From positions 124,001 to 188,000 of the forward strand of contig NZ_LDCP01000002.1 in NCBI RefSeq assembly GCF_001021555.1: a DNA stretch of 64,000 bases. Reading direction: 5' to 3'. The DNA is from Aurantiacibacter marinus. GTDB taxonomy: Bacteria; Pseudomonadota; Alphaproteobacteria; Sphingomonadales; Sphingomonadaceae. A model generated the notes under the pieces. It worked only from the letters and a program-made list of their open reading frames with translations, had not been told where the DNA came from and searched no databases. A program made the translations under genes and the position numbers. Below are positions 1 through 64,000 of this stretch, piece after piece (positions within the stretch are counted from its first letter, which is position 1; every line of letters starts with the position of its first letter).

Positions 1-504
1 CTGACCGAGCACACTAGCAAGCGCCTTGGCTTCCTTGTCGCCAGCGGTCGCACGCTTGGCGGCGTTATCAACACGCTTTTCGAGGCTTTCCAGATCGGAC
101 AGCATCAGTTCGGTTTCCACCACCTCCGCATCGGCGATCGGGTCTACCTTGTTGGAAACGTGCTGGATATCGTCATCTTCAAAGCAACGCAGCACGTGCA
201 CAATAGCATCAACCTCGCGGATATTACCGAGGAACTGGTTGCCCAATCCTTCACCCGCACTCGCGCCCTTCACAAGGCCGGCGATGTCGACAAAGCCAAG
301 CTGTGTGGGGATGATCTTCGCGCTCTTGGCGATCGCGGCAATCTTGTCGAGCCGTTCATCCGGCACTGCGACCTGCCCGACGTTGGGCTCAATCGTGCAG
401 AACGGATAGTTCGCAGCCTGCGCGGCCTGCGTTTCCGTAAGAGCGTTGAAGAGGGTGGACTTGCCGACATTGGGCAGGCCGACGATCCCGCAGCGGAATC
501 CCAT
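1..504 (-). CDS. ychF: Redox-regulated ATPase YchF (Obg-family), N-terminal part
   Basis: The first 168 residues of YchF, a P-loop ATPase of the Obg class that binds ribosomes; the rest lies beyond the left edge. The Walker A/G1 motif GLPNVGKS is at residues 9-16 and the G3 motif DIAG at 73-76, followed by the glycine-rich KGASAGEG stretch typical of Obg-class proteins. The NxxE motif that gives YchF its ATP preference is outside the window. Translation starts at the ATG ending at base 504. In many proteobacteria ychF follows pth directly; here a three-gene block separates them. Identity is secure from motif order and sequence. Confidence 0.96.
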
Positions 505-654
505 GGATCAGTTACCTTTGGTCAATTGAACGAGCGCAAATTTGCGTTGCGCGCCCCTTAGCTGCCAGCGGACGGTTTTGCCAGTGCCCGAAAGCACCTG
601 AGACGAAACTGCGCGTAAACGGCTTCGCAACCGGCTTGGGCTATAGCTGTACAG

Positions 655-2172
655 ATGAAAAACCTCGCCCGTGCCCTATTGGCGTCAGCACTCACCCTTG
701 CCTTGACCGCTTGCGGACTTTCGCCGGAAGAGCGGATGGACCGCGCCGAAACGGCATTTGCGGAAAACCGCTTTTCGGTTGCCAGGCTCGATCTTGCCAG
801 CGTGTTGCAGGAAAATGCCAACGATACCGGCGCGCTTGCCCTGATGGCGCGCACGCAATTGCAGCTTGGCGACGGGGAGGGCGCTGCATCCACTCTTGCG
901 CGGTTGGAAAACCTCGGTGCCTTGCCAGAAGATCACGCCGCGCTGATGGCAGAAGCGAACTTGCTGCGCGAAAATTTTGAAGCCGCCCTGGCCCTTGGCG
1001 AGCGCCTGCAAAGCGCCGAAGGTCGCCGCATCGAAGCACTGGCCCATATCGGGCTGGCTGATCCTCGTGCAGCACAGGCGGCATTCGAAGCCGGGCTGTC
1101 CTTGCCGGGAGACAAGGCGCGGCTGCAATCGGATTATGCCTTGTTTATGCTGCAAGCCGGTGATGCCGATGCTGCGCAGCGACTTGCAACAGCTGCACTG
1201 CGTGCTTCGCCGACCGGGCTTGATCCACTGCTGGCGAGCGCGCGTATTGCCCAGGCAAGAGGGGCACTCCCAGGCGCGCTCGGGTTTTTCCAGCAGGCAG
1301 CGCGCACGTGGCCGGAAAGCCGCGGCGCGTTGCTCGGTCAGGTCGGGATCCTTGGCGATCTGGGCCGGCTGGAGGAGGCACGGCCCCTTGTTTCGGACAT
1401 GGCAAGGCGCACACCCGGCGATCCCGAAGTCCTGTATTTGCAGGCGCGACTCTTTGCCGAAGATGGCGACTGGACCGCGGTTCGGCAAACCTTGCAGCCT
1501 ATCGAAGGACGCGACGATGCGCGTCAGCAACTGTTGTATTCGCGCGCGCTTGTCGAACTTGACCTCACGGAGCAAGCACTGCCCCGTCTCGGCGCACTGC
1601 TGCGGCGCTCACCTGCCAATGCAGAAGTCCGGCGAATGCTGGCACGCGCACAGCTCGCAACCAGCGATGGCGCGGCAGCCTTTGAAACTATCCGTCCGCT
1701 GGCGATCAGCGCCCGGGGTACGTCGCAGGACGTGGCCCTGTACCGAACGGCGGCCAGACAGGCGGGCCGCGCCGATCAGGCCAGCACAGCTATGGCACAG
1801 GCATCGCCGGCTGAACGGCTCGCCACGCTCCTTGCAGAAGGGGACAGTGCCTTGCGGGAGGAAAACTGGCGCGCTGCAATCGACGCCTATGAACAGTTGC
1901 GAAGCTGGACGGGCAATTCCAACGCCATGGTCCTGAACAATCTTGCCTTCGCGCACAGCCGGGCAGGAAACACCGCTGATGCAGTGCAAATTGCAGAAAC
2001 AGCCCTTGGATTGGCACCCGAAAATGCCTCTGTCATGGACACGCTGGGGTGGCTTCTGGTCGAATCCGGAAGGGACCGGTCACGCGGTTTGCTGCTGCTG
2101 GAACGTGCGGCCAATGCTGCGCCGGACAATGCGGTTATCGCCCGACATCTGGCAGAAGCGAAAGGCGGCTGA
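655..2172 (+). CDS. TPR-repeat lipoprotein, long paralogue
   Basis: A 505-residue lipoprotein of tetratricopeptide repeats. A short signal peptide ends in the lipobox LTAC with the acylated cysteine at residue 20; the rest is helical, rich in Ala/Leu/Gly with repeated pairs of the TPR type, clearest in the last 130 residues. It is a paralogue of the lipoprotein at 3165-4286: both share RLEN-G-LP near residue 85 and an IRP-L/I-A segment near residue 350. The pair flanks a PEP-CTERM gene, so a role in envelope or exopolysaccharide export, as proposed for the TPR lipoprotein PrsT of PEP-CTERM/exosortase systems, is a reasonable inference, though PrsT is usually much longer. It is divergent from ychF across 150 bases. 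Confidence 0.85.
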   Translation: MKNLARALLASALTLALTACGLSPEERMDRAETAFAENRFSVARLDLASVLQENANDTGALALMARTQLQLGDGEGAASTLARLENLGALPEDHAALMAEANLLRENFEAALALGERLQSAEGRRIEALAHIGLADPRAAQAAFEAGLSLPGDKARLQSDYALFMLQAGDADAAQRLATAALRASPTGLDPLLASARIAQARGALPGALGFFQQAARTWPESRGALLGQVGILGDLGRLEEARPLVSDMARRTPGDPEVLYLQARLFAEDGDWTAVRQTLQPIEGRDDARQQLLYSRALVELDLTEQALPRLGALLRRSPANAEVRRMLARAQLATSDGAAAFETIRPLAISARGTSQDVALYRTAARQAGRADQASTAMAQASPAERLATLLAEGDSALREENWRAAIDAYEQLRSWTGNSNAMVLNNLAFAHSRAGNTADAVQIAETALGLAPENASVMDTLGWLLVESGRDRSRGLLLLERAANAAPDNAVIARHLAEAKGG

Positions 2173-2201
2173 CAGCAATCGCGTTGTTGACGAACAGAAA
2201 A

Positions 2202-2227
2202 GGCGCCGTCCCGTGGAGGACGGCGCC
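2202..2227. terminator. Bidirectional intrinsic terminator
   Basis: A perfect 10-bp stem (GGCGCCGTCC / GGACGGCGCC) with a six-base loop, preceded by AAAA and followed by CTTT. It lies between the convergent ends of the long TPR lipoprotein gene and the PEP-CTERM gene and can serve both directions. Confidence 0.8.
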
Positions 2228-2259
2228 CTTTCGCGTAGATTGAAAGTCGCTTGTTTGCC

Positions 2260-3003
2260 TTAGGCGAAAGCCGGTTGCCCCACGTGGGCATCGCCAAACT
2301 GGCGGCGCCGGCGCATGAAGCAAAGCGAGGCAAGCGCGAGACCAAGCAAGCCAAGAATGCCGGGCTCTGGAACAGGGGTTCCGCTGGTCGATCCGCCAGT
2401 TGTGGTAGAAGTCGTCGACTCTCCCGTCGCTGAAGTGACACCGCCTGCACCTGTGATGCCCTGATAGCGCACAAAGAAGTCGCTCAGTGTGATCTGCGGC
2501 GCATCGGCACCAAACAGCAACGAAAGAGAGCCGGTTCCGGTATTCCCTTGCGATACTCCGCCACTGTTGGAGCACGAACCGCTGTTGCTGGCTTTGAAGC
2601 AAACATCGACTGCGCCGATCTGGTTTGGATAGCTGGGGTCACTGCCATTCCCGTCAGCTACGAAAGCGAACTGGTAAGCTCCGTTCACTGCCGCACCGGT
2701 GATGTCCGGATCAACATTGAAAGCAAAGCTGGAGATGTTCGACGTAACGCCGCTGCCAGTCGTGTTGGCAACCACATAAGAGAAATCATATCGATCGCTG
2801 GTGACGCTATCGAGAGTGAAGGTCAGCGTACTGGCGAGACCATCAACCGTGTTCGTATTGCTGCCGGAAAAGCCGTTAAGGTCGATCTGGAATGTCGTGC
2901 CAACGTCGCCCGCGTCCAGCGTGATCGGATCGGCAAGCGCCGGAACGGCAATCGCCATACTCATCATCAGTGCAAAGCCGGTCGCAAATTTCTTCATAAT
3001 CAT
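2260..3003 (-). CDS. PEP-CTERM sorting domain protein
   Basis: A secreted protein with an N-terminal signal peptide (cleavage near PALA-D), a Ser/Thr/Gly/Asn-rich beta-type body, and a C-terminal PEP-CTERM signal: the motif VPEPG, a hydrophobic helix, then a run of four arginines with a short extra tail. Such proteins are recognised by exosortase (XrtA) in the inner membrane and processed to the surface. Two cysteines about ten residues apart lie in the middle, reminiscent of the cistern family of PEP-CTERM proteins, an assignment I cannot verify. ATGs occur at 3009, 3003 and 2997; a GGA six bases ahead favours 3003, while 2997 gives the classical MKKF start. A sigma-54-type promoter lies just upstream. 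No exosortase gene is in this window. Confidence 0.88.
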   Translation of the reverse strand: MIMKKFATGFALMMSMAIAVPALADPITLDAGDVGTTFQIDLNGFSGSNTNTVDGLASTLTFTLDSVTSDRYDFSYVVANTTGSGVTSNISSFAFNVDPDITGAAVNGAYQFAFVADGNGSDPSYPNQIGAVDVCFKASNSGSCSNSGGVSQGNTGTGSLSLLFGADAPQITLSDFFVRYQGITGAGGVTSATGESTTSTTTGGSTSGTPVPEPGILGLLGLALASLCFMRRRRQFGDAHVGQPAFA

Positions 3004-3038
3004 GATCATTCCAAACAAAACGAGTTATCGTCTTGGTA

Positions 3039-3054
3039 AGCAATAACCGCGCCA
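3039..3054 (-). promoter_or_regulatory. Sigma-54 (-24/-12) promoter of the PEP-CTERM gene
   Basis: Read on the minus strand the site is TGGCGC-GGTTA-TTGCT, differing from the RpoN consensus TGGCAC-N5-TTGCW at one base, with exact spacing between the invariant GG and GC. Predicted transcription would start near 3028, leaving about 25 bases before the start codon. PEP-CTERM genes of XrtA systems are known to carry RpoN-type promoters under PrsK/PrsR control, so location and content agree. Confidence 0.75.
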
Positions 3055-3124
3055 GTCCATGATTTGCGCCATTTCTGTGGTTAACGGTGCATTTTTCAGC
3101 CCCGCACTGTAAAAACGACCGACG

Positions 3125-3153
3125 TTTCACCGTTTATTTGCGGTTTGCATATT
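3125..3153 (+). promoter_or_regulatory. Possible sigma-70 promoter of the short TPR lipoprotein
   Basis: TTTCAC, a 17-base spacer and CATATT end 11 bases before the start codon of the TPR gene at 3165. The hexamers match only partly and the transcript would have almost no leader, so this is a weak candidate. No sigma-54-like pair is visible in this direction. Confidence 0.25.
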
Positions 3154-3164
3154 AAGGCCGCGCA

Positions 3165-4286
3165 ATGAAGTCGAGAATACTCACTGCTTTGGCGGTTGCT
3201 GGCTTGCTGACCGGTGGTCTGGGCGCGTGCTCGCTGATCGCGCCTGATCCGATGGAGCAAGCGCGGGAAGCGTTTGAGGCGCAGGATTATCATGCTGCCC
3301 GCGAAGAGGTCTTGCGCGCACTGCAGGTGAACACCTCCGACACCGCAGCGCTTGAATTGCTCGCCCGGATCCAGTTGGCAATGGGGCTGGGGGCAGATGT
3401 CCCGGCCACGTTGGAGCGGCTGGAGAATGCCGGAACGCTCCCCGTCGATGCCAAGCTGATCGAGGCCGAGGCCTTGCTTCAGACAGGAGACCACGCCTTG
3501 GCTGTCGCCGTGTTGGAAGGGGAAGATAGTGCTGAAAGCTGGCGACTGCGCGCACTTGCCGCCAACATGGCCGGGAATGTCCCCGCAGCCGAGGCAGCAT
3601 TCGTCAGCGGCCGGAGCGCAGATGGTGACAAGCGCAAGCTTTTCGTCGCAGCGGCCAATCATCACCTTTCACGCGGCAACGCAGACGCAGCGCGATTTGC
3701 TGTCGGTCAGGCGCAGCAATTGTCGCCCGGCAGTATCGAAACACTATTTGTATCTGCAAGGCTGGCGCAGCTCGACGGGCAACCCAATCTGGCAGCGCGC
3801 GCATATCTGGCCATTCTTGATCTATCGCCGACAGACCGCCCCGCGCTGCTTGGCGCGATTGCCGAACTGGACAGGCTGGGCCGCATCGACTTGATCCCCG
3901 ACCTTATCCAGCGCGGCCGAACGGCATACCCGCAAGACATAGAATTTATCTATCTGACGGCCAGCCTCCAGGCATACGAGGGCAACTGGCAAGCTGCGCG
4001 TGACCTGCTGCAGGAACACGAAAGCGCAGCGGCAGAACATGACAACGCACGGGGATTATATGGTCAGGCGCTGCTGGAACTGGGGCAATTGGAATTGGCC
4101 CGGGCACAGATTGCGCCGCTCAATCGCCGCTATCCGGACAACGCCGCCTATGCGCGGGTGTTTGCACGCATTCTGATCGAATTGGGCGAGCACAGCCAGG
4201 CGCGCAGTGTCATACGGCCGATTGCTACGCGCTCCGATGCGCAGCCGATCGACCGCGAACTGGCGCAACTGGCTGCACGCGGTTAG
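3165..4286 (+). CDS. TPR-repeat lipoprotein, short paralogue
   Basis: A 373-residue lipoprotein with lipobox LGAC (cysteine 22) and tetratricopeptide-type helical repeats. It aligns end to end with the first ~350 residues of the 505-residue lipoprotein at 655-2172 (shared RLEN-G-LP near residue 85 and IRPIA near residue 350) but lacks that protein's last ~155 residues, which carry its clearest TPRs. Its 3' end overlaps the convergent pth stop codon by four bases, which could be how the C-terminal part was lost. It is divergent from the PEP-CTERM gene, so the three genes probably form one functional unit; the role in PEP-CTERM protein or polysaccharide export is inferred from context only. Confidence 0.83.
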   Translation: MKSRILTALAVAGLLTGGLGACSLIAPDPMEQAREAFEAQDYHAAREEVLRALQVNTSDTAALELLARIQLAMGLGADVPATLERLENAGTLPVDAKLIEAEALLQTGDHALAVAVLEGEDSAESWRLRALAANMAGNVPAAEAAFVSGRSADGDKRKLFVAAANHHLSRGNADAARFAVGQAQQLSPGSIETLFVSARLAQLDGQPNLAARAYLAILDLSPTDRPALLGAIAELDRLGRIDLIPDLIQRGRTAYPQDIEFIYLTASLQAYEGNWQAARDLLQEHESAAAEHDNARGLYGQALLELGQLELARAQIAPLNRRYPDNAAYARVFARILIELGEHSQARSVIRPIATRSDAQPIDRELAQLAARG

Positions 4287-4861
4287 TCGGCACTGTCCTG
4301 CATCCGCAGTGCAATATTGCTCATGAACCGGGCGTCATCGCCTTTTGCCAGCCATTCTGCTTCGCCGCCAATCGCGCCGAGCATATTGGCCAGACCATCC
4401 ATTTCCGACTTGGCATAATTTCCCAGCACATAATTGTGAACGCGGTCCTTGTGGCCCGGATGACCTATGCCGATGCGCACTCGGCGGAAATCCGCACCGC
4501 AATGCTGGTCAATGGATCGCAGGCCGTTGTGGCCAGCATGGCCGCCGCCGTGCTTCACTTTGATCTTGAACGGTTCCAGATCAAGCTCGTCATGAAAGAC
4601 CGTCAGGGCTTCGACCGGCAGTTTGTAGAACCGCAAGGCCTCCCCGACGCTGCGCCCGCTTTCGTTCATGAAGGTCGCCGGTTTCAGCAGCAGGATTTTT
4701 TCCCCGCCAATCCGGCCTTCCTGCGTCCAGCCTGAGAACTTCTTCTGGACGGGACCAAAATCATACATGTCGGCCAGCAGATCGCAGACGATGAAGCCCA
4801 CGTTGTGCCGGTGCATCGCATACTGCGGTCCGGGATTTCCTAGGCCAACCCAAATTTGCAT
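4283..4861 (-). CDS. pth: Peptidyl-tRNA hydrolase
   Basis: Hydrolyses peptidyl-tRNAs that drop off the ribosome, recycling tRNA. The 192-residue protein has the family signature at its N-terminus, GLGNPGPQY followed by HRHN, with the catalytic histidine at residue 19 and a conserved asparagine at residue 9. A later HDELDLEP segment holds the conserved aspartate, followed by the glycine/histidine-rich GGGHAGHNGLRSI loop. The ATG ending at base 4861 is chosen because AGAGGG lies about seven bases upstream; a GTG eight codons earlier has no such support. It follows rplY on the same strand, the usual rplY-pth arrangement. Confidence 0.96.
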   Translation of the reverse strand: MQIWVGLGNPGPQYAMHRHNVGFIVCDLLADMYDFGPVQKKFSGWTQEGRIGGEKILLLKPATFMNESGRSVGEALRFYKLPVEALTVFHDELDLEPFKIKVKHGGGHAGHNGLRSIDQHCGADFRRVRIGIGHPGHKDRVHNYVLGNYAKSEMDGLANMLGAIGGEAEWLAKGDDARFMSNIALRMQDSAD

Positions 4862-4895
4862 GGCAAACCCTCTAAACGCCAACACCGCAAATGCA

Positions 4896-4923
4896 AACGC
4901 CGGCCCCGTGAGGAGCCGGCGTT
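4896..4923 (-). terminator. Intrinsic terminator after rplY
   Basis: A nine-bp stem AACGCCGGC / GCCGGCGTT with a ten-base loop, followed on the minus strand by TTTGCATTT. It lies between rplY and pth, so it would limit read-through from the ribosomal protein gene into pth. Confidence 0.65.
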
Positions 4924-4954
4924 GCTGTAGTTATAAGAACAGTGGAGCTGTATG

Positions 4955-5653
4955 TTAGCTCTTGTCTTCCTGTTCCTGAGCTGCGTCGGCATCGGGACCC
5001 TGTTCGGTCGCGGCAGTTTCACCTGCTTCCATGCCTTCACCGGTCTGATCATCACCGTCGCCAGCTTCACCTTCCGAACGCTTGAGCGCGGACGGTGCTA
5101 CCAGAGTTGCGATAGTGTAATCGCGGTCCGTAATGGCGCTTTCGGCACCATCGGGCAGCGTGACCGAGCTGATGTGGATCGAATCGCCCACTTCCTTGCC
5201 GGTGACGTCGATCTCGATTTCGCCGGGGATCTTGTCCGCGTCGCAGTTGAGTTCCAGTTCGTGGCGCACAACGTTGAGAACGCCGCCCTTCTTGAGGCCG
5301 GGGCTGTCTTCTTCGTTGACGAATACCACAGGGACGTTGACGACGATCTTCGCGCCTTTGGCAAGTCGCAGGAAGTCCACGTGAATGGGGCGATCCTTGA
5401 CCGGATCAAGCGCCACATCCTTGGGAATGGTACGGATGGCCTTGCCGCCCGTATCGACCATCACGATGGAGTTCATGAAGTGACCGGTCATCAATGCCTT
5501 GACCAGCGCCTTTTCTTCCAGGTGAATGGTTGTTGGTTCTTCCTTGCCGCCATAGATTACAGCGGGAACGCGGCCATTGCGGCGCAGTTCACGGGAGGCT
5601 CCCTTGCCAGCCCTTTCGCGCAATTCAGCCGTCAGTTTCAGAGCTTCGCTCAT
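4955..5653 (-). CDS. rplY: 50S ribosomal protein L25 (TL5/Ctc-type)
   Basis: Binds 5S rRNA in the large subunit. At 232 residues it is the long Ctc/TL5 form: an N-terminal L25 domain ([18 protein letters not shown], then VPAVIYGG) and a C-terminal beta domain ending around residue 190, followed by an acidic, glutamine-rich tail that is probably disordered. The start lies behind an AAAGGC-type ribosome site. It heads the rplY-pth pair. The 102 bases upstream contain a GCCTCC/GGAGGC dyad at 5695-5724 that could fold in the leader, but nothing ties it to regulation. Confidence 0.96.
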
Positions 5654-5755
5654 AAGACTTGCCTTTCAAAAAGTTGATATACTCCCTCCATCACGCCTCC
5701 AGGGATGACCATGACAGGGGAGGCGCGCGTCTAGCAGGAGCGGCGCAAATTGCAA

Positions 5756-6628
5756 CTATTGTATGCGGCGCACCCGATATCCGCGTGCAGACAGCAGGGC
5801 AGGGAGGCCCGTTTCACCCAACATATGCCCCACGCCGACTGCCACCAGCAGATCCTGGCCGGGGTCCGAAGCCTGAAATTGCACGATCTGGTCGGCATAA
5901 CCTGCATTGCGATCATCGACGAGGTTTTCACGCAAATCGGTATTGCCGCGAAAGCTGGTAAGAATTGAAGTTTCTATCGCTTGCAGGTCACCCGCCAGCC
6001 ATGCAGCTCTGCGCGCGTTTCCGGCGCGGCAATCGCTTTCCTCTGCAACACTGACAAGCAAGTCGGCCTGCGCATCATCTGGCAGGCCGTCAAATACAGC
6101 AAATTGCCTGTCGAAACTTTCAAGCGACCGGGCATTGTCAAATCGGGCAAGCAATGCCCGGTCCACGCCATTGGCCGCATTGGAGCACCGCGCAGCATTG
6201 CCCAGTTGCAGCGCTGCGGCCCAGGTTTCGGTATGGATCAAGCTGGCAGGATCAATGCCGGCAGCATCCAGAGATGCGGCAAGCATCGCCTTCTGCCGCC
6301 CCGGAACGCGGTCGAGAATAGGAACAAGGCCGACATCGTAGGCACGCGCTTCAAACGCAAGGGCCGCTTGTTCACGCTCACCCAGGTCGGCGATTTCGAC
6401 CAGCAGCAGGTCGGTTTCGGCCAGCACCCGTTCCAGTGCAGGCGTGCGCCATTCGGTGTCATCGGGCAGTGCGTGAATCGTACCGAACAGCCAGACACGT
6501 TCGCTTTCAGGCCCGGTCGCTTCCCAAAGGGCGGGCGAGGGCGGGGGCAGGTCCTCGCCGGAATCCTCAAGGGCGCCGCAGCTTGTCAGCCACAGCGCCC
6601 CCAGGATCAGTGTGAGTGAACGGATCAG
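5756..6628 (-). CDS. TraB/GumN family lipoprotein (CTG start)
   Basis: A 290-residue TraB/GumN-family protein. The fold's signature GTIHALP is at residues 49-55 and the closing VGVGH motif near residue 265. A signal peptide ends in the lipobox LTSC (cysteine 17), so it is probably membrane-anchored. The reading frame is open from an upstream stop near 6752 with no ATG, GTG or TTG until residue 68, already past the conserved GTIHALP. The only start that gives a signal peptide is the CTG at 6628-6626, which overlaps the TGA of the preceding TraB gene as CTGA. The biochemical role of bacterial TraB/GumN proteins is not settled; metal-dependent protease or chaperone activity has been suggested. 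Confidence 0.85.
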   Translation of the reverse strand: MIRSLTLILGALWLTSCGALEDSGEDLPPPSPALWEATGPESERVWLFGTIHALPDDTEWRTPALERVLAETDLLLVEIADLGEREQAALAFEARAYDVGLVPILDRVPGRQKAMLAASLDAAGIDPASLIHTETWAAALQLGNAARCSNAANGVDRALLARFDNARSLESFDRQFAVFDGLPDDAQADLLVSVAEESDCRAGNARRAAWLAGDLQAIETSILTSFRGNTDLRENLVDDRNAGYADQIVQFQASDPGQDLLVAVGVGHMLGETGLPALLSARGYRVRRIQ

Positions 6629-7569
6629 TATTCGACCCGCTCTGCCACATGGCCGCGCTCTGCCAGCAGATCCTGCACGCTGTTTCGGCCGCCAAGATGG
6701 CCAGCGCCAACCGCGATGAACACCGTGCCGGGCTGGTCCATCCGGTCATCGATCCAGAACGCCCAATTCGCGTTACGCTGGGTGAACAATACGTCGTAAA
6801 GCACCGGATCGCTTTCCATCGCATCATTCATGATATCAGCGAGGCCTTCTGGATCACCTTCCACCCATTCGGAAACCATCTGGCCAAACATTTCTTCCAT
6901 TTCACCAAGGCCGCCAATCGTGTCGTCGAGCATTGTCAGCTGCGCTTCGATAGGCAAGCCATCAAAAAAGCCCAGTTGCTGCGCGACGGTTTCGAATGCG
7001 GCGCGGTCCTTGTCCGCGATCATGTGGTCGAGTTGCATCTCGACGCCGTTTGCCGGATTCAGGCCTGCTTGCATCATGGCCACTTGTGTCAGGGTAAGAA
7101 AAGCAAACCAGGGCTCGAAACCATCGAGCGCGGCTTCTGGAATGTTCAGCCCGGTCATCGCGGCTTCGTATTCTGCCCGGTCTTCTTCATTCATCAAATC
7201 TCGCAAAGTGCCGCCAGTGGTCAGCTGGGCGAGGCCCATTTGCATTTCAGCGAATTCTGCCGGATTTTCCATGAGTGCGCTGGTGTCGATCTCGCTCACG
7301 AACTGGTCGGAACTTGTCAGCGCCTGCTCGACCGTGGGCTTCAGCCAATCGAGGCCTTCAGGAAGCACGTGGACCGTTCCGAACAGATAAATCGTGGTGT
7401 CTTCATCGGTCACGCGCCACAGGGCGGGGCCGCCCGCTGTGGCCTCGCCGGGCATCGCATGACCTTCATGACCTTCATGGCCTGCATGATCCTGAGCGAG
7501 CGTCGCGGCCGGAAATGCGCAGGCCGAAAGAGCGATGGCAGAGGCGGACAGAATTAGGTTCTTCAACAT
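6625..7569 (-). CDS. TraB/GumN family protein with His-rich linker
   Basis: A 314-residue TraB/GumN paralogue. The N-terminus is a signal peptide that could be cut at LAQ (residue 25/26) or act as a lipoprotein signal at LSAC (cysteine 17). Residues 27-38 form a His/Gly-rich linker with four histidines in the spacing HxxHxxHxxH, a possible metal-binding strip. The signature GTVHVLP is at 64-70 and VGAGH near residue 290. GAGAGGAA lies upstream of the start. It overlaps the next TraB gene by four bases (CTGA), implying coupled translation. It is 42 bases after the last gene of the small membrane-protein operon and could be part of that transcript. Confidence 0.9.
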   Translation of the reverse strand: MLKNLILSASAIALSACAFPAATLAQDHAGHEGHEGHAMPGEATAGGPALWRVTDEDTTIYLFGTVHVLPEGLDWLKPTVEQALTSSDQFVSEIDTSALMENPAEFAEMQMGLAQLTTGGTLRDLMNEEDRAEYEAAMTGLNIPEAALDGFEPWFAFLTLTQVAMMQAGLNPANGVEMQLDHMIADKDRAAFETVAQQLGFFDGLPIEAQLTMLDDTIGGLGEMEEMFGQMVSEWVEGDPEGLADIMNDAMESDPVLYDVLFTQRNANWAFWIDDRMDQPGTVFIAVGAGHLGGRNSVQDLLAERGHVAERVEY

Positions 7570-7611
7570 GGGGGGATTCCTCTCAAAAGATCAGTAAAAT
7601 GGAAAGCAAAT

Positions 7612-8040
7612 TCAGCGGAAATTGAGTTTTCTCAAACCGTAAGCGATGCCGGTCGAAAGAAGCGCGAAGAAGACTATCGCCATCGCAGACGGTGTGCGGA
7701 CGATTTCCATATCCGCGAGAAGGAACCATGCGAGATACGCCAGCACTCCTGCATAAAGGCCGATTGTGTGGGCCCAGAGATTGTCCATCAGATCAATCTC
7801 GTCGATCCGCCGAAAGTACTGCCAGGTCGCCCAGATCATACCCGCGACAACTGCAACTATGGCGGCAATGGGCAACCACAGCGGGATTGTGCCGTTCTGA
7901 TAGAGCTTTGACGCCAATCCGCTTGCGAATCCTGCAGTCACGGAAACAAGCATGGCTAAAGTAAAGTACAACCAGAACTTGCGGCGACGCGCTGCCAGGC
8001 GGGCTTCACCAGACAATTTCGGCTTGTTATCGTCCATCAT
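7612..8040 (-). CDS. Four-helix small membrane protein (array member 1)
   Basis: A 142-residue protein with a basic N-terminus and four predicted membrane helices (about residues 24-44, 54-75, 90-110 and 119-137). After helix 2 it has RRIDE followed by an LW pair leading into helix 3. This resembles the R-x-D-[DE]...[LM]W motif at the same place in its neighbours and suggests distant paralogy. The first ATG overlaps the preceding stop as ATGA, and AAGGA is upstream; a second ATG follows immediately. It is the last of eight tightly packed minus-strand genes. No known family was recognised. Confidence 0.82.
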   Translation of the reverse strand: MMDDNKPKLSGEARLAARRRKFWLYFTLAMLVSVTAGFASGLASKLYQNGTIPLWLPIAAIVAVVAGMIWATWQYFRRIDEIDLMDNLWAHTIGLYAGVLAYLAWFLLADMEIVRTPSAMAIVFFALLSTGIAYGLRKLNFR

Positions 8041-8348
8041 CCGACAGTTCCTTGTAGGGTTTCCCGGTTGGCAAAAAAAGAGCTTGAGCCATTTGGCCGC
8101 TTCCAGACATTCATGATCATGACCACAGCAACCGCGGCAATGTAGTGCAGTATCGCGTCAGGTTTCGAGAGAAGCCCCCAATCGCCGGAATACGTATCGC
8201 CGGCCAAGGTATTCAAAGCGGCGAACGAAGCCGTCAGGGATCCGATGAGACCGAATGTCAGCACAACGCCCCAGCCCATCAAGTGAACGAAACTCCGCGC
8301 GAAGGAAGGCTGCGCATCGTTTTCGGGCCAATCAGACTTCTGAGTCAT
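8037..8348 (-). CDS. Small membrane protein, 103 aa (array member 2)
   Basis: A 103-residue protein with two or three hydrophobic segments (about 19-48 and 66-82) and polar ends. Unlike its neighbours it has no RxDE motif, so it may be a different family. The ATG at 8348 lies inside the XRE regulator gene: the two genes overlap by 17 bases in different frames. The frame is open further upstream, but only through regulator coding sequence. Its tight packing between the regulator and the next four-helix gene suggests a protein that works with both; function unknown. Confidence 0.75.
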   Translation of the reverse strand: MTQKSDWPENDAQPSFARSFVHLMGWGVVLTFGLIGSLTASFAALNTLAGDTYSGDWGLLSKPDAILHYIAAVAVVMIMNVWKRPNGSSSFFANRETLQGTVG

Positions 8349-8529
8349 CGAAGATCTCCTCGATTGGCATTTCAAATAGTCGAGCGATGCGGAAGGCGAG
8401 GGGGAGGGACGGATCGTGCTTGCCCGTCTCGATCGCGTTCACTGCCTGGCGCGAGACATCGAGATGCCCCGCCAGCTCCGCCTGGCTCCAGTTGCGCATG
8501 GCGCGCAGGACTTTCAGCTTGTTGATCAA
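8332..8529 (-). CDS. XRE-family HTH regulator, 65 aa (TTG start)
   Basis: A minimal Cro/CI-type DNA-binding protein. The helix-turn-helix is WSQAELAGHLDVSRQAVNAIE (residues 13-33), followed by the DPSLPLAFRIARLF and IEEIF segments typical of very short XRE repressors that sit beside small membrane-protein genes. The frame is open further upstream without homology. The best start is the TTG at 8529-8527, which overlaps the previous gene's stop as TTGA and gives the usual family length. It is embedded in the membrane-protein array, so autoregulation of that operon is the simplest hypothesis; no operator was identified. Confidence 0.85.
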   Translation of the reverse strand: MINKLKVLRAMRNWSQAELAGHLDVSRQAVNAIETGKHDPSLPLAFRIARLFEMPIEEIFDDSEV

Positions 8530-8951
8530 AGGATAGTCCCGCGCATGCGATTGATCGCGTAGGCTGTCGCCCAGCTTGCCATCAGGACGCCGACCATCAC
8601 GTCCTCGCTCGGCTTCACCATCCAGCTTCCCAACAGGGGCGCAAAGTCCAGCAGGATTGAGGCAACAAGGGTGACCAGCACCGCGACAAAAGCCGCGTTG
8701 ACCATCGCCTGAAACACACATTCGTCATTTCTGCGGCGATCGATTTTTGATGTGAGTGTAATTGCCCAACTGAGAACAATCACGCCGACCAGAAGCACTC
8801 CGCCCATAAGCGGGGGATTGGACGAGGGCGAGATTGGCTGAACGGTGTCGAACCCTTCACCAAACAGCATCACGAAAGATGCCGCTCCCAACAGGATGAA
8901 CAGAAAATCTAGCATAACAAAAGGCCCGAAAGACCACGTTTTTCTGTTCAT
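8526..8951 (-). CDS. Four-helix small membrane protein (array member 3)
   Basis: A 141-residue protein with four predicted helices (about 11-30, 48-67, 82-100 and 118-134). Between helices 2 and 3 it carries DRRRNDE, the same charged position as in the neighbouring paralogues. The ATG at 8951 is chosen because GGAGGA sits seven bases upstream; an ATG five codons earlier lacks this. The frame is open a further 70 codons without homology. It precedes and overlaps the XRE regulator by four bases. Function not recognised. Confidence 0.8.
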   Translation of the reverse strand: MNRKTWSFGPFVMLDFLFILLGAASFVMLFGEGFDTVQPISPSSNPPLMGGVLLVGVIVLSWAITLTSKIDRRRNDECVFQAMVNAAFVAVLVTLVASILLDFAPLLGSWMVKPSEDVMVGVLMASWATAYAINRMRGTIL

Positions 8952-8997
8952 CGTACTATCCTCCATAATTCCAGATTCAGGCTCGTTCCTTCGGAAA

Positions 8998-9450
8998 TCA
9001 TATCCGCCCCCTGTGGTGATTGAACAAAAAGCCAGCGTGGAAGGCGGTGCTGCACATACCGGCCAGAAAAAAAGCGCCGCTAAAGGGGGAGGGGATTGCA
9101 AGGTTGCGCTTTCCTTCGGAGAATTCGCCGCCGACCGCCATGACGCCAACCCCGCGTCCGGTGTCATAAACCGTCAGCAAACCTTGCAATACCAGCCACA
9201 GACCCAGCGCTGCCAAGGCCCAGACCGCTCCGGTTTTGACGAGGCTCACGAAGTAATCGTCGAACTGGTTGTAAACCGCGAAGGTCACGAACCACACGCC
9301 CACCACGATCGCCGATACATTGGGTATCACCTCCCACATCGGAATGAACTGGGCGATGACTATGGCGACGCTCGCAATGACAGTAAGCCATAGCTGCCAA
9401 TAGGCATTTTCGCGCTGTTTCTGGTCCATGGAATTGGGTGTGTAGGGCAT
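8998..9450 (-). CDS. Four-helix small membrane protein (array member 4)
   Basis: A 150-residue protein with four predicted helices and an FDDYF motif between helices 2 and 3 leading to KTGAVWALAALG. It resembles the next gene upstream (9452-9895): both begin MPY-x-P, have a D-x-Y-[FY] motif before helix 3, and end with HAG[FY]xF in helix 4. It has a 25-residue soluble insert before helix 4. AAGGGAG lies six bases before the ATG at 9450, one base after the preceding stop. The 46 bases downstream, before array member 3, hold nothing recognisable. Confidence 0.82.
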   Translation of the reverse strand: MPYTPNSMDQKQRENAYWQLWLTVIASVAIVIAQFIPMWEVIPNVSAIVVGVWFVTFAVYNQFDDYFVSLVKTGAVWALAALGLWLVLQGLLTVYDTGRGVGVMAVGGEFSEGKRNLAIPSPFSGAFFLAGMCSTAFHAGFLFNHHRGRI

Positions 9451-9451
9451 G

Positions 9452-9895
9452 TCAGTCTCCCTTGCTTGTGATGAGATCGCGCAGATAGGCGAAGGCATAA
9501 CCGGCGTGGAATACCAGGCCGAGGATGAGCGCGAGCAGATACGCATCGCCGGTCAAGGTTTCGAAACCTGGTATCAGCCGCCGAAAGAGCGAGGTGTTGT
9601 TGTCAGCCCAAAGGAGAAGGAGGAAAACGCCAAGCGCGAATGCGGTGCACCGCGTACCGAAAGCGACGAGGTCTTGATAATAGCCATCCGTGCGGCCCCT
9701 TATCGCAGCCACCAATAGCGATCCGGCCACGCTTCCAATGATTACTCCGCTGAGCAGAAAGTCGTCAGCGTCAATCCAGTGCAGGACAAGCGCAGCGATA
9801 TTGCCAAGGCCAGATACCAAGGTCAGCCAGTAAAGCCTCTCGCGCTGAGCGATAACGGCCTGTTCGGGATCGTGCGTGTAGGGTTCGTAAGGCAT
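9452..9895 (-). CDS. Four-helix small membrane protein (array member 5)
   Basis: A 147-residue protein with four predicted helices (about 23-40, 47-64, 78-97 and 117-137). The RGRTDGYYQDL segment lies between helices 2 and 3. Its MPYEP start and HAGYAF helix 4 mark it as the closest relative of array member 4. Its ATG shares the final A of the preceding stop (TGATG), and GGGGGAA is upstream. The function is unknown; it is probably an inner-membrane protein acting with its neighbours. Confidence 0.83.
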   Translation of the reverse strand: MPYEPYTHDPEQAVIAQRERLYWLTLVSGLGNIAALVLHWIDADDFLLSGVIIGSVAGSLLVAAIRGRTDGYYQDLVAFGTRCTAFALGVFLLLLWADNNTSLFRRLIPGFETLTGDAYLLALILGLVFHAGYAFAYLRDLITSKGD

Positions 9896-10350
9896 CAGAA
9901 ATTCCCCCTGAAGCGCTTGAAGTGAAAGCCGATAAAGTATGCGGTGAGGGCGATTTCGGTCGTCCAGCCCGACACGGTGCGCTCTTCATGCGGCCTGACG
10001 TCCGATGGATGTCTCAGCAAACCTTCGATTGTACTCTCGATCAGCAGGCCGAAAAGGGACCAGGCGATGATCGCGAAGAAAGCCAAGGTAACGCCGCTGT
10101 GCCACATGCCGAGTGTGAAATCGTCCGTTCCACGGCGGAAGAACATGTATGCAAACGCGCCCATGACGGTGAACACGACAATCATGATGATCGGCAGGAG
10201 CCAACCGGGAACATCAAGCTCCCCATCCGGCCCGTAGAAAAGGGCGGCGATGACGAAAACACCAATCAGTGCCAAAGTGCCCGCGTCTGCCGCACGCAAA
10301 TAGCGATCAGCAAGTTTCTGGCGATTTGAAACGCTTGCGGGACCAGACAT
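9895..10350 (-). CDS. Four-helix small membrane protein (array member 6)
   Basis: A 151-residue protein with four helices and a clear copy of the array motif, RRGTDDFTLGMWHSG, between helices 2 and 3. Helix 3 is followed by a soluble loop and a last helix ending FHFKRFRGNF. It is most similar to array member 7 (RRSDEYTLALW; FNIKRL). The start is ATG 10350, which shares its A with the previous stop and has GGGAG seven bases upstream; the GTG one codon earlier is the alternative. Confidence 0.83.
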   Translation of the reverse strand: MSGPASVSNRQKLADRYLRAADAGTLALIGVFVIAALFYGPDGELDVPGWLLPIIMIVVFTVMGAFAYMFFRRGTDDFTLGMWHSGVTLAFFAIIAWSLFGLLIESTIEGLLRHPSDVRPHEERTVSGWTTEIALTAYFIGFHFKRFRGNF

Positions 10351-10760
10351 CACAAAGCTCCCGTCAGGCGCTTGATGTTGAACACGACATAAAAGGCGAT
10401 GATCGAAAAGCCGCTACCCGCTGCGTAGGAGAAATTTCTTTCTGCCTCCCGGCCTTCGTGGGCGGCATTGAAACCTTCCATCACACCTGCGGCGAATGGA
10501 CCGATTATCAGCCAGCCTATAATCGCGGCAAATGCAGCGTTGGTACCAGCGCTCCACAACGCCAACGTGTATTCGTCACTGCGACGCGTGAAAAACATGA
10601 CCGCCAGCGAAATGATCATCGCTGCCGCACAGATCGGAACGATCGCTTTTGGAAGCGCCAGAAGCTCGGCGGCGATGATCGTGAAAACGCTCAGCAGTCC
10701 GACAAGCCCCATTGCCAGATTGAGCGGGGCGCGGTTCTTGCGGGATTTTACGGTAGCCAT
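10350..10760 (-). CDS. Four-helix small membrane protein (array member 7, first of operon)
   Basis: The first gene of the overlapping array, 136 residues. It has a basic N-terminus, four helices and the motif RRSDEYTLALWSAG before helix 3. It is a close paralogue of member 6. A GAGGAAAG lies about 13 bases upstream of the ATG, further than usual. The operon promoter is probably in the 79 bases between this gene and the 49-residue ORF upstream, or further upstream; no convincing hexamers were seen. Function not recognised. Confidence 0.83.
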   Translation of the reverse strand: MATVKSRKNRAPLNLAMGLVGLLSVFTIIAAELLALPKAIVPICAAAMIISLAVMFFTRRSDEYTLALWSAGTNAAFAAIIGWLIIGPFAAGVMEGFNAAHEGREAERNFSYAAGSGFSIIAFYVVFNIKRLTGAL

Positions 10761-10839
10761 AATTTCTGTCTGCTTTCCTCAGGTGCCCCTCGCCGCAATC
10801 AATTAGGTGGACGATGCGGCGAGGGACTGGCTTATAGCC

Positions 10840-10989
10840 TTATGAATTGCGAATTTCTGCAGGCGCATCATCAGTGAAGTTAATCACCGCCTTTGCGCCG
10901 ATACTTCCCACACCATATCCGGCGAAATAAACCAGCGCGACTATACCAATGAAGGCGATCACGCGGCGCGGAGTAATCTGGGTGGTCAT
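10840..10989 (-). CDS. 49-aa single-pass membrane peptide
   Basis: A short gene preceded by AAGGAG nine bases upstream of its ATG, a strong ribosome site. The 49-residue product has a basic start (MTTQITPRR), one predicted membrane helix at about residues 10-30, and a short hydrophilic tail containing two aspartates and a glutamate. It lies 79 bases upstream of the membrane-protein array on the same strand, so it may be the array's first gene or an independent small protein. The ribosome site and the typical amphipathic layout argue that it is translated. No family was recognised. Confidence 0.7.
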   Translation of the reverse strand: MTTQITPRRVIAFIGIVALVYFAGYGVGSIGAKAVINFTDDAPAEIRNS

Positions 10990-11104
10990 GGACTTGGCTC
11001 CTTAAAAGCAGTGGTCGATATTCACGCAGGTGAGGGCGGCGGCTGACGGATCCATTGGGGGGAATGAAGCCATTGGGGGTGCGCCGCCCCCATTGCGGTT
11101 GGCA

Positions 11105-11434
11105 TTACGCTTCGAATGAAAGCTCGATGGAAGCGAAGCGGGTTTCGTTGGCCTGTGCAATCGCCAGTTCAACCCGCGGGCTGATCGCATCGGCCAGCGT
11201 GGCGCGGCACGCAGTTTCAACCTGGCGGGAAGCCAGATCACGTCCGCCGGTCCGGCAGGCGCGGCGGATCGCGGTTTCAACGCGGTTGTCGAGACGCGTC
11301 TGGTCGGTGGCATTGGCCAGATCGAGGTCGTCGGTCTGGACGGTAATAGTGACGTTCTCGGCGGTGGTCGTCGCGGTGGCAGGTACTGCCAGAAGAGTGA
11401 CGGCGGAAGCGATGGCGATGAGGGTCTTACGCAT
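11105..11434 (-). CDS. UrcA family protein
   Basis: A 109-residue exported protein: signal peptide (residues 1-22), then the UrcA pattern in which a [VT]xTxDLDLxxxxxxxxLxxR segment is followed by two conserved cysteines, here in RRACR and ETACRATL. The cysteines probably form a disulfide in the periplasm. UrcA proteins are common in sphingomonads and Caulobacterales but have no known function. The promoter at 11483-11540 is flanked by an inverted repeat. The 115 bases downstream contain two copies of CCATTGGGG but no clear terminator. Confidence 0.88.
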   Translation of the reverse strand: MRKTLIAIASAVTLLAVPATATTTAENVTITVQTDDLDLANATDQTRLDNRVETAIRRACRTGGRDLASRQVETACRATLADAISPRVELAIAQANETRFASIELSFEA

Positions 11435-11482
11435 GATGAAGGTCCTGTTTTCGAGTTGCGGTGTCTTGCCAACCTTCCGTTA

Positions 11483-11540
11483 TGTCAGGTTGCCCTTACT
11501 TTATGTCGCACCTTCTTTCCCATGTCAACAAGACCTGACA
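11483..11540 (-). promoter_or_regulatory. urcA promoter framed by an inverted repeat
   Basis: On the minus strand TTGACA (11528-11523), a 17-base spacer and CATAAA (11505-11500) form a sigma-70-like promoter about 65 bases before the UrcA gene. It is enclosed by a perfect 8-bp inverted repeat, TGTCAGGT at 11540-11533 and ACCTGACA at 11490-11483, one arm upstream of -35 and the other just past the predicted start. The placement suggests two operator half-sites, but the regulator is unknown. Confidence 0.5.
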
Positions 11541-11669
11541 AAAAGTCACTATCCCACGACTAACCGAAAAGATAGCGATGATATTTCAGTGATTTAATAA
11601 TCCGAACAGATCATCGACCGGAAGCGCGTCCGTCACGCCAAATTTCCGGATTTTCATGAAAACTGACCC

Positions 11670-11694
11670 GAATCGCGGCTGTCCGCAGCGATTC
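11670..11694 (-). terminator. Possible terminator after third TraB/GumN gene
   Basis: GAATCGC and GCGATTC form a seven-bp stem with an 11-base loop just downstream of the TraB/GumN gene on the minus strand, followed after a short gap by GTTTT. The run of T is short, so this is a weak candidate. Confidence 0.35.
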
Positions 11695-11708
11695 GTGCAG
11701 CATGCCGA

Positions 11709-12695
11709 TCACTCGATTCGATCTGCTTCCAGTCCGCGCGCCATCAGCATGTTCAGCAGCGAGCTTTCACCTTCGAAGTGTCCGGCACCAACAGCAAGCA
11801 GCACGGTCCCCGGCTGTTCCAGCCGTTCTTCGAGCCATATGGCCCAAGCAGCATTCCGCCGATCCAGCAGATTGTAATCGAAGGCGCGGCCAATCGCGCC
11901 GCTGCCAAGGCCAAGTTCAAAATCATCCGCCACGATGCCGCGTGCCCAATTGTGCTCGGCCTCCCAATAGGCATCACCGTATCGCTCGGCGTAATCCTCG
12001 TCGAAGAATTCGCTGAGTGATTTCCCATCCCACGCGGTCAGGCTGGTATCCAGTTCCCGGAGGATTTCCGAATTGTCGAGCCGGAGGAGGCTGTACATCA
12101 CTTCACCCGAATCCTCGATTGTCCGGATCGGGCGACCACTGCGCATAAACTCCCGCTCCAGCACGGTTTCCACGCCGTACAACGTCGATGAAGTATCAAA
12201 CTCGCCCCCGCTCATACCGACGGTCAGCAGGCCGAGCAGGACGGGCATTGTATCTATCGAAGCGAAATCGAGTCCGGACATACCGACCAGTTCACGCCAG
12301 CGTGTATTTCCTGCGTTCGAAAGGCGGTTGGAAGTCGGCAGACGGTTCGCGATGCGGGCCACCAGTTTGGAGTCCAGATCAATCGCATCCGGCACTTCGG
12401 CATAGGTGCTGCTTTCGACCACCAGCACATCAGCCGTGTCGATAATCTCGTTCAGGCGTTCGCTCCGCCAGCGGAAGCCACGTGGCAACGCATGGATTGT
12501 GCCGAGCAGGTAAATCGTCGTGTCTTCATCAGACAGTTCCCAAATCGCCGGCGAGGGATCGTAATCCTGCGTGAATTCGAACTGGCGCTGCTGCTGTTGA
12601 ACCTGCTGCCCTTGCGCGGCTGCGGGCAGGGCGGGCAACAGGGCGGAGAACAGCGCGAGCAACAGCGCAGTAAGGGGGCCTGCGGTGCGGATCAT
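11709..12695 (-). CDS. TraB/GumN family protein, third paralogue
   Basis: The third TraB/GumN protein in seven kilobases. From the chosen ATG it has a long signal peptide (MIRTAG then a Leu/Ala-rich stretch ending AAAQ), a Gln-rich segment, the signature DEDTTIYLLGTIHALP, a helical middle, and the closing VLLAVGAGH motif. Two further in-frame ATGs, at 12722 and 12743, would extend it by 9 or 16 residues; none has a clear ribosome site, so the start is uncertain. It is closer to the copy at 6625 (both have DEDTTIYL before the motif) than to the lipoprotein copy. It is divergent from glyQ. Confidence 0.88.
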   Translation of the reverse strand: MIRTAGPLTALLLALFSALLPALPAAAQGQQVQQQQRQFEFTQDYDPSPAIWELSDEDTTIYLLGTIHALPRGFRWRSERLNEIIDTADVLVVESSTYAEVPDAIDLDSKLVARIANRLPTSNRLSNAGNTRWRELVGMSGLDFASIDTMPVLLGLLTVGMSGGEFDTSSTLYGVETVLEREFMRSGRPIRTIEDSGEVMYSLLRLDNSEILRELDTSLTAWDGKSLSEFFDEDYAERYGDAYWEAEHNWARGIVADDFELGLGSGAIGRAFDYNLLDRRNAAWAIWLEERLEQPGTVLLAVGAGHFEGESSLLNMLMARGLEADRIE

Positions 12696-12815
12696 TGTCC
12701 GGCGTAGATCGTGCCATTGCATAGGGCGCAGTTGAGCCGCCATTCCATCTATCTGTCAAGCAACCGGCGTAGCTGGCATTGACGGTTTGAAAGCCATAAG
12801 GCACTGCGCCGCACC

Positions 12816-13715
12816 ATGGAACGTAAGCCCCAATCCTCTTTTCAGGACATGATCCTTGCCTTGCATGATTTCTGGAGCGCGCAGGGCTGTTTGATCCTGC
12901 AACCTTATGACATGCGCATGGGCGCCGGCACCTTTCACACCGCGACCACGCTGCGCGCGCTTGGTCCTGAGCCGTGGAACGCCGCCTTCGTGCAGCCATG
13001 CCGCCGCCCGACCGATGGCCGATATGGCGAAAATCCGAACCGCCTCCAGCATTATTACCAGTATCAGGTGATCCTGAAGCCGAGCCCGTCCGACATCCAG
13101 GAGCTTTATCTCAAAAGCCTCGGCGTGATCGGAATTGATCCGCTGAAACACGATATCCGATTTGTGGAAGACGACTGGGAATCGCCAACGCTGGGTGCGT
13201 GGGGTCTTGGCTGGGAGGTCTGGTGTGACGGCATGGAAGTCACGCAATTCACCTATTTCCAGCAGATGGGCGGCTTCGACTGCAAGCCCGTTGCCGGAGA
13301 ACTGACCTACGGGCTGGAACGCCTCGCCATGTATATCCAGGGCGTGGACAGCGTGTACGATCTCGATTTCAACGGACGCGGCGTATCGTATGGAGAGGTG
13401 TTCCTCGAAAACGAAAAGCAGATGTCGAAGTGGAATTTCGAGGTCGCTGAAACAGGCGCCCTGTTCGATCTGTTCGCCAAGGCGGAGGCCGAATGCCAGA
13501 ACGCCATCGCCAACGACGTGCCCATCGCCGCTTACGAGCAGGCGGTGGAAGCCAGCCACGTGTTCAACCTGCTGCAAGCGCGCGGCGTGATCAGCGTGCA
13601 GGAACGCGCCAGCTATATGGGCCGAGTGCGCGATCTGGCGCGCGGTTCCTGTGAGAAGTACGCCGAGGTCATGGCGCCGCAATGGCAGGCCAAATATCCG
13701 GAGTGGTCGCTATGA
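12816..13715 (+). CDS. glyQ: Glycyl-tRNA synthetase alpha subunit
   Basis: The catalytic subunit of the bacterial alpha2beta2 glycyl-tRNA synthetase, 299 residues, the usual length. Recognisable conserved blocks are [34 protein letters not shown], the class II motif region [19 protein letters not shown], and [15 protein letters not shown]. Its stop overlaps the glyS start as ATGA, so the two subunits are translationally coupled. It is divergent from a TraB/GumN gene; the promoter must lie in the short intervening stretch. Confidence 0.97.
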
Positions 13716-15838
13716 GTGACTTCCTCCTTGAAATCCGCTCCGAAGAAATCCCCGCACGGATGCAGGCCGGTGCGCGGACAGAGCTGGAAAAGCTGTTCCG
13801 CCGCGAAATGGATGCGGCCGGTGTTGCGGTGGGCGAGCTTACCATCTGGTCCACCCCGCGCCGACTTGCGCTTATTGCGCGCGATCTGCCGGAAGCTACC
13901 GAAGCGGTGAGCGAAGAAGCCAAGGGTCCGCCCGTTGGCGCTCCCGATCAGGCGGTGGACGGGTTCTGCCGCAAGCTGGGCGTCGAGCGCGGCGATCTGG
14001 AAGTGCGCGACATTAAGGGCCGTGAGACGTATTTCGCCGTCAAGAATGTGCCGGGCCGCGCGATGACGGGGCTGCTGGCCGAAGCCATCCCCGCGATTAT
14101 CCGCGATTTCAGCTGGCCCAAATCGATGCGCTGGGGCGAAGCCTCCATCAGCACCGAAAGCCTCAAATGGGTGCGTCCGCTCTCCGGCATTGTCGCGCTG
14201 CTGGGCGATACGATTGTGGAATGCGAGGTCCACGGCGTGACAAGCGGCGCGGTGACGCTGGGCCACCGTTTCCACCACTCCGGCGATATCACGATTGGCG
14301 GCGCGGACGATTACGCGGTGAAGCTGCGCGCAGGCCATGTGATCGTGGACCACGAAGAACGCGCCGCGATGATCCGCACCGGCGCGGCAAAGGCAGCGTC
14401 TGACGCTGGCCTGACACTGGTCGAGGATGAGGGGCTGGTGATCGAAAACGCAGGCCTGACTGAATGGCCCGTGCCGCTGCTCGGCCGGTTCGAAGACGAC
14501 TACCTCGACGTGCCGCCCGAAGTCATCCAGCTGACCGCGCGGGTGAACCAGAAGTATTTCGTGTGCGAAGACGGGCAGGGCAAACTTGCGAACGCCTTTA
14601 TCTGCAACTCCAACATCGATCCGGTTGATCCCGCAGTGGTGGTGGACGGCAACCGCAAGGTACTGGCCGCCCGGCTGAGCGATGCGCGCTTCTTCTGGGA
14701 GCTTGATCGCAAGACTTCGCTTTCAGACCACGCGAAGAAGCTGGAGCGGATTACTTTCCACGAGAAGCTGGGCACCGTGGCCGACAAGGTCGAGCGTGTT
14801 GCAAAGCTGGCCGAATGGCTGGCGACCGAAGGCATCGTGCCCGAGTGCGATCCGGCATTGGCCCGTCAGGCTGCGGAATTGTGCAAGGCCGATCTGGTCA
14901 CCGAAATGGTCGGTGAATTTCCCGAACTACAGGGCCTGATGGGCGGCTACTACGCCCGCGCCGAGGGCTTGCCCGATGCAGTGGCCGACGCGATCCGCGA
15001 TCACTACAAGCCAGTAGGGCAGGGCGATGATGTGCCGACTGCTCCGGTGACGGTGGCGGTGTCGCTGGCGGATAAGTTGGACAATTTATTCAGTTTTTTC
15101 AAAATTGACCTTCTACCAACCGGTTCCAAAGATCCATTCGCGCTTCGTCGCGCGGGTCTTAGTTACCTCCGATTGTCTCAAGAAAACCAACTTGAGTTGC
15201 TGTTAAGTTCTGCCGCTCGTGCGTGGGGTGATGCCTTTGAGGGATCACTCGGGTTGCGAGTTGCGGATTTTCTCTTCGATCGTCTTGGAGTTCAACTCAA
15301 AGACGAGGGAGTCCGCCATGACTTAATTCAGGCTTCGCGAGCGTGGGTGGCAGGCAGCGATACTGACGGAAGGCTTGACCGAGTTGAGGCACGGGCGCGC
15401 GCTCTTGCAGATTTCTTGCGAGGCGACGACGGCACCAATCTCCTCTCCGGATACAAGCGTGCAGCGAATATCCTCAAGAAGGAGGACTGGTCCGCAGAGC
15501 CCGAGCATACCGGCGACGAAGACCCGATGGAAAATGTCGACGATCCCGAAATGCGCGAGGTCTATGCGCAGCTTTCCTACACACGCGAAGCGGCCGAAAA
15601 GGCGCTGATCGATGCGCTGGACGAAGCCGAGCCGCAGGCTGCCGCTGCCATCACCGGGGAAGATTTCGCTGCCGCCATGGCCGCGCTCTCCAGTCTTCGC
15701 GGGCCGATCGATGCGTTCTTTGAGGAGGTCACGGTCAATGATGAAAACCCCTCCAAACGGTCGGCACGTCTGGCGCTGCTTGCGCGTTTCCGTGCTGCAG
15801 TGCACAATGTGGCGGACTTCTCCAGGATCGAAGGATAG
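13712..15838 (+). CDS. glyS: Glycyl-tRNA synthetase beta subunit (mosaic gene)
   Basis: The tRNA-binding partner of GlyQ, 708 residues. It begins [17 protein letters not shown], the standard family start, and overlaps glyQ by four bases. Conserved blocks include [18 protein letters not shown] and [13 protein letters not shown]. From about 15071 to 15470 the base composition changes sharply: the codons TTA, CTA, CTT, CGA, GGA and TCA are frequent, while the flanks use CTG, GCG and GGC almost exclusively. The reading frame is intact and the protein signature continues, so the tract looks like an in-frame replacement from another lineage. The protein is probably functional. Confidence 0.95.
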
Positions 15839-15860
15839 GGGCAGGTTTCTCCGCGCAAAG

Positions 15861-15956
15861 TGTCACCCGGCCTTTTGGCGCAGTTTGACCATGTAATTCA
15901 GCGGGTTGAAAGCGACAGTTGAAAGTTACAGGGTGTCACCTTTGTCACCCTACAAT
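15861..15956 (+). promoter_or_regulatory. TGTCACC repeats ahead of ppdK
   Basis: The heptamer TGTCACC occurs three times (15861, 15934 and 15943) in the 138 bases between glyS and ppdK. The last two flank a small dyad GGGTG-N10-CACCC, followed by TACAAT, a possible -10 hexamer 20 bases before the start codon. The arrangement suggests a regulated promoter. No regulator is known and no good -35 is visible. Confidence 0.3.
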
Positions 15957-15976
15957 TCAGGAAAGCGGCTTTACGG

Positions 15977-18658
15977 ATGAACACAGTCTACAATTTCGGC
16001 GGCCCGAAATCAGACGGGGCGGCGCATGACGATCCCCGGCAGAAGGACAAGACTGTAACCGGAGGCAAGGGCGCAAATCTTGCAGAAATGGCGGGCATCG
16101 GCCTGCCGGTCCCTCCCGGCTTCACCATCACGACCGAGGAATCGGTGCGCTATCTGAATGAAGGCGAGGCTTTCTCCGACAAGCTGCGCGCCGATGTCGC
16201 TGCCGCACTGACCCATATCGAACGCGCGGTGGGCAAGAATTTTGGCGATCCGGCAGACCCGATGCTGGTGTCCGTCCGCTCTGGCGCGCGGGTTTCCATG
16301 CCCGGCATGATGGACACCGTCCTGAACCTTGGCCTGAACGATGCAACTGTGGCCGGCCTGGCCGATATCAGCGGCGATGCGCGCTTTGCGTGGGACAGTT
16401 ATCGCCGCTTCATCCAGATGTATTCCGACGTCGTGCTCGGCCTTGATCACGGCCTGTTCGAAGAAGCGATGGAAATCGCCAAGGAAGACCGGGGCTACTT
16501 CACCGATACAGAGCTTTCGGCGGAGGATTTGCAGGAACTGGTCGGTCAGTACAAATCCATCGTCGAAGAAGAGCGCGGCGCGCCTTTCCCGCAGGACGTG
16601 CACGAACAATTGTGGGGCGCCATCGCCGCTGTGTTCGAAAGCTGGGATGCGGACCGGGCCAAGGTGTACCGTCGGCTTAACAATATTCCGGGCGATTGGG
16701 GCACAGCAGTAAACGTGCAGGCCATGGTGTTCGGCAACATGGGCGAAACCAGCGCCACCGGTGTCGCCTTTACCCGCGACCCTTCCACCGGAGAGCGTTC
16801 CTATTACGGTGAATGGCTGGTCAACGCGCAGGGTGAGGATGTGGTGGCAGGCATCCGCACACCGCAATATCTGACCAAGGCCCGCCGCGTGGCAGCAGGT
16901 GCAGATTTGCCGAGCATGGAAGAAGCCATGCCCGCTGCCTACGAAGAACTGGCCCGCGTGTTCGACCTGCTGGAACTGCATTACAAGGACATGCAGGATA
17001 TCGAATTCACGGTAGAGCGCGGCAAGCTGTGGATGCTGCAAACCCGTTCTGGAAAGCGCACTGCCAAGGCTGCGCTGAAGATGGCGGTCGATATGGCAGG
17101 CGAAGGTCTGATCGACGAAGAAACCGCTATCCTGCGCGTCGATCCGATGGCGCTTGATCAACTGCTTCATCCGACACTGGACCCGGATGCGCCGCGCGAT
17201 ATTCTGGCGAAAGGCCTTCCTGCCTCTCCCGGTGCAGCTTCCGGCAAGATCGTGCTTGATGCCGATACGGCGGAACTTTGGGCCGGGCGCGAAGAAGCGG
17301 TTATTCTGGTGCGCGTGGAAACCAGCCCCGAAGACATTCACGGTATGCACGCGGCCAAAGGCATTCTGACGGCGCGCGGCGGCATGACGTCACACGCCGC
17401 CGTGGTGGCGCGCGGCATGGGACGGCCCTGCGTATCCGGCGCGTCGGCGGTCTCGATCAATCTGGTTAACCGAACCCTGCGCATTGGCGACAGGGAATTG
17501 CAGGAAGGCGATATAATCACGCTGGACGGTGCCAAGGGCGAGATCATGGCGGGGCAGGTGCCCACGATAGAGCCGGCGCTTGACGGCGATTTCGGCGTGC
17601 TGATGGAATGGGCGGACAAGCACCGCCGCATGGGTGTTCGCACCAATGCTGAAACACCTGCCGATTGCCGCACCGCACGCGGTTTTGGGGCAGAAGGCAT
17701 CGGCCTGTGCCGCACCGAACACATGTTCTTCGACGCGGGCCGGATCAGTGCCGTGCGCGCGATGATCCTTGCCGATGACGAGACTGGACGGCGTACCGCT
17801 TTGGCGCGTCTGCTGCCCGAACAGCGCGGCGATTTTGGCGAGATTTTCCGCACGATGGCGGGCCTGCCGTGCACCATCCGCCTGCTCGATCCGCCGCTGC
17901 ATGAATTCATGCCGACCCGCGACGAGGAATTTGCCGATCTGGCCAATGATCTGGGCGTGGCTGTCGATCACCTGAAACGCCGCGCGGATGAATTGCACGA
18001 ATTCAACCCCATGCTCGGCCATCGCGGCTGCCGACTGGGCATCACTTTTCCCGAAATCTATGAAATGCAGGCACGCGCCATCTTCGAGGCCGCTTGCGAT
18101 GTGACCGCCGAGGGCGGCGATGCAGTCGTGCCCGAAGTAATGATCCCGCTGGTGGCGACGCGCAAGGAACTCGAAATCCTGCGCAAACTGGTCGATCGCG
18201 CGGCGGAACAGGTTTTCACCGAGAAGGGCGCGCGGGTCGAATATCTGGTCGGTACCATGATCGAATTGCCACGCGCCGCGTTGATGGCAGGCGAAATTGC
18301 TCACGAGGCGAAGTTCTTCAGCTTCGGCACCAATGATCTGACGCAGACCGCGCTCGGTGTCAGCCGGGACGATGCAGGCCGCTTCCTCGGCCCATATGTG
18401 GAGCAGGGCATCTACGCCCGCGATCCATTCGTCAGCCTGGATATTGATGGTGTGGGCCAGCTGGTCGAAATCGCGGCTGAACGCGGCAGGGCAACCACGC
18501 CGGAAATCAAGCTGGGCATTTGCGGTGAGCATGGCGGCGACCCGGAAAGTATCGCTTTCTGCGAGAAAGTCGGCCTGGATTACGTCAGCGCATCTCCCTA
18601 CCGCGTGCCGATCGCGCGGCTGGCGGCAGCGCAGGCCGCGCTACGTTCCGGCAGGTGA
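15977..18658 (+). CDS. ppdK: Pyruvate, phosphate dikinase
   Basis: Interconverts pyruvate + ATP + phosphate and phosphoenolpyruvate + AMP + diphosphate; the 893-residue length is normal. The ATP-grasp N-terminal domain has GGKGANLAEM and PVPPGFTITTE; the central phosphohistidine domain has GGMTSHAAVVARGMG with the catalytic histidine at residue 473; the C-terminal PEP-binding barrel has GIGLCRTEHMFF and GTNDLTQ. AGGAAAG lies upstream of the ATG. It stands alone between glyS and a convergent methyltransferase, with which it shares 18 bases at the 3' end. It would supply PEP from pyruvate. Confidence 0.97.
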   Translation: MNTVYNFGGPKSDGAAHDDPRQKDKTVTGGKGANLAEMAGIGLPVPPGFTITTEESVRYLNEGEAFSDKLRADVAAALTHIERAVGKNFGDPADPMLVSVRSGARVSMPGMMDTVLNLGLNDATVAGLADISGDARFAWDSYRRFIQMYSDVVLGLDHGLFEEAMEIAKEDRGYFTDTELSAEDLQELVGQYKSIVEEERGAPFPQDVHEQLWGAIAAVFESWDADRAKVYRRLNNIPGDWGTAVNVQAMVFGNMGETSATGVAFTRDPSTGERSYYGEWLVNAQGEDVVAGIRTPQYLTKARRVAAGADLPSMEEAMPAAYEELARVFDLLELHYKDMQDIEFTVERGKLWMLQTRSGKRTAKAALKMAVDMAGEGLIDEETAILRVDPMALDQLLHPTLDPDAPRDILAKGLPASPGAASGKIVLDADTAELWAGREEAVILVRVETSPEDIHGMHAAKGILTARGGMTSHAAVVARGMGRPCVSGASAVSINLVNRTLRIGDRELQEGDIITLDGAKGEIMAGQVPTIEPALDGDFGVLMEWADKHRRMGVRTNAETPADCRTARGFGAEGIGLCRTEHMFFDAGRISAVRAMILADDETGRRTALARLLPEQRGDFGEIFRTMAGLPCTIRLLDPPLHEFMPTRDEEFADLANDLGVAVDHLKRRADELHEFNPMLGHRGCRLGITFPEIYEMQARAIFEAACDVTAEGGDAVVPEVMIPLVATRKELEILRKLVDRAAEQVFTEKGARVEYLVGTMIELPRAALMAGEIAHEAKFFSFGTNDLTQTALGVSRDDAGRFLGPYVEQGIYARDPFVSLDIDGVGQLVEIAAERGRATTPEIKLGICGEHGGDPESIAFCEKVGLDYVSASPYRVPIARLAAAQAALRSGR

Positions 18659-19408
18659 CCTGCGGCCAGTAAGAGTGATGATCTCGAAGGTCTCGCTGAC
18701 CTTTCCGTCATCGTCCGCCATCGCCATAAATGCTTCGCGGGCCCGCTGAAATGCAGTTCGACCAAGCGGCGGAGCGGGAGAGGCCAGGACATTGCCAAGC
18801 GCTTGTTCGCGCAAGTCCTGAACCAGGCGATCGAATGTTGAATACCGGACGGTCAACATATGGCTGTCTACCACTGGATTGGTCCAACCGGCACGCTGCA
18901 GAAGACCAGGGCATGAACGCGGATCAATCAACGGATGCATACGGGCAGCCGGACGTTCCGGTTCCGCTTCGAACATTGCACGGCGCAGCTTCGCCAGGCT
19001 CGCCCCGCCGACGAAACTCGCAATCGCCAAGCCTCCGGGCTTCAGCAGTTCGCGCATCTGGATCAGAGCGCCGGGAAGATCATTGACCGTTCCAAGGCTG
19101 TTGATGCTGGCAACACAATCGAAAGAGGCAGAGAGCAAATTGGAGGGCACATCGAAATCGTGCAAACCGGTCGAATCGAAGGCTGGCATCTGCCGCCAAT
19201 CCACGCCGCGCATCTGCTCGCTGCCGAAACCGTCTAACAAAACGGTTTCCGGCTCGAACCGGATGAACGCCAGGCGATCTTCGATGTCAGCTGAGATATG
19301 GGCGAACAGAAACGGGTCAGCAGCGGACCTTCTGCCCATGATTTCCGCACGCTTTCTGCGCACTGCTTTCCGGCGGTTGGAAAAGATTATCGGTGGTGCA
19401 TTGGCCAT
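18641..19408 (-). CDS. SAM-dependent methyltransferase (BioC/NDUFAF5-like)
   Basis: A 255-residue class I methyltransferase resembling BioC and the mitochondrial complex I assembly factor NDUFAF5. The N-terminus is short and basic (SNRRKAVRRKRA). The Rossmann core includes a degraded glycine motif LLDGFGSE, then FDCVASINSLGTVNDLPG and LLKPGGLAIASFVGG. The ATG at 19408 gives the usual family start; an earlier start adds 20 residues without homology. It is divergent from comF. In alphaproteobacteria this family commonly sits next to comF, which fits here. The substrate cannot be told from sequence. Confidence 0.85.
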   Translation of the reverse strand: MANAPPIIFSNRRKAVRRKRAEIMGRRSAADPFLFAHISADIEDRLAFIRFEPETVLLDGFGSEQMRGVDWRQMPAFDSTGLHDFDVPSNLLSASFDCVASINSLGTVNDLPGALIQMRELLKPGGLAIASFVGGASLAKLRRAMFEAEPERPAARMHPLIDPRSCPGLLQRAGWTNPVVDSHMLTVRYSTFDRLVQDLREQALGNVLASPAPPLGRTAFQRAREAFMAMADDDGKVSETFEIITLTGRRSPAGT

Positions 19409-19451
19409 GTGCGCTTGCCTACAGTCCAACCGCGGGGCAGCATAGCCCGCA

Positions 19452-20222
19452 ATGCAAGCTTCGCGCATCGTTTCAGAGACTTTCGCTCCATTGGTAGATT
19501 TGATCTACCCACCTCGCTGCCCCCTGTGCGGCGACGGACTGGCTGCGCAAAAGGGGCTGTGCTTCAGTTGCTGGGAAACGCTTTCCATTCCCGGTGAACC
19601 CGCCTGCCGAAAGTGCCAGCGGCCTTTTACCGATATGAAAATGGTCGGAGGCAGCACGGTTGAATTTCTGCCCGGTCATACCTGCGCACCGTGTGCGGCG
19701 TATCCACCAAAACATGACGGTATCGCTGCTGGAACACTTTACAATGATACCGCCCGCCAACTTGTCCTGTCCTTCAAGCACGGCCGGCGGATAGCTCTGG
19801 CCCCGATGCTCGCGCGGTTGATTGCAGCACGTTTGCCGGAAATGCAGGGAGAATGGCTCGCTGTGCCAGTACCGCTGCACCGCTTTCGTTTGTGGCGGCG
19901 CGGCTATAACCAATCTGCACTGCTAGCGCGGGAGATCAGCAAGATTACCGATATGCAATTGCTGGTGGACGGCCTGCTACGAACCCGCGCTACACCGGCA
20001 TTGGGAGGACTGGGAAGAGAACAACGCGCACAAACTCTAGGTGGTGCCATTACGCCCAATCCCCGGCGGCAAACGGCGATAGAGGGCGCGAATGTCCTTC
20101 TGGTCGATGATGTCCTCACCAGTGGCGCAACCAGCAACGCTTGTGTGGCAGCGCTCAAGGCCGCCGGCGCGAAGAAGGTGATGATCGGTTGCTTTTCCCG
20201 CGTGCTCGATGACGCTTCGTAG
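19452..20222 (+). CDS. comF: ComF family protein (phosphoribosyltransferase-like)
   Basis: A 256-residue ComF-family protein. The N-terminal half has paired cysteines (C23/C26, C37/C40 and further CRKC and CAPC pairs) forming zinc-finger-like sites. The C-terminal half is a phosphoribosyltransferase fold with the PRPP-binding loop VLLVDDVLTSGAT around residues 215-227. ComF proteins are needed for DNA uptake in naturally competent bacteria, but the family is also found in species without known competence. GTP or PRPP substrates are not established. It is divergent from the methyltransferase gene. Confidence 0.92.
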   Translation: MQASRIVSETFAPLVDLIYPPRCPLCGDGLAAQKGLCFSCWETLSIPGEPACRKCQRPFTDMKMVGGSTVEFLPGHTCAPCAAYPPKHDGIAAGTLYNDTARQLVLSFKHGRRIALAPMLARLIAARLPEMQGEWLAVPVPLHRFRLWRRGYNQSALLAREISKITDMQLLVDGLLRTRATPALGGLGREQRAQTLGGAITPNPRRQTAIEGANVLLVDDVLTSGATSNACVAALKAAGAKKVMIGCFSRVLDDAS

Positions 20223-20549
20223 CCGTATCATGGCATCCCGAATGCAAGACGCCCGTAACAAGCAAAACGCCCGGAGGTTTCCCCCCGGGCGTTCGCGTGA
20301 CGATATCGCTGAAACCTCGCGTCACCCCCCAGCGGCGCGGCAGTTCCAAACCCTCATGAACCGGGCCGGAATTTTCTCCGTTCCCGTTTCCTCCCATTCC
20401 TTGGCACGCAATGTGTCATGAAACGACAGCCGGCCCGTCAAGCCGAACACCTCTCTTTTCATTGAAAGGTTTCCGATTAAACCAGTTTTTGACATATGAT
20501 AGATTTTGATACGGTTCTGTGATTATCGTGCAACAAAAGGGTACGCACA
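20223..20549. other. Intergenic region comF-hisI, no gene seen
   Basis: 327 bases without a credible gene. The left part holds a strong hairpin; the right 120 bases are AT-rich for this genome and contain TTTTTGACATATGATAG near 20480-20505, which has a -35-like TTGACA but no -10 at normal spacing. A TTGGCACG at 20400 resembles a sigma-54 -24 element but lacks the -12 part. Confidence 0.6.
20266..20293 (-). terminator. Intrinsic terminator hairpin downstream of comF
   Basis: A nine-bp stem AACGCCCGG / CCGGGCGTT with a ten-base loop. On the minus strand it is followed by TTGC after TTTT; on the plus strand by TTCGCG. It therefore looks like a better terminator for leftward transcription, although only comF, read rightward, is close. 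Confidence 0.5.
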
Positions 20550-20972
20550 GTGAAACCGGGTTTCCCATTCTTAAAGGTCCAGATTATCTCCAGCAACGAT
20601 CAGAATGAACAGCGCGTTCGTGAACTAGGGTCTGCTTTCATGCCAAAGTACGATTCTGCCGGTCTGCTCAGCGCGGTCGTGCAGGATGCAGCCACGGGCG
20701 ATGTTCTCATGGTGGCCTTCATGGATGCAGAGGCGCTTGAGGCGACTCGCTCCACGAGAGAGGCACACTTCCATTCCCGCAGCCGCGGCACGCTTTGGAA
20801 GAAGGGTGAAACATCCGGCAATGTCCTCAAGGTCGAGGAAATGCTTGTAGATTGCGATCAGGATGCGCTGGTTCTGAAGGTCCGGCCCGCCGGTCCCGCC
20901 TGTCACACCGGAGCGCGAAGCTGCTTTTACCGCCGCATCGACGGTGACGGACTGGCCAAAATAGATACGTAA
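20550..20972 (+). CDS. hisI: Phosphoribosyl-AMP cyclohydrolase
   Basis: Opens the purine ring of phosphoribosyl-AMP in histidine biosynthesis. Family hallmarks are FMDAEALEATRSTREAHFHS, SRGTLWKKGETSGN, the zinc/metal segments VDCDQDALVLKV and ACHTGARSCFYRR. The start is not certain: a GTG at 20550 (AAGGG seven bases upstream) gives 140 residues, and an ATG at 20640 would remove the LGSAF stretch that relatives normally have, so GTG is preferred even though the first ~20 residues look unlike the family. It stands alone, without other his genes nearby. Confidence 0.93.
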   Translation: MKPGFPFLKVQIISSNDQNEQRVRELGSAFMPKYDSAGLLSAVVQDAATGDVLMVAFMDAEALEATRSTREAHFHSRSRGTLWKKGETSGNVLKVEEMLVDCDQDALVLKVRPAGPACHTGARSCFYRRIDGDGLAKIDT

Positions 20973-20981
20973 TAGTGCGGT

Positions 20982-21818
20982 TCAGCCATTTTTGGACGCG
21001 TGGTAATAACTCTGCTCCAAAGCGTCGGCAGAAGCTTTGCCCCCGTGCACGGATATTTCCGACAGGATGTATCCAATTCCGCGCAGCCATTCGAGCAAAT
21101 CAGTAGCATCGTCGCCGTTTTCCGTCAGCAATTGTGGGGTCAACTCGAACAACAAATCGGGCGCAGAACAGCCTGTCAGCAATGCTTCTGCCCCTCGTAA
21201 TGCTTTCGCCTCGCCGCCCTCGATATCGAGTTTTATCAATGTGATGGAAGTATTCGCCAACACAGTATCGAGCCGTTCCATCCGGACCGTGCTGCCTCTA
21301 TCCTCAGGCTTTGCCGCCATCGCCATATCGCGGCCTGCATTGCCCGGTTCGCAGTGATGGATTACCGCGCTACCGGCCTCGTCGCTTACCGCCAACAAAT
21401 GTGCCGACACGTTTGTGGCAGAGTTGCGGGCCATATTTTCCGACAACAGCGCATGTGTCTGCGCGTTTGCTTCGAAGGCGTGGACGTGGCCGGCGGGCCC
21501 GACGATATGGCTGGCCAAAAGTGTAAAGTAACCAATGTTCGCGCCAACATCCGCGAAGGTGGCTCCGGGGCGAAGGATGCGCTGGATCACCTGGGTTTCA
21601 TGCGGCTCCCATTCACCCGTGCAATAGATTGTCCGGTCGATGAATTGCCGCAAGTCCAGTCCCATGGTGAAGCCATGCCGGGTCGTCACAATCTGGTGGT
21701 AATCCGCTGCGCCCGGATCGACCAATTTGTAGGCAAGCGAGCCAAGCCGCCATCGCCCGCGTTCAAACGGGGCAGTGCGGCTGGCGCTCGCCACGAGATG
21801 TCCGATATTGTTACGCAT
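20982..21818 (-). CDS. FkbM family methyltransferase
   Basis: A 278-residue class I methyltransferase of the FkbM (Methyltransf_21) type. The SAM-binding motif is FADVGANIGYFTLLAS, followed by VHAFEANAQTHALL and the family's characteristic IKLDIEGGEAKALRGAE block near residue 205, then a LLFELTPQLL strand. FkbM enzymes usually methylate hydroxyl groups on sugars or secondary metabolites, including surface polysaccharides. It is convergent with hisI (9-base gap) and alone on its strand, 73 bases downstream of cysK, so it may be read through from cysK. The substrate is unknown. Confidence 0.87.
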   Translation of the reverse strand: MRNNIGHLVASASRTAPFERGRWRLGSLAYKLVDPGAADYHQIVTTRHGFTMGLDLRQFIDRTIYCTGEWEPHETQVIQRILRPGATFADVGANIGYFTLLASHIVGPAGHVHAFEANAQTHALLSENMARNSATNVSAHLLAVSDEAGSAVIHHCEPGNAGRDMAMAAKPEDRGSTVRMERLDTVLANTSITLIKLDIEGGEAKALRGAEALLTGCSAPDLLFELTPQLLTENGDDATDLLEWLRGIGYILSEISVHGGKASADALEQSYYHASKNG

Positions 21819-21891
21819 GCCTGGGAGCCCCGGAAGTTGAAAGGCCTCTTTACCCCCTCAACATTAAGGATCCCCAAGCACGCCTTGTAAA

Positions 21892-22812
21892 TTACTCTGT
21901 CGGCAGGAAATCCGGGACCGAGAGATATCGCTCTCCGGTGTCGTAATTGAAGCCGAGCACGCGTGTACCTTCATCCAGATCAGGCAGCTTTTTGGCGATG
22001 GCAGCCAGCGTTGCGCCGGAACTTATGCCGACCAGCAAACCTTCTTCTGCCGCACAGCGGCGCGCCATGTCCTTCGCAGCCTCTGCCTCCACTTTTATCG
22101 CGCCGTCGATAGACTGCGTGTGAAGGTTGCCGGGTATGAAGCCTGCGCCGATGCCCTGAATAGGATGCGGGCCGGGCTGACCACCGGAAATGACCGGCGA
22201 TAGTTCGGGCTCGACAGCGAATGAACGCAGGTTCGGCCAGCTTTTTTTCAATTCTTCTGCGCACCCGGTCAGATGACCGCCGGTGCCGACGCCAGTGATC
22301 ATCACATCGATAGGGGAATCCGCGAAGTCGTTCAGGATTTCCATCGCGGTCGTGCGGGTATGCACTTCTACGTTGGCGGGGTTTTCGAATTGCTGCGGCA
22401 TCCATGCGCCTTCGATTGTGCCGGTCAATTCAGCCGCACGTTCCAGCGCACCCTTCATACCCTTTTCCTTCGGCGTCAGGTCGAAGCTGGCCCCATAGGC
22501 AAGCATCAGGCGGCGGCGTTCCAGGCTCATGCTTTCAGGCATGACGAGGATCAGTTTGTAGCCCTTGACCGCGGCGACCATTGCAAGACCGATGCCCGTA
22601 TTACCGCTTGTCGGTTCAACAATCGTGCCGCCGGGCTGCAATTCGCCAGACTTCTCTGCCGCCTCTACCATGGCGAGCGCGATGCGATCCTTGATCGAGC
22701 CTCCGGGATTGGCGCGTTCGCTTTTTACCCAGACTTCATGGTCCGGAAACAAGCGTGACAGACGGATGTGCGGCGTGTTGCCGATGGATTGCAGAACAGT
22801 ATCGAACTTCAT
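21892..22812 (-). CDS. cysK: Cysteine synthase A (O-acetylserine sulfhydrylase)
   Basis: PLP enzyme making cysteine from O-acetylserine and sulfide; 306 residues. The PLP lysine is K41 in [11 protein letters not shown]; the substrate loop is [13 protein letters not shown] and the PLP-phosphate loop is [10 protein letters not shown]. The C-terminal region is complete, with [11 protein letters not shown]. It is probably co-transcribed with the MFS gene, whose stop is three bases upstream. CysK and CysM types are close; the gene name is the more likely of the two. Confidence 0.93.
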
Positions 22813-22815
22813 GGG

Positions 22816-24129
22816 TCAGGCCCCTTTTTTCGCAGCTTCGGTGGTCGGATCGGTTGGTGTATTGTCTTGCAACTCTTCAGGCGGGTCGAAGGTCCGCGTG
22901 GTGCGCAAGACAGGAAACAGGCCGGTCCATGCAGCAACCGTAACAATCGCCCCGGCGCCACCTGCAACCACCGCCGCTACCGGACCGATAAGGAAGGCCA
23001 GACTACCGGAAAAAAAGTCGCCGAATTCATTGCTGGCGCTGATTGTCATCAGCGAGACGGCGGAAACACGGCCACGCTTGTCATCGGGAGTGTGAAGCTG
23101 GATCAGTGATTGGCGGATATACACGCTGAACATATCTGCCGCGCCCACGATAAACAGCATGGCAAGCGAGAGCGGCATGGAGGTGGACAGGCCGAACACG
23201 ACCGTCGCGCAGCCAAATATCGCCACTGCTCCCAGCATTTTGGGCCCGACGTTGTTCTTCAGCGGGCTGAAAGAGAACCACAGCGCCGTCAATGCCGCTC
23301 CGATAGCCGGAGCCATAGCGAGCTGGCTGAGACCGCTGGCACCGACTTGCAGGATGTCTCTTGCATAAACCGGGAAAAGCGCCGTTGCGCCCGCCAGGAA
23401 CACAGCGAAAAGGTCGAGCGTGATAGCCCCAAGCACCATCTTGTTACGCACGACATAGACCAGTCCTTCACGTATCTGGCGCAATGGCTTGTCTGTACTG
23501 CGCGGCGATCCGCGTGGGACTTCGCCGATAAAACTCAGCGCGATGATGGAGCACGCAAACAAGACCGCAGCTATCGCATACGGCAGGAACGGCGCGACTT
23601 CGTACAGGACACCGCCAACTGCCGGCCCGACAATCATACCGACCTGCCATGCGATTGAAGAAAGCGCGATGGCGTTGGGCAAGATCGCCTTGGGCACAAG
23701 GTTGGGGGCGAGGGCGGAGAACGCAGGGCCGGCAAAGGCACGCGCGATGCCAAGGAAGACTGCAACAGTGTACAGGACCGGCAAACCGATCGCATAGTTC
23801 CATGTGAACAGCGCAAGCGTGCCTGCGCACAGCAATTGCATAAGAACCATCGCCCGCCCGAGATTGCGCCGATGGAACCGGTCTGCCGCAAGGCCGGTGA
23901 AGGGCGTCAGCAGAAACAGGGGAACGAACTGTAGCAGGCCAATCAGCGCAAGCTGGCCGGAGGCTTCTCCAACGCTCATCCCGGCATCGCGGGCAAGGTT
24001 GTAGGTCTGCCAACCGATAATCAGCAGCATCGCGTATTGCGCGAGGGTCATCGTCAACCGCGCGGCCCAATAAGCGCGAAAGTTGGCAACGCGGAACGGG
24101 TGCGTGTTCTGGGTGTCTGTCGTGGTCAC
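22816..24129 (-). CDS. MFS transporter (EntS/MFS_3-like)
   Basis: A 437-residue major facilitator with twelve predicted helices. It belongs to the MFS_3 group (enterobactin exporter EntS-like): N-terminal FRANFxAYWAARLTMT-type start, GLAADRFHRRNLGRAMV between helices 2 and 3, and NALAL-type helix 5 (LPNAIALSSIAWQVG). Such proteins export drugs or siderophores, but the substrate is not determinable. It ends three bases before cysK, so they form an operon, perhaps linking it to sulfur or cysteine metabolism by location only. Confidence 0.9.
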   Translation of the reverse strand: MTTTDTQNTHPFRVANFRAYWAARLTMTLAQYAMLLIIGWQTYNLARDAGMSVGEASGQLALIGLLQFVPLFLLTPFTGLAADRFHRRNLGRAMVLMQLLCAGTLALFTWNYAIGLPVLYTVAVFLGIARAFAGPAFSALAPNLVPKAILPNAIALSSIAWQVGMIVGPAVGGVLYEVAPFLPYAIAAVLFACSIIALSFIGEVPRGSPRSTDKPLRQIREGLVYVVRNKMVLGAITLDLFAVFLAGATALFPVYARDILQVGASGLSQLAMAPAIGAALTALWFSFSPLKNNVGPKMLGAVAIFGCATVVFGLSTSMPLSLAMLFIVGAADMFSVYIRQSLIQLHTPDDKRGRVSAVSLMTISASNEFGDFFSGSLAFLIGPVAAVVAGGAGAIVTVAAWTGLFPVLRTTRTFDPPEELQDNTPTDPTTEAAKKGA

Positions 24130-24191
24130 ACCAGCGCCATGGCAGCGCCGGTGGATTCTGCCAAGCTACCTAATGTTGGCGCGGGAAAAGT

Positions 24192-24563
24192 CTAGCGGCG
24201 ACCGCGAAGAGCCGGGTTGGGCTGCATTTCGGAAATCATCAGTTGAAAATCGTCGAGTCGCAAGATGCGTTCGAACTGGAAACCTGCGCGCTCTTCGGTC
24301 AGCCAGATGCAGTATGCCTCTATTCGTCCAACTGCGGGCAAACGAATGATCAGGCGATCCCCGCGGCTTATGTTTTCAGCTTCATCAATCATAAAGCCAT
24401 GTGCCGAAATATTCGACACATGCAGCTTCACATCGCCGTGCATCAGATGCTCTGCGATAACCATGTAGTCTACCGGATGCCGCGACGCGCGCCGCATATC
24501 GGTTACAGACAATTGTGCGCCCGCTGACATAAGCCCCAATACTCCCGTTGATTGGTTGAACAT
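24192..24563 (-). CDS. PilZ domain protein
   Basis: A 123-residue single-domain PilZ protein. The c-di-GMP-binding signature is present as an RxxxR motif, RRASR (residues 24-28), and an N-x-S-x-x-G motif, NISAHG, about 25 residues later, followed by the beta strands GDRLIIRLP and EAYCIWLTEERAGFQF. It may bind c-di-GMP, though the second motif has N in place of D, which many functional PilZ domains tolerate. It lies downstream of tyrS on the same strand with a 35-base gap. The target process (motility, polysaccharide) is unknown. Confidence 0.85.
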   Translation of the reverse strand: MFNQSTGVLGLMSAGAQLSVTDMRRASRHPVDYMVIAEHLMHGDVKLHVSNISAHGFMIDEAENISRGDRLIIRLPAVGRIEAYCIWLTEERAGFQFERILRLDDFQLMISEMQPNPALRGRR

Positions 24564-24598
24564 CGGTTATGCGGGAAAATAGTGGATATTTTGTAAAA

Positions 24599-25834
24599 TC
24601 AGCCTTTTCGCAGAATAGCGTGGCGTTTCTTCCCAAGGCTCAGGCGCAGTTCCTCGCCGCCCGCAGGTGCCTCTATCAAGAAGCCCGGATCGTCGATCGC
24701 TGTGTCATCAAGCTTGACCGCGCCTTCTGCGATCTTGCGCTTTGCCTCCCCGTTGGAAGCTGTGAAGCCAAGCGCAGTCAGCGCAGCACCGATGCGAATA
24801 CCATCTGGCGGAATATCCAGTACCGGCAAATCCTCGCCCATGCCGCCGCCTGCAAAAGTCTGCTCCGCCGTTGCTCGCGCGGACTTTGCTGCATCCTCTC
24901 CGCGCACAAGTTTTGTCACTTCGTCGGCCAGCACAATCTTGGCCTCGTTGATCTCGCTACCCTCGAGCGATTCAAGGCGGGCGATTTCATCAAGTGGCAA
25001 ATCGGTGAAAAGCTTCAGGAAGCGGCCCACGTCACGGTCGTCCGTATTTCGCCAATATTGCCAGAAGTCATATCCGGGCAATTGTGCCTCATTAAGCCAA
25101 ATTGCGCCCGATACCGACTTGCCCATCTTGGAGCCATCGGCGCGAGTGATGAGCGGGGCGGTCAGGCCGAACACTTCCTTGCCATCCATGCGGCGGGTCA
25201 ATTCGATCCCGTTTACGATGTTTCCCCACTGGTCACTGCCGCCAAGCTGTAACTGGCAATTGTACTCCCGAGCCAGCTTCATGAAGTCATAAGCCTGCAG
25301 GATCATGTAATTGAATTCGAGAAATGTAAGCGGCTGTTCGCGATCCAACCGCAGCTTCACCGAGTCGAAAGTGAGCATTCGATTGATTGTGAAGTGCTTG
25401 CCGACATCGCGCAGCAATTCGACATAGCCCAGCTTGCTCAGCCAATCATCGTTGTTAATCAGGAGTGCGCCGGTATCACTCTGGTCGAAGCGCAATATCC
25501 GCTCGAAGCTGCTGCGGATTGACGCGATGTTGGACGCCAGGACAGCGTCCGTCAGCATCTGCCGGGTCTCATCCTTCCCGCTTGGATCGCCCACCTTGGC
25601 AGTTCCGCCGCCCATGATCACGATGGGGCGGTGGCCGGCCTGCTGCACGCGCCGCAGAAGCATGATCGATGCGAGGTTACCGATGTGCAGCGATGGGGCG
25701 GTGGGATCGAATCCCACATATGCAGTCACGGTTTGCCGCGCGGCTAGGGCGTCCAGTCCCACAGCATCGGTAACTTGATGGACATGACCGCGTTCATTCA
25801 GCAGTCGGAGCAGATCAGAATTATAAGTCGTCAT
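24599..25834 (-). CDS. tyrS: Tyrosyl-tRNA synthetase
   Basis: Class I synthetase charging tRNA-Tyr, 411 residues. The HIGH-type motif is HIGNL at residues 50-54; the tyrosine pocket includes the YMILQAYDF and QLGGSDQWGNI blocks; the KMSKS-type loop is KMGKS near residue 235. A C-terminal S4 RNA-binding domain ends the protein. The KMGKS form is normal in this family. It is divergent from the DOMON-like gene. Confidence 0.96.
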   Translation of the reverse strand: MTTYNSDLLRLLNERGHVHQVTDAVGLDALAARQTVTAYVGFDPTAPSLHIGNLASIMLLRRVQQAGHRPIVIMGGGTAKVGDPSGKDETRQMLTDAVLASNIASIRSSFERILRFDQSDTGALLINNDDWLSKLGYVELLRDVGKHFTINRMLTFDSVKLRLDREQPLTFLEFNYMILQAYDFMKLAREYNCQLQLGGSDQWGNIVNGIELTRRMDGKEVFGLTAPLITRADGSKMGKSVSGAIWLNEAQLPGYDFWQYWRNTDDRDVGRFLKLFTDLPLDEIARLESLEGSEINEAKIVLADEVTKLVRGEDAAKSARATAEQTFAGGGMGEDLPVLDIPPDGIRIGAALTALGFTASNGEAKRKIAEGAVKLDDTAIDDPGFLIEAPAGGEELRLSLGKKRHAILRKG

Positions 25835-25890
25835 CGCAGGATACAGGAGCCTCTTTTTTGCGACGACGGCGCTAGCACGAGGATCTCTGC

Positions 25891-26436
25891 TTGCAAACGC
25901 ATGAACTGGTGGCGCACGCCGCCCATCCGCCGCTTTCCATCCGCCGTGTGGAAGCGCGCATACTTTCCATGACAGACGCGTGGATGCGCGTGCGCTGGCG
26001 CATCGATGGGCCTGATAAACTGGTCATTCCCCCGTTTGCAGGGCGCGGCCGGGCGGACGAGCTGTGGCAGACCACATGCTTTGAACTGTTCATCATGCCC
26101 AAGGATGGGACCCCGGCGTATAGTGAATTCAACATGTCGCCTTCGGAACGCTGGGCGGCCTATGATTTCGATGATTACCGCGACGGTATGCGTCAAAGGG
26201 ACTTCTCCCGGGAACCGGATTGTGTGATGCGCAGCGGCCAGTCCATCGCAATCTTCGATGCCGCGCTGCCACGCGTGCAACTGCCCGGCCCGCCGTGCGC
26301 CATCGGACTTTGTGCGGTTCTGGAAGAGACTGGCGGCGTGAAAAGCTACTGGGCGCTGACCCACACCAAGGATCAGCCAGATTTTCACGATCCTGCTTGC
26401 TTCACAGCCGGACTTGCGCGAACCCGGGCGGCATGA
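25891..26436 (+). CDS. DOMON-like domain protein (TTG start)
   Basis: A 181-residue protein of the sphingomonad DOMON-like family: an N-terminal strand (ELVAHAAHPP), then RADELWQTTCFELFI, YSEFNMSPSERWAAYDFDDYR and a C-terminal FHDPACF. DOMON folds bind haem or sugars. The preferred start is the TTG at 25891, six bases after GAGGAT; it keeps the N-terminal strand seen in relatives. The stop overlaps the downstream NamZ gene as ATGA, so the two are co-translated, suggesting a role alongside muropeptide cleavage. No signal peptide is visible. Confidence 0.84.
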   Translation: MQTHELVAHAAHPPLSIRRVEARILSMTDAWMRVRWRIDGPDKLVIPPFAGRGRADELWQTTCFELFIMPKDGTPAYSEFNMSPSERWAAYDFDDYRDGMRQRDFSREPDCVMRSGQSIAIFDAALPRVQLPGPPCAIGLCAVLEETGGVKSYWALTHTKDQPDFHDPACFTAGLARTRAA

Positions 26437-27635
26437 AATTTGGAATTGACCGGCTGCTGGCCGAGCCCGAGCTGAGGAAACCACTCGAAGGCAAGCGTGT
26501 TGCGCTTGTCGCGCACCCTGCGTCGGTTACTGCGGATCTCACCCACAGTCTGGATGCCTTGATTGCAGCAGGTGTTAACGTCACTAGCGCATTCGGGCCG
26601 CAACACGGCCTGAAGGGCGATAAGCAGGACAATATGGTGGAAACCGTGGACGAGACTGATCCCGTCTACGGCATACCGGTTTTTTCGCTGTATGGCGAAG
26701 TCCGCCGTCCCAGCGGTCAAATGATGTCGAGCGCCGACGTTTTTCTGTTTGATCTTCAGGACCTTGGCTGCCGCATCTACACCTTTGTCACCACGTTGCT
26801 GTATCTGCTTGAGGAAGCGGAAAAGCACGGCAAGAGCGTTTGGGTACTCGATCGGCCCAATCCGGCGGGCCGTCCGGTTGAAGGCACTCTGCTGCAACCG
26901 GGACAGGAAAGCTTTGTCGGCGCCGCCGCCATGCCGATGCGCCACGGACTGACGCTTGGCGAAATGGGCCAGTGGTTTGTCCGGCATTTCAACCTGGATG
27001 TCGATTACCGGGTCATCTCCATGCATCATTGGTTGCCAGAGGGGCCGGGCTTCGGCTGGCCTGAAAATCGCATCTGGATCAATCCAAGCCCCAACGCAGC
27101 GAACCTCAATATGGCGCGCGCCTATGCCGGTACGGTAATGCTGGAAGGCGCAACCTTGAGCGAAGGGAGAGGAACCACCCGGCCACTGGAAGTGCTGTTT
27201 GGCGCGCCCGATGTGGATGCGAAAGCGGTGTTGGCGAAAATGCATCAGATCGCGCCAGAGTGGATGGCCGGCTGCGCCTTGCGCGATTGCTGGTTTGAAC
27301 CGACCTTCCACAAACATGCTGGCACGCTGTGCAATGCCCTGATGATACATGCGGAGGGGCCGTTTTACGATCACAATGCCTTCCGCCCATGGCGTTTGCA
27401 GGCGCTCGCGTTCAAAGCTATCCGCGCGCTTTACCCTCACTATCCCCTGTGGCGTGGAACGGACTTCAAATACGAATATACCAATGATGTGCTTGCCATC
27501 GATGTCATCAATGGCGGGCCGTCGTTGCGTGAATGGGTGGATGACAACGGGGCGAAGCCGTCTGATCTGGAGGCCCTTGCTGTTCCCGATGAAGCAAGCT
27601 GGCGCGAAACGGTGGCGGACCTGCTGCTTTACTAA
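26433..27635 (+). CDS. Exo-beta-N-acetylmuramidase NamZ-type (DUF1343)
   Basis: A 400-residue DUF1343 protein. Family blocks are KRVALVAHPASVT, FGPQHGLKGDKQDNM, SLYGE, FDLQDLGCRIYTF, LDRPNPAG, SEGRGTTRPLE and FEPTFHKHAG. Members such as Bacillus NamZ remove terminal MurNAc from peptidoglycan fragments. No clear signal peptide is present, so it may work in the cytoplasm in cell-wall recycling, consistent with its partner DOMON-like gene just upstream (four-base overlap). Activity is inferred from family membership. Confidence 0.9.
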   Translation: MKFGIDRLLAEPELRKPLEGKRVALVAHPASVTADLTHSLDALIAAGVNVTSAFGPQHGLKGDKQDNMVETVDETDPVYGIPVFSLYGEVRRPSGQMMSSADVFLFDLQDLGCRIYTFVTTLLYLLEEAEKHGKSVWVLDRPNPAGRPVEGTLLQPGQESFVGAAAMPMRHGLTLGEMGQWFVRHFNLDVDYRVISMHHWLPEGPGFGWPENRIWINPSPNAANLNMARAYAGTVMLEGATLSEGRGTTRPLEVLFGAPDVDAKAVLAKMHQIAPEWMAGCALRDCWFEPTFHKHAGTLCNALMIHAEGPFYDHNAFRPWRLQALAFKAIRALYPHYPLWRGTDFKYEYTNDVLAIDVINGGPSLREWVDDNGAKPSDLEALAVPDEASWRETVADLLLY

Positions 27636-27689
27636 GCGGTCTTACGCCAATTAACCTGAATTTTGGGGATTTCGCGTTAGGCACGCGGC

Positions 27690-28598
27690 ATGAGCAAGTG
27701 CCTACCCATAAATGCGGCAACCAGCGCGCCTGTCAGATGCAATCTGTGCGGGTCAAACCGCCATAGGCACCTGTTTGCAAAACGCGACTATGATCTGGTG
27801 CGCTGCCAGGATTGTGATCTGGCCTATATCGCCAACCCGCCGGACCAGCAGGGTATCAAGGCGATCTACACGGCCAGTTCCTCCTATCACGATCGGCTGC
27901 TGGACCGCTCTTCTCAGGAATTTGCCACGCAAAGCGCCATTGCGGAACAGCACCTCGCGATGATGCGTCACTTCCGCACCGATCTTGCAGGCCTGAAAGT
28001 ACTCGATATCGGGTGCTCTTCCGGTATCTTTCTGGATACTGCCCGTTCAGCGGGAATGGAGACTTTCGGCGCAGAGTTATCGCCTGAAACATCTGCTTTT
28101 GCGCGCGGTGAGTTCGGGCTTCATGTCCATCACGGCGATTGGCGCGATGCGGGTTACGCGGACGGGAGTTTCGACGTCGTCACCCTGTTTGACGTGATCG
28201 AACATCTGCCTGATCCGGCAGGCGAGCTGGTCGCAATCCGCCGCCTGATCAAGCCCGGCGGCCTACTTCTCCAGTCCACGCCCGACATCGACGGGCTGTT
28301 TCCGAAAGCATCGTATCCACTGGCGAAAACCCTCGATTACTGGCCGCATCCGGAACCGCCGCACCATTTGTTCCAGTTCTCCCAGGCAACGTTGACAGCC
28401 ATGGTGGAAAAAGCGGGCTTCACGGTCGCGGGCGCGCGGCACACGGCAATTGATCTGGCATACACGTTTGGAACGCCGCAAAGCTGGAAAGCCAGCCCGA
28501 AGATGCTCGCGTATGCTGCGCTGTTCGCACCGGTTGCAATTATCGGCAATTGGCTCGGCAAGGGCGACTGGCTTTATCTGGGCGCAACGCGCTCGTAG
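27690..28598 (+). CDS. Class I methyltransferase with N-terminal zinc ribbon
   Basis: A 302-residue protein. Residues 17-42 hold two CxxC pairs (C17/C20 and C39/C42), a zinc-ribbon arrangement typical of the methyltransferases that act on sugars or modify cell-surface or lipid intermediates. The SAM motif VLDIGCSSGIFLD follows, then FDVVTLFDVIEHLPDP and LIKPGGLLLQSTP. A hydrophobic stretch near the C-terminus (ALFAPVAIIGNWLG) suggests membrane association. It is convergent with the TonB-C-like gene, which ends two bases beyond its stop. The substrate is unknown. Confidence 0.86.
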   Translation: MSKCLPINAATSAPVRCNLCGSNRHRHLFAKRDYDLVRCQDCDLAYIANPPDQQGIKAIYTASSSYHDRLLDRSSQEFATQSAIAEQHLAMMRHFRTDLAGLKVLDIGCSSGIFLDTARSAGMETFGAELSPETSAFARGEFGLHVHHGDWRDAGYADGSFDVVTLFDVIEHLPDPAGELVAIRRLIKPGGLLLQSTPDIDGLFPKASYPLAKTLDYWPHPEPPHHLFQFSQATLTAMVEKAGFTVAGARHTAIDLAYTFGTPQSWKASPKMLAYAALFAPVAIIGNWLGKGDWLYLGATRS

Positions 28599-28600
28599 AA

Positions 28601-29314
28601 TCACTCAATTGAGGCGGAAGAAGCCGGTCCATTGTCTGTGCGGAAAACCACGCGCACGAGGACCTCTCGCTGGGCCGCCTGGGGTTCCACCGACATTTGC
28701 GTTTCGGCATCCGTCGGAGGTACTTCGCCTTGCTGCTTATCCTGCTGGTCCGCGGTGACAATCACAGGCCTTGCGATTGGCGTAGAACCTGGCTGGTTTG
28801 CGAAAGGTTCAAACTGGGCACGTTCACGCAAAGCGCGGCAAACCCCGACAGCAGCAGGGCGCAGGAAACGCGCAGGATCTACTTCACTGCTATTGCTCAC
28901 TGTGCATGCCGAGACGGAGCCTTCGGGACGCACAGTCAGATAGGCGGCTATCATTCCGCTAACAGTTTCGCCGCGGAACAACTCGCGCGGCAAATCATCC
29001 TGCCCGATCCATTGTCCGGCGCCGATCGCCCGCACACCGCTGCTTGGCGAAAGTGAAGTTGCGATGGATATCGCGGGCAGCTCATCGGCCACGGGCAAAG
29101 CTTCCTCCACGTTCGGGGATGGATCATTCAAACCCGAAGACACTGTGGATGCAACCTCGCCTGACGAACTGACCGCTTTCACTTCACCTTGCGAAAGCCC
29201 GGCAAATTCGCCGAGCATCATCCCGCCAAACACAGCCATGGCAGTCGCCGCTATCAGGCCAAGCACGATCCATGTAACCTTGCGCCGGCCGCTGCGCTGT
29301 TCTTCAGTTTGCAC
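28601..29314 (-). CDS. Single-pass membrane protein with TonB-C-like domain
   Basis: A 237-residue protein: basic cytoplasmic start, one membrane helix (about 13-37), a Ser/Pro/Glu-rich linker, then a domain reminiscent of the TonB C-terminal fold (YLTVRPEGSVSACTV and RALRERAQFEP) followed by a Gln/Pro-rich region and a terminal strand. It starts with GTG immediately after the stop of a 41-codon ORF; GGAGGG lies nine bases upstream. A periplasmic envelope role is inferred; whether it is a true TonB domain cannot be decided without a profile search. Confidence 0.7.
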   Translation of the reverse strand: MQTEEQRSGRRKVTWIVLGLIAATAMAVFGGMMLGEFAGLSQGEVKAVSSSGEVASTVSSGLNDPSPNVEEALPVADELPAISIATSLSPSSGVRAIGAGQWIGQDDLPRELFRGETVSGMIAAYLTVRPEGSVSACTVSNSSEVDPARFLRPAAVGVCRALRERAQFEPFANQPGSTPIARPVIVTADQQDKQQGEVPPTDAETQMSVEPQAAQREVLVRVVFRTDNGPASSASIE

Positions 29315-29440
29315 TTACGATCCCTCCAGCTTTTCCAAATCCGGCCCAAGGCGCGTCAGCCCTTCTGCGGTGAAACGGATGCGTTGATCCGGATGCACCG
29401 ACCCATCGCGGGACGGTATCAAGCATTCAGCGGCGGACAC
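29315..29440 (-). CDS. Candidate 41-aa small protein
   Basis: A short ORF that fills the gap between the serine hydrolase stop (three bases before its GTG) and the GTG of the TonB-C-like gene (directly after its TAA). The product has the segment RIRFTAEGLTRLGPDLEKLEG, which looks like a helical peptide, and its codons follow the genome's high-GC3 pattern. It is in frame with the serine hydrolase after that gene's TGA. It could be a small protein or the remnant of a longer hydrolase C-terminus; no clear ribosome site supports it. Confidence 0.4.
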   Translation of the reverse strand: MSAAECLIPSRDGSVHPDQRIRFTAEGLTRLGPDLEKLEGS

Positions 29441-29443
29441 CCA

Positions 29444-30730
29444 TCACCGCACAAGTGCGATTGCGCGCATGGCGATCAGATTGAACTGCTGCTGATCGAC
29501 CTCCGCATCCGGATTGTTCCAGCCCATTGTCACAACCGACCAATTTCCTTCTGTGTCCTGCAGCAGATAGCTGAAATTCAGTACGCCCGGCTCCGACCCG
29601 CCCTTGAATCCGACATAGTCCCAATGGGTCAGTTCACTATCGGGCACAGCAGGATTGACGCCCATGATGCCCAGCGCAATGCGATCTTGCGTCGAACGCA
29701 GGCGTTCGAATATCGCAGCGATGTCATTTGCTGATGCAAACCATTCAATATCAATGGCATTGGGGCCGTTTGAAAATGCCGCCATGATATCGTTTTCGGA
29801 AGGGATCATGGTGCCCAATGCCTCAAGCAATCGCCGACGGTCATCGGGTGCGGCATCGCGAAATCCGTCTATGCCCTCTGGCCCGCCGGATTTCAGGACG
29901 AACAATTCGCGTGTATTCATGAAGGGCTGCATTCGGGCCGGATCAGAATGCCCCGATGCAGCGATTTCCGCCTCGATTGCGTCTCGGCCCAGCACAGCGA
30001 TCAATTGATCGGTTGCCGTGTTGTCGCTGATGGAGATCATCAATGTCGCCAGCGTATGGAGCGTTACCGGCGAACCCTCCGGCCATTCCTGCAGAATGCC
30101 GCTCGGGAAACTGCTTTGCGACAGCGGCACGATATCGTCCCAGCTGTGTTCTCCGGCAGCGATTGACTGGTTCAAGGCGGACAGGACATACAGCTTGAAG
30201 GCCGACCCAAGCCCCAACGGAGTATCCGCGTTGTAGGAAATGATAGGGTCGCTGCCATCCAATCGGGTCGCCAGCAGGCTCACATTGCCGGGTAGGGCCG
30301 CCAAAGCTTCTTCGACTGATTGCGTAGTATCATTGACCGGCTCGACACCCCTGATCAGAAAGCCAAAGACATAATTGGGTTCGGCAGGCTCAAGCTGAAT
30401 GACGGTATCGGCACGCCCGCGTTCAAACCGGATGTTAAGCTCGGCCGCATTATCGGAAACGGGATTGATAGTTTCCAGCCCGATCAATGGGCCAAATTGC
30501 GCCTGTAACTGCGCGTTAATGCTGCGAAATTGTTCCTCCGGAACCTGATCGCGGAATGACTGCGCAAACACTGCATCATACGCCATTTCTTCGCGCATCG
30601 CTGCGATAATGTTCTCGGCACGTTGCGCCAATTGCGAAGACACCGGCGCAGCCGTTTCCTGCTCGTCTTGCGCGTGAGCCACGGCTGGCGAGAGCATAAG
30701 GGCGGGCAGGGCAAGCATAACGCGGTACAT
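29444..30730 (-). CDS. Exported class A beta-lactamase-fold serine hydrolase
   Basis: A 428-residue exported protein with a signal peptide (residues 1-21). Residues ~30-130 form a small extra domain. The penicillin-recognising fold follows: SxxK at S176-K179 (GSAFK), SDN at 235-237 and KGG at 376-378, matching the class A motifs S70xxK, SDN and K[TS]G. The Glu166 region is not recognisable, so it is more likely a peptidase or esterase-type hydrolase than a resistance enzyme. The ATG at 30730 is preferred because GGAG precedes it and the signal peptide begins there; earlier in-frame starts give no signal. It leads the short run of genes down to 28601. Confidence 0.85.
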   Translation of the reverse strand: MYRVMLALPALMLSPAVAHAQDEQETAAPVSSQLAQRAENIIAAMREEMAYDAVFAQSFRDQVPEEQFRSINAQLQAQFGPLIGLETINPVSDNAAELNIRFERGRADTVIQLEPAEPNYVFGFLIRGVEPVNDTTQSVEEALAALPGNVSLLATRLDGSDPIISYNADTPLGLGSAFKLYVLSALNQSIAAGEHSWDDIVPLSQSSFPSGILQEWPEGSPVTLHTLATLMISISDNTATDQLIAVLGRDAIEAEIAASGHSDPARMQPFMNTRELFVLKSGGPEGIDGFRDAAPDDRRRLLEALGTMIPSENDIMAAFSNGPNAIDIEWFASANDIAAIFERLRSTQDRIALGIMGVNPAVPDSELTHWDYVGFKGGSEPGVLNFSYLLQDTEGNWSVVTMGWNNPDAEVDQQQFNLIAMRAIALVR

Positions 30731-30884
30731 TGGCGGGACTCCGTTAAACAGGATGCCCACATGAAGGTCATATGGGCGGCCGGTCAATCGGCACCGGGTT
30801 GATCGGGCACATTTCCTGGACACCAGCAAATCCACATTGACCGAAGCCGGGGCGTAGCAATCGATCTAGCGTTGGTGCTCCCGA

Positions 30885-32861
30885 TCACGCATCGATCATG
30901 TCGCGATCAATTTCGCCAGCGCGATTCTGGATGAAATTGAAACGGTGTTCCGGATTTCGGCCCATCAGCTGTTCGACCAGTTCCTTGACCGCAAAACGCT
31001 GTTCGTTCTGTTCCGGCAGGGTAATGCGGATCAGGCTGCGTGTTTCCGGCGCCATCGTGGTTTCGCGCAATTGACCCGGGTTCATTTCGCCAAGCCCCTT
31101 GAACCGGCTGACTTCGACCTTTTTGCCTTTGAATTCGTTAGCCTCGATTTCTGCTCGATGAGCATCATCACGGGCATAAAGGCTCTCTTTACCAGCGGTC
31201 AGGCGATACAGTGGGGGCTGCGCGAGATAGAGGTGCCCCTTGCGCACCAGATCGGGCATTTCCTGAAAGAAGAATGTCATCAGCAACGTTGCGATATGCG
31301 CCCCGTCGACGTCAGCATCCGTCATGATCACGACGCGGTCGTAACGCAGATTTTCCGCGTCGCAATCCTTGCGGGTGCCGCATCCCAACGCCAACGAGAG
31401 ATCGGCGATTTCGCTGTTGGCGCGGATCTTGTCATTGGTGGCGCTGGCAACGTTCAGGATCTTGCCGCGGATAGGCAGGATCGCCTGCGTTTTCCGGTTG
31501 CGCGCCTGTTTGGCGCTACCGCCTGCGGAATCCCCTTCGACAATGAACAGCTCCGTCTCGCCATCGGTTTCGCCGCTGCAGTCCGTCAGCTTGCCGGGCA
31601 GGCGCAGCTTCTTCGCATTGGTGGCAGTCTTGCGCTTGATTTCGCGTTCCTGCTTGCGCTTCAGCCGTTCCTCCATCCGTTCCATGACGGAGCCGAGCAG
31701 CGCTTTGCCGCGTTCCATGTTGTCGGTCAGATATTGGTCAAACCGGTCACGCACGGCATTCTCTACAAGCCGCGCTGCTTCCGGGCTGGTGAGCCGGTCC
31801 TTGGTCTGGCTTTGGAATTGCGGATCCCGGATAAAAACGCTGAGCATGATCTCTGCGCCGGTCATTACGTCGTCGGCAGTCAGATCCTTCGCTTTCTTGA
31901 CCCCGGTCAGATCGCCGAAAGCTCGCAGGCCTTTCGTCAGCGCTGCGCGCAGGCCCGCTTCATGCGTGCCGCCATCGGGCGTTGGCACAGTGTTGCAATA
32001 CCAGCTGGTCGCGCCATCGGACCACAGCGGCCAGGCGATGGCCCATTCCACACGGCCGCTTTCCTCCGGAAAATCCTGAGTGCCGGTGAAGAACTCCGCC
32101 GTGACGCACTCACGCGAGCCGACCTCTTCTCTCAAATGATCGGCGAGCCCGCCGGGGAATTGAAATACGGCCTCTTCCGGCACATCTTCAGATGCCAGCG
32201 ACGGCACGCATTTCCAGCGTATTTCGACGCCGGCAAACAGATAGGCCTTGGACCGGGCCAGTTTGAACAGGCGTGCGGGCTTGAACTTGCGGTCGCCGAA
32301 AATCTCTGTGTCGGGGATGAAGGTGACGCTGGTGCCGCGGCGATTGGGGGTGTCACCGATCTTGGTCATCTTGCCCAGCGGCAGGCCCTGGGAAAACTCC
32401 TGCGCGTACACTTCCTTGTTGCGCGCCACTTCGACCCGGGTGAGACTGGAGAGCGCGTTCACAACCGACACGCCAACGCCGTGCAAGCCGCCGCTGGTAG
32501 CATAGGCTTTGCCGGAGAACTTGCCGCCAGAATGCAGCGTGGTCATGATAACTTCCAGCGTCGATTTGCCGGGAAACTTCGGATGCTCGTCAATTGGCAT
32601 ACCGCGGCCATTGTCGGTGATGGTGAGCCGGTTGCCTTCTTCCAGATACATCTCGATCCGGTTGGCGTGTCCTGCCACGGCCTCATCCATGGAATTGTCG
32701 AGAACTTCAGCGGCGAGATGATGCAGCGCACGGTCATCAGTGCCGCCAATATACATCCCGGGTCTGCGCCGGACAGGCTCAAGCCCCTCCAACACTTCGA
32801 TGGAGGAGGAATCATAGTCGCCGCCACTGGACGGCATTTTTTCAAACAGATCGTCGCTCAT
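30885..32861 (-). CDS. parE: DNA topoisomerase IV subunit B
   Basis: ATPase subunit of topoisomerase IV, which unlinks replicated chromosomes; 658 residues. The GHKL ATPase blocks are EVLDNSMDEAV, TDNGRGMPIDEH and TSGGLHGVGVSVVNAL; the TOPRIM domain has LFIVEGDSAGGSA and VIMTDADVDGAHI; the C-terminal FKGLGEMNP block completes it. ParE is favoured over GyrB by the length and the lack of the GyrB insert. The partner parC is not in this window. It lies 60 bases downstream of the LpoA-like lipoprotein gene. Confidence 0.94.
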   Translation of the reverse strand: MSDDLFEKMPSSGGDYDSSSIEVLEGLEPVRRRPGMYIGGTDDRALHHLAAEVLDNSMDEAVAGHANRIEMYLEEGNRLTITDNGRGMPIDEHPKFPGKSTLEVIMTTLHSGGKFSGKAYATSGGLHGVGVSVVNALSSLTRVEVARNKEVYAQEFSQGLPLGKMTKIGDTPNRRGTSVTFIPDTEIFGDRKFKPARLFKLARSKAYLFAGVEIRWKCVPSLASEDVPEEAVFQFPGGLADHLREEVGSRECVTAEFFTGTQDFPEESGRVEWAIAWPLWSDGATSWYCNTVPTPDGGTHEAGLRAALTKGLRAFGDLTGVKKAKDLTADDVMTGAEIMLSVFIRDPQFQSQTKDRLTSPEAARLVENAVRDRFDQYLTDNMERGKALLGSVMERMEERLKRKQEREIKRKTATNAKKLRLPGKLTDCSGETDGETELFIVEGDSAGGSAKQARNRKTQAILPIRGKILNVASATNDKIRANSEIADLSLALGCGTRKDCDAENLRYDRVVIMTDADVDGAHIATLLMTFFFQEMPDLVRKGHLYLAQPPLYRLTAGKESLYARDDAHRAEIEANEFKGKKVEVSRFKGLGEMNPGQLRETTMAPETRSLIRITLPEQNEQRFAVKELVEQLMGRNPEHRFNFIQNRAGEIDRDMIDA

Positions 32862-32921
32862 AGCTGATGCTATAGGCCCGGGGAATCCCGGACCACAAGC
32901 AATCTGAAGCGGTTATCCGAC

Positions 32922-34088
32922 CTAGAAGCCGGTTGGGGCAGCATCCACAACTGTGAAAGCGCCATTGCCCACCTGCCGCACCTCGAACGCGCGTTCACCA
33001 ATACCGTTGGCACCGAACCGGAACGGGCCGTCCAGCCCGAGAAAACCACCTTCGTCGGTAAGCAGGTTTGCCGGAAGATTCCGGCCAGGTCGCCAATCGC
33101 GCGTCAGGCGCAAGGTGAGCAACACCGCATCATAGCCAAGCGTGGCGATGCGGAACGGCTGACTGCCAAAACGCGCGCTATAGCTTTCTGAGAATTGGCG
33201 ATAACGTTCGTCGGGAATGGCAGAGAACCATGCGCCGCGCATTGCAGCTGTACTGGTGAGTTCGTCTTCGCGGCTCCACAGTTCGGTTCCAATCAACGAA
33301 GGCAGCGCATTACCGGCGCTTTTCAAACGGCCGGCAGCCATTGCCGAAAGCCGCGCCCCATCGGCGATCAGGACAGTGTCAAAACCGCCTGTCTGGGAAA
33401 GCCTGTCCGCTGCGCTGAGAATTGACGTATTGCCGCGGTCATACCGTTCCACTGAAACTACAGTGCCGCCATGCGCAGTCGCAGCGCGGTCCAGTGCGGC
33501 AAGCGCGCGGTTGCCATAATCGCCGCGCGGAGCGAGGGCACCGAAATTGCGGGCACCCTGCGATATCGCGAATTCCACTGTCCGTTCTACTGATTGGTCA
33601 GGGATATGGCCCATGACAAACACATCGTTGCGTGCGACGGTGGTATCGTTGGAGAAGGTCAGCAGCGGCACATCGGCCGGACGCGCCTGAGCCAGCACAT
33701 CGCCAACATTGTCGCGCAACAACGGGCCGAGGATCAGTCGATTTCCATCATTGATCGCGCGACTGGCGGCGGCGCCCGCTCCGCCAGCGGTATCATATGT
33801 GGTGATGCGCAGGTTTTCCGCACCCGTATCAAGCAGCGCCATGGTGGTCGCATTGGCGATCGCCTGACCGACATCTGCATTCGCACCTGACAAAGGCACC
33901 AGCAGCGCAACCCTGTGCCGCTCTGTATCAGTTGGCAATACACCAGCGCTGGGACCAGCGACCGGGGCATCGGCAACAGGCGGCGCATTGCCTGCCATAT
34001 TGCCATCTGCATTGGGAATAACCGCACAGCCAGCCAGGGCGATACTGCCCAGGCCCACCACAAGGAGGCGCTTCAAATTACCGAACAT
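32922..34088 (-). CDS. Penicillin-binding protein activator (LpoA-like lipoprotein)
   Basis: A 388-residue lipoprotein (lipobox LAGC, cysteine 21) with a periplasmic-binding-protein fold: HRVALLVPLSGANADVGQAI, ILGPLLRDNVGDV, PLLTFSNDT, NRALAALDRAATAHGG and TLGYDAVLLTL. This matches the C-terminal domain of LpoA/YraM, which activates PBP1A in Enterobacteria, but lacks LpoA's TPR domain. Divergent from rsmI with 38 bases between, the same yraM/rsmI arrangement seen in many proteobacteria. Activation of a penicillin-binding protein is inferred, not shown. Confidence 0.88.
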   Translation of the reverse strand: MFGNLKRLLVVGLGSIALAGCAVIPNADGNMAGNAPPVADAPVAGPSAGVLPTDTERHRVALLVPLSGANADVGQAIANATTMALLDTGAENLRITTYDTAGGAGAAASRAINDGNRLILGPLLRDNVGDVLAQARPADVPLLTFSNDTTVARNDVFVMGHIPDQSVERTVEFAISQGARNFGALAPRGDYGNRALAALDRAATAHGGTVVSVERYDRGNTSILSAADRLSQTGGFDTVLIADGARLSAMAAGRLKSAGNALPSLIGTELWSREDELTSTAAMRGAWFSAIPDERYRQFSESYSARFGSQPFRIATLGYDAVLLTLRLTRDWRPGRNLPANLLTDEGGFLGLDGPFRFGANGIGERAFEVRQVGNGAFTVVDAAPTGF

Positions 34089-34126
34089 GCTTGCCGTCTC
34101 CGCTATGTTTCGTTCAAGAGGCGCGC

Positions 34127-34969
34127 GTGACCCATGACGGCGACCCTCTTTCTCCCGGCCTCTATATAGTTGCCACGCCGATTGGCAATCTTGGCGACAT
34201 CACCGTGCGAGCAAAGGATATCCTTGCGCGGTGCGACGGGATTGCCTGCGAGGATACGCGTGTCACGCAGAAATTGATCCGTCATCTGGGCATCTCTAAG
34301 CCGCTGTGGCGCTATGATGATCATTCCGCCCCAAATGATCGCGCCCGCCTTGTTCAATCCATGCGCGACCGTGCTGTCGCGTTGGTTAGCGATGCAGGAA
34401 TGCCGCTGGTGTCCGATCCCGGATATCGGTTGGTAAAGGACGCGAAAGCTGCGGAAATTCCGATAACCGCACTGCCGGGGGCGAATGCTCCGCTAACTGC
34501 ATTGGCGCTTTCAGGCCTGCCCAATGATCGCTTCATGTTTGCAGGATTCCTGCCCAACAAGGACAAGGCCCGGCGCGATATGCTGGCCGAACTGGCCGAT
34601 ATTCGCACGACGTTGATCTTCTTTGATACTGCCCCGCGTCTGACCAAAAGCCTTGCCGTGATCGACGAAGTGCTGCCCGGCCGCGAGGTCGCGGTCGCAC
34701 GGGAATTGACGAAAATTTACGAGGAATGCCGCACTGGCAGCGCGCAGGAACTGATCGCGCATTACACCGCGCACCCGCCACGCGGAGAGATCGTCCTTCT
34801 TGTAGGACCGCCGCCAGAGGTGGAGACCAGCGTTGATGATTCTGATGCCATGCTGCGCGAACTGCTGGAAACCGAAAAGGCATCAAAAGCCGTTGCACAA
34901 GTTGCCAAGGCAACCGGGCTGGACCGCAAGGTGCTATATGCCCGCGCGATGGAGCTGAAAGGCGAATGA
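34127..34969 (+). CDS. rsmI: 16S rRNA (cytidine1402-2'-O)-methyltransferase
   Basis: Adds the 2'-O-methyl group at C1402 of 16S rRNA. The 280-residue protein carries the RsmI/tetrapyrrole methylase blocks LYIVATPIGNLGDIT, CEDTRVTQKLI, LVSDAGMPLVSDPGYRLV, and ALPGANAPLTALALSGLP. The GTG at 34127 is selected: AAGAGG lies five bases upstream and it gives the normal family start. Its stop overlaps the yraN start by four bases. Divergent from the LpoA-like gene. Confidence 0.95.
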   Translation: MTHDGDPLSPGLYIVATPIGNLGDITVRAKDILARCDGIACEDTRVTQKLIRHLGISKPLWRYDDHSAPNDRARLVQSMRDRAVALVSDAGMPLVSDPGYRLVKDAKAAEIPITALPGANAPLTALALSGLPNDRFMFAGFLPNKDKARRDMLAELADIRTTLIFFDTAPRLTKSLAVIDEVLPGREVAVARELTKIYEECRTGSAQELIAHYTAHPPRGEIVLLVGPPPEVETSVDDSDAMLRELLETEKASKAVAQVAKATGLDRKVLYARAMELKGE

Positions 34970-35316
34970 AGCGCCAGGCAGCAGAGGCGCGCGGCCGGAA
35001 GGCTGAGGATGAGGCAGCCGATTGGCTTGAAGCGCAAGGCTGGGAAATTCTTGCCCGCCGCGTGAAGGTCAAATCCGGCGAAGTCGATTTGATTGCCCGC
35101 CGAGATAGCCTGATAGCTTTTGTCGAAGTGAAATGGCGCGCCAAACCCGCCGATCTCGATCACGCAATAGACGAATACCGCCTGCGCCGCGTCGCCGCCG
35201 CTGCCGAAGCGGTTGCGCATGAGTATGCGCAAGATGGCGAGGACTTGCGGGTAGACGTAATCCTCCTTGCGCCCGGCGCGCCGCCTCGCCACATCGAAAA
35301 TGCCTGGATGCCTTAA
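34966..35316 (+). CDS. yraN: YraN family endonuclease-fold protein (UPF0102)
   Basis: A 116-residue restriction-endonuclease-like fold protein: KAEDEAADWLEAQGWEIL, the VKSGEVDLIARRD metal-site block and FVEVKWR. The conserved E-x-D and ExK residues are intact. The family is widespread and conserved next to rsmI but its role is unclear; a part in DNA repair or RNA processing is speculative. Overlaps rsmI by four bases. Confidence 0.92.
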   Translation: MKRQAAEARGRKAEDEAADWLEAQGWEILARRVKVKSGEVDLIARRDSLIAFVEVKWRAKPADLDHAIDEYRLRRVAAAAEAVAHEYAQDGEDLRVDVILLAPGAPPRHIENAWMP

Positions 35317-35326
35317 GGAAACCAAC

Positions 35327-36289
35327 ATGTCGCTACGTGTCGCCGTCCAGATGGACCCGCTTGAAAGTATCAATATCGCCGGAGACTCCAGTTTTGCCCT
35401 GATGCTGGCGGCGCAGGATCGCGGGCATTCGGTGTGGCACTATGACGTCAAAACGCTTTCCTGGCAGGACGGCAAGGTCTGCGCCTGGGCGCGGCCGGTT
35501 ACCGTGCAGCGCGTGGAGGGCAATCATTTCGACGCAGGTGCCTTGGCAAAGATCGACCTTGGCAAGGACATTGACGTTATCCTGATGCGGCAGGACCCGC
35601 CGTTTCATCTTGGCTACATCAGTTCAGCCCTGTTGCTGGACCGGCTGAAGGGCAAAACGCTGGTCAGCAACGATCCGCGCGAAGTCGTGAATGCACCAGA
35701 GAAAATGTACGTCCTGGACTATGCGCACTTTATGCCGCCAACGCTCATCACCCGCGTGCTGGATGATGTGCGCGATTTTCAAGCCGAACATGGTGCGGTG
35801 GTGGTCAAACCGCTGCATGGCAACGGCGGCAAGGCAATTTTCAGGATCGATGCCGATGGCACGAACATCTCTGCCCTATTCGAGGTTTTCAACCAGACCT
35901 GGCCGGAGGCGCATATGGTGCAGCCGTTCTTGCCCAGCGTATCGGAAGGAGACAAGCGTATCGTTCTGATTGATGGCGAAATTGCTGGCGCGATCAACCG
36001 CAGGCCGGGCGCGGGAGAGTTTCGCTCCAACCTTGCGCAAGGCGGATCGGCAGAGGCAACTCAGCTGACTGAGCGGGAGCAGGAAATCTGTGACGCCATG
36101 GGACCGGATCTGAAGCGGCGCGGCCTGACATTCGTCGGCATTGATGTGATCGGCGGTGAATGGCTGACCGAGATCAATGTGACTTCGCCCACAGGAATTG
36201 TTGCGATCGACAAGTTCAACGGGACCGACACGGCAGGCATGATCTGGGACGCGCTGGAGCGCCGACATGCTGAAATGGGGAAAGACTAA
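35327..36289 (+). CDS. gshB: Glutathione synthetase
   Basis: ATP-grasp ligase joining gamma-glutamylcysteine and glycine, 320 residues. Start MSLRVAVQMDPLESINIAGDSS; key blocks are DVILMRQDPPFHLGYISSALLL, VVKPLHGNGGKAIFRI, EGDKRIVLIDGEIAGAINRRP and TFVGIDVIGGEWLTEINVTSP. TAAGGA precedes the ATG at 35327 and overlaps the yraN stop. Gamma-glutamylcysteine synthetase is not in this window. The rsmI-yraN-gshB order is a known alphaproteobacterial arrangement. Confidence 0.96.
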   Translation: MSLRVAVQMDPLESINIAGDSSFALMLAAQDRGHSVWHYDVKTLSWQDGKVCAWARPVTVQRVEGNHFDAGALAKIDLGKDIDVILMRQDPPFHLGYISSALLLDRLKGKTLVSNDPREVVNAPEKMYVLDYAHFMPPTLITRVLDDVRDFQAEHGAVVVKPLHGNGGKAIFRIDADGTNISALFEVFNQTWPEAHMVQPFLPSVSEGDKRIVLIDGEIAGAINRRPGAGEFRSNLAQGGSAEATQLTEREQEICDAMGPDLKRRGLTFVGIDVIGGEWLTEINVTSPTGIVAIDKFNGTDTAGMIWDALERRHAEMGKD

Positions 36290-36311
36290 CCCTTCCGCGC
36301 ATTAGCTCTCC

Positions 36312-36926
36312 ATGGATACTCTCATTATCGACCTGATCGAGCGCGGGGGGTACTTCGGTATTTTCCTGCTCATGATACTGGAAAATGTCATTCCGCCTGT
36401 GCCGAGCGAGGTCATCATGGGCGTTGGCGGTCTGCTGGTACAGCGCGGCGTCATGGATTTCTGGCCGTTGCTCCTGATCGGAACCGCTGGCACCACGGTG
36501 GGCAATTATGCGTGGTACTGGATCGGTGACAAGTGGGGATATGAACGGCTTGAACCTTTTGTCGACCGATGGGGGCGCTGGCTGACCGTTGATTGGGAAC
36601 ACATCGCCAAGGCACAGGTGTTTTTTGTGCAGCGCGGACATTGGGTGGTCTTCTTCCTGCGGTTCAGCCCGTTCCTGCGCACGATCATCTCGCTACCAGC
36701 GGGACTGGCGCACATGCCCAAACTGAAATTTCTCGGCTACACTTTTGCCGGATCGCTGATCTGGAACGCGTTGTTGATCAAGGGCGGTGAATGGCTTGGG
36801 CACTATCTGGCGGATTCACAGGAAATCATCGGGTGGATAATCGCTGGCTTGGTCGTGCTGACCATTGCCGGGTACCTATGGAGAGTGTTCACCTTTGTGC
36901 CGCGCGCAAATCGGGGCGCGGACTAG
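36312..36926 (+). CDS. DedA family membrane protein
   Basis: A 204-residue DedA/SNARE-associated protein with four or five hydrophobic segments. Family blocks are LENVIPPVPSEVIMGVGG, TAGTTVGNYAWYWIGDKWG and RFSPFLRTIISLPAGLAHMP. DedA proteins are inner-membrane proteins with proposed lipid scramblase or undecaprenyl-phosphate flippase activity and influence envelope integrity. It follows gshB by 22 bases and converges with xerC (four-base overlap of stops). Substrate unproven. Confidence 0.9.
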   Translation: MDTLIIDLIERGGYFGIFLLMILENVIPPVPSEVIMGVGGLLVQRGVMDFWPLLLIGTAGTTVGNYAWYWIGDKWGYERLEPFVDRWGRWLTVDWEHIAKAQVFFVQRGHWVVFFLRFSPFLRTIISLPAGLAHMPKLKFLGYTFAGSLIWNALLIKGGEWLGHYLADSQEIIGWIIAGLVVLTIAGYLWRVFTFVPRANRGAD

Positions 36927-37822
36927 CCATCCTCTCGCGGGTGGGCAGAACGGTACGCCTCCAGCATCTTCGCCGCATCGACCTGAGTGTAGATTTGCGT
37001 CGAACCAAGGCTCGCATGGCCAAGCAATTCCTGCAGGCTACGCAAATCCGCGCCCGAACCGAGGAGGTGAGTGGCGAACGAGTGGCGCAGAGCGTGGGGC
37101 GTCGCTGTATCGGGCAGACCAAGTGCCCGCCGCGCTCTTGCCATCGCCTTTTGAACGATGCCCTGACTGAGCGGGCCGCCTTTTACACCTCGAAAGATCG
37201 GTGCGTCCCCGCTTACCTCAAATGGACATTCTGCAACGTAAGCCGCCACGGCATCACGCACGACAGGGAGCAGCGGGACAACGCGCTGCTTGTTGCCTTT
37301 GCCGGTCACCACCAGTGTCTCCCCCAGCGGCAAGTCACTTGCCTTGAGCGAGAGCGCCTCCGCAATACGCAGGCCTGCGCCGTACATCAGCAGCAGCACA
37401 GCCGAATCGCGGAGGCCCGCCCAGTCTTCGGCTGCGCTTTCCGCTACGGTCGACACCATGTTGGTCGCTTCATCGGGAGTGATGGGGCGGGGCAGGCCCT
37501 TCTTTATGCGCGGCCCCCTGATACGCGGCGCAGCCCCCGGCTCGGCACCGGTCAGATCGCGGGCATGGGTGACAAAGCTTTTGAGCGCGGACAATTCGCG
37601 CGCAGCAGAGACATTGCCGATTCCCTCGGCACGCCTTTCGGCAAGGTGGCCCCGCAGGTCCCGCGTGGACAGGTCCGCGACTTGCTGCCAGCTTTTTATA
37701 TGGCGATATTCCAGCAGCCTTGCCGCCGTAGCGACATAGGCTCGCACGGTATGCGGTGATCGTCGCCGGGCGATGGCGAGATGTTCGCGCCATTGATCGA
37801 TGATATCGCCGGTCTCGCTCAT
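36923..37822 (-). CDS. xerC: Tyrosine recombinase XerC
   Basis: Site-specific recombinase resolving chromosome dimers at dif, 299 residues. Catalytic residues: R152 (YGAGLRIAEAL), K175 (GKGNKQR), H243 and R246 (HALRHSF), H269 (LGHASLGSTQIYT) and nucleophile Y278. The N-terminal SAM-like DNA-binding domain is present. Its start overlaps the hemW stop as ATGA, so it is translated with hemW. XerC versus XerD is assigned by overall similarity, with some uncertainty. Confidence 0.93.
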   Translation of the reverse strand: MSETGDIIDQWREHLAIARRRSPHTVRAYVATAARLLEYRHIKSWQQVADLSTRDLRGHLAERRAEGIGNVSAARELSALKSFVTHARDLTGAEPGAAPRIRGPRIKKGLPRPITPDEATNMVSTVAESAAEDWAGLRDSAVLLLMYGAGLRIAEALSLKASDLPLGETLVVTGKGNKQRVVPLLPVVRDAVAAYVAECPFEVSGDAPIFRGVKGGPLSQGIVQKAMARARRALGLPDTATPHALRHSFATHLLGSGADLRSLQELLGHASLGSTQIYTQVDAAKMLEAYRSAHPREDG

Positions 37823-38970
37823 GCTGTTACAAGATCGTCTGCCACCAGACGCGCCAACAACGCATCGAGGAGCGGCATTCCAGCCTCTGTCACACCGAGG
37901 CGCGAACCCTCTCGCCATACGAAGCCAAGTTCTTGGTGGCGTTCCACCTCGCGCAAATCCAGAAGCGCGTTTTCCGGCATGGCGAAACGCGCCGATAGGC
38001 GATCAAGATCGATCCCCTCTGCGAGGCGCAGCCCCATCAGCAGCGCTTCAGAGGCCTGCTCAGCAACCCCCAACTCGCGCTCTTCCTGCAAACCGGAACC
38101 GTTGCGCTCGACAGCGGATAGCCAGTTCTCCGGCTTCTTGTGCCGCGTCGTCGCCATACCGCCGCGCCGTCCGTGCGCCCCCGGCCCAATGCCGCCATAA
38201 TCTTCGTATCGCCAATAGGTAAGGTTGTGACGGCTTTCCTCACCGAGCCGTGCATGATTGCTGATTTCGTAAGGCGGCAATCCCGCCGCGTCGGTGAGTT
38301 CGCGGGTTATCGCAAACAGGTCCGCTGCCTCATCGTCATCCAGTGGCGTGAATTCCTTCCGCCGCACCATCGATTCAAATCGCGTCCCCGGTTCGATCGT
38401 CAATTGGTATAGCGAGAGGTGGCCGGTGCCGAAACTCAGCGCGCGGCGCAGCTCGTGTTCCCACGACACTGCAGTGTGGCCGGGGAGGGCATAGATCAGG
38501 TCGAAACTGACCCGGCTAAACGCCGCTTGGGCTGTCTCAAGTGCCTTTAGACCCTCTTGAGCCCCGTGAAGTCTGCCGAGGAATTTGAGCGCCGTATCGT
38601 CCAGAGATTGCAGACCGAGCGAGACGCGATTGACGCCCGCAGTGGCAAGATCGGCAAACTTGGCCGCCTCAACAGAGGACGGATTGGCCTCCAGCGTGAT
38701 CTCGATACTAGGCGAAAAACCCCACAGCTTTTCCGCCTCTTGCAGCAAGGCGCTGACCAAAGCAGGCGGCATCAAGGAAGGCGTCCCCCCTCCGAAAAAC
38801 ACCGAATCCAGAGGTTCGCCGCCAGAGATCGCCGCTTCATGTCGTAGTTCCGCAAGCAAGCTGCGCTGCCACAAATCAGCGTCGACGCTGCCGCGAACAT
38901 GCGAATTGAAATCACAATAGGGGCATTTGGCTAGGCAAAAGGGCCAATGGATATAAAGGGCTCGGGCCAT
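37819..38970 (-). CDS. hemW: Radical SAM haem chaperone HemW
   Basis: A 383-residue radical SAM protein. The FeS cysteines are C12, C16 and C19 (CLAKCPYC), preceded by ALYIHWPF; then VFFGGGTPSLM, IEITLEANPSSVE, VNRVSLGLQSLDD and GGIGPGAHGR. This is the HemN-like subgroup lacking the oxygen-independent coproporphyrinogen oxidase extension, so haem insertion is more likely than haem synthesis. Divergent from the CAP gene and overlapping xerC by four bases. Confidence 0.93.
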   Translation of the reverse strand: MARALYIHWPFCLAKCPYCDFNSHVRGSVDADLWQRSLLAELRHEAAISGGEPLDSVFFGGGTPSLMPPALVSALLQEAEKLWGFSPSIEITLEANPSSVEAAKFADLATAGVNRVSLGLQSLDDTALKFLGRLHGAQEGLKALETAQAAFSRVSFDLIYALPGHTAVSWEHELRRALSFGTGHLSLYQLTIEPGTRFESMVRRKEFTPLDDDEAADLFAITRELTDAAGLPPYEISNHARLGEESRHNLTYWRYEDYGGIGPGAHGRRGGMATTRHKKPENWLSAVERNGSGLQEERELGVAEQASEALLMGLRLAEGIDLDRLSARFAMPENALLDLREVERHQELGFVWREGSRLGVTEAGMPLLDALLARLVADDLVTA

Positions 38971-39015
38971 GTCGGGTTTCAGGCTCCGTTAACGCCTGCA
39001 AGTCAAGATGCAGCC

Positions 39016-39543
39016 ATGGAAAAGGGTCGTATTCTCACAGTCGCATGTGCTGGTCTCGCCGGATTGTTCGCTCCGATTGCTGCGCAGGCCGAGCGTCCGG
39101 AAACAAACACCTTTGCCGAACAGCTGCTCGAAAACCACAACGACGCCCGGGATAATGTAGGTGTCCCGCGCCTTGAGTGGAGCCAACGACTCGCTCGCCA
39201 AGCGCAATCTTGGGCCGAACAGCTCGCGCAAGAAGGCCGCATGCGCCATTCTACACACGAACAGCGGGCGCAGGCAGGTGAGAACCTGTGGATGGGTTCG
39301 GCAGGTTATTTCGGCGCAGATGTAATGATCGGGTCATTCGTGGACGAGCGGCGGTACTTCCGCCGCGGCACATTTCCCAATGTCTCGACAACCGGACAGT
39401 GGAGCGATGTCGGCCATTACACACAAGTCATCTGGCGCGAGACCCGTGAAGTCGGCTGCGCGGTGGCGCGCAACGATGAAAATGATTTCCTGGTCTGTCG
39501 CTATTGGCCCGCAGGCAACACCTATGATCGGCCAGTGTATTAG
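39016..39543 (+). CDS. Exported CAP (SCP/PR-1) domain protein
   Basis: A 175-residue protein with a signal peptide (residues 1-25) and a CAP domain: HNDARDNVGVPRLEWSQRL, GENLWMG, GHYTQVIWRETREVGC and VCRYWPAGN. The histidines and glutamate typical of the CAP cavity are present. Extracellular or periplasmic; bacterial CAP functions are poorly known. It is oriented opposite to its neighbours and lies between rdgB and hemW, which are adjacent in many genomes, so it appears to be an insertion into a conserved cluster. Confidence 0.9.
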   Translation: MEKGRILTVACAGLAGLFAPIAAQAERPETNTFAEQLLENHNDARDNVGVPRLEWSQRLARQAQSWAEQLAQEGRMRHSTHEQRAQAGENLWMGSAGYFGADVMIGSFVDERRYFRRGTFPNVSTTGQWSDVGHYTQVIWRETREVGCAVARNDENDFLVCRYWPAGNTYDRPVY

Positions 39544-39560
39544 GTGCCGCGCCTTAGGCG

Positions 39561-40187
39561 TCAGGCCGAGAACTGATCCGCGACAAGTTTCGCGAACGCA
39601 TCGGCGCGGTGGCTGATCGCGTGTTTTTCTTCAGGCGCGATTTCCGCAAACGTCAGTTCGCTATCCTGCGGCACAAACACCGGGTCATATCCGAAACCCA
39701 TCTCGCCGCGCGGTGGCCAGGTCAAAGTTCCATCCACACGACCTTCATAAACCGCGTACTCACCGTCAGGCCACGCGATTGCGAGGACGCAGGAGAACCA
39801 GGCATCACGCGAAGCATTCGGCCCCTTGCCTTGCAACAGGCCTTCGACCTTTCCCATTGCCATATACCAATCACGCCCCGGCTCCCCTTCAAACCACTGA
39901 CGCTCCGCCCAATCGGCAGTGTAGACACCGGGCCGCCCGTCAAGCGCGGCCACTGACAGTCCGCTATCGTCCGCCAGCGCCGGCAGGCCGGAAGCCGCCG
40001 CCGCCGCGCGCGCCTTGATCAGCGCGTTGGCAACGAAGGTTTTTCCAGTCTCCGGCGGTTCTGGCAGACCGAGCGATCCGGCTGATATGCAACCAAGCCC
40101 GAAAGGCGCAAGCAGGGCGGAGATTTCCTTCAGCTTGCCCGCATTATGCGTGGCAATCACAAGTTTTCCGCCGCCCAGCTTTCGCAT
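39561..40187 (-). CDS. rdgB: Non-canonical purine NTP pyrophosphatase (RdgB/HAM1)
   Basis: Removes ITP, dITP and XTP from nucleotide pools; 208 residues. The signature [15 protein letters not shown] starts it; then [31 protein letters not shown] and [12 protein letters not shown], plus [11 protein letters not shown] near the end. It overlaps the preceding rph stop by one base (TAATG), forming an rph-rdgB operon. Confidence 0.96.
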
Positions 40188-40900
40188 TATTTGGTCGCCT
40201 CTTCCTGTGCCTTGAAGATGTCTGCACAGCCCATCTGGGCAAGACGAAGCAAGCGCAGAAGGCCTTCTTCGTCATATGTCGCACCTTCGGCAGTCGCTTG
40301 CACTTCAGCGATTTGGCCGCCTTCGATCAAGACAAAATTCGCGTCCGCATCGGCGTTGGAATCCTCATCATAATCGAGATCGAGGACCGGCGTCCCCTGA
40401 AAGATACCGCAGGAAATCGCAGCGATTTTGGCCGTGATCGGATCTTCCTTGATTGCACCTTCTTCCATGAGTTTGTTCACCGCGAGTCGCAGTGCAATCC
40501 ACGCGCCCGTAATGGACGCCGTTCGCGTACCGCCATCGGCCTGGATAACATCGCAATCGAGCGTAATTTGCCGCTCACCCAGTTTCTGCATATCGACTAC
40601 CGCGCGCAAGGAACGACCGATAAGCCGTTGAATTTCCTGCGTACGCCCGCTCTGCTTGCCGCGAGCGGCCTCTCGGCTGCTGCGCGTATGCGTGGAACGC
40701 GGCAGCATGGAATATTCACCAGTCACCCAGCCTGTACCTTTGTTGCGCATCCACGGCGGAACCGACCGTTCAACGCTGGCAGTGCACAGCACTCGGGTAT
40801 CGCCAAAGCTGATGAGGCAGGACCCTTCGGCGTGCTTTGTGAAGGCTGTTTCTATTGTAATAGCGCGCATTTCGTCTGGCGCGCGGCCTGATGGTCGCAT
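40187..40900 (-). CDS. rph: Ribonuclease PH
   Basis: Phosphorolytic 3'-5' exoribonuclease trimming tRNA 3' ends; 237 residues. Blocks: [71 protein letters not shown] and [24 protein letters not shown] precedes the ATG at 40900. Its final A is shared with the rdgB start. Divergent from hrcA across a 349-base region. Confidence 0.97.
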
Positions 40901-41249
40901 TGGTAAACTCCTTTGGAATGCGGCGCGGCATAAGCTAATCCGGCATACTATCAAGCGCTATGGCGGAGGTTTTCCCGATGAAGCCTCCAGTGATGGCGAG
41001 CCAGTTTGCCGTCAGCCTGAGCGCATACATGCCGGGTGTAAGCGTGACCTGGCATCATGGCGGCGGGACCGGCGCGCGGATGAATTTGCACATGGGCTGA
41101 CGCCAATCCGGCTTGTCTGATCGCAGCGACGACATTTGCCGCGCGCGAGAGAAACTGCCGGTTGCATAACTGGTGGGAGCCAACGAAGATCGGAAATGGT
41201 TGCATCCGTCATGATTGCAACACCGCTGTGCGGACACCATAAAGGTCCC
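40901..41249. other. Intergenic region rph-hrcA, no credible gene
   Basis: 349 bases between divergent rph and hrcA. The only ORF of note, 40960-41100 (46 codons), gives a peptide with no recognisable features, no ribosome site, and an unusual number of methionines. No CIRCE element (TTAGCACTC-N9-GAGTGCTAA) and no RpoH-type pair were found. The region must hold both promoters. Confidence 0.55.
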
Positions 41250-42293
41250 ATGGCATCGCCCCCGATCACAGAGCTGACAGACCGCGCACGCGACATTTTT
41301 CGCCTCGTCGTGGAAGACTATTTGGCAAGCGGGCTGCCGGTGGGCTCCAAGGCGTTGGCGCAACATGAGGCCGTAAATCTTTCATCTGCCTCAATCCGTT
41401 CGGTCCTCAGCGAGTTGGAACAGCTAGGCCTGCTGGCCGCCCCGCATACAAGTGCAGGCCGAATGCCGACCGAAAGCGGGTTGCGGATGTTTGTCGATGG
41501 CATCATGCAAGTCGCCGAACCCACACGGGAAGAGCGCGCAGCGATCGAGCAGCAGCTATCCGCGCCCGGTCCGATTGAGGCTGCCCTCGAAAAGACCAGC
41601 GCCATTCTCTCCAACATATCGGGCGCAGCGGGAATGGTCATGGTACCTCGCCGCGAGCCGACCTTGGCTCAGATGCGACTCGTGCCGTTGGACGAAACGC
41701 GCGCGCTGGCCGTTCTGGTGGGAGAGGATGGCCATGTCGAAAACCGTGTACTGGAACTTGGTCCCGGAATTTCTGCCAGCGCCATGCAGGAGGCCGGCAA
41801 TTATGTCACCGCCCGGCTCGCCGGACGAACGCTGGCAGAAGCGGCGCGGGCGATGCAATCCGAAATCGCTTCCGGCAAAAGCAAGCTGGATGATGTTTCC
41901 AGCCATCTCGTCGAAGCGGGCATTGCGGTCTGGAGCGAAGATTCTGCAAGGCGTCCCGTGTTGATCGTGCGGGGGCAGGCCAATCTGTTGGATGACGCAG
42001 CACTGGGCGATATCGAGCGAGTGCGGTCATTGCTTGACGATTTGGAAAACAAGCAATCGGTCGCACAACTGCTCGATAGTGCACGAGAAGCCGAATCAGC
42101 GCGCATTTTTATCGGTGCGGAAAACCGGCTTTTTGCTCTCTCCGGTTCATCGGTAATAGCCGCGCCGTACCGTGACCGGGAAGGCAAGGTTGTGGGAGTG
42201 CTGGGCGTGATAGGCCCGACGCGGTTGAATTACGCGCGCGTCGTGCCCATGGTGGATTTCACAGCCCGATCATTGGGCAAGCGAATTGGTTAG
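41250..42293 (+). CDS. hrcA: Heat-inducible transcription repressor HrcA
   Basis: A 347-residue repressor that in many bacteria binds CIRCE operators and needs GroEL. N-terminal winged helix: TDRARDIFRLVVEDYLASG, PVGSKAL and SSASIRSVLSELEQLGLLAAPHTSAGRMPT; the rest is the GAF-like HrcA core ending GVIGPTRLNYARVVPMVDF. AAGG lies five bases before the ATG at 41250. It is followed by grpE after ten bases. The likely targets (groESL) are not in this window. Confidence 0.95.
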   Translation: MASPPITELTDRARDIFRLVVEDYLASGLPVGSKALAQHEAVNLSSASIRSVLSELEQLGLLAAPHTSAGRMPTESGLRMFVDGIMQVAEPTREERAAIEQQLSAPGPIEAALEKTSAILSNISGAAGMVMVPRREPTLAQMRLVPLDETRALAVLVGEDGHVENRVLELGPGISASAMQEAGNYVTARLAGRTLAEAARAMQSEIASGKSKLDDVSSHLVEAGIAVWSEDSARRPVLIVRGQANLLDDAALGDIERVRSLLDDLENKQSVAQLLDSAREAESARIFIGAENRLFALSGSSVIAAPYRDREGKVVGVLGVIGPTRLNYARVVPMVDFTARSLGKRIG

Positions 42294-42303
42294 ACAGGAA
42301 GAA

Positions 42304-42900
42304 ATGACAGACACCGATAAGAACCGCGACGACGCGGTCGATACCGAAATTGCAAAAGAGCTTGATGGCGTACCGGAGGAATTCCTCAGTGATGAGGATG
42401 ATGACGATGCCGGGGATGAGGACACGGCAGCTGAAGAGCTGGCTGCCCTGCGTGAAGAGCTGGAAAAGGCCAAGCAGGACGTCCTTTACGCCAAGGCAGA
42501 CACGCAAAACGTACGCCGCCGAATGGAAAAGGATATTACCGACGCGCGCAGTTACGCCGCGACCGGCTTCGCCCGCGATATCCTGAGCGTTGCAGACAAT
42601 TTGACACGCGCAATCGACGCTATCCCAGAAGATCTGCGCGAGGATTCCAAATTCAAAGGGCTGGTGGCCGGCATACAGGCAACCCAGCGGGAAATGGAAA
42701 AGGCTTTTGAACAGCACGGCATCAGCCGCATCGCCGCCATGGGCATGCCACTTGATCCGAACCAGCATCAGGCAATGATGGAAATCCCGACCGATGATGA
42801 CGAACCGGGCACGATTGTGCAGGAAATGCAGGCCGGTTACATGATCCGCGATCGCCTGCTGCGCCCCAGCATGGTGGGTATAGCCAAAAAGCCCGAATAG
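42304..42900 (+). CDS. grpE: Nucleotide exchange factor GrpE
   Basis: Releases ADP from DnaK. The 198-residue protein has an acidic N-terminus (DEDDDDAGDEDTAAEE), the long coiled coil (ELEKAKQDVLYAKADTQNVRRRME), then DILSVADNLTRAI and the beta-wing with GMPLDPNQHQAMMEIP. AGGAAGAA precedes the ATG at 42304. It is co-transcribed with hrcA. DnaK and DnaJ lie 3.4 kb downstream, separated by minus-strand genes. Confidence 0.96.
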   Translation: MTDTDKNRDDAVDTEIAKELDGVPEEFLSDEDDDDAGDEDTAAEELAALREELEKAKQDVLYAKADTQNVRRRMEKDITDARSYAATGFARDILSVADNLTRAIDAIPEDLREDSKFKGLVAGIQATQREMEKAFEQHGISRIAAMGMPLDPNQHQAMMEIPTDDDEPGTIVQEMQAGYMIRDRLLRPSMVGIAKKPE

Positions 42901-42921
42901 GCGCGGTTACCGATTGAAACG

Positions 42922-42955
42922 AAAAAGGCGGGACCGCGAGGCCCCGCCTTTTTTC
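42922..42955. terminator. Bidirectional intrinsic terminator
   Basis: An eight-bp core stem AAGGCGGG / CCCGCCTT with a ten-base loop, flanked by A-runs on the left and six T on the right, between convergent grpE and the repeat-protein gene. It should terminate transcripts from both. Confidence 0.88.
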
Positions 42956-42972
42956 TGTCAATTATTGAATGC

Positions 42973-44412
42973 TTACTGGCTGTAAAGCTCTGAAATATTC
43001 AATTCTGCGGCATGGCTGTTGGATTCCCCATAGGTGCCAACCCAAATCTCGTAACGACCTGAAAGCGGGGTCTGGAACCGGACGCTCGGGTTCATGCCTT
43101 GCCCGCCATCATCGTTGCAATACCACTGGCCGTTGGGAGCATTGATGACGAGAGTCGTGTCCGCCATAGAGGTCGCCGAAATGATCAGCGGAAGTGAACC
43201 AGCATCAAATGTCAGCCGCACATCCGGCGAAGTGGCGATAAATCCGTCACAGGCAGAACTTAATCTGGATGCATCATTGGTGCCGCCCGATGACATTCGC
43301 ACCACATAAGGGTCGGGCGTGAAGCCGCTAGAAAGCCTTACATCCTCATAAATCGGGCTCGCATTTATATCCGGTCCTGCGGGCTGGACGGGCTGCGGGG
43401 CTGGACGGAAGATGGGCTGCGGAGCCGGTTGCGGGGCTGGCTTGTAGTTCGCCTGCGGGCGTGGCGGTGCCGGCCTGTAATTGGGCTGCGGGCGTGGCGG
43501 CGGGGCCTGCACCTCGAACCCGGCATCGATCTCCGATATCCGAAGTGAGGCCTGGCTCGAGCTGGTGTCGCCGAATGTACCCACCCAAATCTCGTATCGT
43601 CCGTTCAGAGGCCTATCAAAAGTGATAAGAGGGTTCATTCCGTCCCCGCTATCATCATCACAATACCATTGGCCGTCCGGCGCATTGACCACCAGCGTAG
43701 TGTCGGCAGACGATTCAGACGTGATGAACAGCGGTAGCGAACCGGGGCTGAAGTTCAATCGAACATCGGGTGCCATCGAAACATATCCCGCACATTCAGG
43801 GCTTATATTCGAGGCCGGGATTGACCCGCCAGACGATACGTAAACGACATAGGGATCGGGCGTGAAGCCGCCCGAAAGCGAGGCGGTCTGGTAATTCGGG
43901 TTGGCGCTAACATCCGGAATAACGGCAGACTGATTGCTGACGGAACCGGACGAAGACGAATAAAGTTCTGAAATGTTGACACGAGCTGCATGCGAACCGG
44001 TGTTGCCAAATGTACCAACCCATACTTCATATCGACCGGACATCGGTGAGTTGAAGCTTACTTCTGGATCAAAGCCGTTGCCGGAATCATCGTCGCAATA
44101 CCATTGTCCGTCGGGCGCATTTACCACCAGAGTGGTGTCTTCCGACGAAGTTGCGGAAATGATCAAAGGAAGAGCGCCGGCCGTGAAATTGAGACGGACA
44201 TCAGGCGCGTTGGCAATAAAGCCATCGCAGCCAATGTTGCCTGCATCTGTCGTTCCGCCAGAATACACATCTATAGGATAAGGGTCCGGCGTGAACCCGC
44301 CCGAAAGCGTTACTGTTTCATACGTCGCGTTGGCATTTGTATCCTGCGCCTGTGCGGCAGCAGTGGTCAGGCACAGCGAAATTGCTGACGCCGCGAAAAG
44401 TGACTTGTTCAT
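42973..44412 (-). CDS. Secreted protein with three beta-sandwich-like repeats
   Basis: A 479-residue exported protein (signal peptide 1-22, AQA-Q). It has three tandem copies of a ~125-residue domain at about 31-152, 174-297 and 355-478. Each shows GFTPDPY, PDVRLNF, LPL-I-TS, the strand DTTLVVNAPDGQWYC followed by an acidic turn (DDDSGxG), and a closing SGRYE-WVGT-G. The pattern resembles pre-peptidase C-terminal (PPC) domains, which bind calcium through such acidic turns. A Pro/Gln-rich linker (303-346) separates repeats 2 and 3. GGGGGG lies upstream. Function unknown; surface or matrix binding is one idea. Confidence 0.8.
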   Translation of the reverse strand: MNKSLFAASAISLCLTTAAAQAQDTNANATYETVTLSGGFTPDPYPIDVYSGGTTDAGNIGCDGFIANAPDVRLNFTAGALPLIISATSSEDTTLVVNAPDGQWYCDDDSGNGFDPEVSFNSPMSGRYEVWVGTFGNTGSHAARVNISELYSSSSGSVSNQSAVIPDVSANPNYQTASLSGGFTPDPYVVYVSSGGSIPASNISPECAGYVSMAPDVRLNFSPGSLPLFITSESSADTTLVVNAPDGQWYCDDDSGDGMNPLITFDRPLNGRYEIWVGTFGDTSSSQASLRISEIDAGFEVQAPPPRPQPNYRPAPPRPQANYKPAPQPAPQPIFRPAPQPVQPAGPDINASPIYEDVRLSSGFTPDPYVVRMSSGGTNDASRLSSACDGFIATSPDVRLTFDAGSLPLIISATSMADTTLVINAPNGQWYCNDDGGQGMNPSVRFQTPLSGRYEIWVGTYGESNSHAAELNISELYSQ

Positions 44413-44534
44413 TTCAATTCCCCCCCTTTGGGTGTGTCAGGCTTTAAAGCAAACGCGTACAGCCGCAATGACGATGTTGGTTTTGGCGGCGGCTGCTCGG
44501 CCATCACCTTGATGATTGTCGTGCCAGCTACGCT

Positions 44535-45113
44535 TCAAGACAGGTACAACGCCAGATATCTCGCACTCAGGGCAACCAGCAAGACTGCCTGTACGTGGCG
44601 ATTTCGAAAAATCATCGCCGCCGCCATCATCACCACAAACAGCACGGTCACACTGATCGCAACGGGCGAAAGGACTGCATCCCGGACAGCCGGTATCGAT
44701 AGCAAATAGGCCCATTGGACAAAGACCAGCGCAAGCAGAATGCCGAAAATCGTACGCGATACGCGAAAGTAATGTGTATCCAGCTTGCGAAAACGATCGG
44801 GATCGCTGGGAAATACCAGCCGCGCGGCGAGATAATAGGCGCTGGCAAATGCCATTACCCCAAGCAGCATTATCGGGGACACGCTAACCAGTGGGCGGAT
44901 CGTCCATGCAAACATCCAGAAGGACATCAGGTCCAGCATCACGAAAATCGCCATCAGCGGCGTCAGCCAACCGATTTTAAAGCTGTCTTCTGCGCCTTCT
45001 GCATCACGCGCGAATTCAAGTTCCAATGTGCGGCCCAAACCGCTCAGAAGCTCAACCAGCGAAAGGCCCAGAATAAGTGCGTAAAGAACGAATATGAATT
45101 CGAAATCGGTCAT
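44535..45113 (-). CDS. Five-helix membrane protein, function unknown
   Basis: A 192-residue protein with about five predicted helices, an acidic loop (ARDAEGAEDSFK) after the first and a terminal helix. It overlaps the preceding HExxH gene by four bases (ATGA), so they are co-translated. The 122 bases to the repeat-protein gene downstream contain no recognisable signals. No family was recognised; an inner-membrane protein linked to the adjacent putative metallopeptidase is possible. Confidence 0.7.
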   Translation of the reverse strand: MTDFEFIFVLYALILGLSLVELLSGLGRTLELEFARDAEGAEDSFKIGWLTPLMAIFVMLDLMSFWMFAWTIRPLVSVSPIMLLGVMAFASAYYLAARLVFPSDPDRFRKLDTHYFRVSRTIFGILLALVFVQWAYLLSIPAVRDAVLSPVAISVTVLFVVMMAAAMIFRNRHVQAVLLVALSARYLALYLS

Positions 45114-45613
45114 GTCGTTGCCCCGGGGAAGCTGACCAGAACCGCGTAGGGTTCGGCATTGGCCACACCTGGCAGCATCATGCCGTTGCGCAGCAGGAAG
45201 GCATGTTCCACAATGCGGGCCTGCTGTTCAATGCCGTACTGTTGCAATTGCCAACCGGGCTTTAGTGAATAATCATATCGCGCCCATGGCATCCGGTTCA
45301 GCACCAGATACCAATCTCCGCGTGTCTGGGTCTGCCAAACATGTGTCATCTCATGGATGAAATGCGCCTGCCGCCGAAGCGGCACGCCAGCGAAATCATC
45401 GCAATAGGCGTTCCCCTGAGGGTGAAAGTGGATGTGTCCCCGCGGAGCCATGGTCACGCCTTTCGGCTGGAAGAATGCCCATTTGCGGCGACGGATCTTG
45501 ACTGGCGCGTAATCGATTGCGGTGCCAAAAATCGTGCGCGCAAGGCTGATTTCGCCCGCACTGAGCGGGCGCTCCCCACCGATGGGGCAGGAAAGCGCCC
45601 CGCTGACCGTCAA
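45110..45613 (-). CDS. Putative HExxH metalloprotein (vgr-related type)
   Basis: A 167-residue protein with the metallopeptidase signature HEMTH (H87, E88, H91) in FIHEMTHVWQTQ, preceded by HIHFHPQGNAYC. A downstream EQQARIVEHAF could supply a third ligand. Sphingomonad homologues carry the name vgr-related protein, but I see no Vgr repeat here. The start is the TTG at 45613, overlapping the previous stop as TTGA with GAGGG immediately upstream. No signal peptide. Whether it is an active protease is uncertain. Confidence 0.7.
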   Translation of the reverse strand: MTVSGALSCPIGGERPLSAGEISLARTIFGTAIDYAPVKIRRRKWAFFQPKGVTMAPRGHIHFHPQGNAYCDDFAGVPLRRQAHFIHEMTHVWQTQTRGDWYLVLNRMPWARYDYSLKPGWQLQQYGIEQQARIVEHAFLLRNGMMLPGVANAEPYAVLVSFPGATT

Positions 45614-46119
45614 CCCTCGCCAGCCGCTTCTCGCGGATCTTCACCGGCGGGATAGGCTGTAACCGGGAAGCTGCATTTGTCTCCGCCGACGAAAGTCAGC
45701 GTAGTTTCAGTCTCTCCGCCAGGTTCTGTGCCTTCGCCCATGCCGAACGCCATCACATGTTTACCGCCGGGCTCGAAAGTGATCGTCTCACCTGCCAACA
45801 CCGGCTGGGTGAACAGTTCCTGCATGTCCATTTCACCGCTCCATTCAGACGTTTCATGGAGCATTGCACTCTCCGCGCCAAGAACGTCGGCCGAACGAAT
45901 AGTCACCTGATCCGCATTTTCGTTTGCGATCGTGAAATACACGGCTGCCGGATTTCCAGAGACAGCGGGAAGCGCCAGCCAGCCGCCTGTCACGGTAATG
46001 CCAGGCGCACAATCGCCGATGGCCTCTTCTGCCGGCGCTTCCACCTCATCCCCGCAGGACGTCAGGCCAATAGCCATACCGGCAGCTGCCATGGCACCAA
46101 AAACACGCATCGACTTCAT
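45610..46119 (-). CDS. PCu(A)C copper chaperone, lipoprotein
   Basis: A 169-residue PCu(A)C-domain lipoprotein (lipobox LTSC, cysteine 22). The copper site matches the family formula H-x10-M-x21-H-x-M exactly: H88, M99, H121 and M123. Such chaperones deliver Cu(I) to cytochrome oxidase CuA or CuB assembly. It leads the minus-strand trio ending at 44535. The region between it and dnaK (174 bases) must contain both promoters. Confidence 0.92.
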   Translation of the reverse strand: MKSMRVFGAMAAAGMAIGLTSCGDEVEAPAEEAIGDCAPGITVTGGWLALPAVSGNPAAVYFTIANENADQVTIRSADVLGAESAMLHETSEWSGEMDMQELFTQPVLAGETITFEPGGKHVMAFGMGEGTEPGGETETTLTFVGGDKCSFPVTAYPAGEDPREAAGEG

Positions 46120-46164
46120 AATCTATCCCTTTCGACAATGCTGATTTTCTAGGCGCTGGCGGAC

Positions 46165-46195
46165 CTTGTGCCAAGCGAAACCGCACCTATATCCG
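46165..46195 (+). promoter_or_regulatory. RpoH (sigma-32) promoter of dnaK
   Basis: CTTG at 46165-46168, a 17-base spacer, then CCTATATCCG at 46186-46195 match the alphaproteobacterial heat-shock consensus CTTG-N17/18-CYTATNTNNG at every defined position. Transcription would begin near 46203; a CAGCT/AGCTG hairpin lies at 46207-46222 in the leader. Confidence 0.85.
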
Positions 46196-46293
46196 GCGTC
46201 GTTACACAGCTTTTTTGAGCTGCCGACAGGTCTCGCCGGGATGGCGGGGGGCCGAAGGAGCAGCGTCCAACGTATGAAAGAGAGTGGGGAATA

Positions 46294-48228
46294 ATGAGCA
46301 AGATTATCGGCATCGATCTGGGTACAACCAACAGCTGCGTCTCCGTTATGGAAGGCGGCAAGCCGAAGGTTATCGAAAATTCCGAAGGCGCCCGCACGAC
46401 GCCTTCCATCGTAGCCTTCACCAAAGATGGTGAACGCCTGATCGGTCAGCCTGCAAAGCGGCAGGCCGTAACCAACCCGGACAATACCTTATTCGCGATC
46501 AAGCGCCTTATCGGCCGCCGTTTTGACGATCCAACTACGAAGAAGGACATGGATCTCGTTCCCTATGACATCGTCAAGGGCAAGAATGGTGACGCATGGG
46601 TAGAAGCGGGCGGCGAAGAGTATTCTCCCAGTCAGGTTTCGGCCTTCATCCTGCAAAAGATGAAAGAAACCGCGGAAAGCTACCTTGGCGAAACCGTCAC
46701 CAAGGCAGTGATCACAGTTCCTGCTTACTTCAACGATGCCCAGCGTCAGGCCACAAAGGATGCTGGCCAGATCGCAGGTCTCGAAGTCGAGCGCATTATC
46801 AATGAGCCGACTGCAGCTGCACTCGCCTATGGCATGGACAAGGACGAGGGAAAGACCATCGCCGTTTATGACCTTGGCGGCGGCACGTTCGACGTCTCCG
46901 TTCTCGAAATCGGGGATGGCGTGTTCGAAGTGAAGTCGACTAATGGCGACACCTTCCTGGGCGGCGAAGATTTCGATAATGTAATTGTCGAATATCTTGC
47001 GGCAGAGTTCAACAAGAAGGAAAACATGGACCTGAAGACCGACAAGCTCGCTCTTCAGCGCCTGAAGGAAGCCGCGGAAAAGGCGAAGATCGAGCTTTCG
47101 AGCTCTGCCTCGACCGAAGTAAACCTGCCGTTCATCACCGCCCGCATGGAAGGCGGCAGCTCTACGCCGCTGCACCTCGTTGAAACGATCTCCCGCTCCA
47201 AGCTGGAACAGCTTGTTGGCGATCTGATCAAGCGCACCCTGGAACCGTGTAAAAAGGCGCTGGCGGATGCTGGCGTGACCAAGGACCAGATCGACGAAGT
47301 CATCATGGTCGGCGGTATGACCCGCATGCCCAAGGTCCGCGAAGTCGTCGAAGGCTTCTTTGGATCCAAGCCGCACACGGGCGTGAACCCCGATGAAGTT
47401 GTCGCCATGGGCGCAGCAATTCAGGCAGGCGTTTTGCAGGGTGACGTGAAAGACGTGCTGCTGCTCGATGTGACCCCGCTTTCGCTGGGGATCGAAACGC
47501 TGGGCGGTGTGTTCACCCGCATGATCGACCGCAACACGACAATCCCGACAAAGAAAACGCAGGTCTACTCTACCGCCGAGGACAACCAGAACGCGGTGAC
47601 GATCCGGGTTTTCCAGGGCGAGCGTGAAATGGCGGCGGACAACAAGATGCTTGGCCAGTTCGATCTGGTTGGCATTCCGCCAGCACCGCGCGGCGTTCCT
47701 CAGGTTGAAGTCACGTTTGACATTGATGCCAACGGCATCGTGAACGTGTCGGCCAAGGACAAGGGCACGGGCAAGGAACAGCAGATCCGCATTCAGGCAT
47801 CGGGCGGCCTCAACGAAGCTGACATCGAGCAAATGGTGCAGGACGCAGAAAAGTTCGCCGATGAAGACAAGAAGCGCCGTGAAAGCGCCGAAGTCCGCAA
47901 CAACCTCGATAGCATGGTCCATGCGACCGAAAAGCAGATCGAGGAAAATGGTGACAAGATTGATGCTAGCCTCAAGGGCGAAATCGAAACCGCCATCACC
48001 GAAGCGAAGACCGCGCTGGAAGGCGATGAAGTCGAAGCAATGAAGGAAAAGAGCGAGAAGCTCACCGCAGTCGCCATGAAGATGGGTCAGGCTATTTACG
48101 AAAAGACGCAGGCCGAAGGTACAGATGCATCTGCCGATGCGGCCGCCAGCGAAGACGCTTCCAAGCCTTCAGAAGAAGAAGTTGTCGAAGCCGAGTTCAC
48201 CGAAGTGGACGACGAAAACAAGGATTAA
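46294..48228 (+). CDS. dnaK: Chaperone DnaK (Hsp70)
   Basis: A 644-residue Hsp70. ATPase blocks are [29 protein letters not shown], the [17 protein letters not shown] signature and [10 protein letters not shown]; the substrate-binding domain and acidic C-terminus (ending [11 protein letters not shown]) are complete. The start lies behind GTGGGGA with a ~90-base leader from the RpoH promoter. Works with DnaJ (downstream) and GrpE (3.4 kb upstream). Expression should rise on heat shock. Confidence 0.98.
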
Positions 48229-48249
48229 GCAGCCTTTTGACAAGCGCAG

Positions 48250-48280
48250 CCGCCACCGACGCCACAAGCGCCGGTGGCGG
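48250..48280 (+). terminator. dnaK-dnaJ intergenic hairpin (attenuator)
   Basis: A nine-bp stem CCGCCACCG / CGGTGGCGG with a 13-base loop, followed by TTCGATTTGG. It lies between the co-directional dnaK and dnaJ. The T-run is poor, so partial termination or mRNA 3' processing, lowering dnaJ relative to dnaK, is more likely than full termination. Confidence 0.6.
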
Positions 48281-48300
48281 TTCGATTTGGGGGTCCCTGA

Positions 48301-49431
48301 ATGTCCACCGGTGAAATTGATTTTTACGAATTACTTGGCGTTGCCCGCGATGCGGATCCAGCGGCGCTGAAGGCATCTTATCGCAAAAAGGCCATGAAGT
48401 ATCATCCGGACCGCAATCCGGGCGATGCCGACGCTGAAGCGCACTTCAAGCAGATCAGCGCTGCATATGAGATCCTCAAAGATCCTCAGAAGCGCGCTGC
48501 TTATGATCGTTATGGTCATGCTGCTTTCCAGAACGGCGGGCCCGGCGGCGGTCAGGGTGGGCAGGACTTCGGTGATCTTGGCGATATTTTCGAAACGATC
48601 TTCGGCAGCGCTTTTGGTGGCGGTGCCGGTGGTGGTGGCCGCGCGCGTCCGCGCCGCGGTGCTGATCTGCGTTATGATATGCAAGTCAGTCTGGAAGAGG
48701 CCTTCCACGGCAAGACCACGCAAATCGAGGTAGAAGTTTCCACCGCTTGCGACACTTGCACGGGAACCGGCGCAGAACCGGGAACCTCGCGCCGCCGCTG
48801 TGAGCTTTGCCACGGCGCAGGCAAGGTACGCGCCAAGCAGGGCTTCTTTGTTATCGAACGGCCATGCCCCAATTGCCATGGTGCAGGTGAAATTCTTGAA
48901 TCAGCGTGCATGGATTGCCGCGGCGAGGGCAGGGTCGATACCCCGCAAACGCTGGAAGTCGAAGTTCCTGCCGGCGTCGACAATGGCACCCGCATCCGTA
49001 TGACGGGTCGCGGCGAAGCGGGACCACGCGGTGCACCCGCAGGCGATCTTTACATATTTGTCCACGTGACTCCGCACGAGGTATTCCAGCGCGAAGGCAC
49101 AGCTCTGTTCACCGAAATTCCGATTAGCTTCACCAGTGCAGCGTTGGGCGACACGATTGATATTCCGGGACTCGACGGAATTACTCACTCTATCGAGATT
49201 CCCGCTGGTATTCAGTCAGGCAAGCAGCTGCGCAAACGTGGAGCCGGGATGCCTGTACTCCAAGGGCGCGGACGCGGTGATCTGGTGGTAGAAGTGATGG
49301 TCGAAACACCGACCAGGCTAAGCGCTCGGCAGAAAGAAATCCTATGCGAATTCCGCGAAACGGAAACAGGTGATGAATGCCCGGAAAGCCGCGGTTTTCT
49401 GAACAAGCTGAAAGATGTGTTCGGCGGATAA
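48301..49431 (+). CDS. dnaJ: Chaperone DnaJ (Hsp40)
   Basis: A 376-residue type I Hsp40. J domain with HPD in MKYHPDRNPGD; Gly-rich linker; zinc region with four CxxCxGxG repeats (CDTCTGTG, CELCHGAG, CPNCHGAG, CMDCRGEG); C-terminal substrate domains. It stimulates DnaK ATP hydrolysis and hands over unfolded clients. It follows dnaK by 72 bases across a hairpin and converges with the patatin gene. Confidence 0.97.
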   Translation: MSTGEIDFYELLGVARDADPAALKASYRKKAMKYHPDRNPGDADAEAHFKQISAAYEILKDPQKRAAYDRYGHAAFQNGGPGGGQGGQDFGDLGDIFETIFGSAFGGGAGGGGRARPRRGADLRYDMQVSLEEAFHGKTTQIEVEVSTACDTCTGTGAEPGTSRRRCELCHGAGKVRAKQGFFVIERPCPNCHGAGEILESACMDCRGEGRVDTPQTLEVEVPAGVDNGTRIRMTGRGEAGPRGAPAGDLYIFVHVTPHEVFQREGTALFTEIPISFTSAALGDTIDIPGLDGITHSIEIPAGIQSGKQLRKRGAGMPVLQGRGRGDLVVEVMVETPTRLSARQKEILCEFRETETGDECPESRGFLNKLKDVFGG

Positions 49432-49433
49432 GG

Positions 49434-51746
49434 TCAGCCCAGCTTCGCGAGGATTTCATCGCGCAGCTTGGCAACCAGATCGGCGTTGCACAATCCGCGT
49501 TGCTGTTCCTCATCGCAAATTGCAAGAAAGGCATCGCGTTTCACTGATACGCAACGGGCAGCGTCGAAACCGCCTGGCACTGTAGAGCAGATGAGGTCGA
49601 TCATCCGCTCCGCGCCGTGAAGGCGGCCCCAAAGGTAGTCGTTCTCGCGATAAAACCGGCTGAAGAACGCGCCAAAATTATAAAATTCGGTGCCGCGCAA
49701 AGTTGCTGCCGTGCCGCCTTCCCTCAATGTGCGCGCGTCGTCCGGGCTGATCCGGTCAACCTTGACCGGATCGGATTCAGTCAGACCTTCGTTACGCAGC
49801 AATGGCAACGTAGCGACATCATAGAAGGGGAAACCGAGATACGTTAACAGCACCCTCCGGCGCAGGTCCTTGGACATGTCTTCCAAGGCCGCGGCGAGGA
49901 TTTTTTCAGCCTCGATATCCGTTTCCCGCAACGATCTGCGCTGTGCCAGTGCATCAAGCAACGCATCGGGATGTTCTAACCCGCGCGAAGCGATTGCCGG
50001 GAAATCAGGACCTAGAGCGCCCAAGTCTTCGCGCATACTGTAAAGCGAAAGCGCGCGGTAAACCTGTTCTCTGGCGGCTTCCAAATCTTGGTCCGAAATA
50101 TCCGGGTCAGCATCCCATTCACGCGACAATCGGCGGGCAAGCAGCCTGAGGCGGCGGATCCTGAAGCCCAGATCGTGATCTCGCAGGAAGGTAATCGCCT
50201 CGGCACTAGCGCCGCCGCCCGGCGCGCTGAGCGTATCAAGACCGCGCGCATCAATCGCTGCACGCAGCCTGATCGCCAAGGCATCGAAATCAGGGCGCAA
50301 GGCATCTGGTGAAACCGTACACGCCAGTTCTGCAATTCTGTCGACGATACCGGTGAGCTTGGCCTGCGCATACGAATGGAAGGCGTATCCTGCCCGTTCC
50401 GCTGCTGCTTGCTGTGCCTTGGTCCGCCAGGTAGCGAGCCGTTTGGGGGAAGGCCGGTCGAGAAACAGCGTCCTGCCGAACAACTTCTCAACCGCGCTTT
50501 CCACTTCGGGCCGCAGCGCATTCACGATCTTGCGAAGGCTATGTGCCTCTCGCGATTGTGCCTCCAGCGCTTCCAGATTGTCACGAATCGGCTGTTCGCG
50601 CGGAATGGTAGAGAGTGAACCAATAATGGCGGCGAAAAACCCGACAGGCCGCACATCGTCTCCGCTTGTCGATGCAGGCCGCCGCGGACTGGGATCGATG
50701 TACACAAACCGGCGGTCGACCTCGCGCTGCGCCGGACGCGCGCTCAGCCCCGCCATGGCCCCCTCGAAAGGTGCGTTTACCAACACCGATCCGTCAATCA
50801 GCGCAACATGATCGACCGTCCCCCGCTCTACATTGGTAGGCATGATGCGCTGTAGGAACTGATCCCGACTGGCCCAATCTCCGGCGGCAAGATCATCAAT
50901 CTCCTTTACCTGGAGTGGCGGGAACGCCCCTGGGAAACTGGCAGTGGCGCGCGCCGCTAATGTGAGCTCGCACAGATGCGCAAGGCTTTGCCCGCCGGTT
51001 GCCGGCGTGCGCACACGAAAATCGATCGGCATCCGGTGTTCGGTTTCTTCAACGATGGGCGGACTGTTGAGCCGCAACACCTCGCGATGGCCGCGATAAT
51101 CCGTAGCGGTAACAAGCAGATCGAGAGGATGACCGGGCGGCAAGAGCGGTTCGTCCACTTCCTCGGCAGCCATAGCTGTCAGCGCATCATGGAGAAGTTT
51201 GGTAAAACCAACGCCGGAAAATGGTGGCTCAAACCAGCGGCCACGCACGAGATTTGACAGTTTGCGACGGACTTCGGCGCGGGTTTCTAGCGCCACGCTT
51301 TCGCTCACCGCATTTCCGGGGCGGTTGCTGAGATACCAGACGAAGGGCCGCATGAACGGCTTCGCAGCAATATCCGACCACGGCCGCGCTTCCTCATCCA
51401 CCAATTTTTCAACATCGGCATTTGCCAGCCATAGCTCCGTCAGAGGCTCCAGATCCTGACCCGAGTGAATCGCCTGCGCGAGGAACACGGCATTGATGCC
51501 GCCTGCACTTGCTCCTGTAATTATGTCGGGAAGCATCCGCAGTCGCAGCTCACATTCGGATTCAATGGTTTTGAGCAAGGACAGATAGACCGCCTCTACG
51601 CCGTCAGTCTGCTGTTCTCCGGCGCTGTGAAAACTGCGGCTGGCCCGTGCAAGCTTCCAAATCTCTTTGGTGACACCGTGCATATAGACTGCAAGGCTGA
51701 CACCGCCGTAACAAACCAGCGCGATCCTGAGTTCTTTTTGCCGCAT
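49434..51746 (-). CDS. Patatin-like protein (DUF3376-type), 770 aa
   Basis: A long patatin-like phospholipase. The N-terminal domain has the glycine oxyanion segment CYGGVSLAV (12-20), the nucleophile elbow GASAGG with serine 80, and a catalytic aspartate in the form DGS (IDGSVLVNAPF, near residue 325) rather than the usual DGG. The rest is a large helical extension with DUF3376-like character. No signal peptide, so probably cytoplasmic or membrane-associated lipid hydrolase. It is divergent from radA and convergent with dnaJ. Confidence 0.87.
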   Translation of the reverse strand: MRQKELRIALVCYGGVSLAVYMHGVTKEIWKLARASRSFHSAGEQQTDGVEAVYLSLLKTIESECELRLRMLPDIITGASAGGINAVFLAQAIHSGQDLEPLTELWLANADVEKLVDEEARPWSDIAAKPFMRPFVWYLSNRPGNAVSESVALETRAEVRRKLSNLVRGRWFEPPFSGVGFTKLLHDALTAMAAEEVDEPLLPPGHPLDLLVTATDYRGHREVLRLNSPPIVEETEHRMPIDFRVRTPATGGQSLAHLCELTLAARATASFPGAFPPLQVKEIDDLAAGDWASRDQFLQRIMPTNVERGTVDHVALIDGSVLVNAPFEGAMAGLSARPAQREVDRRFVYIDPSPRRPASTSGDDVRPVGFFAAIIGSLSTIPREQPIRDNLEALEAQSREAHSLRKIVNALRPEVESAVEKLFGRTLFLDRPSPKRLATWRTKAQQAAAERAGYAFHSYAQAKLTGIVDRIAELACTVSPDALRPDFDALAIRLRAAIDARGLDTLSAPGGGASAEAITFLRDHDLGFRIRRLRLLARRLSREWDADPDISDQDLEAAREQVYRALSLYSMREDLGALGPDFPAIASRGLEHPDALLDALAQRRSLRETDIEAEKILAAALEDMSKDLRRRVLLTYLGFPFYDVATLPLLRNEGLTESDPVKVDRISPDDARTLREGGTAATLRGTEFYNFGAFFSRFYRENDYLWGRLHGAERMIDLICSTVPGGFDAARCVSVKRDAFLAICDEEQQRGLCNADLVAKLRDEILAKLG

Positions 51747-51855
51747 TCCCCCATAATTGGCAGATGCAGCGCCGGATGCCTAGGGGGCGCAAGAAGCTAT
51801 CCTCCGCTGCAAACACGGCTTGTGTTCCTTTTCTGTTCCAGCTAACCGGCAATCT

Positions 51856-53223
51856 ATGGCAAAGCCCAAAAGACGCTATATTTGCACTGAGTGCGGCGGC
51901 GTTTCCTCGCGCTGGCAAGGCCAGTGTCCGGATTGCAGCGAGTGGAATACTCTGGTGGAAGAAGCGCCGGAGACCAAGTTTACTGCCAAACATGATTTGT
52001 CGAGCGGTGGGCGTGCGCTTGCGTTTGAATCCCTGGATGCACCCACCAAACCTCTGGACCGGCGCAGCACCGGACTTGCCGAATTCGACCGTGCCTTGGG
52101 TGGCGGGCTTGTTCCGGGGTGCGCCATCCTGATGGGCGGGGAGCCAGGTATCGGCAAATCCACTTTGCTGCTGCAAGCCGCCGCCGCAATTGCCAAGGCC
52201 GACGGCGATGTCGTTTATGTAAGCGGGGAAGAGGCGACCGGCCAAGTCAGGATGCGCGCCAAAAGGTTGGGGCTGGCGGATGCACCGTTGAAGCTGGCTG
52301 CTGCGACGTCGGTGCGCGATATTCTTACGACGCTGGGGAAGGGAACTCCGCCCGATTTGCTGGTCGTCGATTCCATCCAGACGATGCATTCGGACATGAT
52401 CGACGGCGCGCCCGGCACCGTCAGCCAGGTGCGCGCCAGTGCTTTCGAACTGATACGTTATGCCAAGGAAACCGGCACATGCCTTGTGCTTGTTGGTCAC
52501 GTGACCAAGGATGGGAATATCGCCGGGCCGCGCGTGCTCGAACATATGGTCGATGCCGTGATGAGCTTTGAAGGTGAGCGCAGCCACCAATATCGCATCC
52601 TGCGCAGCCTCAAGAACCGCTTTGGTGCGGTCGATGAAATTGGCGTTTTTGCGATGGAAGGCCACGGATTGGCTGAAGTTTCCAATCCTTCTTCGCTGTT
52701 CCTTTCCGGCCGGGAAGAACCCATCGCAGGCAGTGCGGTTTTCCCTGCAATGGAGGGCACGCGTCCCGTTCTGGTAGAAATACAGGCACTGATCGTACGG
52801 CTTCAATCGGGCGCAACACCAAGACGCGCAGTTGTCGGTTGGGACAGCGGGCGACTGGCGATGCTGCTCGCAGTGCTCGAGTCGCGCTGCGGGCTGAGCT
52901 TTTCGACTGCTGAGGTCTATCTTAATGTCGCCGGAGGATATCGTCTGTCGGATCCGGCAGCGGATCTCGCCGTCGCCGCTGCGCTTGTCTCTGCCTTGGC
53001 GGACAAGCCGCTGGCCGCCGACACAATCTGGCTCGGAGAAGTCTCTCTGTCGGGCGAAGTGCGGCCCGTTGCACATTCGTCGCTAAGATTGCGAGAGGCG
53101 GCCAAGTTAGGCTTCAAGAGCGCTAGCGGGCCAGTGGATGGCGGGCAGGAAGTGAAGAAACTCCGCTACACTGATGTTGGCGGCGTGGCGTCACTCGTTG
53201 ACCGGGTGATGGCCACCGCATAA
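51856..53223 (+). CDS. radA: DNA repair protein RadA
   Basis: A 455-residue branch-migration ATPase. N-terminal zinc finger C10/C13/C24/C27 (CTECGG...CPDC), Walker A GGEPGIGKST with K101, the RadA-specific KNRFG motif (SLKNRFGAVDEIG) and a Lon-like C-terminal domain. The ATG at 51856 is chosen because earlier in-frame starts add no conserved residues. Divergent from the patatin gene; downstream cvpA follows after ten bases. Confidence 0.95.
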   Translation: MAKPKRRYICTECGGVSSRWQGQCPDCSEWNTLVEEAPETKFTAKHDLSSGGRALAFESLDAPTKPLDRRSTGLAEFDRALGGGLVPGCAILMGGEPGIGKSTLLLQAAAAIAKADGDVVYVSGEEATGQVRMRAKRLGLADAPLKLAAATSVRDILTTLGKGTPPDLLVVDSIQTMHSDMIDGAPGTVSQVRASAFELIRYAKETGTCLVLVGHVTKDGNIAGPRVLEHMVDAVMSFEGERSHQYRILRSLKNRFGAVDEIGVFAMEGHGLAEVSNPSSLFLSGREEPIAGSAVFPAMEGTRPVLVEIQALIVRLQSGATPRRAVVGWDSGRLAMLLAVLESRCGLSFSTAEVYLNVAGGYRLSDPAADLAVAAALVSALADKPLAADTIWLGEVSLSGEVRPVAHSSLRLREAAKLGFKSASGPVDGGQEVKKLRYTDVGGVASLVDRVMATA

Positions 53224-53233
53224 ACAATGCGCC

Positions 53234-53773
53234 ATGACGGGTTTTGATCTGATCGTACTCCTGATTGTTGGGGTGGGGGCCATAGGCGGTTTCATGCGCG
53301 GTTTCGTGCAAGAAATCCTGTCACTTCTCGCCTGGTTGCTGGCAGTGTTTGCCATTCGTTATCTACACACCGATCTTACTGCTGCGATCTATGAATTCAT
53401 GGGCTCGCCGATCACGGCCAGCATTTTCGCATTCGCACTGCTCTTGTTGATACCTTATGCGGCGATGAAGCTGATCGCGAGGATAGCCGGGCGCAAGTCG
53501 CGCGATTCCGTGCTGGGTCCGATTGATCGTGTTTTGGGCTTTGGCTTCGGCGCTGTGAAAGGCGTTGTCATTGTAATTCTGGCATTTTCGCTGCTGGTTC
53601 TCGGCTATGATACGGTCTGGGGCTCCAAAGGACGCCCGGTCTGGATTGCCGAAGCGCGCACTTATCAACTGGTCGATGCGGGCTCTCGCGCAATGGTTCA
53701 ACTCATCGCCGAGCGGCGCGCGCGTGCCTTGACCGGTGCCGAGATCAAGGATGAAGGCGCTTCCGCGACGTGA
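53234..53773 (+). CDS. cvpA: CvpA family membrane protein
   Basis: A 179-residue CvpA-family protein with four predicted helices; family blocks are MTGFDLIVLLIVGVGAIGG, RGFVQEILSLLAWLLA and DRVLGFGFGAVKGVVIV. CvpA is an inner-membrane protein needed for colicin V production in E. coli and for envelope stress resistance elsewhere; its role here is unknown. Co-transcribed with radA and overlaps the NifU-like gene (GTGA). Confidence 0.88.
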   Translation: MTGFDLIVLLIVGVGAIGGFMRGFVQEILSLLAWLLAVFAIRYLHTDLTAAIYEFMGSPITASIFAFALLLLIPYAAMKLIARIAGRKSRDSVLGPIDRVLGFGFGAVKGVVIVILAFSLLVLGYDTVWGSKGRPVWIAEARTYQLVDAGSRAMVQLIAERRARALTGAEIKDEGASAT

Positions 53774-54201
53774 GCGTGGAGAAGCTTTATACAACTGAAA
53801 TGCTCGGTGCGGCGATGGAACTGGCGATTCATCCACGCATCTACACTGCCGTCATTCATGGCAGCGCACGGTCTGAGGTTTGCGGGTCATCGCTTGATCT
53901 GGACATCGAGCTCGATCCGCAGGACCACATTGAGCGGCTTGGGCTCCGTGTCCGGGCCTGTGCAGTCGGGCAGGCCGCCGCGGCAGTTTTTGCGCGGCAC
54001 GCCAAGGGCAAAAGCGGGGCGCAAATCGAAAATTCCTACAACGCACTAGTGGCATGGCTCAGCAGCGATGGTCCCGCGCCAGACTGGCCCGATATCGGGC
54101 TGATCGAACCAGCACGTGCGTACCAAGGACGACATGGTGCAATACTGCTTCCGTGGAGGGCAGCTATGGCAGCCCTTTTCAGTGTGGCCGCTTCGGGCTA
54201 A
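53770..54201 (+). CDS. NifU/IscU-like iron-sulfur scaffold protein
   Basis: A 143-residue protein of the NifU N-terminal type. The GTG start overlaps the cvpA stop. Conserved elements are VCGSSLDLDIELD and RVRACAVGQAAA with two of the scaffold cysteines, and a helical C-terminus. In sphingomonads this gene follows cvpA. Function as a Fe-S scaffold is inferred from similarity; the third cysteine of IscU is not obvious. Confidence 0.78.
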   Translation: MSVEKLYTTEMLGAAMELAIHPRIYTAVIHGSARSEVCGSSLDLDIELDPQDHIERLGLRVRACAVGQAAAAVFARHAKGKSGAQIENSYNALVAWLSSDGPAPDWPDIGLIEPARAYQGRHGAILLPWRAAMAALFSVAASG

Positions 54202-54232
54202 TCCCTCCCCGCTACGAACCCAGGGGGAACGC

Positions 54233-55867
54233 ATGGCGGAAACTGCCGCAGAAGTAATTCACGAACCCAGCGCGAAAGAAATTCGCCTCGTTATCGGCGC
54301 GAGTAGCGCCGGTACAATTTTCGAATGGTACGATTTCTTCATCTATGGAACGCTGTTTGCGCTAATCGGGCAGGCGTTCTTCCCCAGCGATAACGAAACG
54401 CTGCAGATCCTGCTGGTATGGGCGGGCTTTGCAATAGGTTTCGGCTTCCGTCCACTGGGCGCGATCCTGTTTGGATACCTGGGCGATAAGCTCGGTCGCA
54501 AATACACATTCCTGGTCACCGTTACGCTTATGGGAATTGCCACTGCCGGGGTCGGGCTTGTGCCAAGCGCGGAGAGCATCGGCCTGTGGGCACCGGCCAT
54601 CGTCATCGTATTGCGCATCCTTCAGGGCCTCGCACTTGGCGGTGAATACGGCGGAGCGGCGATCTATGTCGCTGAACATGCGCCTCCCGAAAAGCGTGGA
54701 TTTTACACCAGTTTCATTCAGGCCAGCGTTGTTGGCGGATTTGTTCTGAGCATCGTGGTCGTACTGGTTTGCCGTGCGCTAATTCCTGAAGAACAATTTG
54801 CCGATTGGGGCTGGCGCGTGCCGTTCCTCCTTTCGGTCGTCCTTCTCGGGATTTCGTTGTGGATGCGGTTGAAGCTTAATGAAAGTCCCGTGTTCCGCGC
54901 CATGAAGGCGGAAGGCAACATGTCGGGAAATCCCTTTGTCGAAAGCTTCACCTACCCCGGAAACAGGAAACGTATCCTGATTGCTTTTGGCGTGTCCGGT
55001 ATTCTTACGACAATCTGGTATTCTGCGTTTTTTTCCAGCCTGTCTTTCCTCCAGCGCGATATGCGGTTGGAAGAGAGTATTGTTGAAACCGTGCTGCTTA
55101 TCGCAGGATTTCTGTCGATGGGCTTTTACGTTCTTGTCGGAAAATGGTCCGATAAAGTTGGCCGGAAAAAGCCCATCATGATCGGCGCGCTGTTAACGCT
55201 CATCCTGATATTCCCGCTGTTCTGGGGCCTTGGCAAACTGGCCAACCCCAATCTTTCCGAGGCAGCTGCTGCCAACCCTGTCGTCGTCTCCGGCCCTGAA
55301 TGCACAACTGATCCGTTCGCTGACCTGTTCGATCGGGAACAGACTGCTTGCGGAAGCATCCTGGAAGCGCTGACCTCCAGCGGAGTGCGGTATGAGCGCG
55401 TTCCGGCGGAAACCCTCTCATTGTCGGTTGGCGGTGAGGAAATCACAATCGTAGACGAATGGCTGGAAGATAGCACTGCGAGGCGAAATGGTATCCAGAG
55501 CGCTTTGACCGAAAGGGGTTTTGATTTTTCCCGTCAGTCCCCGCCGATGATCAATCTGATCGGTATCCTTGGAATATTGCTGGTTACGGCGTTCCTGTCA
55601 GCGCTGACATATGGCTCGGTTGCCGCGCTGTTGACGGAAATGTTCCCGCCAAAGATCCGGTACAGTTCCATGTCGATCCCTTACCACTTCGGGGCAGGCT
55701 TCCTGGGCGGCTTCCTCCCGCTCATCTCCGGCTTCATTGTTGCGCGAACAGGAGATATCTTCGCAGGTCTCTGGTACACTTGGGTCGTGGTTGCGATCGG
55801 GGCAGTTATCGCAGGGTGGGGCCTGAAAGGCGGACCGCCGGAAGACTTCAAAGATGACCCTGTCTGA
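54233..55867 (+). CDS. MFS transporter of MHS family with soluble insert
   Basis: A 544-residue major facilitator of the metabolite:H+ symporter group (ProP/ShiA-like): FEWYDFFIYGT, GDKLGRKYTF, LRILQGLALGGEYGGAAIY and RGFYTSFIQ are typical. An unusual ~100-residue polar insert (about 334-440), with two cysteines (C357 and C373), separates a hydrophobic C-half helix from the last helices, which resume at GILGILLV. AGGGGGAAC precedes the ATG at 54233; earlier starts give no homology. Substrate unknown. Its stop shares a base with alr. Confidence 0.88.
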   Translation: MAETAAEVIHEPSAKEIRLVIGASSAGTIFEWYDFFIYGTLFALIGQAFFPSDNETLQILLVWAGFAIGFGFRPLGAILFGYLGDKLGRKYTFLVTVTLMGIATAGVGLVPSAESIGLWAPAIVIVLRILQGLALGGEYGGAAIYVAEHAPPEKRGFYTSFIQASVVGGFVLSIVVVLVCRALIPEEQFADWGWRVPFLLSVVLLGISLWMRLKLNESPVFRAMKAEGNMSGNPFVESFTYPGNRKRILIAFGVSGILTTIWYSAFFSSLSFLQRDMRLEESIVETVLLIAGFLSMGFYVLVGKWSDKVGRKKPIMIGALLTLILIFPLFWGLGKLANPNLSEAAAANPVVVSGPECTTDPFADLFDREQTACGSILEALTSSGVRYERVPAETLSLSVGGEEITIVDEWLEDSTARRNGIQSALTERGFDFSRQSPPMINLIGILGILLVTAFLSALTYGSVAALLTEMFPPKIRYSSMSIPYHFGAGFLGGFLPLISGFIVARTGDIFAGLWYTWVVVAIGAVIAGWGLKGGPPEDFKDDPV

Positions 55868-56913
55868 TGACTCTGCCTGAAGAACCACCCCGCAGTTTGC
55901 GTCTGCGTTTGGACCGGATGGCGTTGGCGGCGAACTGGCGGGCGCTGGACCGTCTGTCTGGCGAAGCCATGGCTGGCGCGGCAGTGAAGGCAGATGCGTA
56001 TGGCCTGGGTGTCGATGCCGTCGTCCCCGCATTATGTGACGCCGGTTCTCGGCATTTCTTTCTGGCGCACTGGAGCGAAGTCGCCGCTGTTCTGGAGCAT
56101 GTTGCGGGCAGCGCGATCAGCGTGCTGCACGGCGTGCGCAATGCAGAAGAAGCCGCATTCGCACAGGCAACCGGAGTGATCCCCACCATCAATTCGCTGC
56201 GGCAGGCGAAGCTATGGACTGAAAGCGGCGGCGGCACCTGTCATCTGATGGTAGACACAGGCATCAACCGGCTCGGCATGGCACTGGCAGAACTGGGCGA
56301 TCCGCTGGTGCAATCGCTCGACGTGGACATACTCATGTCGCACCTCGCCTCGGCAGACGAGGCTAGTCCCCAGAACGCGCGTCAACTTGGTCTTTTTCAT
56401 CAGGCTACGCAGCAGGTGCAGGCAGGCCGCCTCAGCCTCGCAAACTCTGCGGGGATCATGCTCGGGACCGACTATCATTTTGATCTGACGCGTCCGGGGT
56501 TGGCATTGTATGGCGGCATCGCGCATCCCGGTCTGGCCGGGCATATCGCACAGGTCGCCTACCCGCAGGCAGCGATAATTCAAACGCGCCAACTGACTGC
56601 TGGCGACTCGGTCGGATACAATGCCCTCTGGACCGCTCGGCAGCCAACGCGTGTTGGCACTGTATCTATCGGTTATGCCGATGGATTTTTAAGGACGATG
56701 GGCCCCGGAAGTGCGCTGCAACATGCCGGTGACCTCCTTCCTGTGCTTGGCAGAGTATCAATGGACATGATCGTGGTCGATCTTACAGGTAGCGATGCAG
56801 AAGAAGGTGATTTCATTGACTTACCTGGAGATTTGCCGGCGCTTGCGCAGAGCAGCGGTCTTTCCCAATATGAAATCCTGACGTTGATGGGGCGGCGTTT
56901 CGATCGGGGTTAA
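55867..56913 (+). CDS. alr: Alanine racemase
   Basis: PLP enzyme making D-alanine for peptidoglycan, 348 residues. PLP lysine K41 in AAVKADAYGLG; substrate loop GTCHLMVDTGINRLGM; HLASADEAS; the catalytic-tyrosine block GDSVGYNALWTA; and GRVSMDMIVVD. Its ATG shares its A with the MFS stop (TGATG), so the two are coupled. Shorter than typical Alr only at the N-terminus. Confidence 0.93.
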   Translation: MTLPEEPPRSLRLRLDRMALAANWRALDRLSGEAMAGAAVKADAYGLGVDAVVPALCDAGSRHFFLAHWSEVAAVLEHVAGSAISVLHGVRNAEEAAFAQATGVIPTINSLRQAKLWTESGGGTCHLMVDTGINRLGMALAELGDPLVQSLDVDILMSHLASADEASPQNARQLGLFHQATQQVQAGRLSLANSAGIMLGTDYHFDLTRPGLALYGGIAHPGLAGHIAQVAYPQAAIIQTRQLTAGDSVGYNALWTARQPTRVGTVSIGYADGFLRTMGPGSALQHAGDLLPVLGRVSMDMIVVDLTGSDAEEGDFIDLPGDLPALAQSSGLSQYEILTLMGRRFDRG

Positions 56914-56932
56914 CGCAGCTGTCATACCGCAA

Positions 56933-56952
56933 TTGCAAACTGCGTGCTGCAA
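56933..56952 (+). promoter_or_regulatory. Possible PhaR operator dyad
   Basis: TTGCA-N10-TGCAA with CTGC elements lies 38 bases upstream of phaR. Paracoccus PhaR binds TGC-rich inverted sites and represses its own gene, so this is a plausible autoregulatory site, not proven. Confidence 0.25.
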
Positions 56953-56989
56953 GTGCTAAGTCAGGGTAACGCAATTAAGGTAATTCCCT

Positions 56990-57562
56990 ATGGCCGAAAC
57001 GGCTGACAAGAACTCAGATCTCGTGATTATCAAGAAATACGCTAACCGGCGGCTCTATAACACGCGATCTTCAAGCTACATCACGCTCGACGATCTGGCT
57101 GTGATGGTCCGCGAAGATGTCGATTTTCAGGTCCTCGACGCGAAGACCGGTAATGACATTACGCATTCCATCCTGACGCAGATCATCATGGAGGAAGAGG
57201 CCAATGGTGAGCACATGCTGCCGGTCAGCTTCCTGCGCCAACTTATTGGTATGTATGGCAATTCTATGCAGGCGATGATGCCGCCATACCTTGAAGCCGC
57301 GATGGTCAATTTCGAAACGAACCAGAGCAAGCTGCAGGATGCATTCAAGTCCAGCATGGGGACGAATGCTCTGACACGGATGGCAGAAACGAACATGGCA
57401 ATGTTCCAGGCTGCCACCCAGGCATTTATGCCGGGTGCAGCGGAACAGCCAGCTCCGGCGGCGGCTCCCAAAGCCGGCAATGACAGTGGCCGCGACGATA
57501 TCGACTCGCTGCGAGCGCAGATGGCCGAAATGCAGAGAAAGCTCGATCAGATCGACGACTAG
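56990..57562 (+). CDS. phaR: Polyhydroxyalkanoate synthesis repressor PhaR
   Basis: A 190-residue PhaR: the N-terminal DNA-binding domain IIKKYANRRLYNTRSSSYITLDDLAVMVR, then the PHB-accumulation domain DFQVLDAKTGNDITHSIL and QIIMEEE, and a Gln/Ala-rich C-terminus. PhaR senses polyhydroxybutyrate granules and represses phasin genes, so the organism likely stores PHA. No pha synthase gene is in this window. Confidence 0.95.
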   Translation: MAETADKNSDLVIIKKYANRRLYNTRSSSYITLDDLAVMVREDVDFQVLDAKTGNDITHSILTQIIMEEEANGEHMLPVSFLRQLIGMYGNSMQAMMPPYLEAAMVNFETNQSKLQDAFKSSMGTNALTRMAETNMAMFQAATQAFMPGAAEQPAPAAAPKAGNDSGRDDIDSLRAQMAEMQRKLDQIDD

Positions 57563-57675
57563 CGCGATTTGCTTCCCGCAAGTCACGCTATTTTCCCACG
57601 CCAACCTCTCGACTCGGCGCATGGCTCGCGTCATTGGAGAATCTTGTCATTTGTCCGAGCCGGGGAAGTTTTTGC

Positions 57676-59220
57676 ATGTCCGCCATTCGCCACGCCCTTT
57701 CAATCAAGCGCGAAGATGATTTCGCCCAGTGGTATCAGGAAGTTATTTCAGCTGCCGATATGGCCGAAGAATCAGGTGTACGCGGCTGCATGGTGATCAA
57801 GCCTTGGGGTTATGGGATCTGGGAAAGAATGCAGCGCTTGCTGGATGACCGCATCAAACAAGCTGGCGTGCAAAACGCATACTTTCCGCTCTTCATCCCG
57901 CTGGCCAATTTTGAACGCGAGGCTGCCCACGTCGAAGGCTTTGCCAAGGAAATGGCAGTTGTCACTCATCACCGGCTGATCGCCGACGGAGAAGGTGGCC
58001 TCGTACCCGATCCTGCAGCCAAGCTGGAAGAACCGCTTGTTGTGCGCCCAACATCGGAAACGATCATTGGCGACGCCATGAGCCGCTGGATCCAGAGCTG
58101 GCGCGATCTGCCGCTGAAGCTGAATCAGTGGGCCAATGTTGTACGCTGGGAAATGCGCACTCGCATGTTCCTGCGCACCAGCGAATTCCTGTGGCAGGAA
58201 GGGCATACAGCCCATGCGACTGCGGAAGAGGCGAAAGTGGAAACGATGCGCGCGTTGGAAATGTACCGCGCGTTTGCCGAAGAAGATGTCGCTCTGCCTG
58301 TTATCGCAGGAGAAAAACCTGAAAATGAGCGGTTTCCCGGTGCACGGGAAACGTGGTCGATCGAAGCTATGATGCAGGATGGCAAGGCGCTTCAGGCAGG
58401 CACCAGCCACTATCTCGGCACCAATTTCGCAGAGGCTGCCAATATCCGGTACCAAGATCGCGAAGGCGGCCAGGAGCTGTGCCATACGGTCAGCTGGGGC
58501 ATGTCTACCCGCATGGTTGGCGGGCTCATCATGACCCATGGTGATGATGATGGATTGCGGGTTCCGCCTGCACTGGCACCATTTCAAGTCGTTATTCTGC
58601 CAATGCTGCGGGATAAGCCTGAAGATGCTGCACTACTGGAATACTGTGAAGCCTTGCGCGCGAGTTTAGCAGGGCAGAGTGCCTTGGGTGAACCTTTGCG
58701 CGTCCTTCTTGATACGCGGCCGGGCAAGGCCGCGGCGAAACGGTGGGACTGGGTCCGGAAAGGCGCGCCGGTTATCATCGAAGTTGGCGGACGCGACATG
58801 GAAAATGGAGTCGTCAGTCTGCTGCGCCGTGATGCGCTGTGGGATATCAACACCGGCAAACCTGCCTTCGAAAATCCGACCTGCGAAGCAGCGGCGCAAA
58901 CAGTTCCCACGATTCTTGCCGGGATGCAAAGCGGCCTATTCACAGAGGCGCGCGACCGCCGGGAAGCCAATATTATCCGCGACATCACCGACATGGCCGG
59001 ACTTTCAGAATATTACGGCGAAGATCAGCACCGTCCCGGCTGGGTAGAAGTGCAATGGTCCAAGCCAAGTGGGGAAGGGCTGGAGGCGGTCATATCGCAG
59101 CTAAAAGCGCTCAAACTGACATTCCGCAATGTGCCCATGAACACGCCGCCGGCAGACGGCAGCTGTATTTTCACCGGAAAACCTGCAGTAGAGCGAATAT
59201 ACGTCGCACGCGCTTATTGA
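57676..59220 (+). CDS. proS: Prolyl-tRNA synthetase (short, archaeal-type)
   Basis: Charges tRNA-Pro. At 514 residues it is the short form lacking the bacterial editing insert, resembling the archaeal/eukaryotic-like group found in alphaproteobacteria. Motifs: VIKPWGYGIWERMQRLLD, NAYFPLFIPLANF, the class II motif RPTSETIIGDAMSRW, RTSEFLWQEGHTAH and TSHYLGTNFAEAANI. The ATG at 57676 is preferred; an earlier ATG adds 14 residues without homology. The GGGGAAG upstream is 8-9 bases away. Confidence 0.95.
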   Translation: MSAIRHALSIKREDDFAQWYQEVISAADMAEESGVRGCMVIKPWGYGIWERMQRLLDDRIKQAGVQNAYFPLFIPLANFEREAAHVEGFAKEMAVVTHHRLIADGEGGLVPDPAAKLEEPLVVRPTSETIIGDAMSRWIQSWRDLPLKLNQWANVVRWEMRTRMFLRTSEFLWQEGHTAHATAEEAKVETMRALEMYRAFAEEDVALPVIAGEKPENERFPGARETWSIEAMMQDGKALQAGTSHYLGTNFAEAANIRYQDREGGQELCHTVSWGMSTRMVGGLIMTHGDDDGLRVPPALAPFQVVILPMLRDKPEDAALLEYCEALRASLAGQSALGEPLRVLLDTRPGKAAAKRWDWVRKGAPVIIEVGGRDMENGVVSLLRRDALWDINTGKPAFENPTCEAAAQTVPTILAGMQSGLFTEARDRREANIIRDITDMAGLSEYYGEDQHRPGWVEVQWSKPSGEGLEAVISQLKALKLTFRNVPMNTPPADGSCIFTGKPAVERIYVARAY

Positions 59221-59244
59221 ACAAAACCAAGGGGGGCCATTTCG

Positions 59245-59835
59245 ATGATCGACGCCATCAAGTACAATTTCGGCAAACTGGGTGACTTTTCCGGGCGCGA
59301 TGGCCGGCCAACCTTTTGGTGGTACGTTCTTTTTCTTGTGGTAGCGCAATTCGTGCTCGGCATGCTAGCCAGTATTCCGCTCATCATTGCTGGAATGGGA
59401 ACTGCACTTGATGCGGCTCAGTCCGGTGCCGGTCAGGAACAGATGCAGGCAGAAATGTTTACCGGGATGGCGGATGCGATGGGGACGCAGATCTATATCT
59501 CGGCAGCGATTTCAGTGGTCTTCATTCTGATGCTCGCAGCATCATTTGTGCGGCGGCTGCACGATGGTGGCTTCTCCGGGTATCTTGCGCTTGTTCCGAT
59601 AGCGCTCCAGATTATCGCAATCGGCGGAAGCATCGCAATGATAGACAGCATGGGCGCAATTTTCGCCGCTGCCGCCGACCCCGCTGAAATGGAGCGATTG
59701 CAGGCCCAATTGACACTACATTGGTCCAACATTGCTGGTTGGCTCGCCATGTTGTTTGTGATCGGTTTTGGCGTGATGAAGTCGCAGGATGGGCCCAACC
59801 GCTATGGCGAGATGCCGGCAGCGCCGGGACGGTAA
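59245..59835 (+). CDS. DUF805 membrane protein
   Basis: A 196-residue DUF805 protein: an N-terminal cytoplasmic FSGRDGRPTFWWYVLF motif, three or four helices and the family's RRLHDGGFSG loop followed by helices. Function unknown; family members are common near envelope genes. GGGGGG is upstream of the ATG. It is followed by the convergent M3 peptidase. Confidence 0.87.
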   Translation: MIDAIKYNFGKLGDFSGRDGRPTFWWYVLFLVVAQFVLGMLASIPLIIAGMGTALDAAQSGAGQEQMQAEMFTGMADAMGTQIYISAAISVVFILMLAASFVRRLHDGGFSGYLALVPIALQIIAIGGSIAMIDSMGAIFAAAADPAEMERLQAQLTLHWSNIAGWLAMLFVIGFGVMKSQDGPNRYGEMPAAPGR

Positions 59836-59863
59836 AGCCCGGGCTCCTCACCAAGTCGCTGGG

Positions 59864-61855
59864 CTATTCTCCCGGCAGGCCGCGCTCCAAAGTTTCGCGG
59901 AAAGCGTCGAAGGATATGGTCCGCCCGGTAAAATCACGAACCAGTTGCGCCGCTGGTTTGGTGCCACCCGGCTCCAGCACCAGCCGGCGATAGTCCGCCG
60001 CAGTCTCCGGGTTGGTAATACCTTCGGCAAGGAAGCGGCTGAACATTTCGGCCGCAATCACGCGGGACCAGCCGTAGGTGTAATAGGCCGCGCCGTAGCC
60101 ATCCAGATGGCCGAACGCCGCCTGCATTTCCTGCGTCGGAGAAATCGGCGTCAGCGAGTAATCCTGCTGCCAATCACGCGCCGCCTCGCCCAAATCGCCT
60201 GGAATGGGCTGGGTGTAGAAATTATACGATGTCGCAGTCAGGCCCAGCTGCCGCATCTCGCCCATACCCTGCCCAAAGTAACGGACCGCATTCATACGTT
60301 CCACCAGATCGCGCGGGATAGTCTCGCCTTCAGCGTTTACCGCGAAGCTGGCCAAAGTGTCATAATCGTAAACCCAGTTTTCAAGGATCTGCGACGGAGC
60401 TTCGATGAAGTCCCACTCCACCGTGAACATGCTAGTTCCAGCCCAGCGGTGACGGCTGCCGAAGATGAAATGCAGGACATGGCCAAATTCGTGCAGGAAG
60501 GTTTCGACCTGCCCGTGTTCCATGAGTCCATCGGGCATATTCTGGACAAGCGCCGCGACTGGAATGCCATCAACGGGTGTCCCGACATACAGCGGTACGA
60601 CATTGTTGTGGGTGTATTTACCAGGGCGCGGATGGGAATCGAGATAGAAGCGGCCAATCACCTCGCCATTTTCAATGAGCTCATACGCTTCGGCATCTTC
60701 ATGCCAGACAGGCGTATCCCAATTGCGCACTTCCACACCGAACAACTGCTGCGTCAGAGCAAAAATGCCGTCACGCACGTTGTCATGCTGGAAATACTCG
60801 CGCGCTTCCTGGCGGTCGAAGTCATAATTGGCCTGCTGCACTTTGGGCGCAAGCCAGCCCAACTGGTGCGCCTCGATCTGCTCTGCACCTGGCTGCAACT
60901 CCTGAAGCATTGCGAAAAGCTGCGCGTAATCCGCTTCTGCCACCGGACGGGCCGCGGCTTCGGTTTCAACGATCAGGTCTTCAACCTTGTCCGTGGTATT
61001 TAGCATCCGTTCGGCAAATTGCAGCTCGGCGTAATTGTCATAACCGAGCAGATCGGCAAGCTCTCCGCGCAGAGTGAATATCTGCCGCAGCACTTCGTCA
61101 TTCGCTGGCCACGCGCGCTGGGAATAAACATCCAGAACACGGCGGCGCAGATTGTCATTTACTGCGTAGGACAGGATCGGGCTCACATCGGGGGAAGCGG
61201 TCGTGATCGTGATCATCCCGTTCTCTCCGACTTCGCGCGCGTCGATATAGTCTTGTGGCAAACCGTCCAGCTCGTGCGGAGCGATTTCGATTGTGCGGCC
61301 GTCTTCCGCGATGTTCCGAGCGAACTCCACGCTGAGTGCGGCAAGCGCATCGTTGATTTCCTGCACACGGGCGCGCCCGGCATCATCCAGTGCCACGCCG
61401 GCGCGGCGGAATTGGCCGAGAATGTCAGCATGATAGTTCTGGGTAGTCGCATCGGCATCCGAGACATCAAGCGCCTCGAGCCGTTCAAACAGCGGTCGCG
61501 AAAGGCTGATTTCGCTCTGCATTCCGATGATTCGCGCCGCGCAGGCCCCGCCTGCCGCGCGCAGTTCCGGTGTGCCCATCACCTGCGCATAGAGGCCGCC
61601 TTCAAACTGGCCTGTGAATACCGTGGAGGTGATGTCGTCGTAACGCTGCAGTGTCGTTTCAACGGTTGGCTCGGCCGCATCGCCTATGATCGCATCGCGA
61701 TTGAGGTCGATCAAGCTGGCGTAATAATGGCAGCGCTCCTCAATATCCTCAACGGTAGGGTTCGCCATCACCGGCCCGACCAGATTGCTCACCTGCGCGA
61801 AAGCTGGTGTCGCAAGCATCGTGGTTGCGGCGAGTGCGATTGCGATATGCTTCAT
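59864..61855 (-). CDS. Exported M3 family metallopeptidase
   Basis: A 663-residue peptidase of the thimet/Dcp group. Signal peptide (MKHIAIALAATTMLATPAFA), helical N-domain, and the zinc motif HEFGH in VETFLHEFGHVLHF. GGGGGA precedes the ATG at 61855. Probably a periplasmic oligopeptidase. It is divergent from the M28 peptidase gene, giving an exported-peptidase pair. Confidence 0.92.
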   Translation of the reverse strand: MKHIAIALAATTMLATPAFAQVSNLVGPVMANPTVEDIEERCHYYASLIDLNRDAIIGDAAEPTVETTLQRYDDITSTVFTGQFEGGLYAQVMGTPELRAAGGACAARIIGMQSEISLSRPLFERLEALDVSDADATTQNYHADILGQFRRAGVALDDAGRARVQEINDALAALSVEFARNIAEDGRTIEIAPHELDGLPQDYIDAREVGENGMITITTASPDVSPILSYAVNDNLRRRVLDVYSQRAWPANDEVLRQIFTLRGELADLLGYDNYAELQFAERMLNTTDKVEDLIVETEAAARPVAEADYAQLFAMLQELQPGAEQIEAHQLGWLAPKVQQANYDFDRQEAREYFQHDNVRDGIFALTQQLFGVEVRNWDTPVWHEDAEAYELIENGEVIGRFYLDSHPRPGKYTHNNVVPLYVGTPVDGIPVAALVQNMPDGLMEHGQVETFLHEFGHVLHFIFGSRHRWAGTSMFTVEWDFIEAPSQILENWVYDYDTLASFAVNAEGETIPRDLVERMNAVRYFGQGMGEMRQLGLTATSYNFYTQPIPGDLGEAARDWQQDYSLTPISPTQEMQAAFGHLDGYGAAYYTYGWSRVIAAEMFSRFLAEGITNPETAADYRRLVLEPGGTKPAAQLVRDFTGRTISFDAFRETLERGLPGE

Positions 61856-61971
61856 TGATGTGTCCCCCAAGAGCCTTCAATCAGGCTGTAAAGCTAAAGC
61901 TTAGTGGTGCATTCGATCACGTGCAATCGCCCCGCTTGCCATATGCCGCAAATTGCGCGACGACCCTTGCT

Positions 61972-63402
61972 ATGCGCTATCTTCTTATGACTGCGGCAGT
62001 TATCGCCGCTCCCATCGCTCCCGCCACCGCGCAGGATGACCCCGCCGCTCCCGTTTCGCAGGAGCGATTGCAGTCCAATGTCGAGACAATGATCTCCTTC
62101 GGTACGCGCCACACGCTTTCCAGCTACGACGATCCGGAGCGCGGTATTGGTGCTGCTCTCAATTGGGGCAGGGCAGAATTTGACGAGGCCAGCGTTGCGT
62201 GCGGCGATTGCCTTGAAACGCTATTCGTAGAGGATATGCGAAGCGGCAGGCGTATTCCGGAGCCTGTGCTGATCCGTAACGCTTTAGCGATCCAGTGGGG
62301 CAGCGAACGGCCCAATGAAGTCGTCATTATCCAGGGCCACATCGACAGCCGCGGATCTGACGTCATGGACGCAGATGTTGAAGCCCCCGGCGCGAATGAC
62401 AACGCCAGCGGCAGCGCGCTGGTACTGGAAGCTGCGCGAGCACTCAGCCAGCGACAATATCCCACCACCATTATCTACGCGCTTCTCTCTGGCGAGGAAC
62501 AGGGCCTGTACGGCGGCAACGTGTTGGCCGATTATGTGACCTCGCAGGGCTGGACGGTGAAGGCCGTGCTCAACAATGATGTTGTCGGCGGATCATGCGG
62601 GTCGGACGGTGTGTGCGATGCCGATCATGTACGCGTATTCTCAGAAGGCGTGCGCGCCGATGCTGACGACGCAACCCGCGCCGCAATGCGCAGCCGCGGC
62701 GGGGCGAATGATTCGCCAAGCCGCAACCTTTCGCGTTTTCTGGATACACTGGCAGAGCGGACCGAAGGCGGGCTGGATGTTCGCCAGACATGGCGAAGCG
62801 ACCGTATGGGGCGCGGTGGTGACCATTTGCCATTCCTGGATCGTGGCTATCCAGCCATCCGCCTGTCGGTCGCCATCGAGGATTACGACCACCAGCATCA
62901 GGACCTGCGGGTCGAAGACGGCGTGACCTATGGCGACACTGCCGACGAGATGGATTTTCCATATCTCGCGCAGGTGACACGCCTGAACGTGCGCGCTGCA
63001 GATGTGCTGGCGCGTGCACCGATGCCACCGGTTGTGACAGCCGCAGGTGCGGTGCGGACATCGACCTTGTTGCAATGGGATAGCGCCCCTGATGTTGCAG
63101 CTTATCGCATATATCGACGCCGGACTGATGAAGCTTATTGGGGCAACGAACCGGTTCTTACCGTCGACACGGGAACAGAAGCCATGGATGAGTACCGGAC
63201 GTCAGGCAGCGCGTCGGTTGAATCCGATGCGACAGTGATCCTCACCAGTGATGAAGGTTTGTCGGTTGAACTGGTAGCGCAGCGAGGCGATGACTGGATA
63301 TTCGGCGTTAGCTCAGTAGCGTCGGATGGTTCCGAAAGCCCGGTGTCCAGCGCAGTCCCCGGCGGGGGTTTCTATCCGCTGCCCATCGACACAGAGGACT
63401 AA
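61972..63402 (+). CDS. Exported M28 family metallopeptidase with Fn3-like tail
   Basis: A 476-residue exported protein with a signal peptide (MRYLLMTAAV...ATAQ). M28 zinc ligands are present: H in IIQGHIDSRG, D in GANDNASG, E-E in LSGEEQGLYG, D in NNDVVGG and H in GRGGDHLPF. The last ~110 residues look like a fibronectin type III domain (PPVVTAAGAVRTSTLLQWDS and VAAYRIYRRR). Divergent from the M3 peptidase; both may act in the periplasm or outside. Rnr follows after 18 bases. Confidence 0.9.
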   Translation: MRYLLMTAAVIAAPIAPATAQDDPAAPVSQERLQSNVETMISFGTRHTLSSYDDPERGIGAALNWGRAEFDEASVACGDCLETLFVEDMRSGRRIPEPVLIRNALAIQWGSERPNEVVIIQGHIDSRGSDVMDADVEAPGANDNASGSALVLEAARALSQRQYPTTIIYALLSGEEQGLYGGNVLADYVTSQGWTVKAVLNNDVVGGSCGSDGVCDADHVRVFSEGVRADADDATRAAMRSRGGANDSPSRNLSRFLDTLAERTEGGLDVRQTWRSDRMGRGGDHLPFLDRGYPAIRLSVAIEDYDHQHQDLRVEDGVTYGDTADEMDFPYLAQVTRLNVRAADVLARAPMPPVVTAAGAVRTSTLLQWDSAPDVAAYRIYRRRTDEAYWGNEPVLTVDTGTEAMDEYRTSGSASVESDATVILTSDEGLSVELVAQRGDDWIFGVSSVASDGSESPVSSAVPGGGFYPLPIDTED

Positions 63403-63420
63403 GCCCCCATATAGCGGGCC

Positions 63421-64000
63421 ATGCAGAAACGTCCCAATACCCGCAAATTCCAAGGTCTTCCCAGCAAGGACCAGATTCTGGAGTTCATCAAGAACGCCGA
63501 TGGCCCTGCTGGCAAGCGCGAGATTTCCAAACATTTCCGCCTGAAAGGGCAGGAAAAGATCGCGCTCAAGGCGCGGCTTAAAGACATGGCCGAGGAAGGC
63601 CTGATCGATGGCCGCAAAACTGCGTTTCACCGGATGGGTGGCGTGCCCAAAGTCACCGTCCTGCGCATTGTCGAGATCGACGAGGGCGAACCCGTCGCCG
63701 TTCCCGAAAGTTGGCAGCCCGATGATGGCGCCGCGCCGCCGCGCTTGCGCGTGATCGAACGCAAGAAGCAGGCAGCTCTCCGAGTGGGCGATCGCATCCT
63801 TGCGCGCACTGAAGAGGCCGGGAAGGGCTTCATCGCGCACCCGATGAAGAAGCTGCCCAATGAAGAGGGCGCAATGCTGGGCGTGATCGAGATCGACAAG
63901 GGTGGCCAGGCATGGCTTGCGCCCGTCGACAAGAAGATCCGCACGTCCACCAAAGTCAGCGACAAAGGCGGGGCAGAGGCCGGCCAACTGGTGCTTGCCG
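63421..64000 (+). CDS. rnr: Ribonuclease R, N-terminal part
   Basis: The first ~193 residues of RNase R, a 3'-5' exoribonuclease; the gene continues off the right edge. It has the N-terminal winged-helix (KREISKHFRLKGQEKIALKARLKDMAEEGLI), then the cold-shock-like OB region (RVGDRILART...VIEIDKGG). The catalytic RNB domain is not in the window. Weak ribosome site, but the ATG at 63421 begins the conserved region. Confidence 0.92.
   Translation, partial: MQKRPNTRKFQGLPSKDQILEFIKNADGPAGKREISKHFRLKGQEKIALKARLKDMAEEGLIDGRKTAFHRMGGVPKVTVLRIVEIDEGEPVAVPESWQPDDGAAPPRLRVIERKKQAALRVGDRILARTEEAGKGFIAHPMKKLPNEEGAMLGVIEIDKGGQAWLAPVDKKIRTSTKVSDKGGAEAGQLVLA

Follow-up and report, generated by a model that had tools for sequence, protein, structure and literature searches.

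CylR2, an HTH protein of Enterococcus faecalis, binds its promoter in the inactive state, and induction needs a second protein, CylR1, suspected to lie in the membrane, according to a 2013 review; how the signal passes from CylR1 to CylR2 was still open in that review (PMC3709268). In the LytTR systems HdrRM and BrsRM a DNA-binding protein and a membrane inhibitor are encoded in one autoregulated operon (PMC6193735). In BcrR-type regulators a DNA-binding domain is coupled to a four-helix membrane part (PMC13384398; such regulators are also listed in PMC10269533).

Here we analyse an array of small membrane protein genes with an embedded HTH gene, found in a 64,000-nucleotide stretch of DNA (the window) from a bacterium related to Erythrobacter. 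We consider it rather probable that the array is a self-regulated operon, in which the HTH protein represses its own synthesis and the membrane partners tune its hold on DNA through a cytoplasmic R-x-x-D/E loop, much as in CylR1/CylR2. A strongly conserved switch before the operon suggests a membrane-linked on/off circuit, of a kind that more distant bacteria would also have. The initial annotation had described seven small membrane protein genes and a 65-residue HTH gene that overlap or nearly touch, and all eight are confirmed in place. Subfamilies are labelled M for the C/D type, S for a six-helix form and R for a further subfamily.

10350..10760, minus strand: A, four-helix membrane protein of the A subfamily, 136 aa (sequence comparison, AlphaFold2 model)
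9895..10350, minus strand: B, membrane protein of the A subfamily, 151 aa (matched by A, E 2.2e-10, 30% identity)
9452..9895, minus strand: C, membrane protein of the M subfamily (N-terminus MPYxP), 147 aa (homologues, tree)
8998..9450, minus strand: D, membrane protein of the M subfamily, 150 aa, start ATG at 9450 (homologues, tree)
8526..8951, minus strand: E, membrane protein of the E subfamily, 141 aa, weakly linked to the others (homologues in loci L104 and L117)
8332..8529, minus strand: HTH, HTH_3 (XRE) DNA-binding protein, CylR2-like, 65 aa, TTG start (PF01381)
8037..8348, minus strand: F, membrane protein, 103 aa, probably an internally deleted S-type (pairwise matches to the S-type protein of locus L218)
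7612..8040, minus strand: G, four-helix membrane protein with the motif RxDExDxxDNLW, 142 aa (profile and homologues)

Neighbouring genes in the array overlap by 1-17 bp or are separated by gaps of 1 and 46 bp. A, B, C, D, E and G are proteins of ~140 residues, each predicted to have four helices, and all six share a motif, in agreement with the helix-helix-motif-helix-helix plan noted before for members 1, 3, 4, 5, 6 and 7; F, the earlier member 2, is without the motif. The AlphaFold2 model of A has four long helices (pLDDT 82.9, pTM 0.74), and that of G is unsure (pLDDT 75.6, pTM 0.43). G is the most conserved membrane partner, with purifying selection seen in two close species pairs (dN 0.036/dS 0.121; dN 0.026/dS 0.306).

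Profiles built from homologues were aligned with hhalign, giving G-S 99.4%, A-M 98.6%, A-R 96%, A-S 92%, A-G 86% and R-G 67%, with weak links for M-G (47%), A-E (38%) and E-G (30%) and control-level values for M-R (18), M-E (16), M-S (14), E-S (2), R-E (1) and R-S (1); 35 of the 36 reversed-column controls fell below 25%, the other, S against its own reverse, reaching 63%. The motif's D/E falls in register in the pairs A-G, A-R, A-E, A-S, R-G and E-G. These profiles unite A to D with subfamily R and connect G to the six-helix form; A and G are well linked, E only weakly. Because the membrane proteins drift, single-sequence searches recover little (10 of 149 genomes with C as query, 14 of 149 with A); the G profile matches 66 of 296 genomes.

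None of the seven membrane members reaches a curated Pfam or NCBIfam cut-off, the nearest being Yip1 for E (24.7 bits vs 28.6). DUF805 is the commonest Pfam match among 14 G proteins (8/14, best E 0.00047), in a scan where cut-offs are known for the first protein only. Membership in Oxidored_q3, TspO, Yip1, DUF3796, DUF805 and DUF3021 was rejected on scores below cut-off. The G profile, run against PDB sequences, gave a best E of 0.61, Foldseek searches of the PDB with the A and G models gave no E <0.001 (best 0.52 and 1.7), and nothing in the window matched Rfam at gathering scores. A literature search, with most subscription journals outside its scope, found no recognisable description of these arrays. 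The unrecognised family of the initial annotation is supported: the superfamily has no name in Pfam or NCBIfam and is joined by hhalign homology, E only weakly.

That annotation had also read the array as in-place amplification, with C/D and A/B as close pairs. Each pair does share a subfamily, but neither is a recent duplication in the tree, where C and D each branch with a gene from another species of the genus, C with its C-type gene (support 90/84) and D with a D-type gene (98/61); A branches with the A of a further species (94/76), and B stands apart. The gene order A-M-E-R-HTH-G/S is seen again in many genera, and the upstream members differ among loci. These cross-species pairings and the recurrent order indicate that the paralogues are old and that arrays grow and shrink as members are gained and lost; the duplications look old rather than recent, and amplification as a recent event is not supported. 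Partner number ranges naturally from one to seven among loci, and two loci (L040 and L044) have neither G nor S, so G is dispensable.

Residues 11-83 of F match the start (E 2e-6) and residues 58-86 the end (E 3e-5) of the L218 S-type protein, with E-values computed over a handful of ORFs; F is probably an S-type protein, originally of six helices, that has lost an internal stretch containing the motif. It is rare (3 of 149 genomes, its own counted). We rejected F as a separate N-terminal part of a six-helix S protein, since the S N-terminal profile left F no higher than shuffles.

The HTH protein matches PF01381 at 51.5 bits (cut-off 23), CylR2 at E 1.3e-13 (residues 1-61 to 2-62) and 9k3w at E 2.7e-22. 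Its 13 Pfam matches are all HTH-type, sigma or YdaS, with the LytTR domain absent among them. Median identity among its relatives is 84%, and that of the membrane partners 24-33%.

Further genes stand on either side of the array:

11105..11434, minus strand: UrcA-family protein of 109 aa, opening the operon (TIGR04433, 59.3 bits, cut-off 25)
10840..10989, minus strand: 49-aa single-helix protein with the motif G-Y-G-x-G-N/S (motif search)
6625..7569, minus strand: TraB/GumN-family protein 1, 42 bp after G (PF01963, 240 bits)
5756..6616, minus strand: TraB/GumN-family protein 2, with lipobox-like LTSC (PF01963, 146 bits); start approximate, its codon not being ATG, GTG or TTG

We compared 47 array loci, picked by matches to array proteins, so that the presence of partners in them is by construction; only the strict operator search and the phylum HTH search described below are free of that selection. 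UrcA lies upstream of the HTH gene in 12 of the 47, ORFs of 39-49 aa resembling the single-helix protein are found by motif search in 8 (the window counted), and TraB/GumN genes lie downstream in 45. At locus L135 a TraB/GumN-like frame, seen by eye, overlaps the HTH gene of a membrane-protein/HTH pair. Other identified neighbours are glyQS, ribosomal L25 and peptidyl-tRNA hydrolase, and the genes scanned on the flanks of the array include no lantibiotic gene. A single operon, as first proposed, stands, but its limit at 10760 does not: the promoter and operators lie at 11463-11560, before two more genes, so the operon begins with the UrcA gene. It probably extends into both TraB/GumN genes.

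Half-site counts below are over 41 aligned promoters; those for OL and OR are partly by construction, both sites being loosely required by the search patterns, and those for OM, which lay outside the first search pattern, are free of that pattern.

11545..11560, minus strand: OU operator (GTCGTGGGATAGTGAC), upstream, partly conserved (left half 26/41, right half 19/41, site at -21)
11524..11539, minus strand: OL operator, GTCA-N8-TGAC palindrome overlapping the -35 box (both halves 41/41, partly by construction)
11500..11528, minus strand: sigma-70-type promoter, TTGACA at 11523-11528, 17-bp spacer, CATAAA at 11500-11505 (sequence, recurrent layout)
11505..11520, minus strand: OM operator in the spacer, degenerate here with right half GCGAC kept (left half 29/41, right half 36/41)
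11484..11499, minus strand: OR operator, palindrome immediately after the -10 box (left half 40/41, right half 41/41, partly by construction)
11463..11478, minus strand: OD, possible further operator, weak (left half 8/41, right half 18/41)

The sequence shows one predicted promoter, with three (up to five) 16-bp palindromes ~20 bp apart lying over its -35 box, spacer and -10/+1 region. Such a region precedes the operon in 44 of the 47 loci, one region per locus, the loose pattern also matching in overlapping registers in 10 loci; there is nothing elsewhere on the same strand and no match in the reversed sequence (528,821 bases). A stricter DNA pattern is found in 40 of 199 related genomes, once per genome, and its reverse in none. 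Among the 30 strict-operator genomes examined as loci, 27 have the HTH gene within the 1.5-kb flank, and in the others (L207, L208 and L210) it lies just beyond. Within the window alone the palindromes do not clearly exceed chance (6 matches with <=3 mismatches, 2.19 expected, as many in 3 of 100 shuffles), the family consensus operator has no match and OM is degenerate, so the case for operators rests on spacing and layout.

Searching the genome that carries the window gave 11 operator places, compared with 4 when the pattern was reversed. The operon itself accounts for two, and seven of the nine others lie inside reading frames. Of the remaining places, L179 is covered by no frame of 90 aa, and L183 spans a frame end ahead of a gene that we take to be bchC-like. 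Since the 46-bp pattern misses single palindromes, the HTH protein may have further targets.

Elsewhere in the phylum 22 loci of the HTH gene were read, and 21 have an adjacent membrane protein gene on the same strand (125-248 aa). Twenty of the 22 carry two upstream GTMARGNNNNCYTKAC sites (<=2 mismatches) 32-44 bp apart, where shuffles expect 0.03; this motif was drawn up once 17 of the loci had been inspected, and the pair is present in 4 of the 5 that had not. The sites are mostly GTAAAG or GACAAG, N4, CTTxxC. G gives 89-98% against the partner profiles P1-P5, with valid reversed controls for partner against array, and P2-P5 hardly align with A, M, R or E. The phylum pairs resemble the array in HTH sequence (61-77% identical), G-like partner profiles and paired 16-bp palindromes; they differ in having one or two partners in the loci read and mostly AAG operator cores, whereas in the array type there are as many as seven partners and the core is mostly GG.

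Together, the conserved predicted operators over a single promoter strongly imply that the HTH protein would bind them and repress its own operon, and the embedded repressor of the initial annotation is likely. We infer that the four-helix proteins are membrane partners contacting it. The initial annotation suggested a hetero-oligomeric complex or a stress sensor; a sensing or partner role would be favoured by analogy with CylR1/CylR2. In the proposed circuit the CylR2-like protein would bind the palindromes, probably cooperatively. The four-helix proteins would lie N-in/C-in, with the conserved R-x-x-D/E loop cytoplasmic and within reach of the HTH protein; loop charge is consistent with this topology and with the motif inside, the outer-loop bias being modest in A, M and R. 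A change in the membrane or envelope would lead the partners to move the HTH protein between DNA-bound and membrane-bound or inactive states, several paralogues giving several inputs to one repressor. The output would be more partner proteins and envelope proteins from the operon itself, namely UrcA and, probably, the two TraB/GumN proteins.

More tentatively, there may be an unnamed, phylum-wide class of membrane-coupled repressors, with a near-invariant 65-residue HTH protein assembling on tandem 16-bp operators every ~20 bp and fast-evolving four-helix partners that bind it through the cytoplasmic R-x-x-D/E loop. If so, the partners would have multiplied into ordered arrays in Erythrobacter relatives, with several membrane inputs competing for one repressor.

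The membrane proteins could instead be cargo only, forming a hetero-oligomeric complex (a channel, transporter accessory or membrane-stabilising assembly) whose operon the local HTH protein represses, either sensing something itself or simply keeping the level low. Fast drift, several subfamilies side by side, upstream members that differ from locus to locus and the modelled four-helix folds would suit this reading. We hold it unlikely: one or two membrane proteins adjoin the HTH gene in 21 of 22 phylum loci, which points to partnership, the conserved acidic motif is predicted to be cytoplasmic, and the related CylR1/CylR2 is regulatory.

Much less probable is a toxin-antitoxin or anti-phage defence island, with membrane toxins held by an HTH antitoxin. 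Toxins are commonly small membrane proteins, and the HTH protein resembles antitoxin HTHs and some defence-system HTHs; against this, TraB/GumN neighbours are present in 45 of 47 loci and the HTH protein is nearly invariant. A defence island was rejected, 0 of the 7 membrane proteins matching PADLOC at E 0.01.

Least credible of all is that the palindromes are PpsR/CrtJ sites placing the array in a phototrophy regulon: the operator fits the PpsR motif, TGT-N12-ACA, and the array's own genome has PpsR and reaction-centre genes (a ninth such genome, outside the 40 with the strict operator) and a similar double site before the bchC-like gene, but PpsR exceeds the cut-off in only 8 of those 40, reaction-centre genes occur in only 8 of 40, weaker PpsR matches (E 0.001) in 20 of 41 are met by 8 of 14 control genomes too, and the operator co-occurs with the HTH gene, with phylum sites mostly of the form given above. 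As a general rule PpsR control is largely refuted, the operator not being restricted to PpsR genomes; cross-binding may occur in phototrophs.

The self-regulated operon tuned from the membrane, which we prefer, would give a role to proteins that Pfam and NCBIfam leave unnamed. Environmental bacteria here supply many naturally occurring pairs of this sort, with operators predicted to the base, a conserved candidate contact motif and partner numbers that vary between one and seven, which makes the question of membrane-to-HTH signalling directly testable.

Of the described systems, CylR1/CylR2 is alike in its 66-residue HTH protein, CylR2, homologous over nearly the whole length, and in a suspected multi-helix membrane protein encoded beside it. 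CylR1, compared here by its description, has three predicted helices, whereas the array has several four-helix paralogues; CylR1/CylR2 controls a divergent lantibiotic (cytolysin) operon, whereas the array is without lantibiotic neighbours and has its operators in tandem series. The LytTR systems likewise place a DNA-binding protein and a membrane protein in one operon; their DNA-binding domain is LytTR and that of the array HTH_3, and their activation acts through direct repeats upstream of -35, in contrast to inverted repeats over the -35 box, spacer and -10/+1 region here. BcrR-type regulators have an XRE-type HTH as their DNA-binding domain. They are one fused chain, whereas in the array the DNA-binding and four-helix proteins come from separate genes.

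The window belongs to contig C2 of a 2.84-Mb genome, and two features in it concern us here:

10760 to 7612, minus strand: the eight array genes, with overlaps or small gaps between neighbours
11463-11560, minus strand: the array promoter, with the same layout as the relatives' promoter despite being missed by the strict operator pattern described below

The array encodes seven membrane proteins (A to G) and one 65-residue CylR2-like protein (HTH), and HTH was the only one of the eight to pass a Pfam or NCBIfam cut-off. Among named records, the closest G proteins come from Erythrobacter, Citromicrobium, Parerythrobacter, Altererythrobacter, Tsuneonella and Aurantiacibacter; the 'family' set of related genomes that was searched is possibly wider than Erythrobacteraceae. 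Profiles were built from the window and 47 other loci (15 + 12 + 20; 12 were kept of a 15-locus set, the three dropped being duplicates of the L048, L051 and L052 contigs), giving 19 sequences for subfamily A (with window A and B), 19 for M (with window C and D), seven for R, three for E, 44 for G, six for S (most with six helices) and 47 for HTH.

Profile comparison with hhalign gave its highest scores for G-S (99.4%), A-M (98.6), A-R (96.0), A-S (92.1), A-G (86.2) and R-G (66.6), lower ones for M-G (47), A-E (38) and E-G (30) and the lowest for M-R (18), M-E (16), M-S (14), E-S (2), R-E (1) and R-S (1); 35 of the 36 reversed-column controls stayed below 25%, the remaining one reaching 63%. 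The D/E of the R-x-x-D/E type motif, in the loop between helices 2 and 3, is aligned in pairs A-G, A-R, A-E, A-S, R-G and E-G. Given these scores against controls and the aligned residue, A to D, R, G and S very probably form a single superfamily, linked mainly via A, and E may be a member as well. Protein F lacks the motif, and its matches to an S-type protein cover the two ends of the latter, as though F had lost its middle part. AlphaFold2 predicts four long helices in A (pLDDT 82.9, pTM 0.74) and, less surely, in G (75.6, 0.43); Foldseek found no convincing match to either in PDB. In sequences with exactly four hydropathy helices (A 16/19, M 18/19, R 7/7, G 36/44), mean K+R counts are 2.9–6.9 at the N-end, 2.1–3.0 in the motif loop and 1.7–2.4 at the C-end, against 0.1–0.4 in loop 1-2 and 0.3–1.4 in loop 3-4, so both ends and the motif loop should lie inside in these four types. 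One relative has its G gene in two pieces in different frames (L051, 5332-5774), which may be a broken gene or an assembly error.

HTH is present in 47 of 48 records (the 47 loci and the window); the exception, L090, begins at a contig edge. The recurrent gene order is A - M - E - R - HTH - G/S, departed from in two of the 13 arrays with at least two upstream-type subfamilies (L047, R after HTH; L050, an M before A). HTH-bearing records carry one partner in 23 cases, two in 11, three in six and four in five, the largest counts being six in the window (plus F) and seven in L104; that each has at least one results from locus selection. HTH proteins share a median pairwise identity of 84%, as against 33% for G, 26% for A and 24% for M; when loci are compared two by two, HTH is more similar than G in 740 of 741 pairs. 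In a tree built from the A and M proteins, in which some long branches are unsure, C groups with the C-type gene and D with a D-type gene of another species of the genus (support 90/84 and 98/61; C-type clade 100/100), and A with the corresponding gene of a further species (94/76); because of these pairings the duplications look older than the genus.

Comparison of upstream regions revealed a promoter common to array loci. A loose pattern for it occurs in 44 of 47 records, in a single region each, 59 to 2818 bp ahead of the HTH frame and nowhere else on the same strand; the opposite strand gave 45 regions, as expected of palindromes (not matched place by place), and the reversed sequence (528,821 bases) none. 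It is missing in L113, L115 and L038, the last a paralogous locus with its own operator variant. The 41 standard-spacing copies have the consensus GTCAGGT..TgTTGACAt.GtCAgcgAatCgCGACATa.AGTcAgG..aACCTGAC, in which putative 16-bp palindromic operators lie over the -35 element (OL), the spacer (OM) and -10/+1 (OR). Both halves are kept in 41/41 copies for OL, and in 40/41 and 41/41 for OR, partly demanded by the search pattern; for OM, on which the pattern makes no demand, they are kept in 29/41 and 36/41, for a further upstream site in 26/41 and 19/41 and for a downstream one in 8/41 and 18/41. Since the sites start at -21, 0, 19, 40 and 61, they follow each other at steps of about two helical turns. 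A stricter operator pattern matched 40 of 199 genomes, once in each, and none when reversed; HTH lay within the 1.5-kb flank at 27 of the 30 loci examined and just beyond it at three. The own genome was not matched, its OM being degenerate. A single promoter preceding everything is the best evidence for one operon under autorepression.

It is very unlikely that the operators are, as a general rule, PpsR sites (TGT-N12-ACA); this was tested because TGTCAGG-N4-CCTGACA fits that form too. PpsR is present in the own genome, but it passed the cut-off in only eight of the 40 operator genomes, and reaction-centre genes were likewise found in eight. Elsewhere in the own genome (C4:41414; L183, 1500-1560) two TGTCA-N8-TGACA palindromes, probably PpsR sites, precede a bchC-like gene and show how closely the two predicted operator types resemble each other.

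With the promoter at this position, the operon gains two genes at its front, one for UrcA and one for a single-helix protein of 49 residues. A hairpin is predicted directly 3' of the UrcA stop codon (window 11030-11110) in all 12 UrcA-bearing loci folded (besides the window, L043, L044, L046, L047, L049, L096, L100, L103, L104, L105 and L117), its z-score relative to mononucleotide shuffles ranging between -1.3 and -3.2 and being weaker than -2 in three of them; its letters differ at each locus, and it is perhaps an mRNA-stabilising or processing element. Directly before gene A (10780-10840) lies an inverted repeat, CCCTCGCCGC ... GCGGCGAGGG, similar in L105. At the downstream end, 45 of 47 records have TraB/GumN genes, which start 26–77 bp past the last G/S gene in 33 and overlap it (longest frame) in 10; two without G/S allow no such measurement. 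In the window, the second TraB/GumN gene has no ATG, GTG or TTG before a clear lipoprotein-like signal (ILIRSLTLILGALWLTSC, 6575-6625) and may start at a CTG overlapping the stop of the first. A third gene of the family lies upstream of the operator on the same strand (11709-12743).

Similar pairs of HTH and membrane protein occur further afield. An HTH search matched 33 of 299 phylum genomes, and 30 loci were obtained (three matched genomes gave none); eight with array-type HTH (L118-L125) were set aside and 22 (L126-L147), four of them from the same family, were read. All but L143 have a same-strand adjacent membrane protein of 125–248 aa; ten of these proteins, from nine loci, included none over the Pfam cut-off and none in NCBIfam at E 0.01. 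Five partner profiles (P1-P5; 24 proteins, excluding those of L128 and L140 and including one from L038) scored 97.9, 94.5, 88.7, 95.1 and 93.2% against G, with reversed-array controls below 16%, and mostly low against A, M, R and E (top, P1-A, 73%); among themselves, P1 against P4 reached 99% and P2 stayed below 6% with all others. Paired GTMARGNNNNCYTKAC sites, 32–44 bp apart, lie upstream at 20 of 22 loci (0.03 expected from mononucleotide shuffles); the motif was defined after a first look at 17, and four of the five unseen loci have the pair. At least two further modules lie elsewhere in the own genome, at C1:788.8-790.3 kb and C1:1161.6-1162.5 kb; the former, L038, has a second HTH with membrane partners and its own palindrome pair with AGGTTCCT core. 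On a plasmid record of Sphingomonas parapaucimobilis (L216, 197 kb) a block comprises glyS-glyQ / HTH, hypothetical proteins of 149, 63 and 145 aa, TraB/GumN and ribosomal L25, with a similar operator layout before HTH by eye, not ranked first in a palindrome scan. On one of Pseudomonas aeruginosa (L215) the gene of a 124-aa hypothetical protein overlaps a relative of HTH, after which comes a non-ribosomal peptide synthetase gene.

The membrane proteins could be a cargo-only membrane complex, a reading that we hold possible though doubtful; a defence or toxin-antitoxin system is unlikely. Gene order, the single promoter with its predicted operators and their conservation are established by comparing loci, and strongly imply that HTH binds these operators. 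We favour, by analogy with CylR1/CylR2, LytTR regulatory systems and BcrR, a membrane-coupled autorepressor, in which the membrane partners would contact HTH, the signal would be a membrane or envelope change and several partners would provide several inputs. Among solved proteins, HTH is closest to 9k3w (E 2.7e-22), a regulator of the 'PbsX family', followed by CylR2 (E 1.3e-13). In the inactive state CylR2 is bound at the cytolysin promoter; induction needs CylR1, a suspected membrane protein, by a route described as unknown (PMC3709268). LytTR regulatory systems follow a similar logic but use a DNA-binding domain other than that of HTH (PMC6193735), and BcrR combines four helices and DNA binding in a single chain (PMC13384398).
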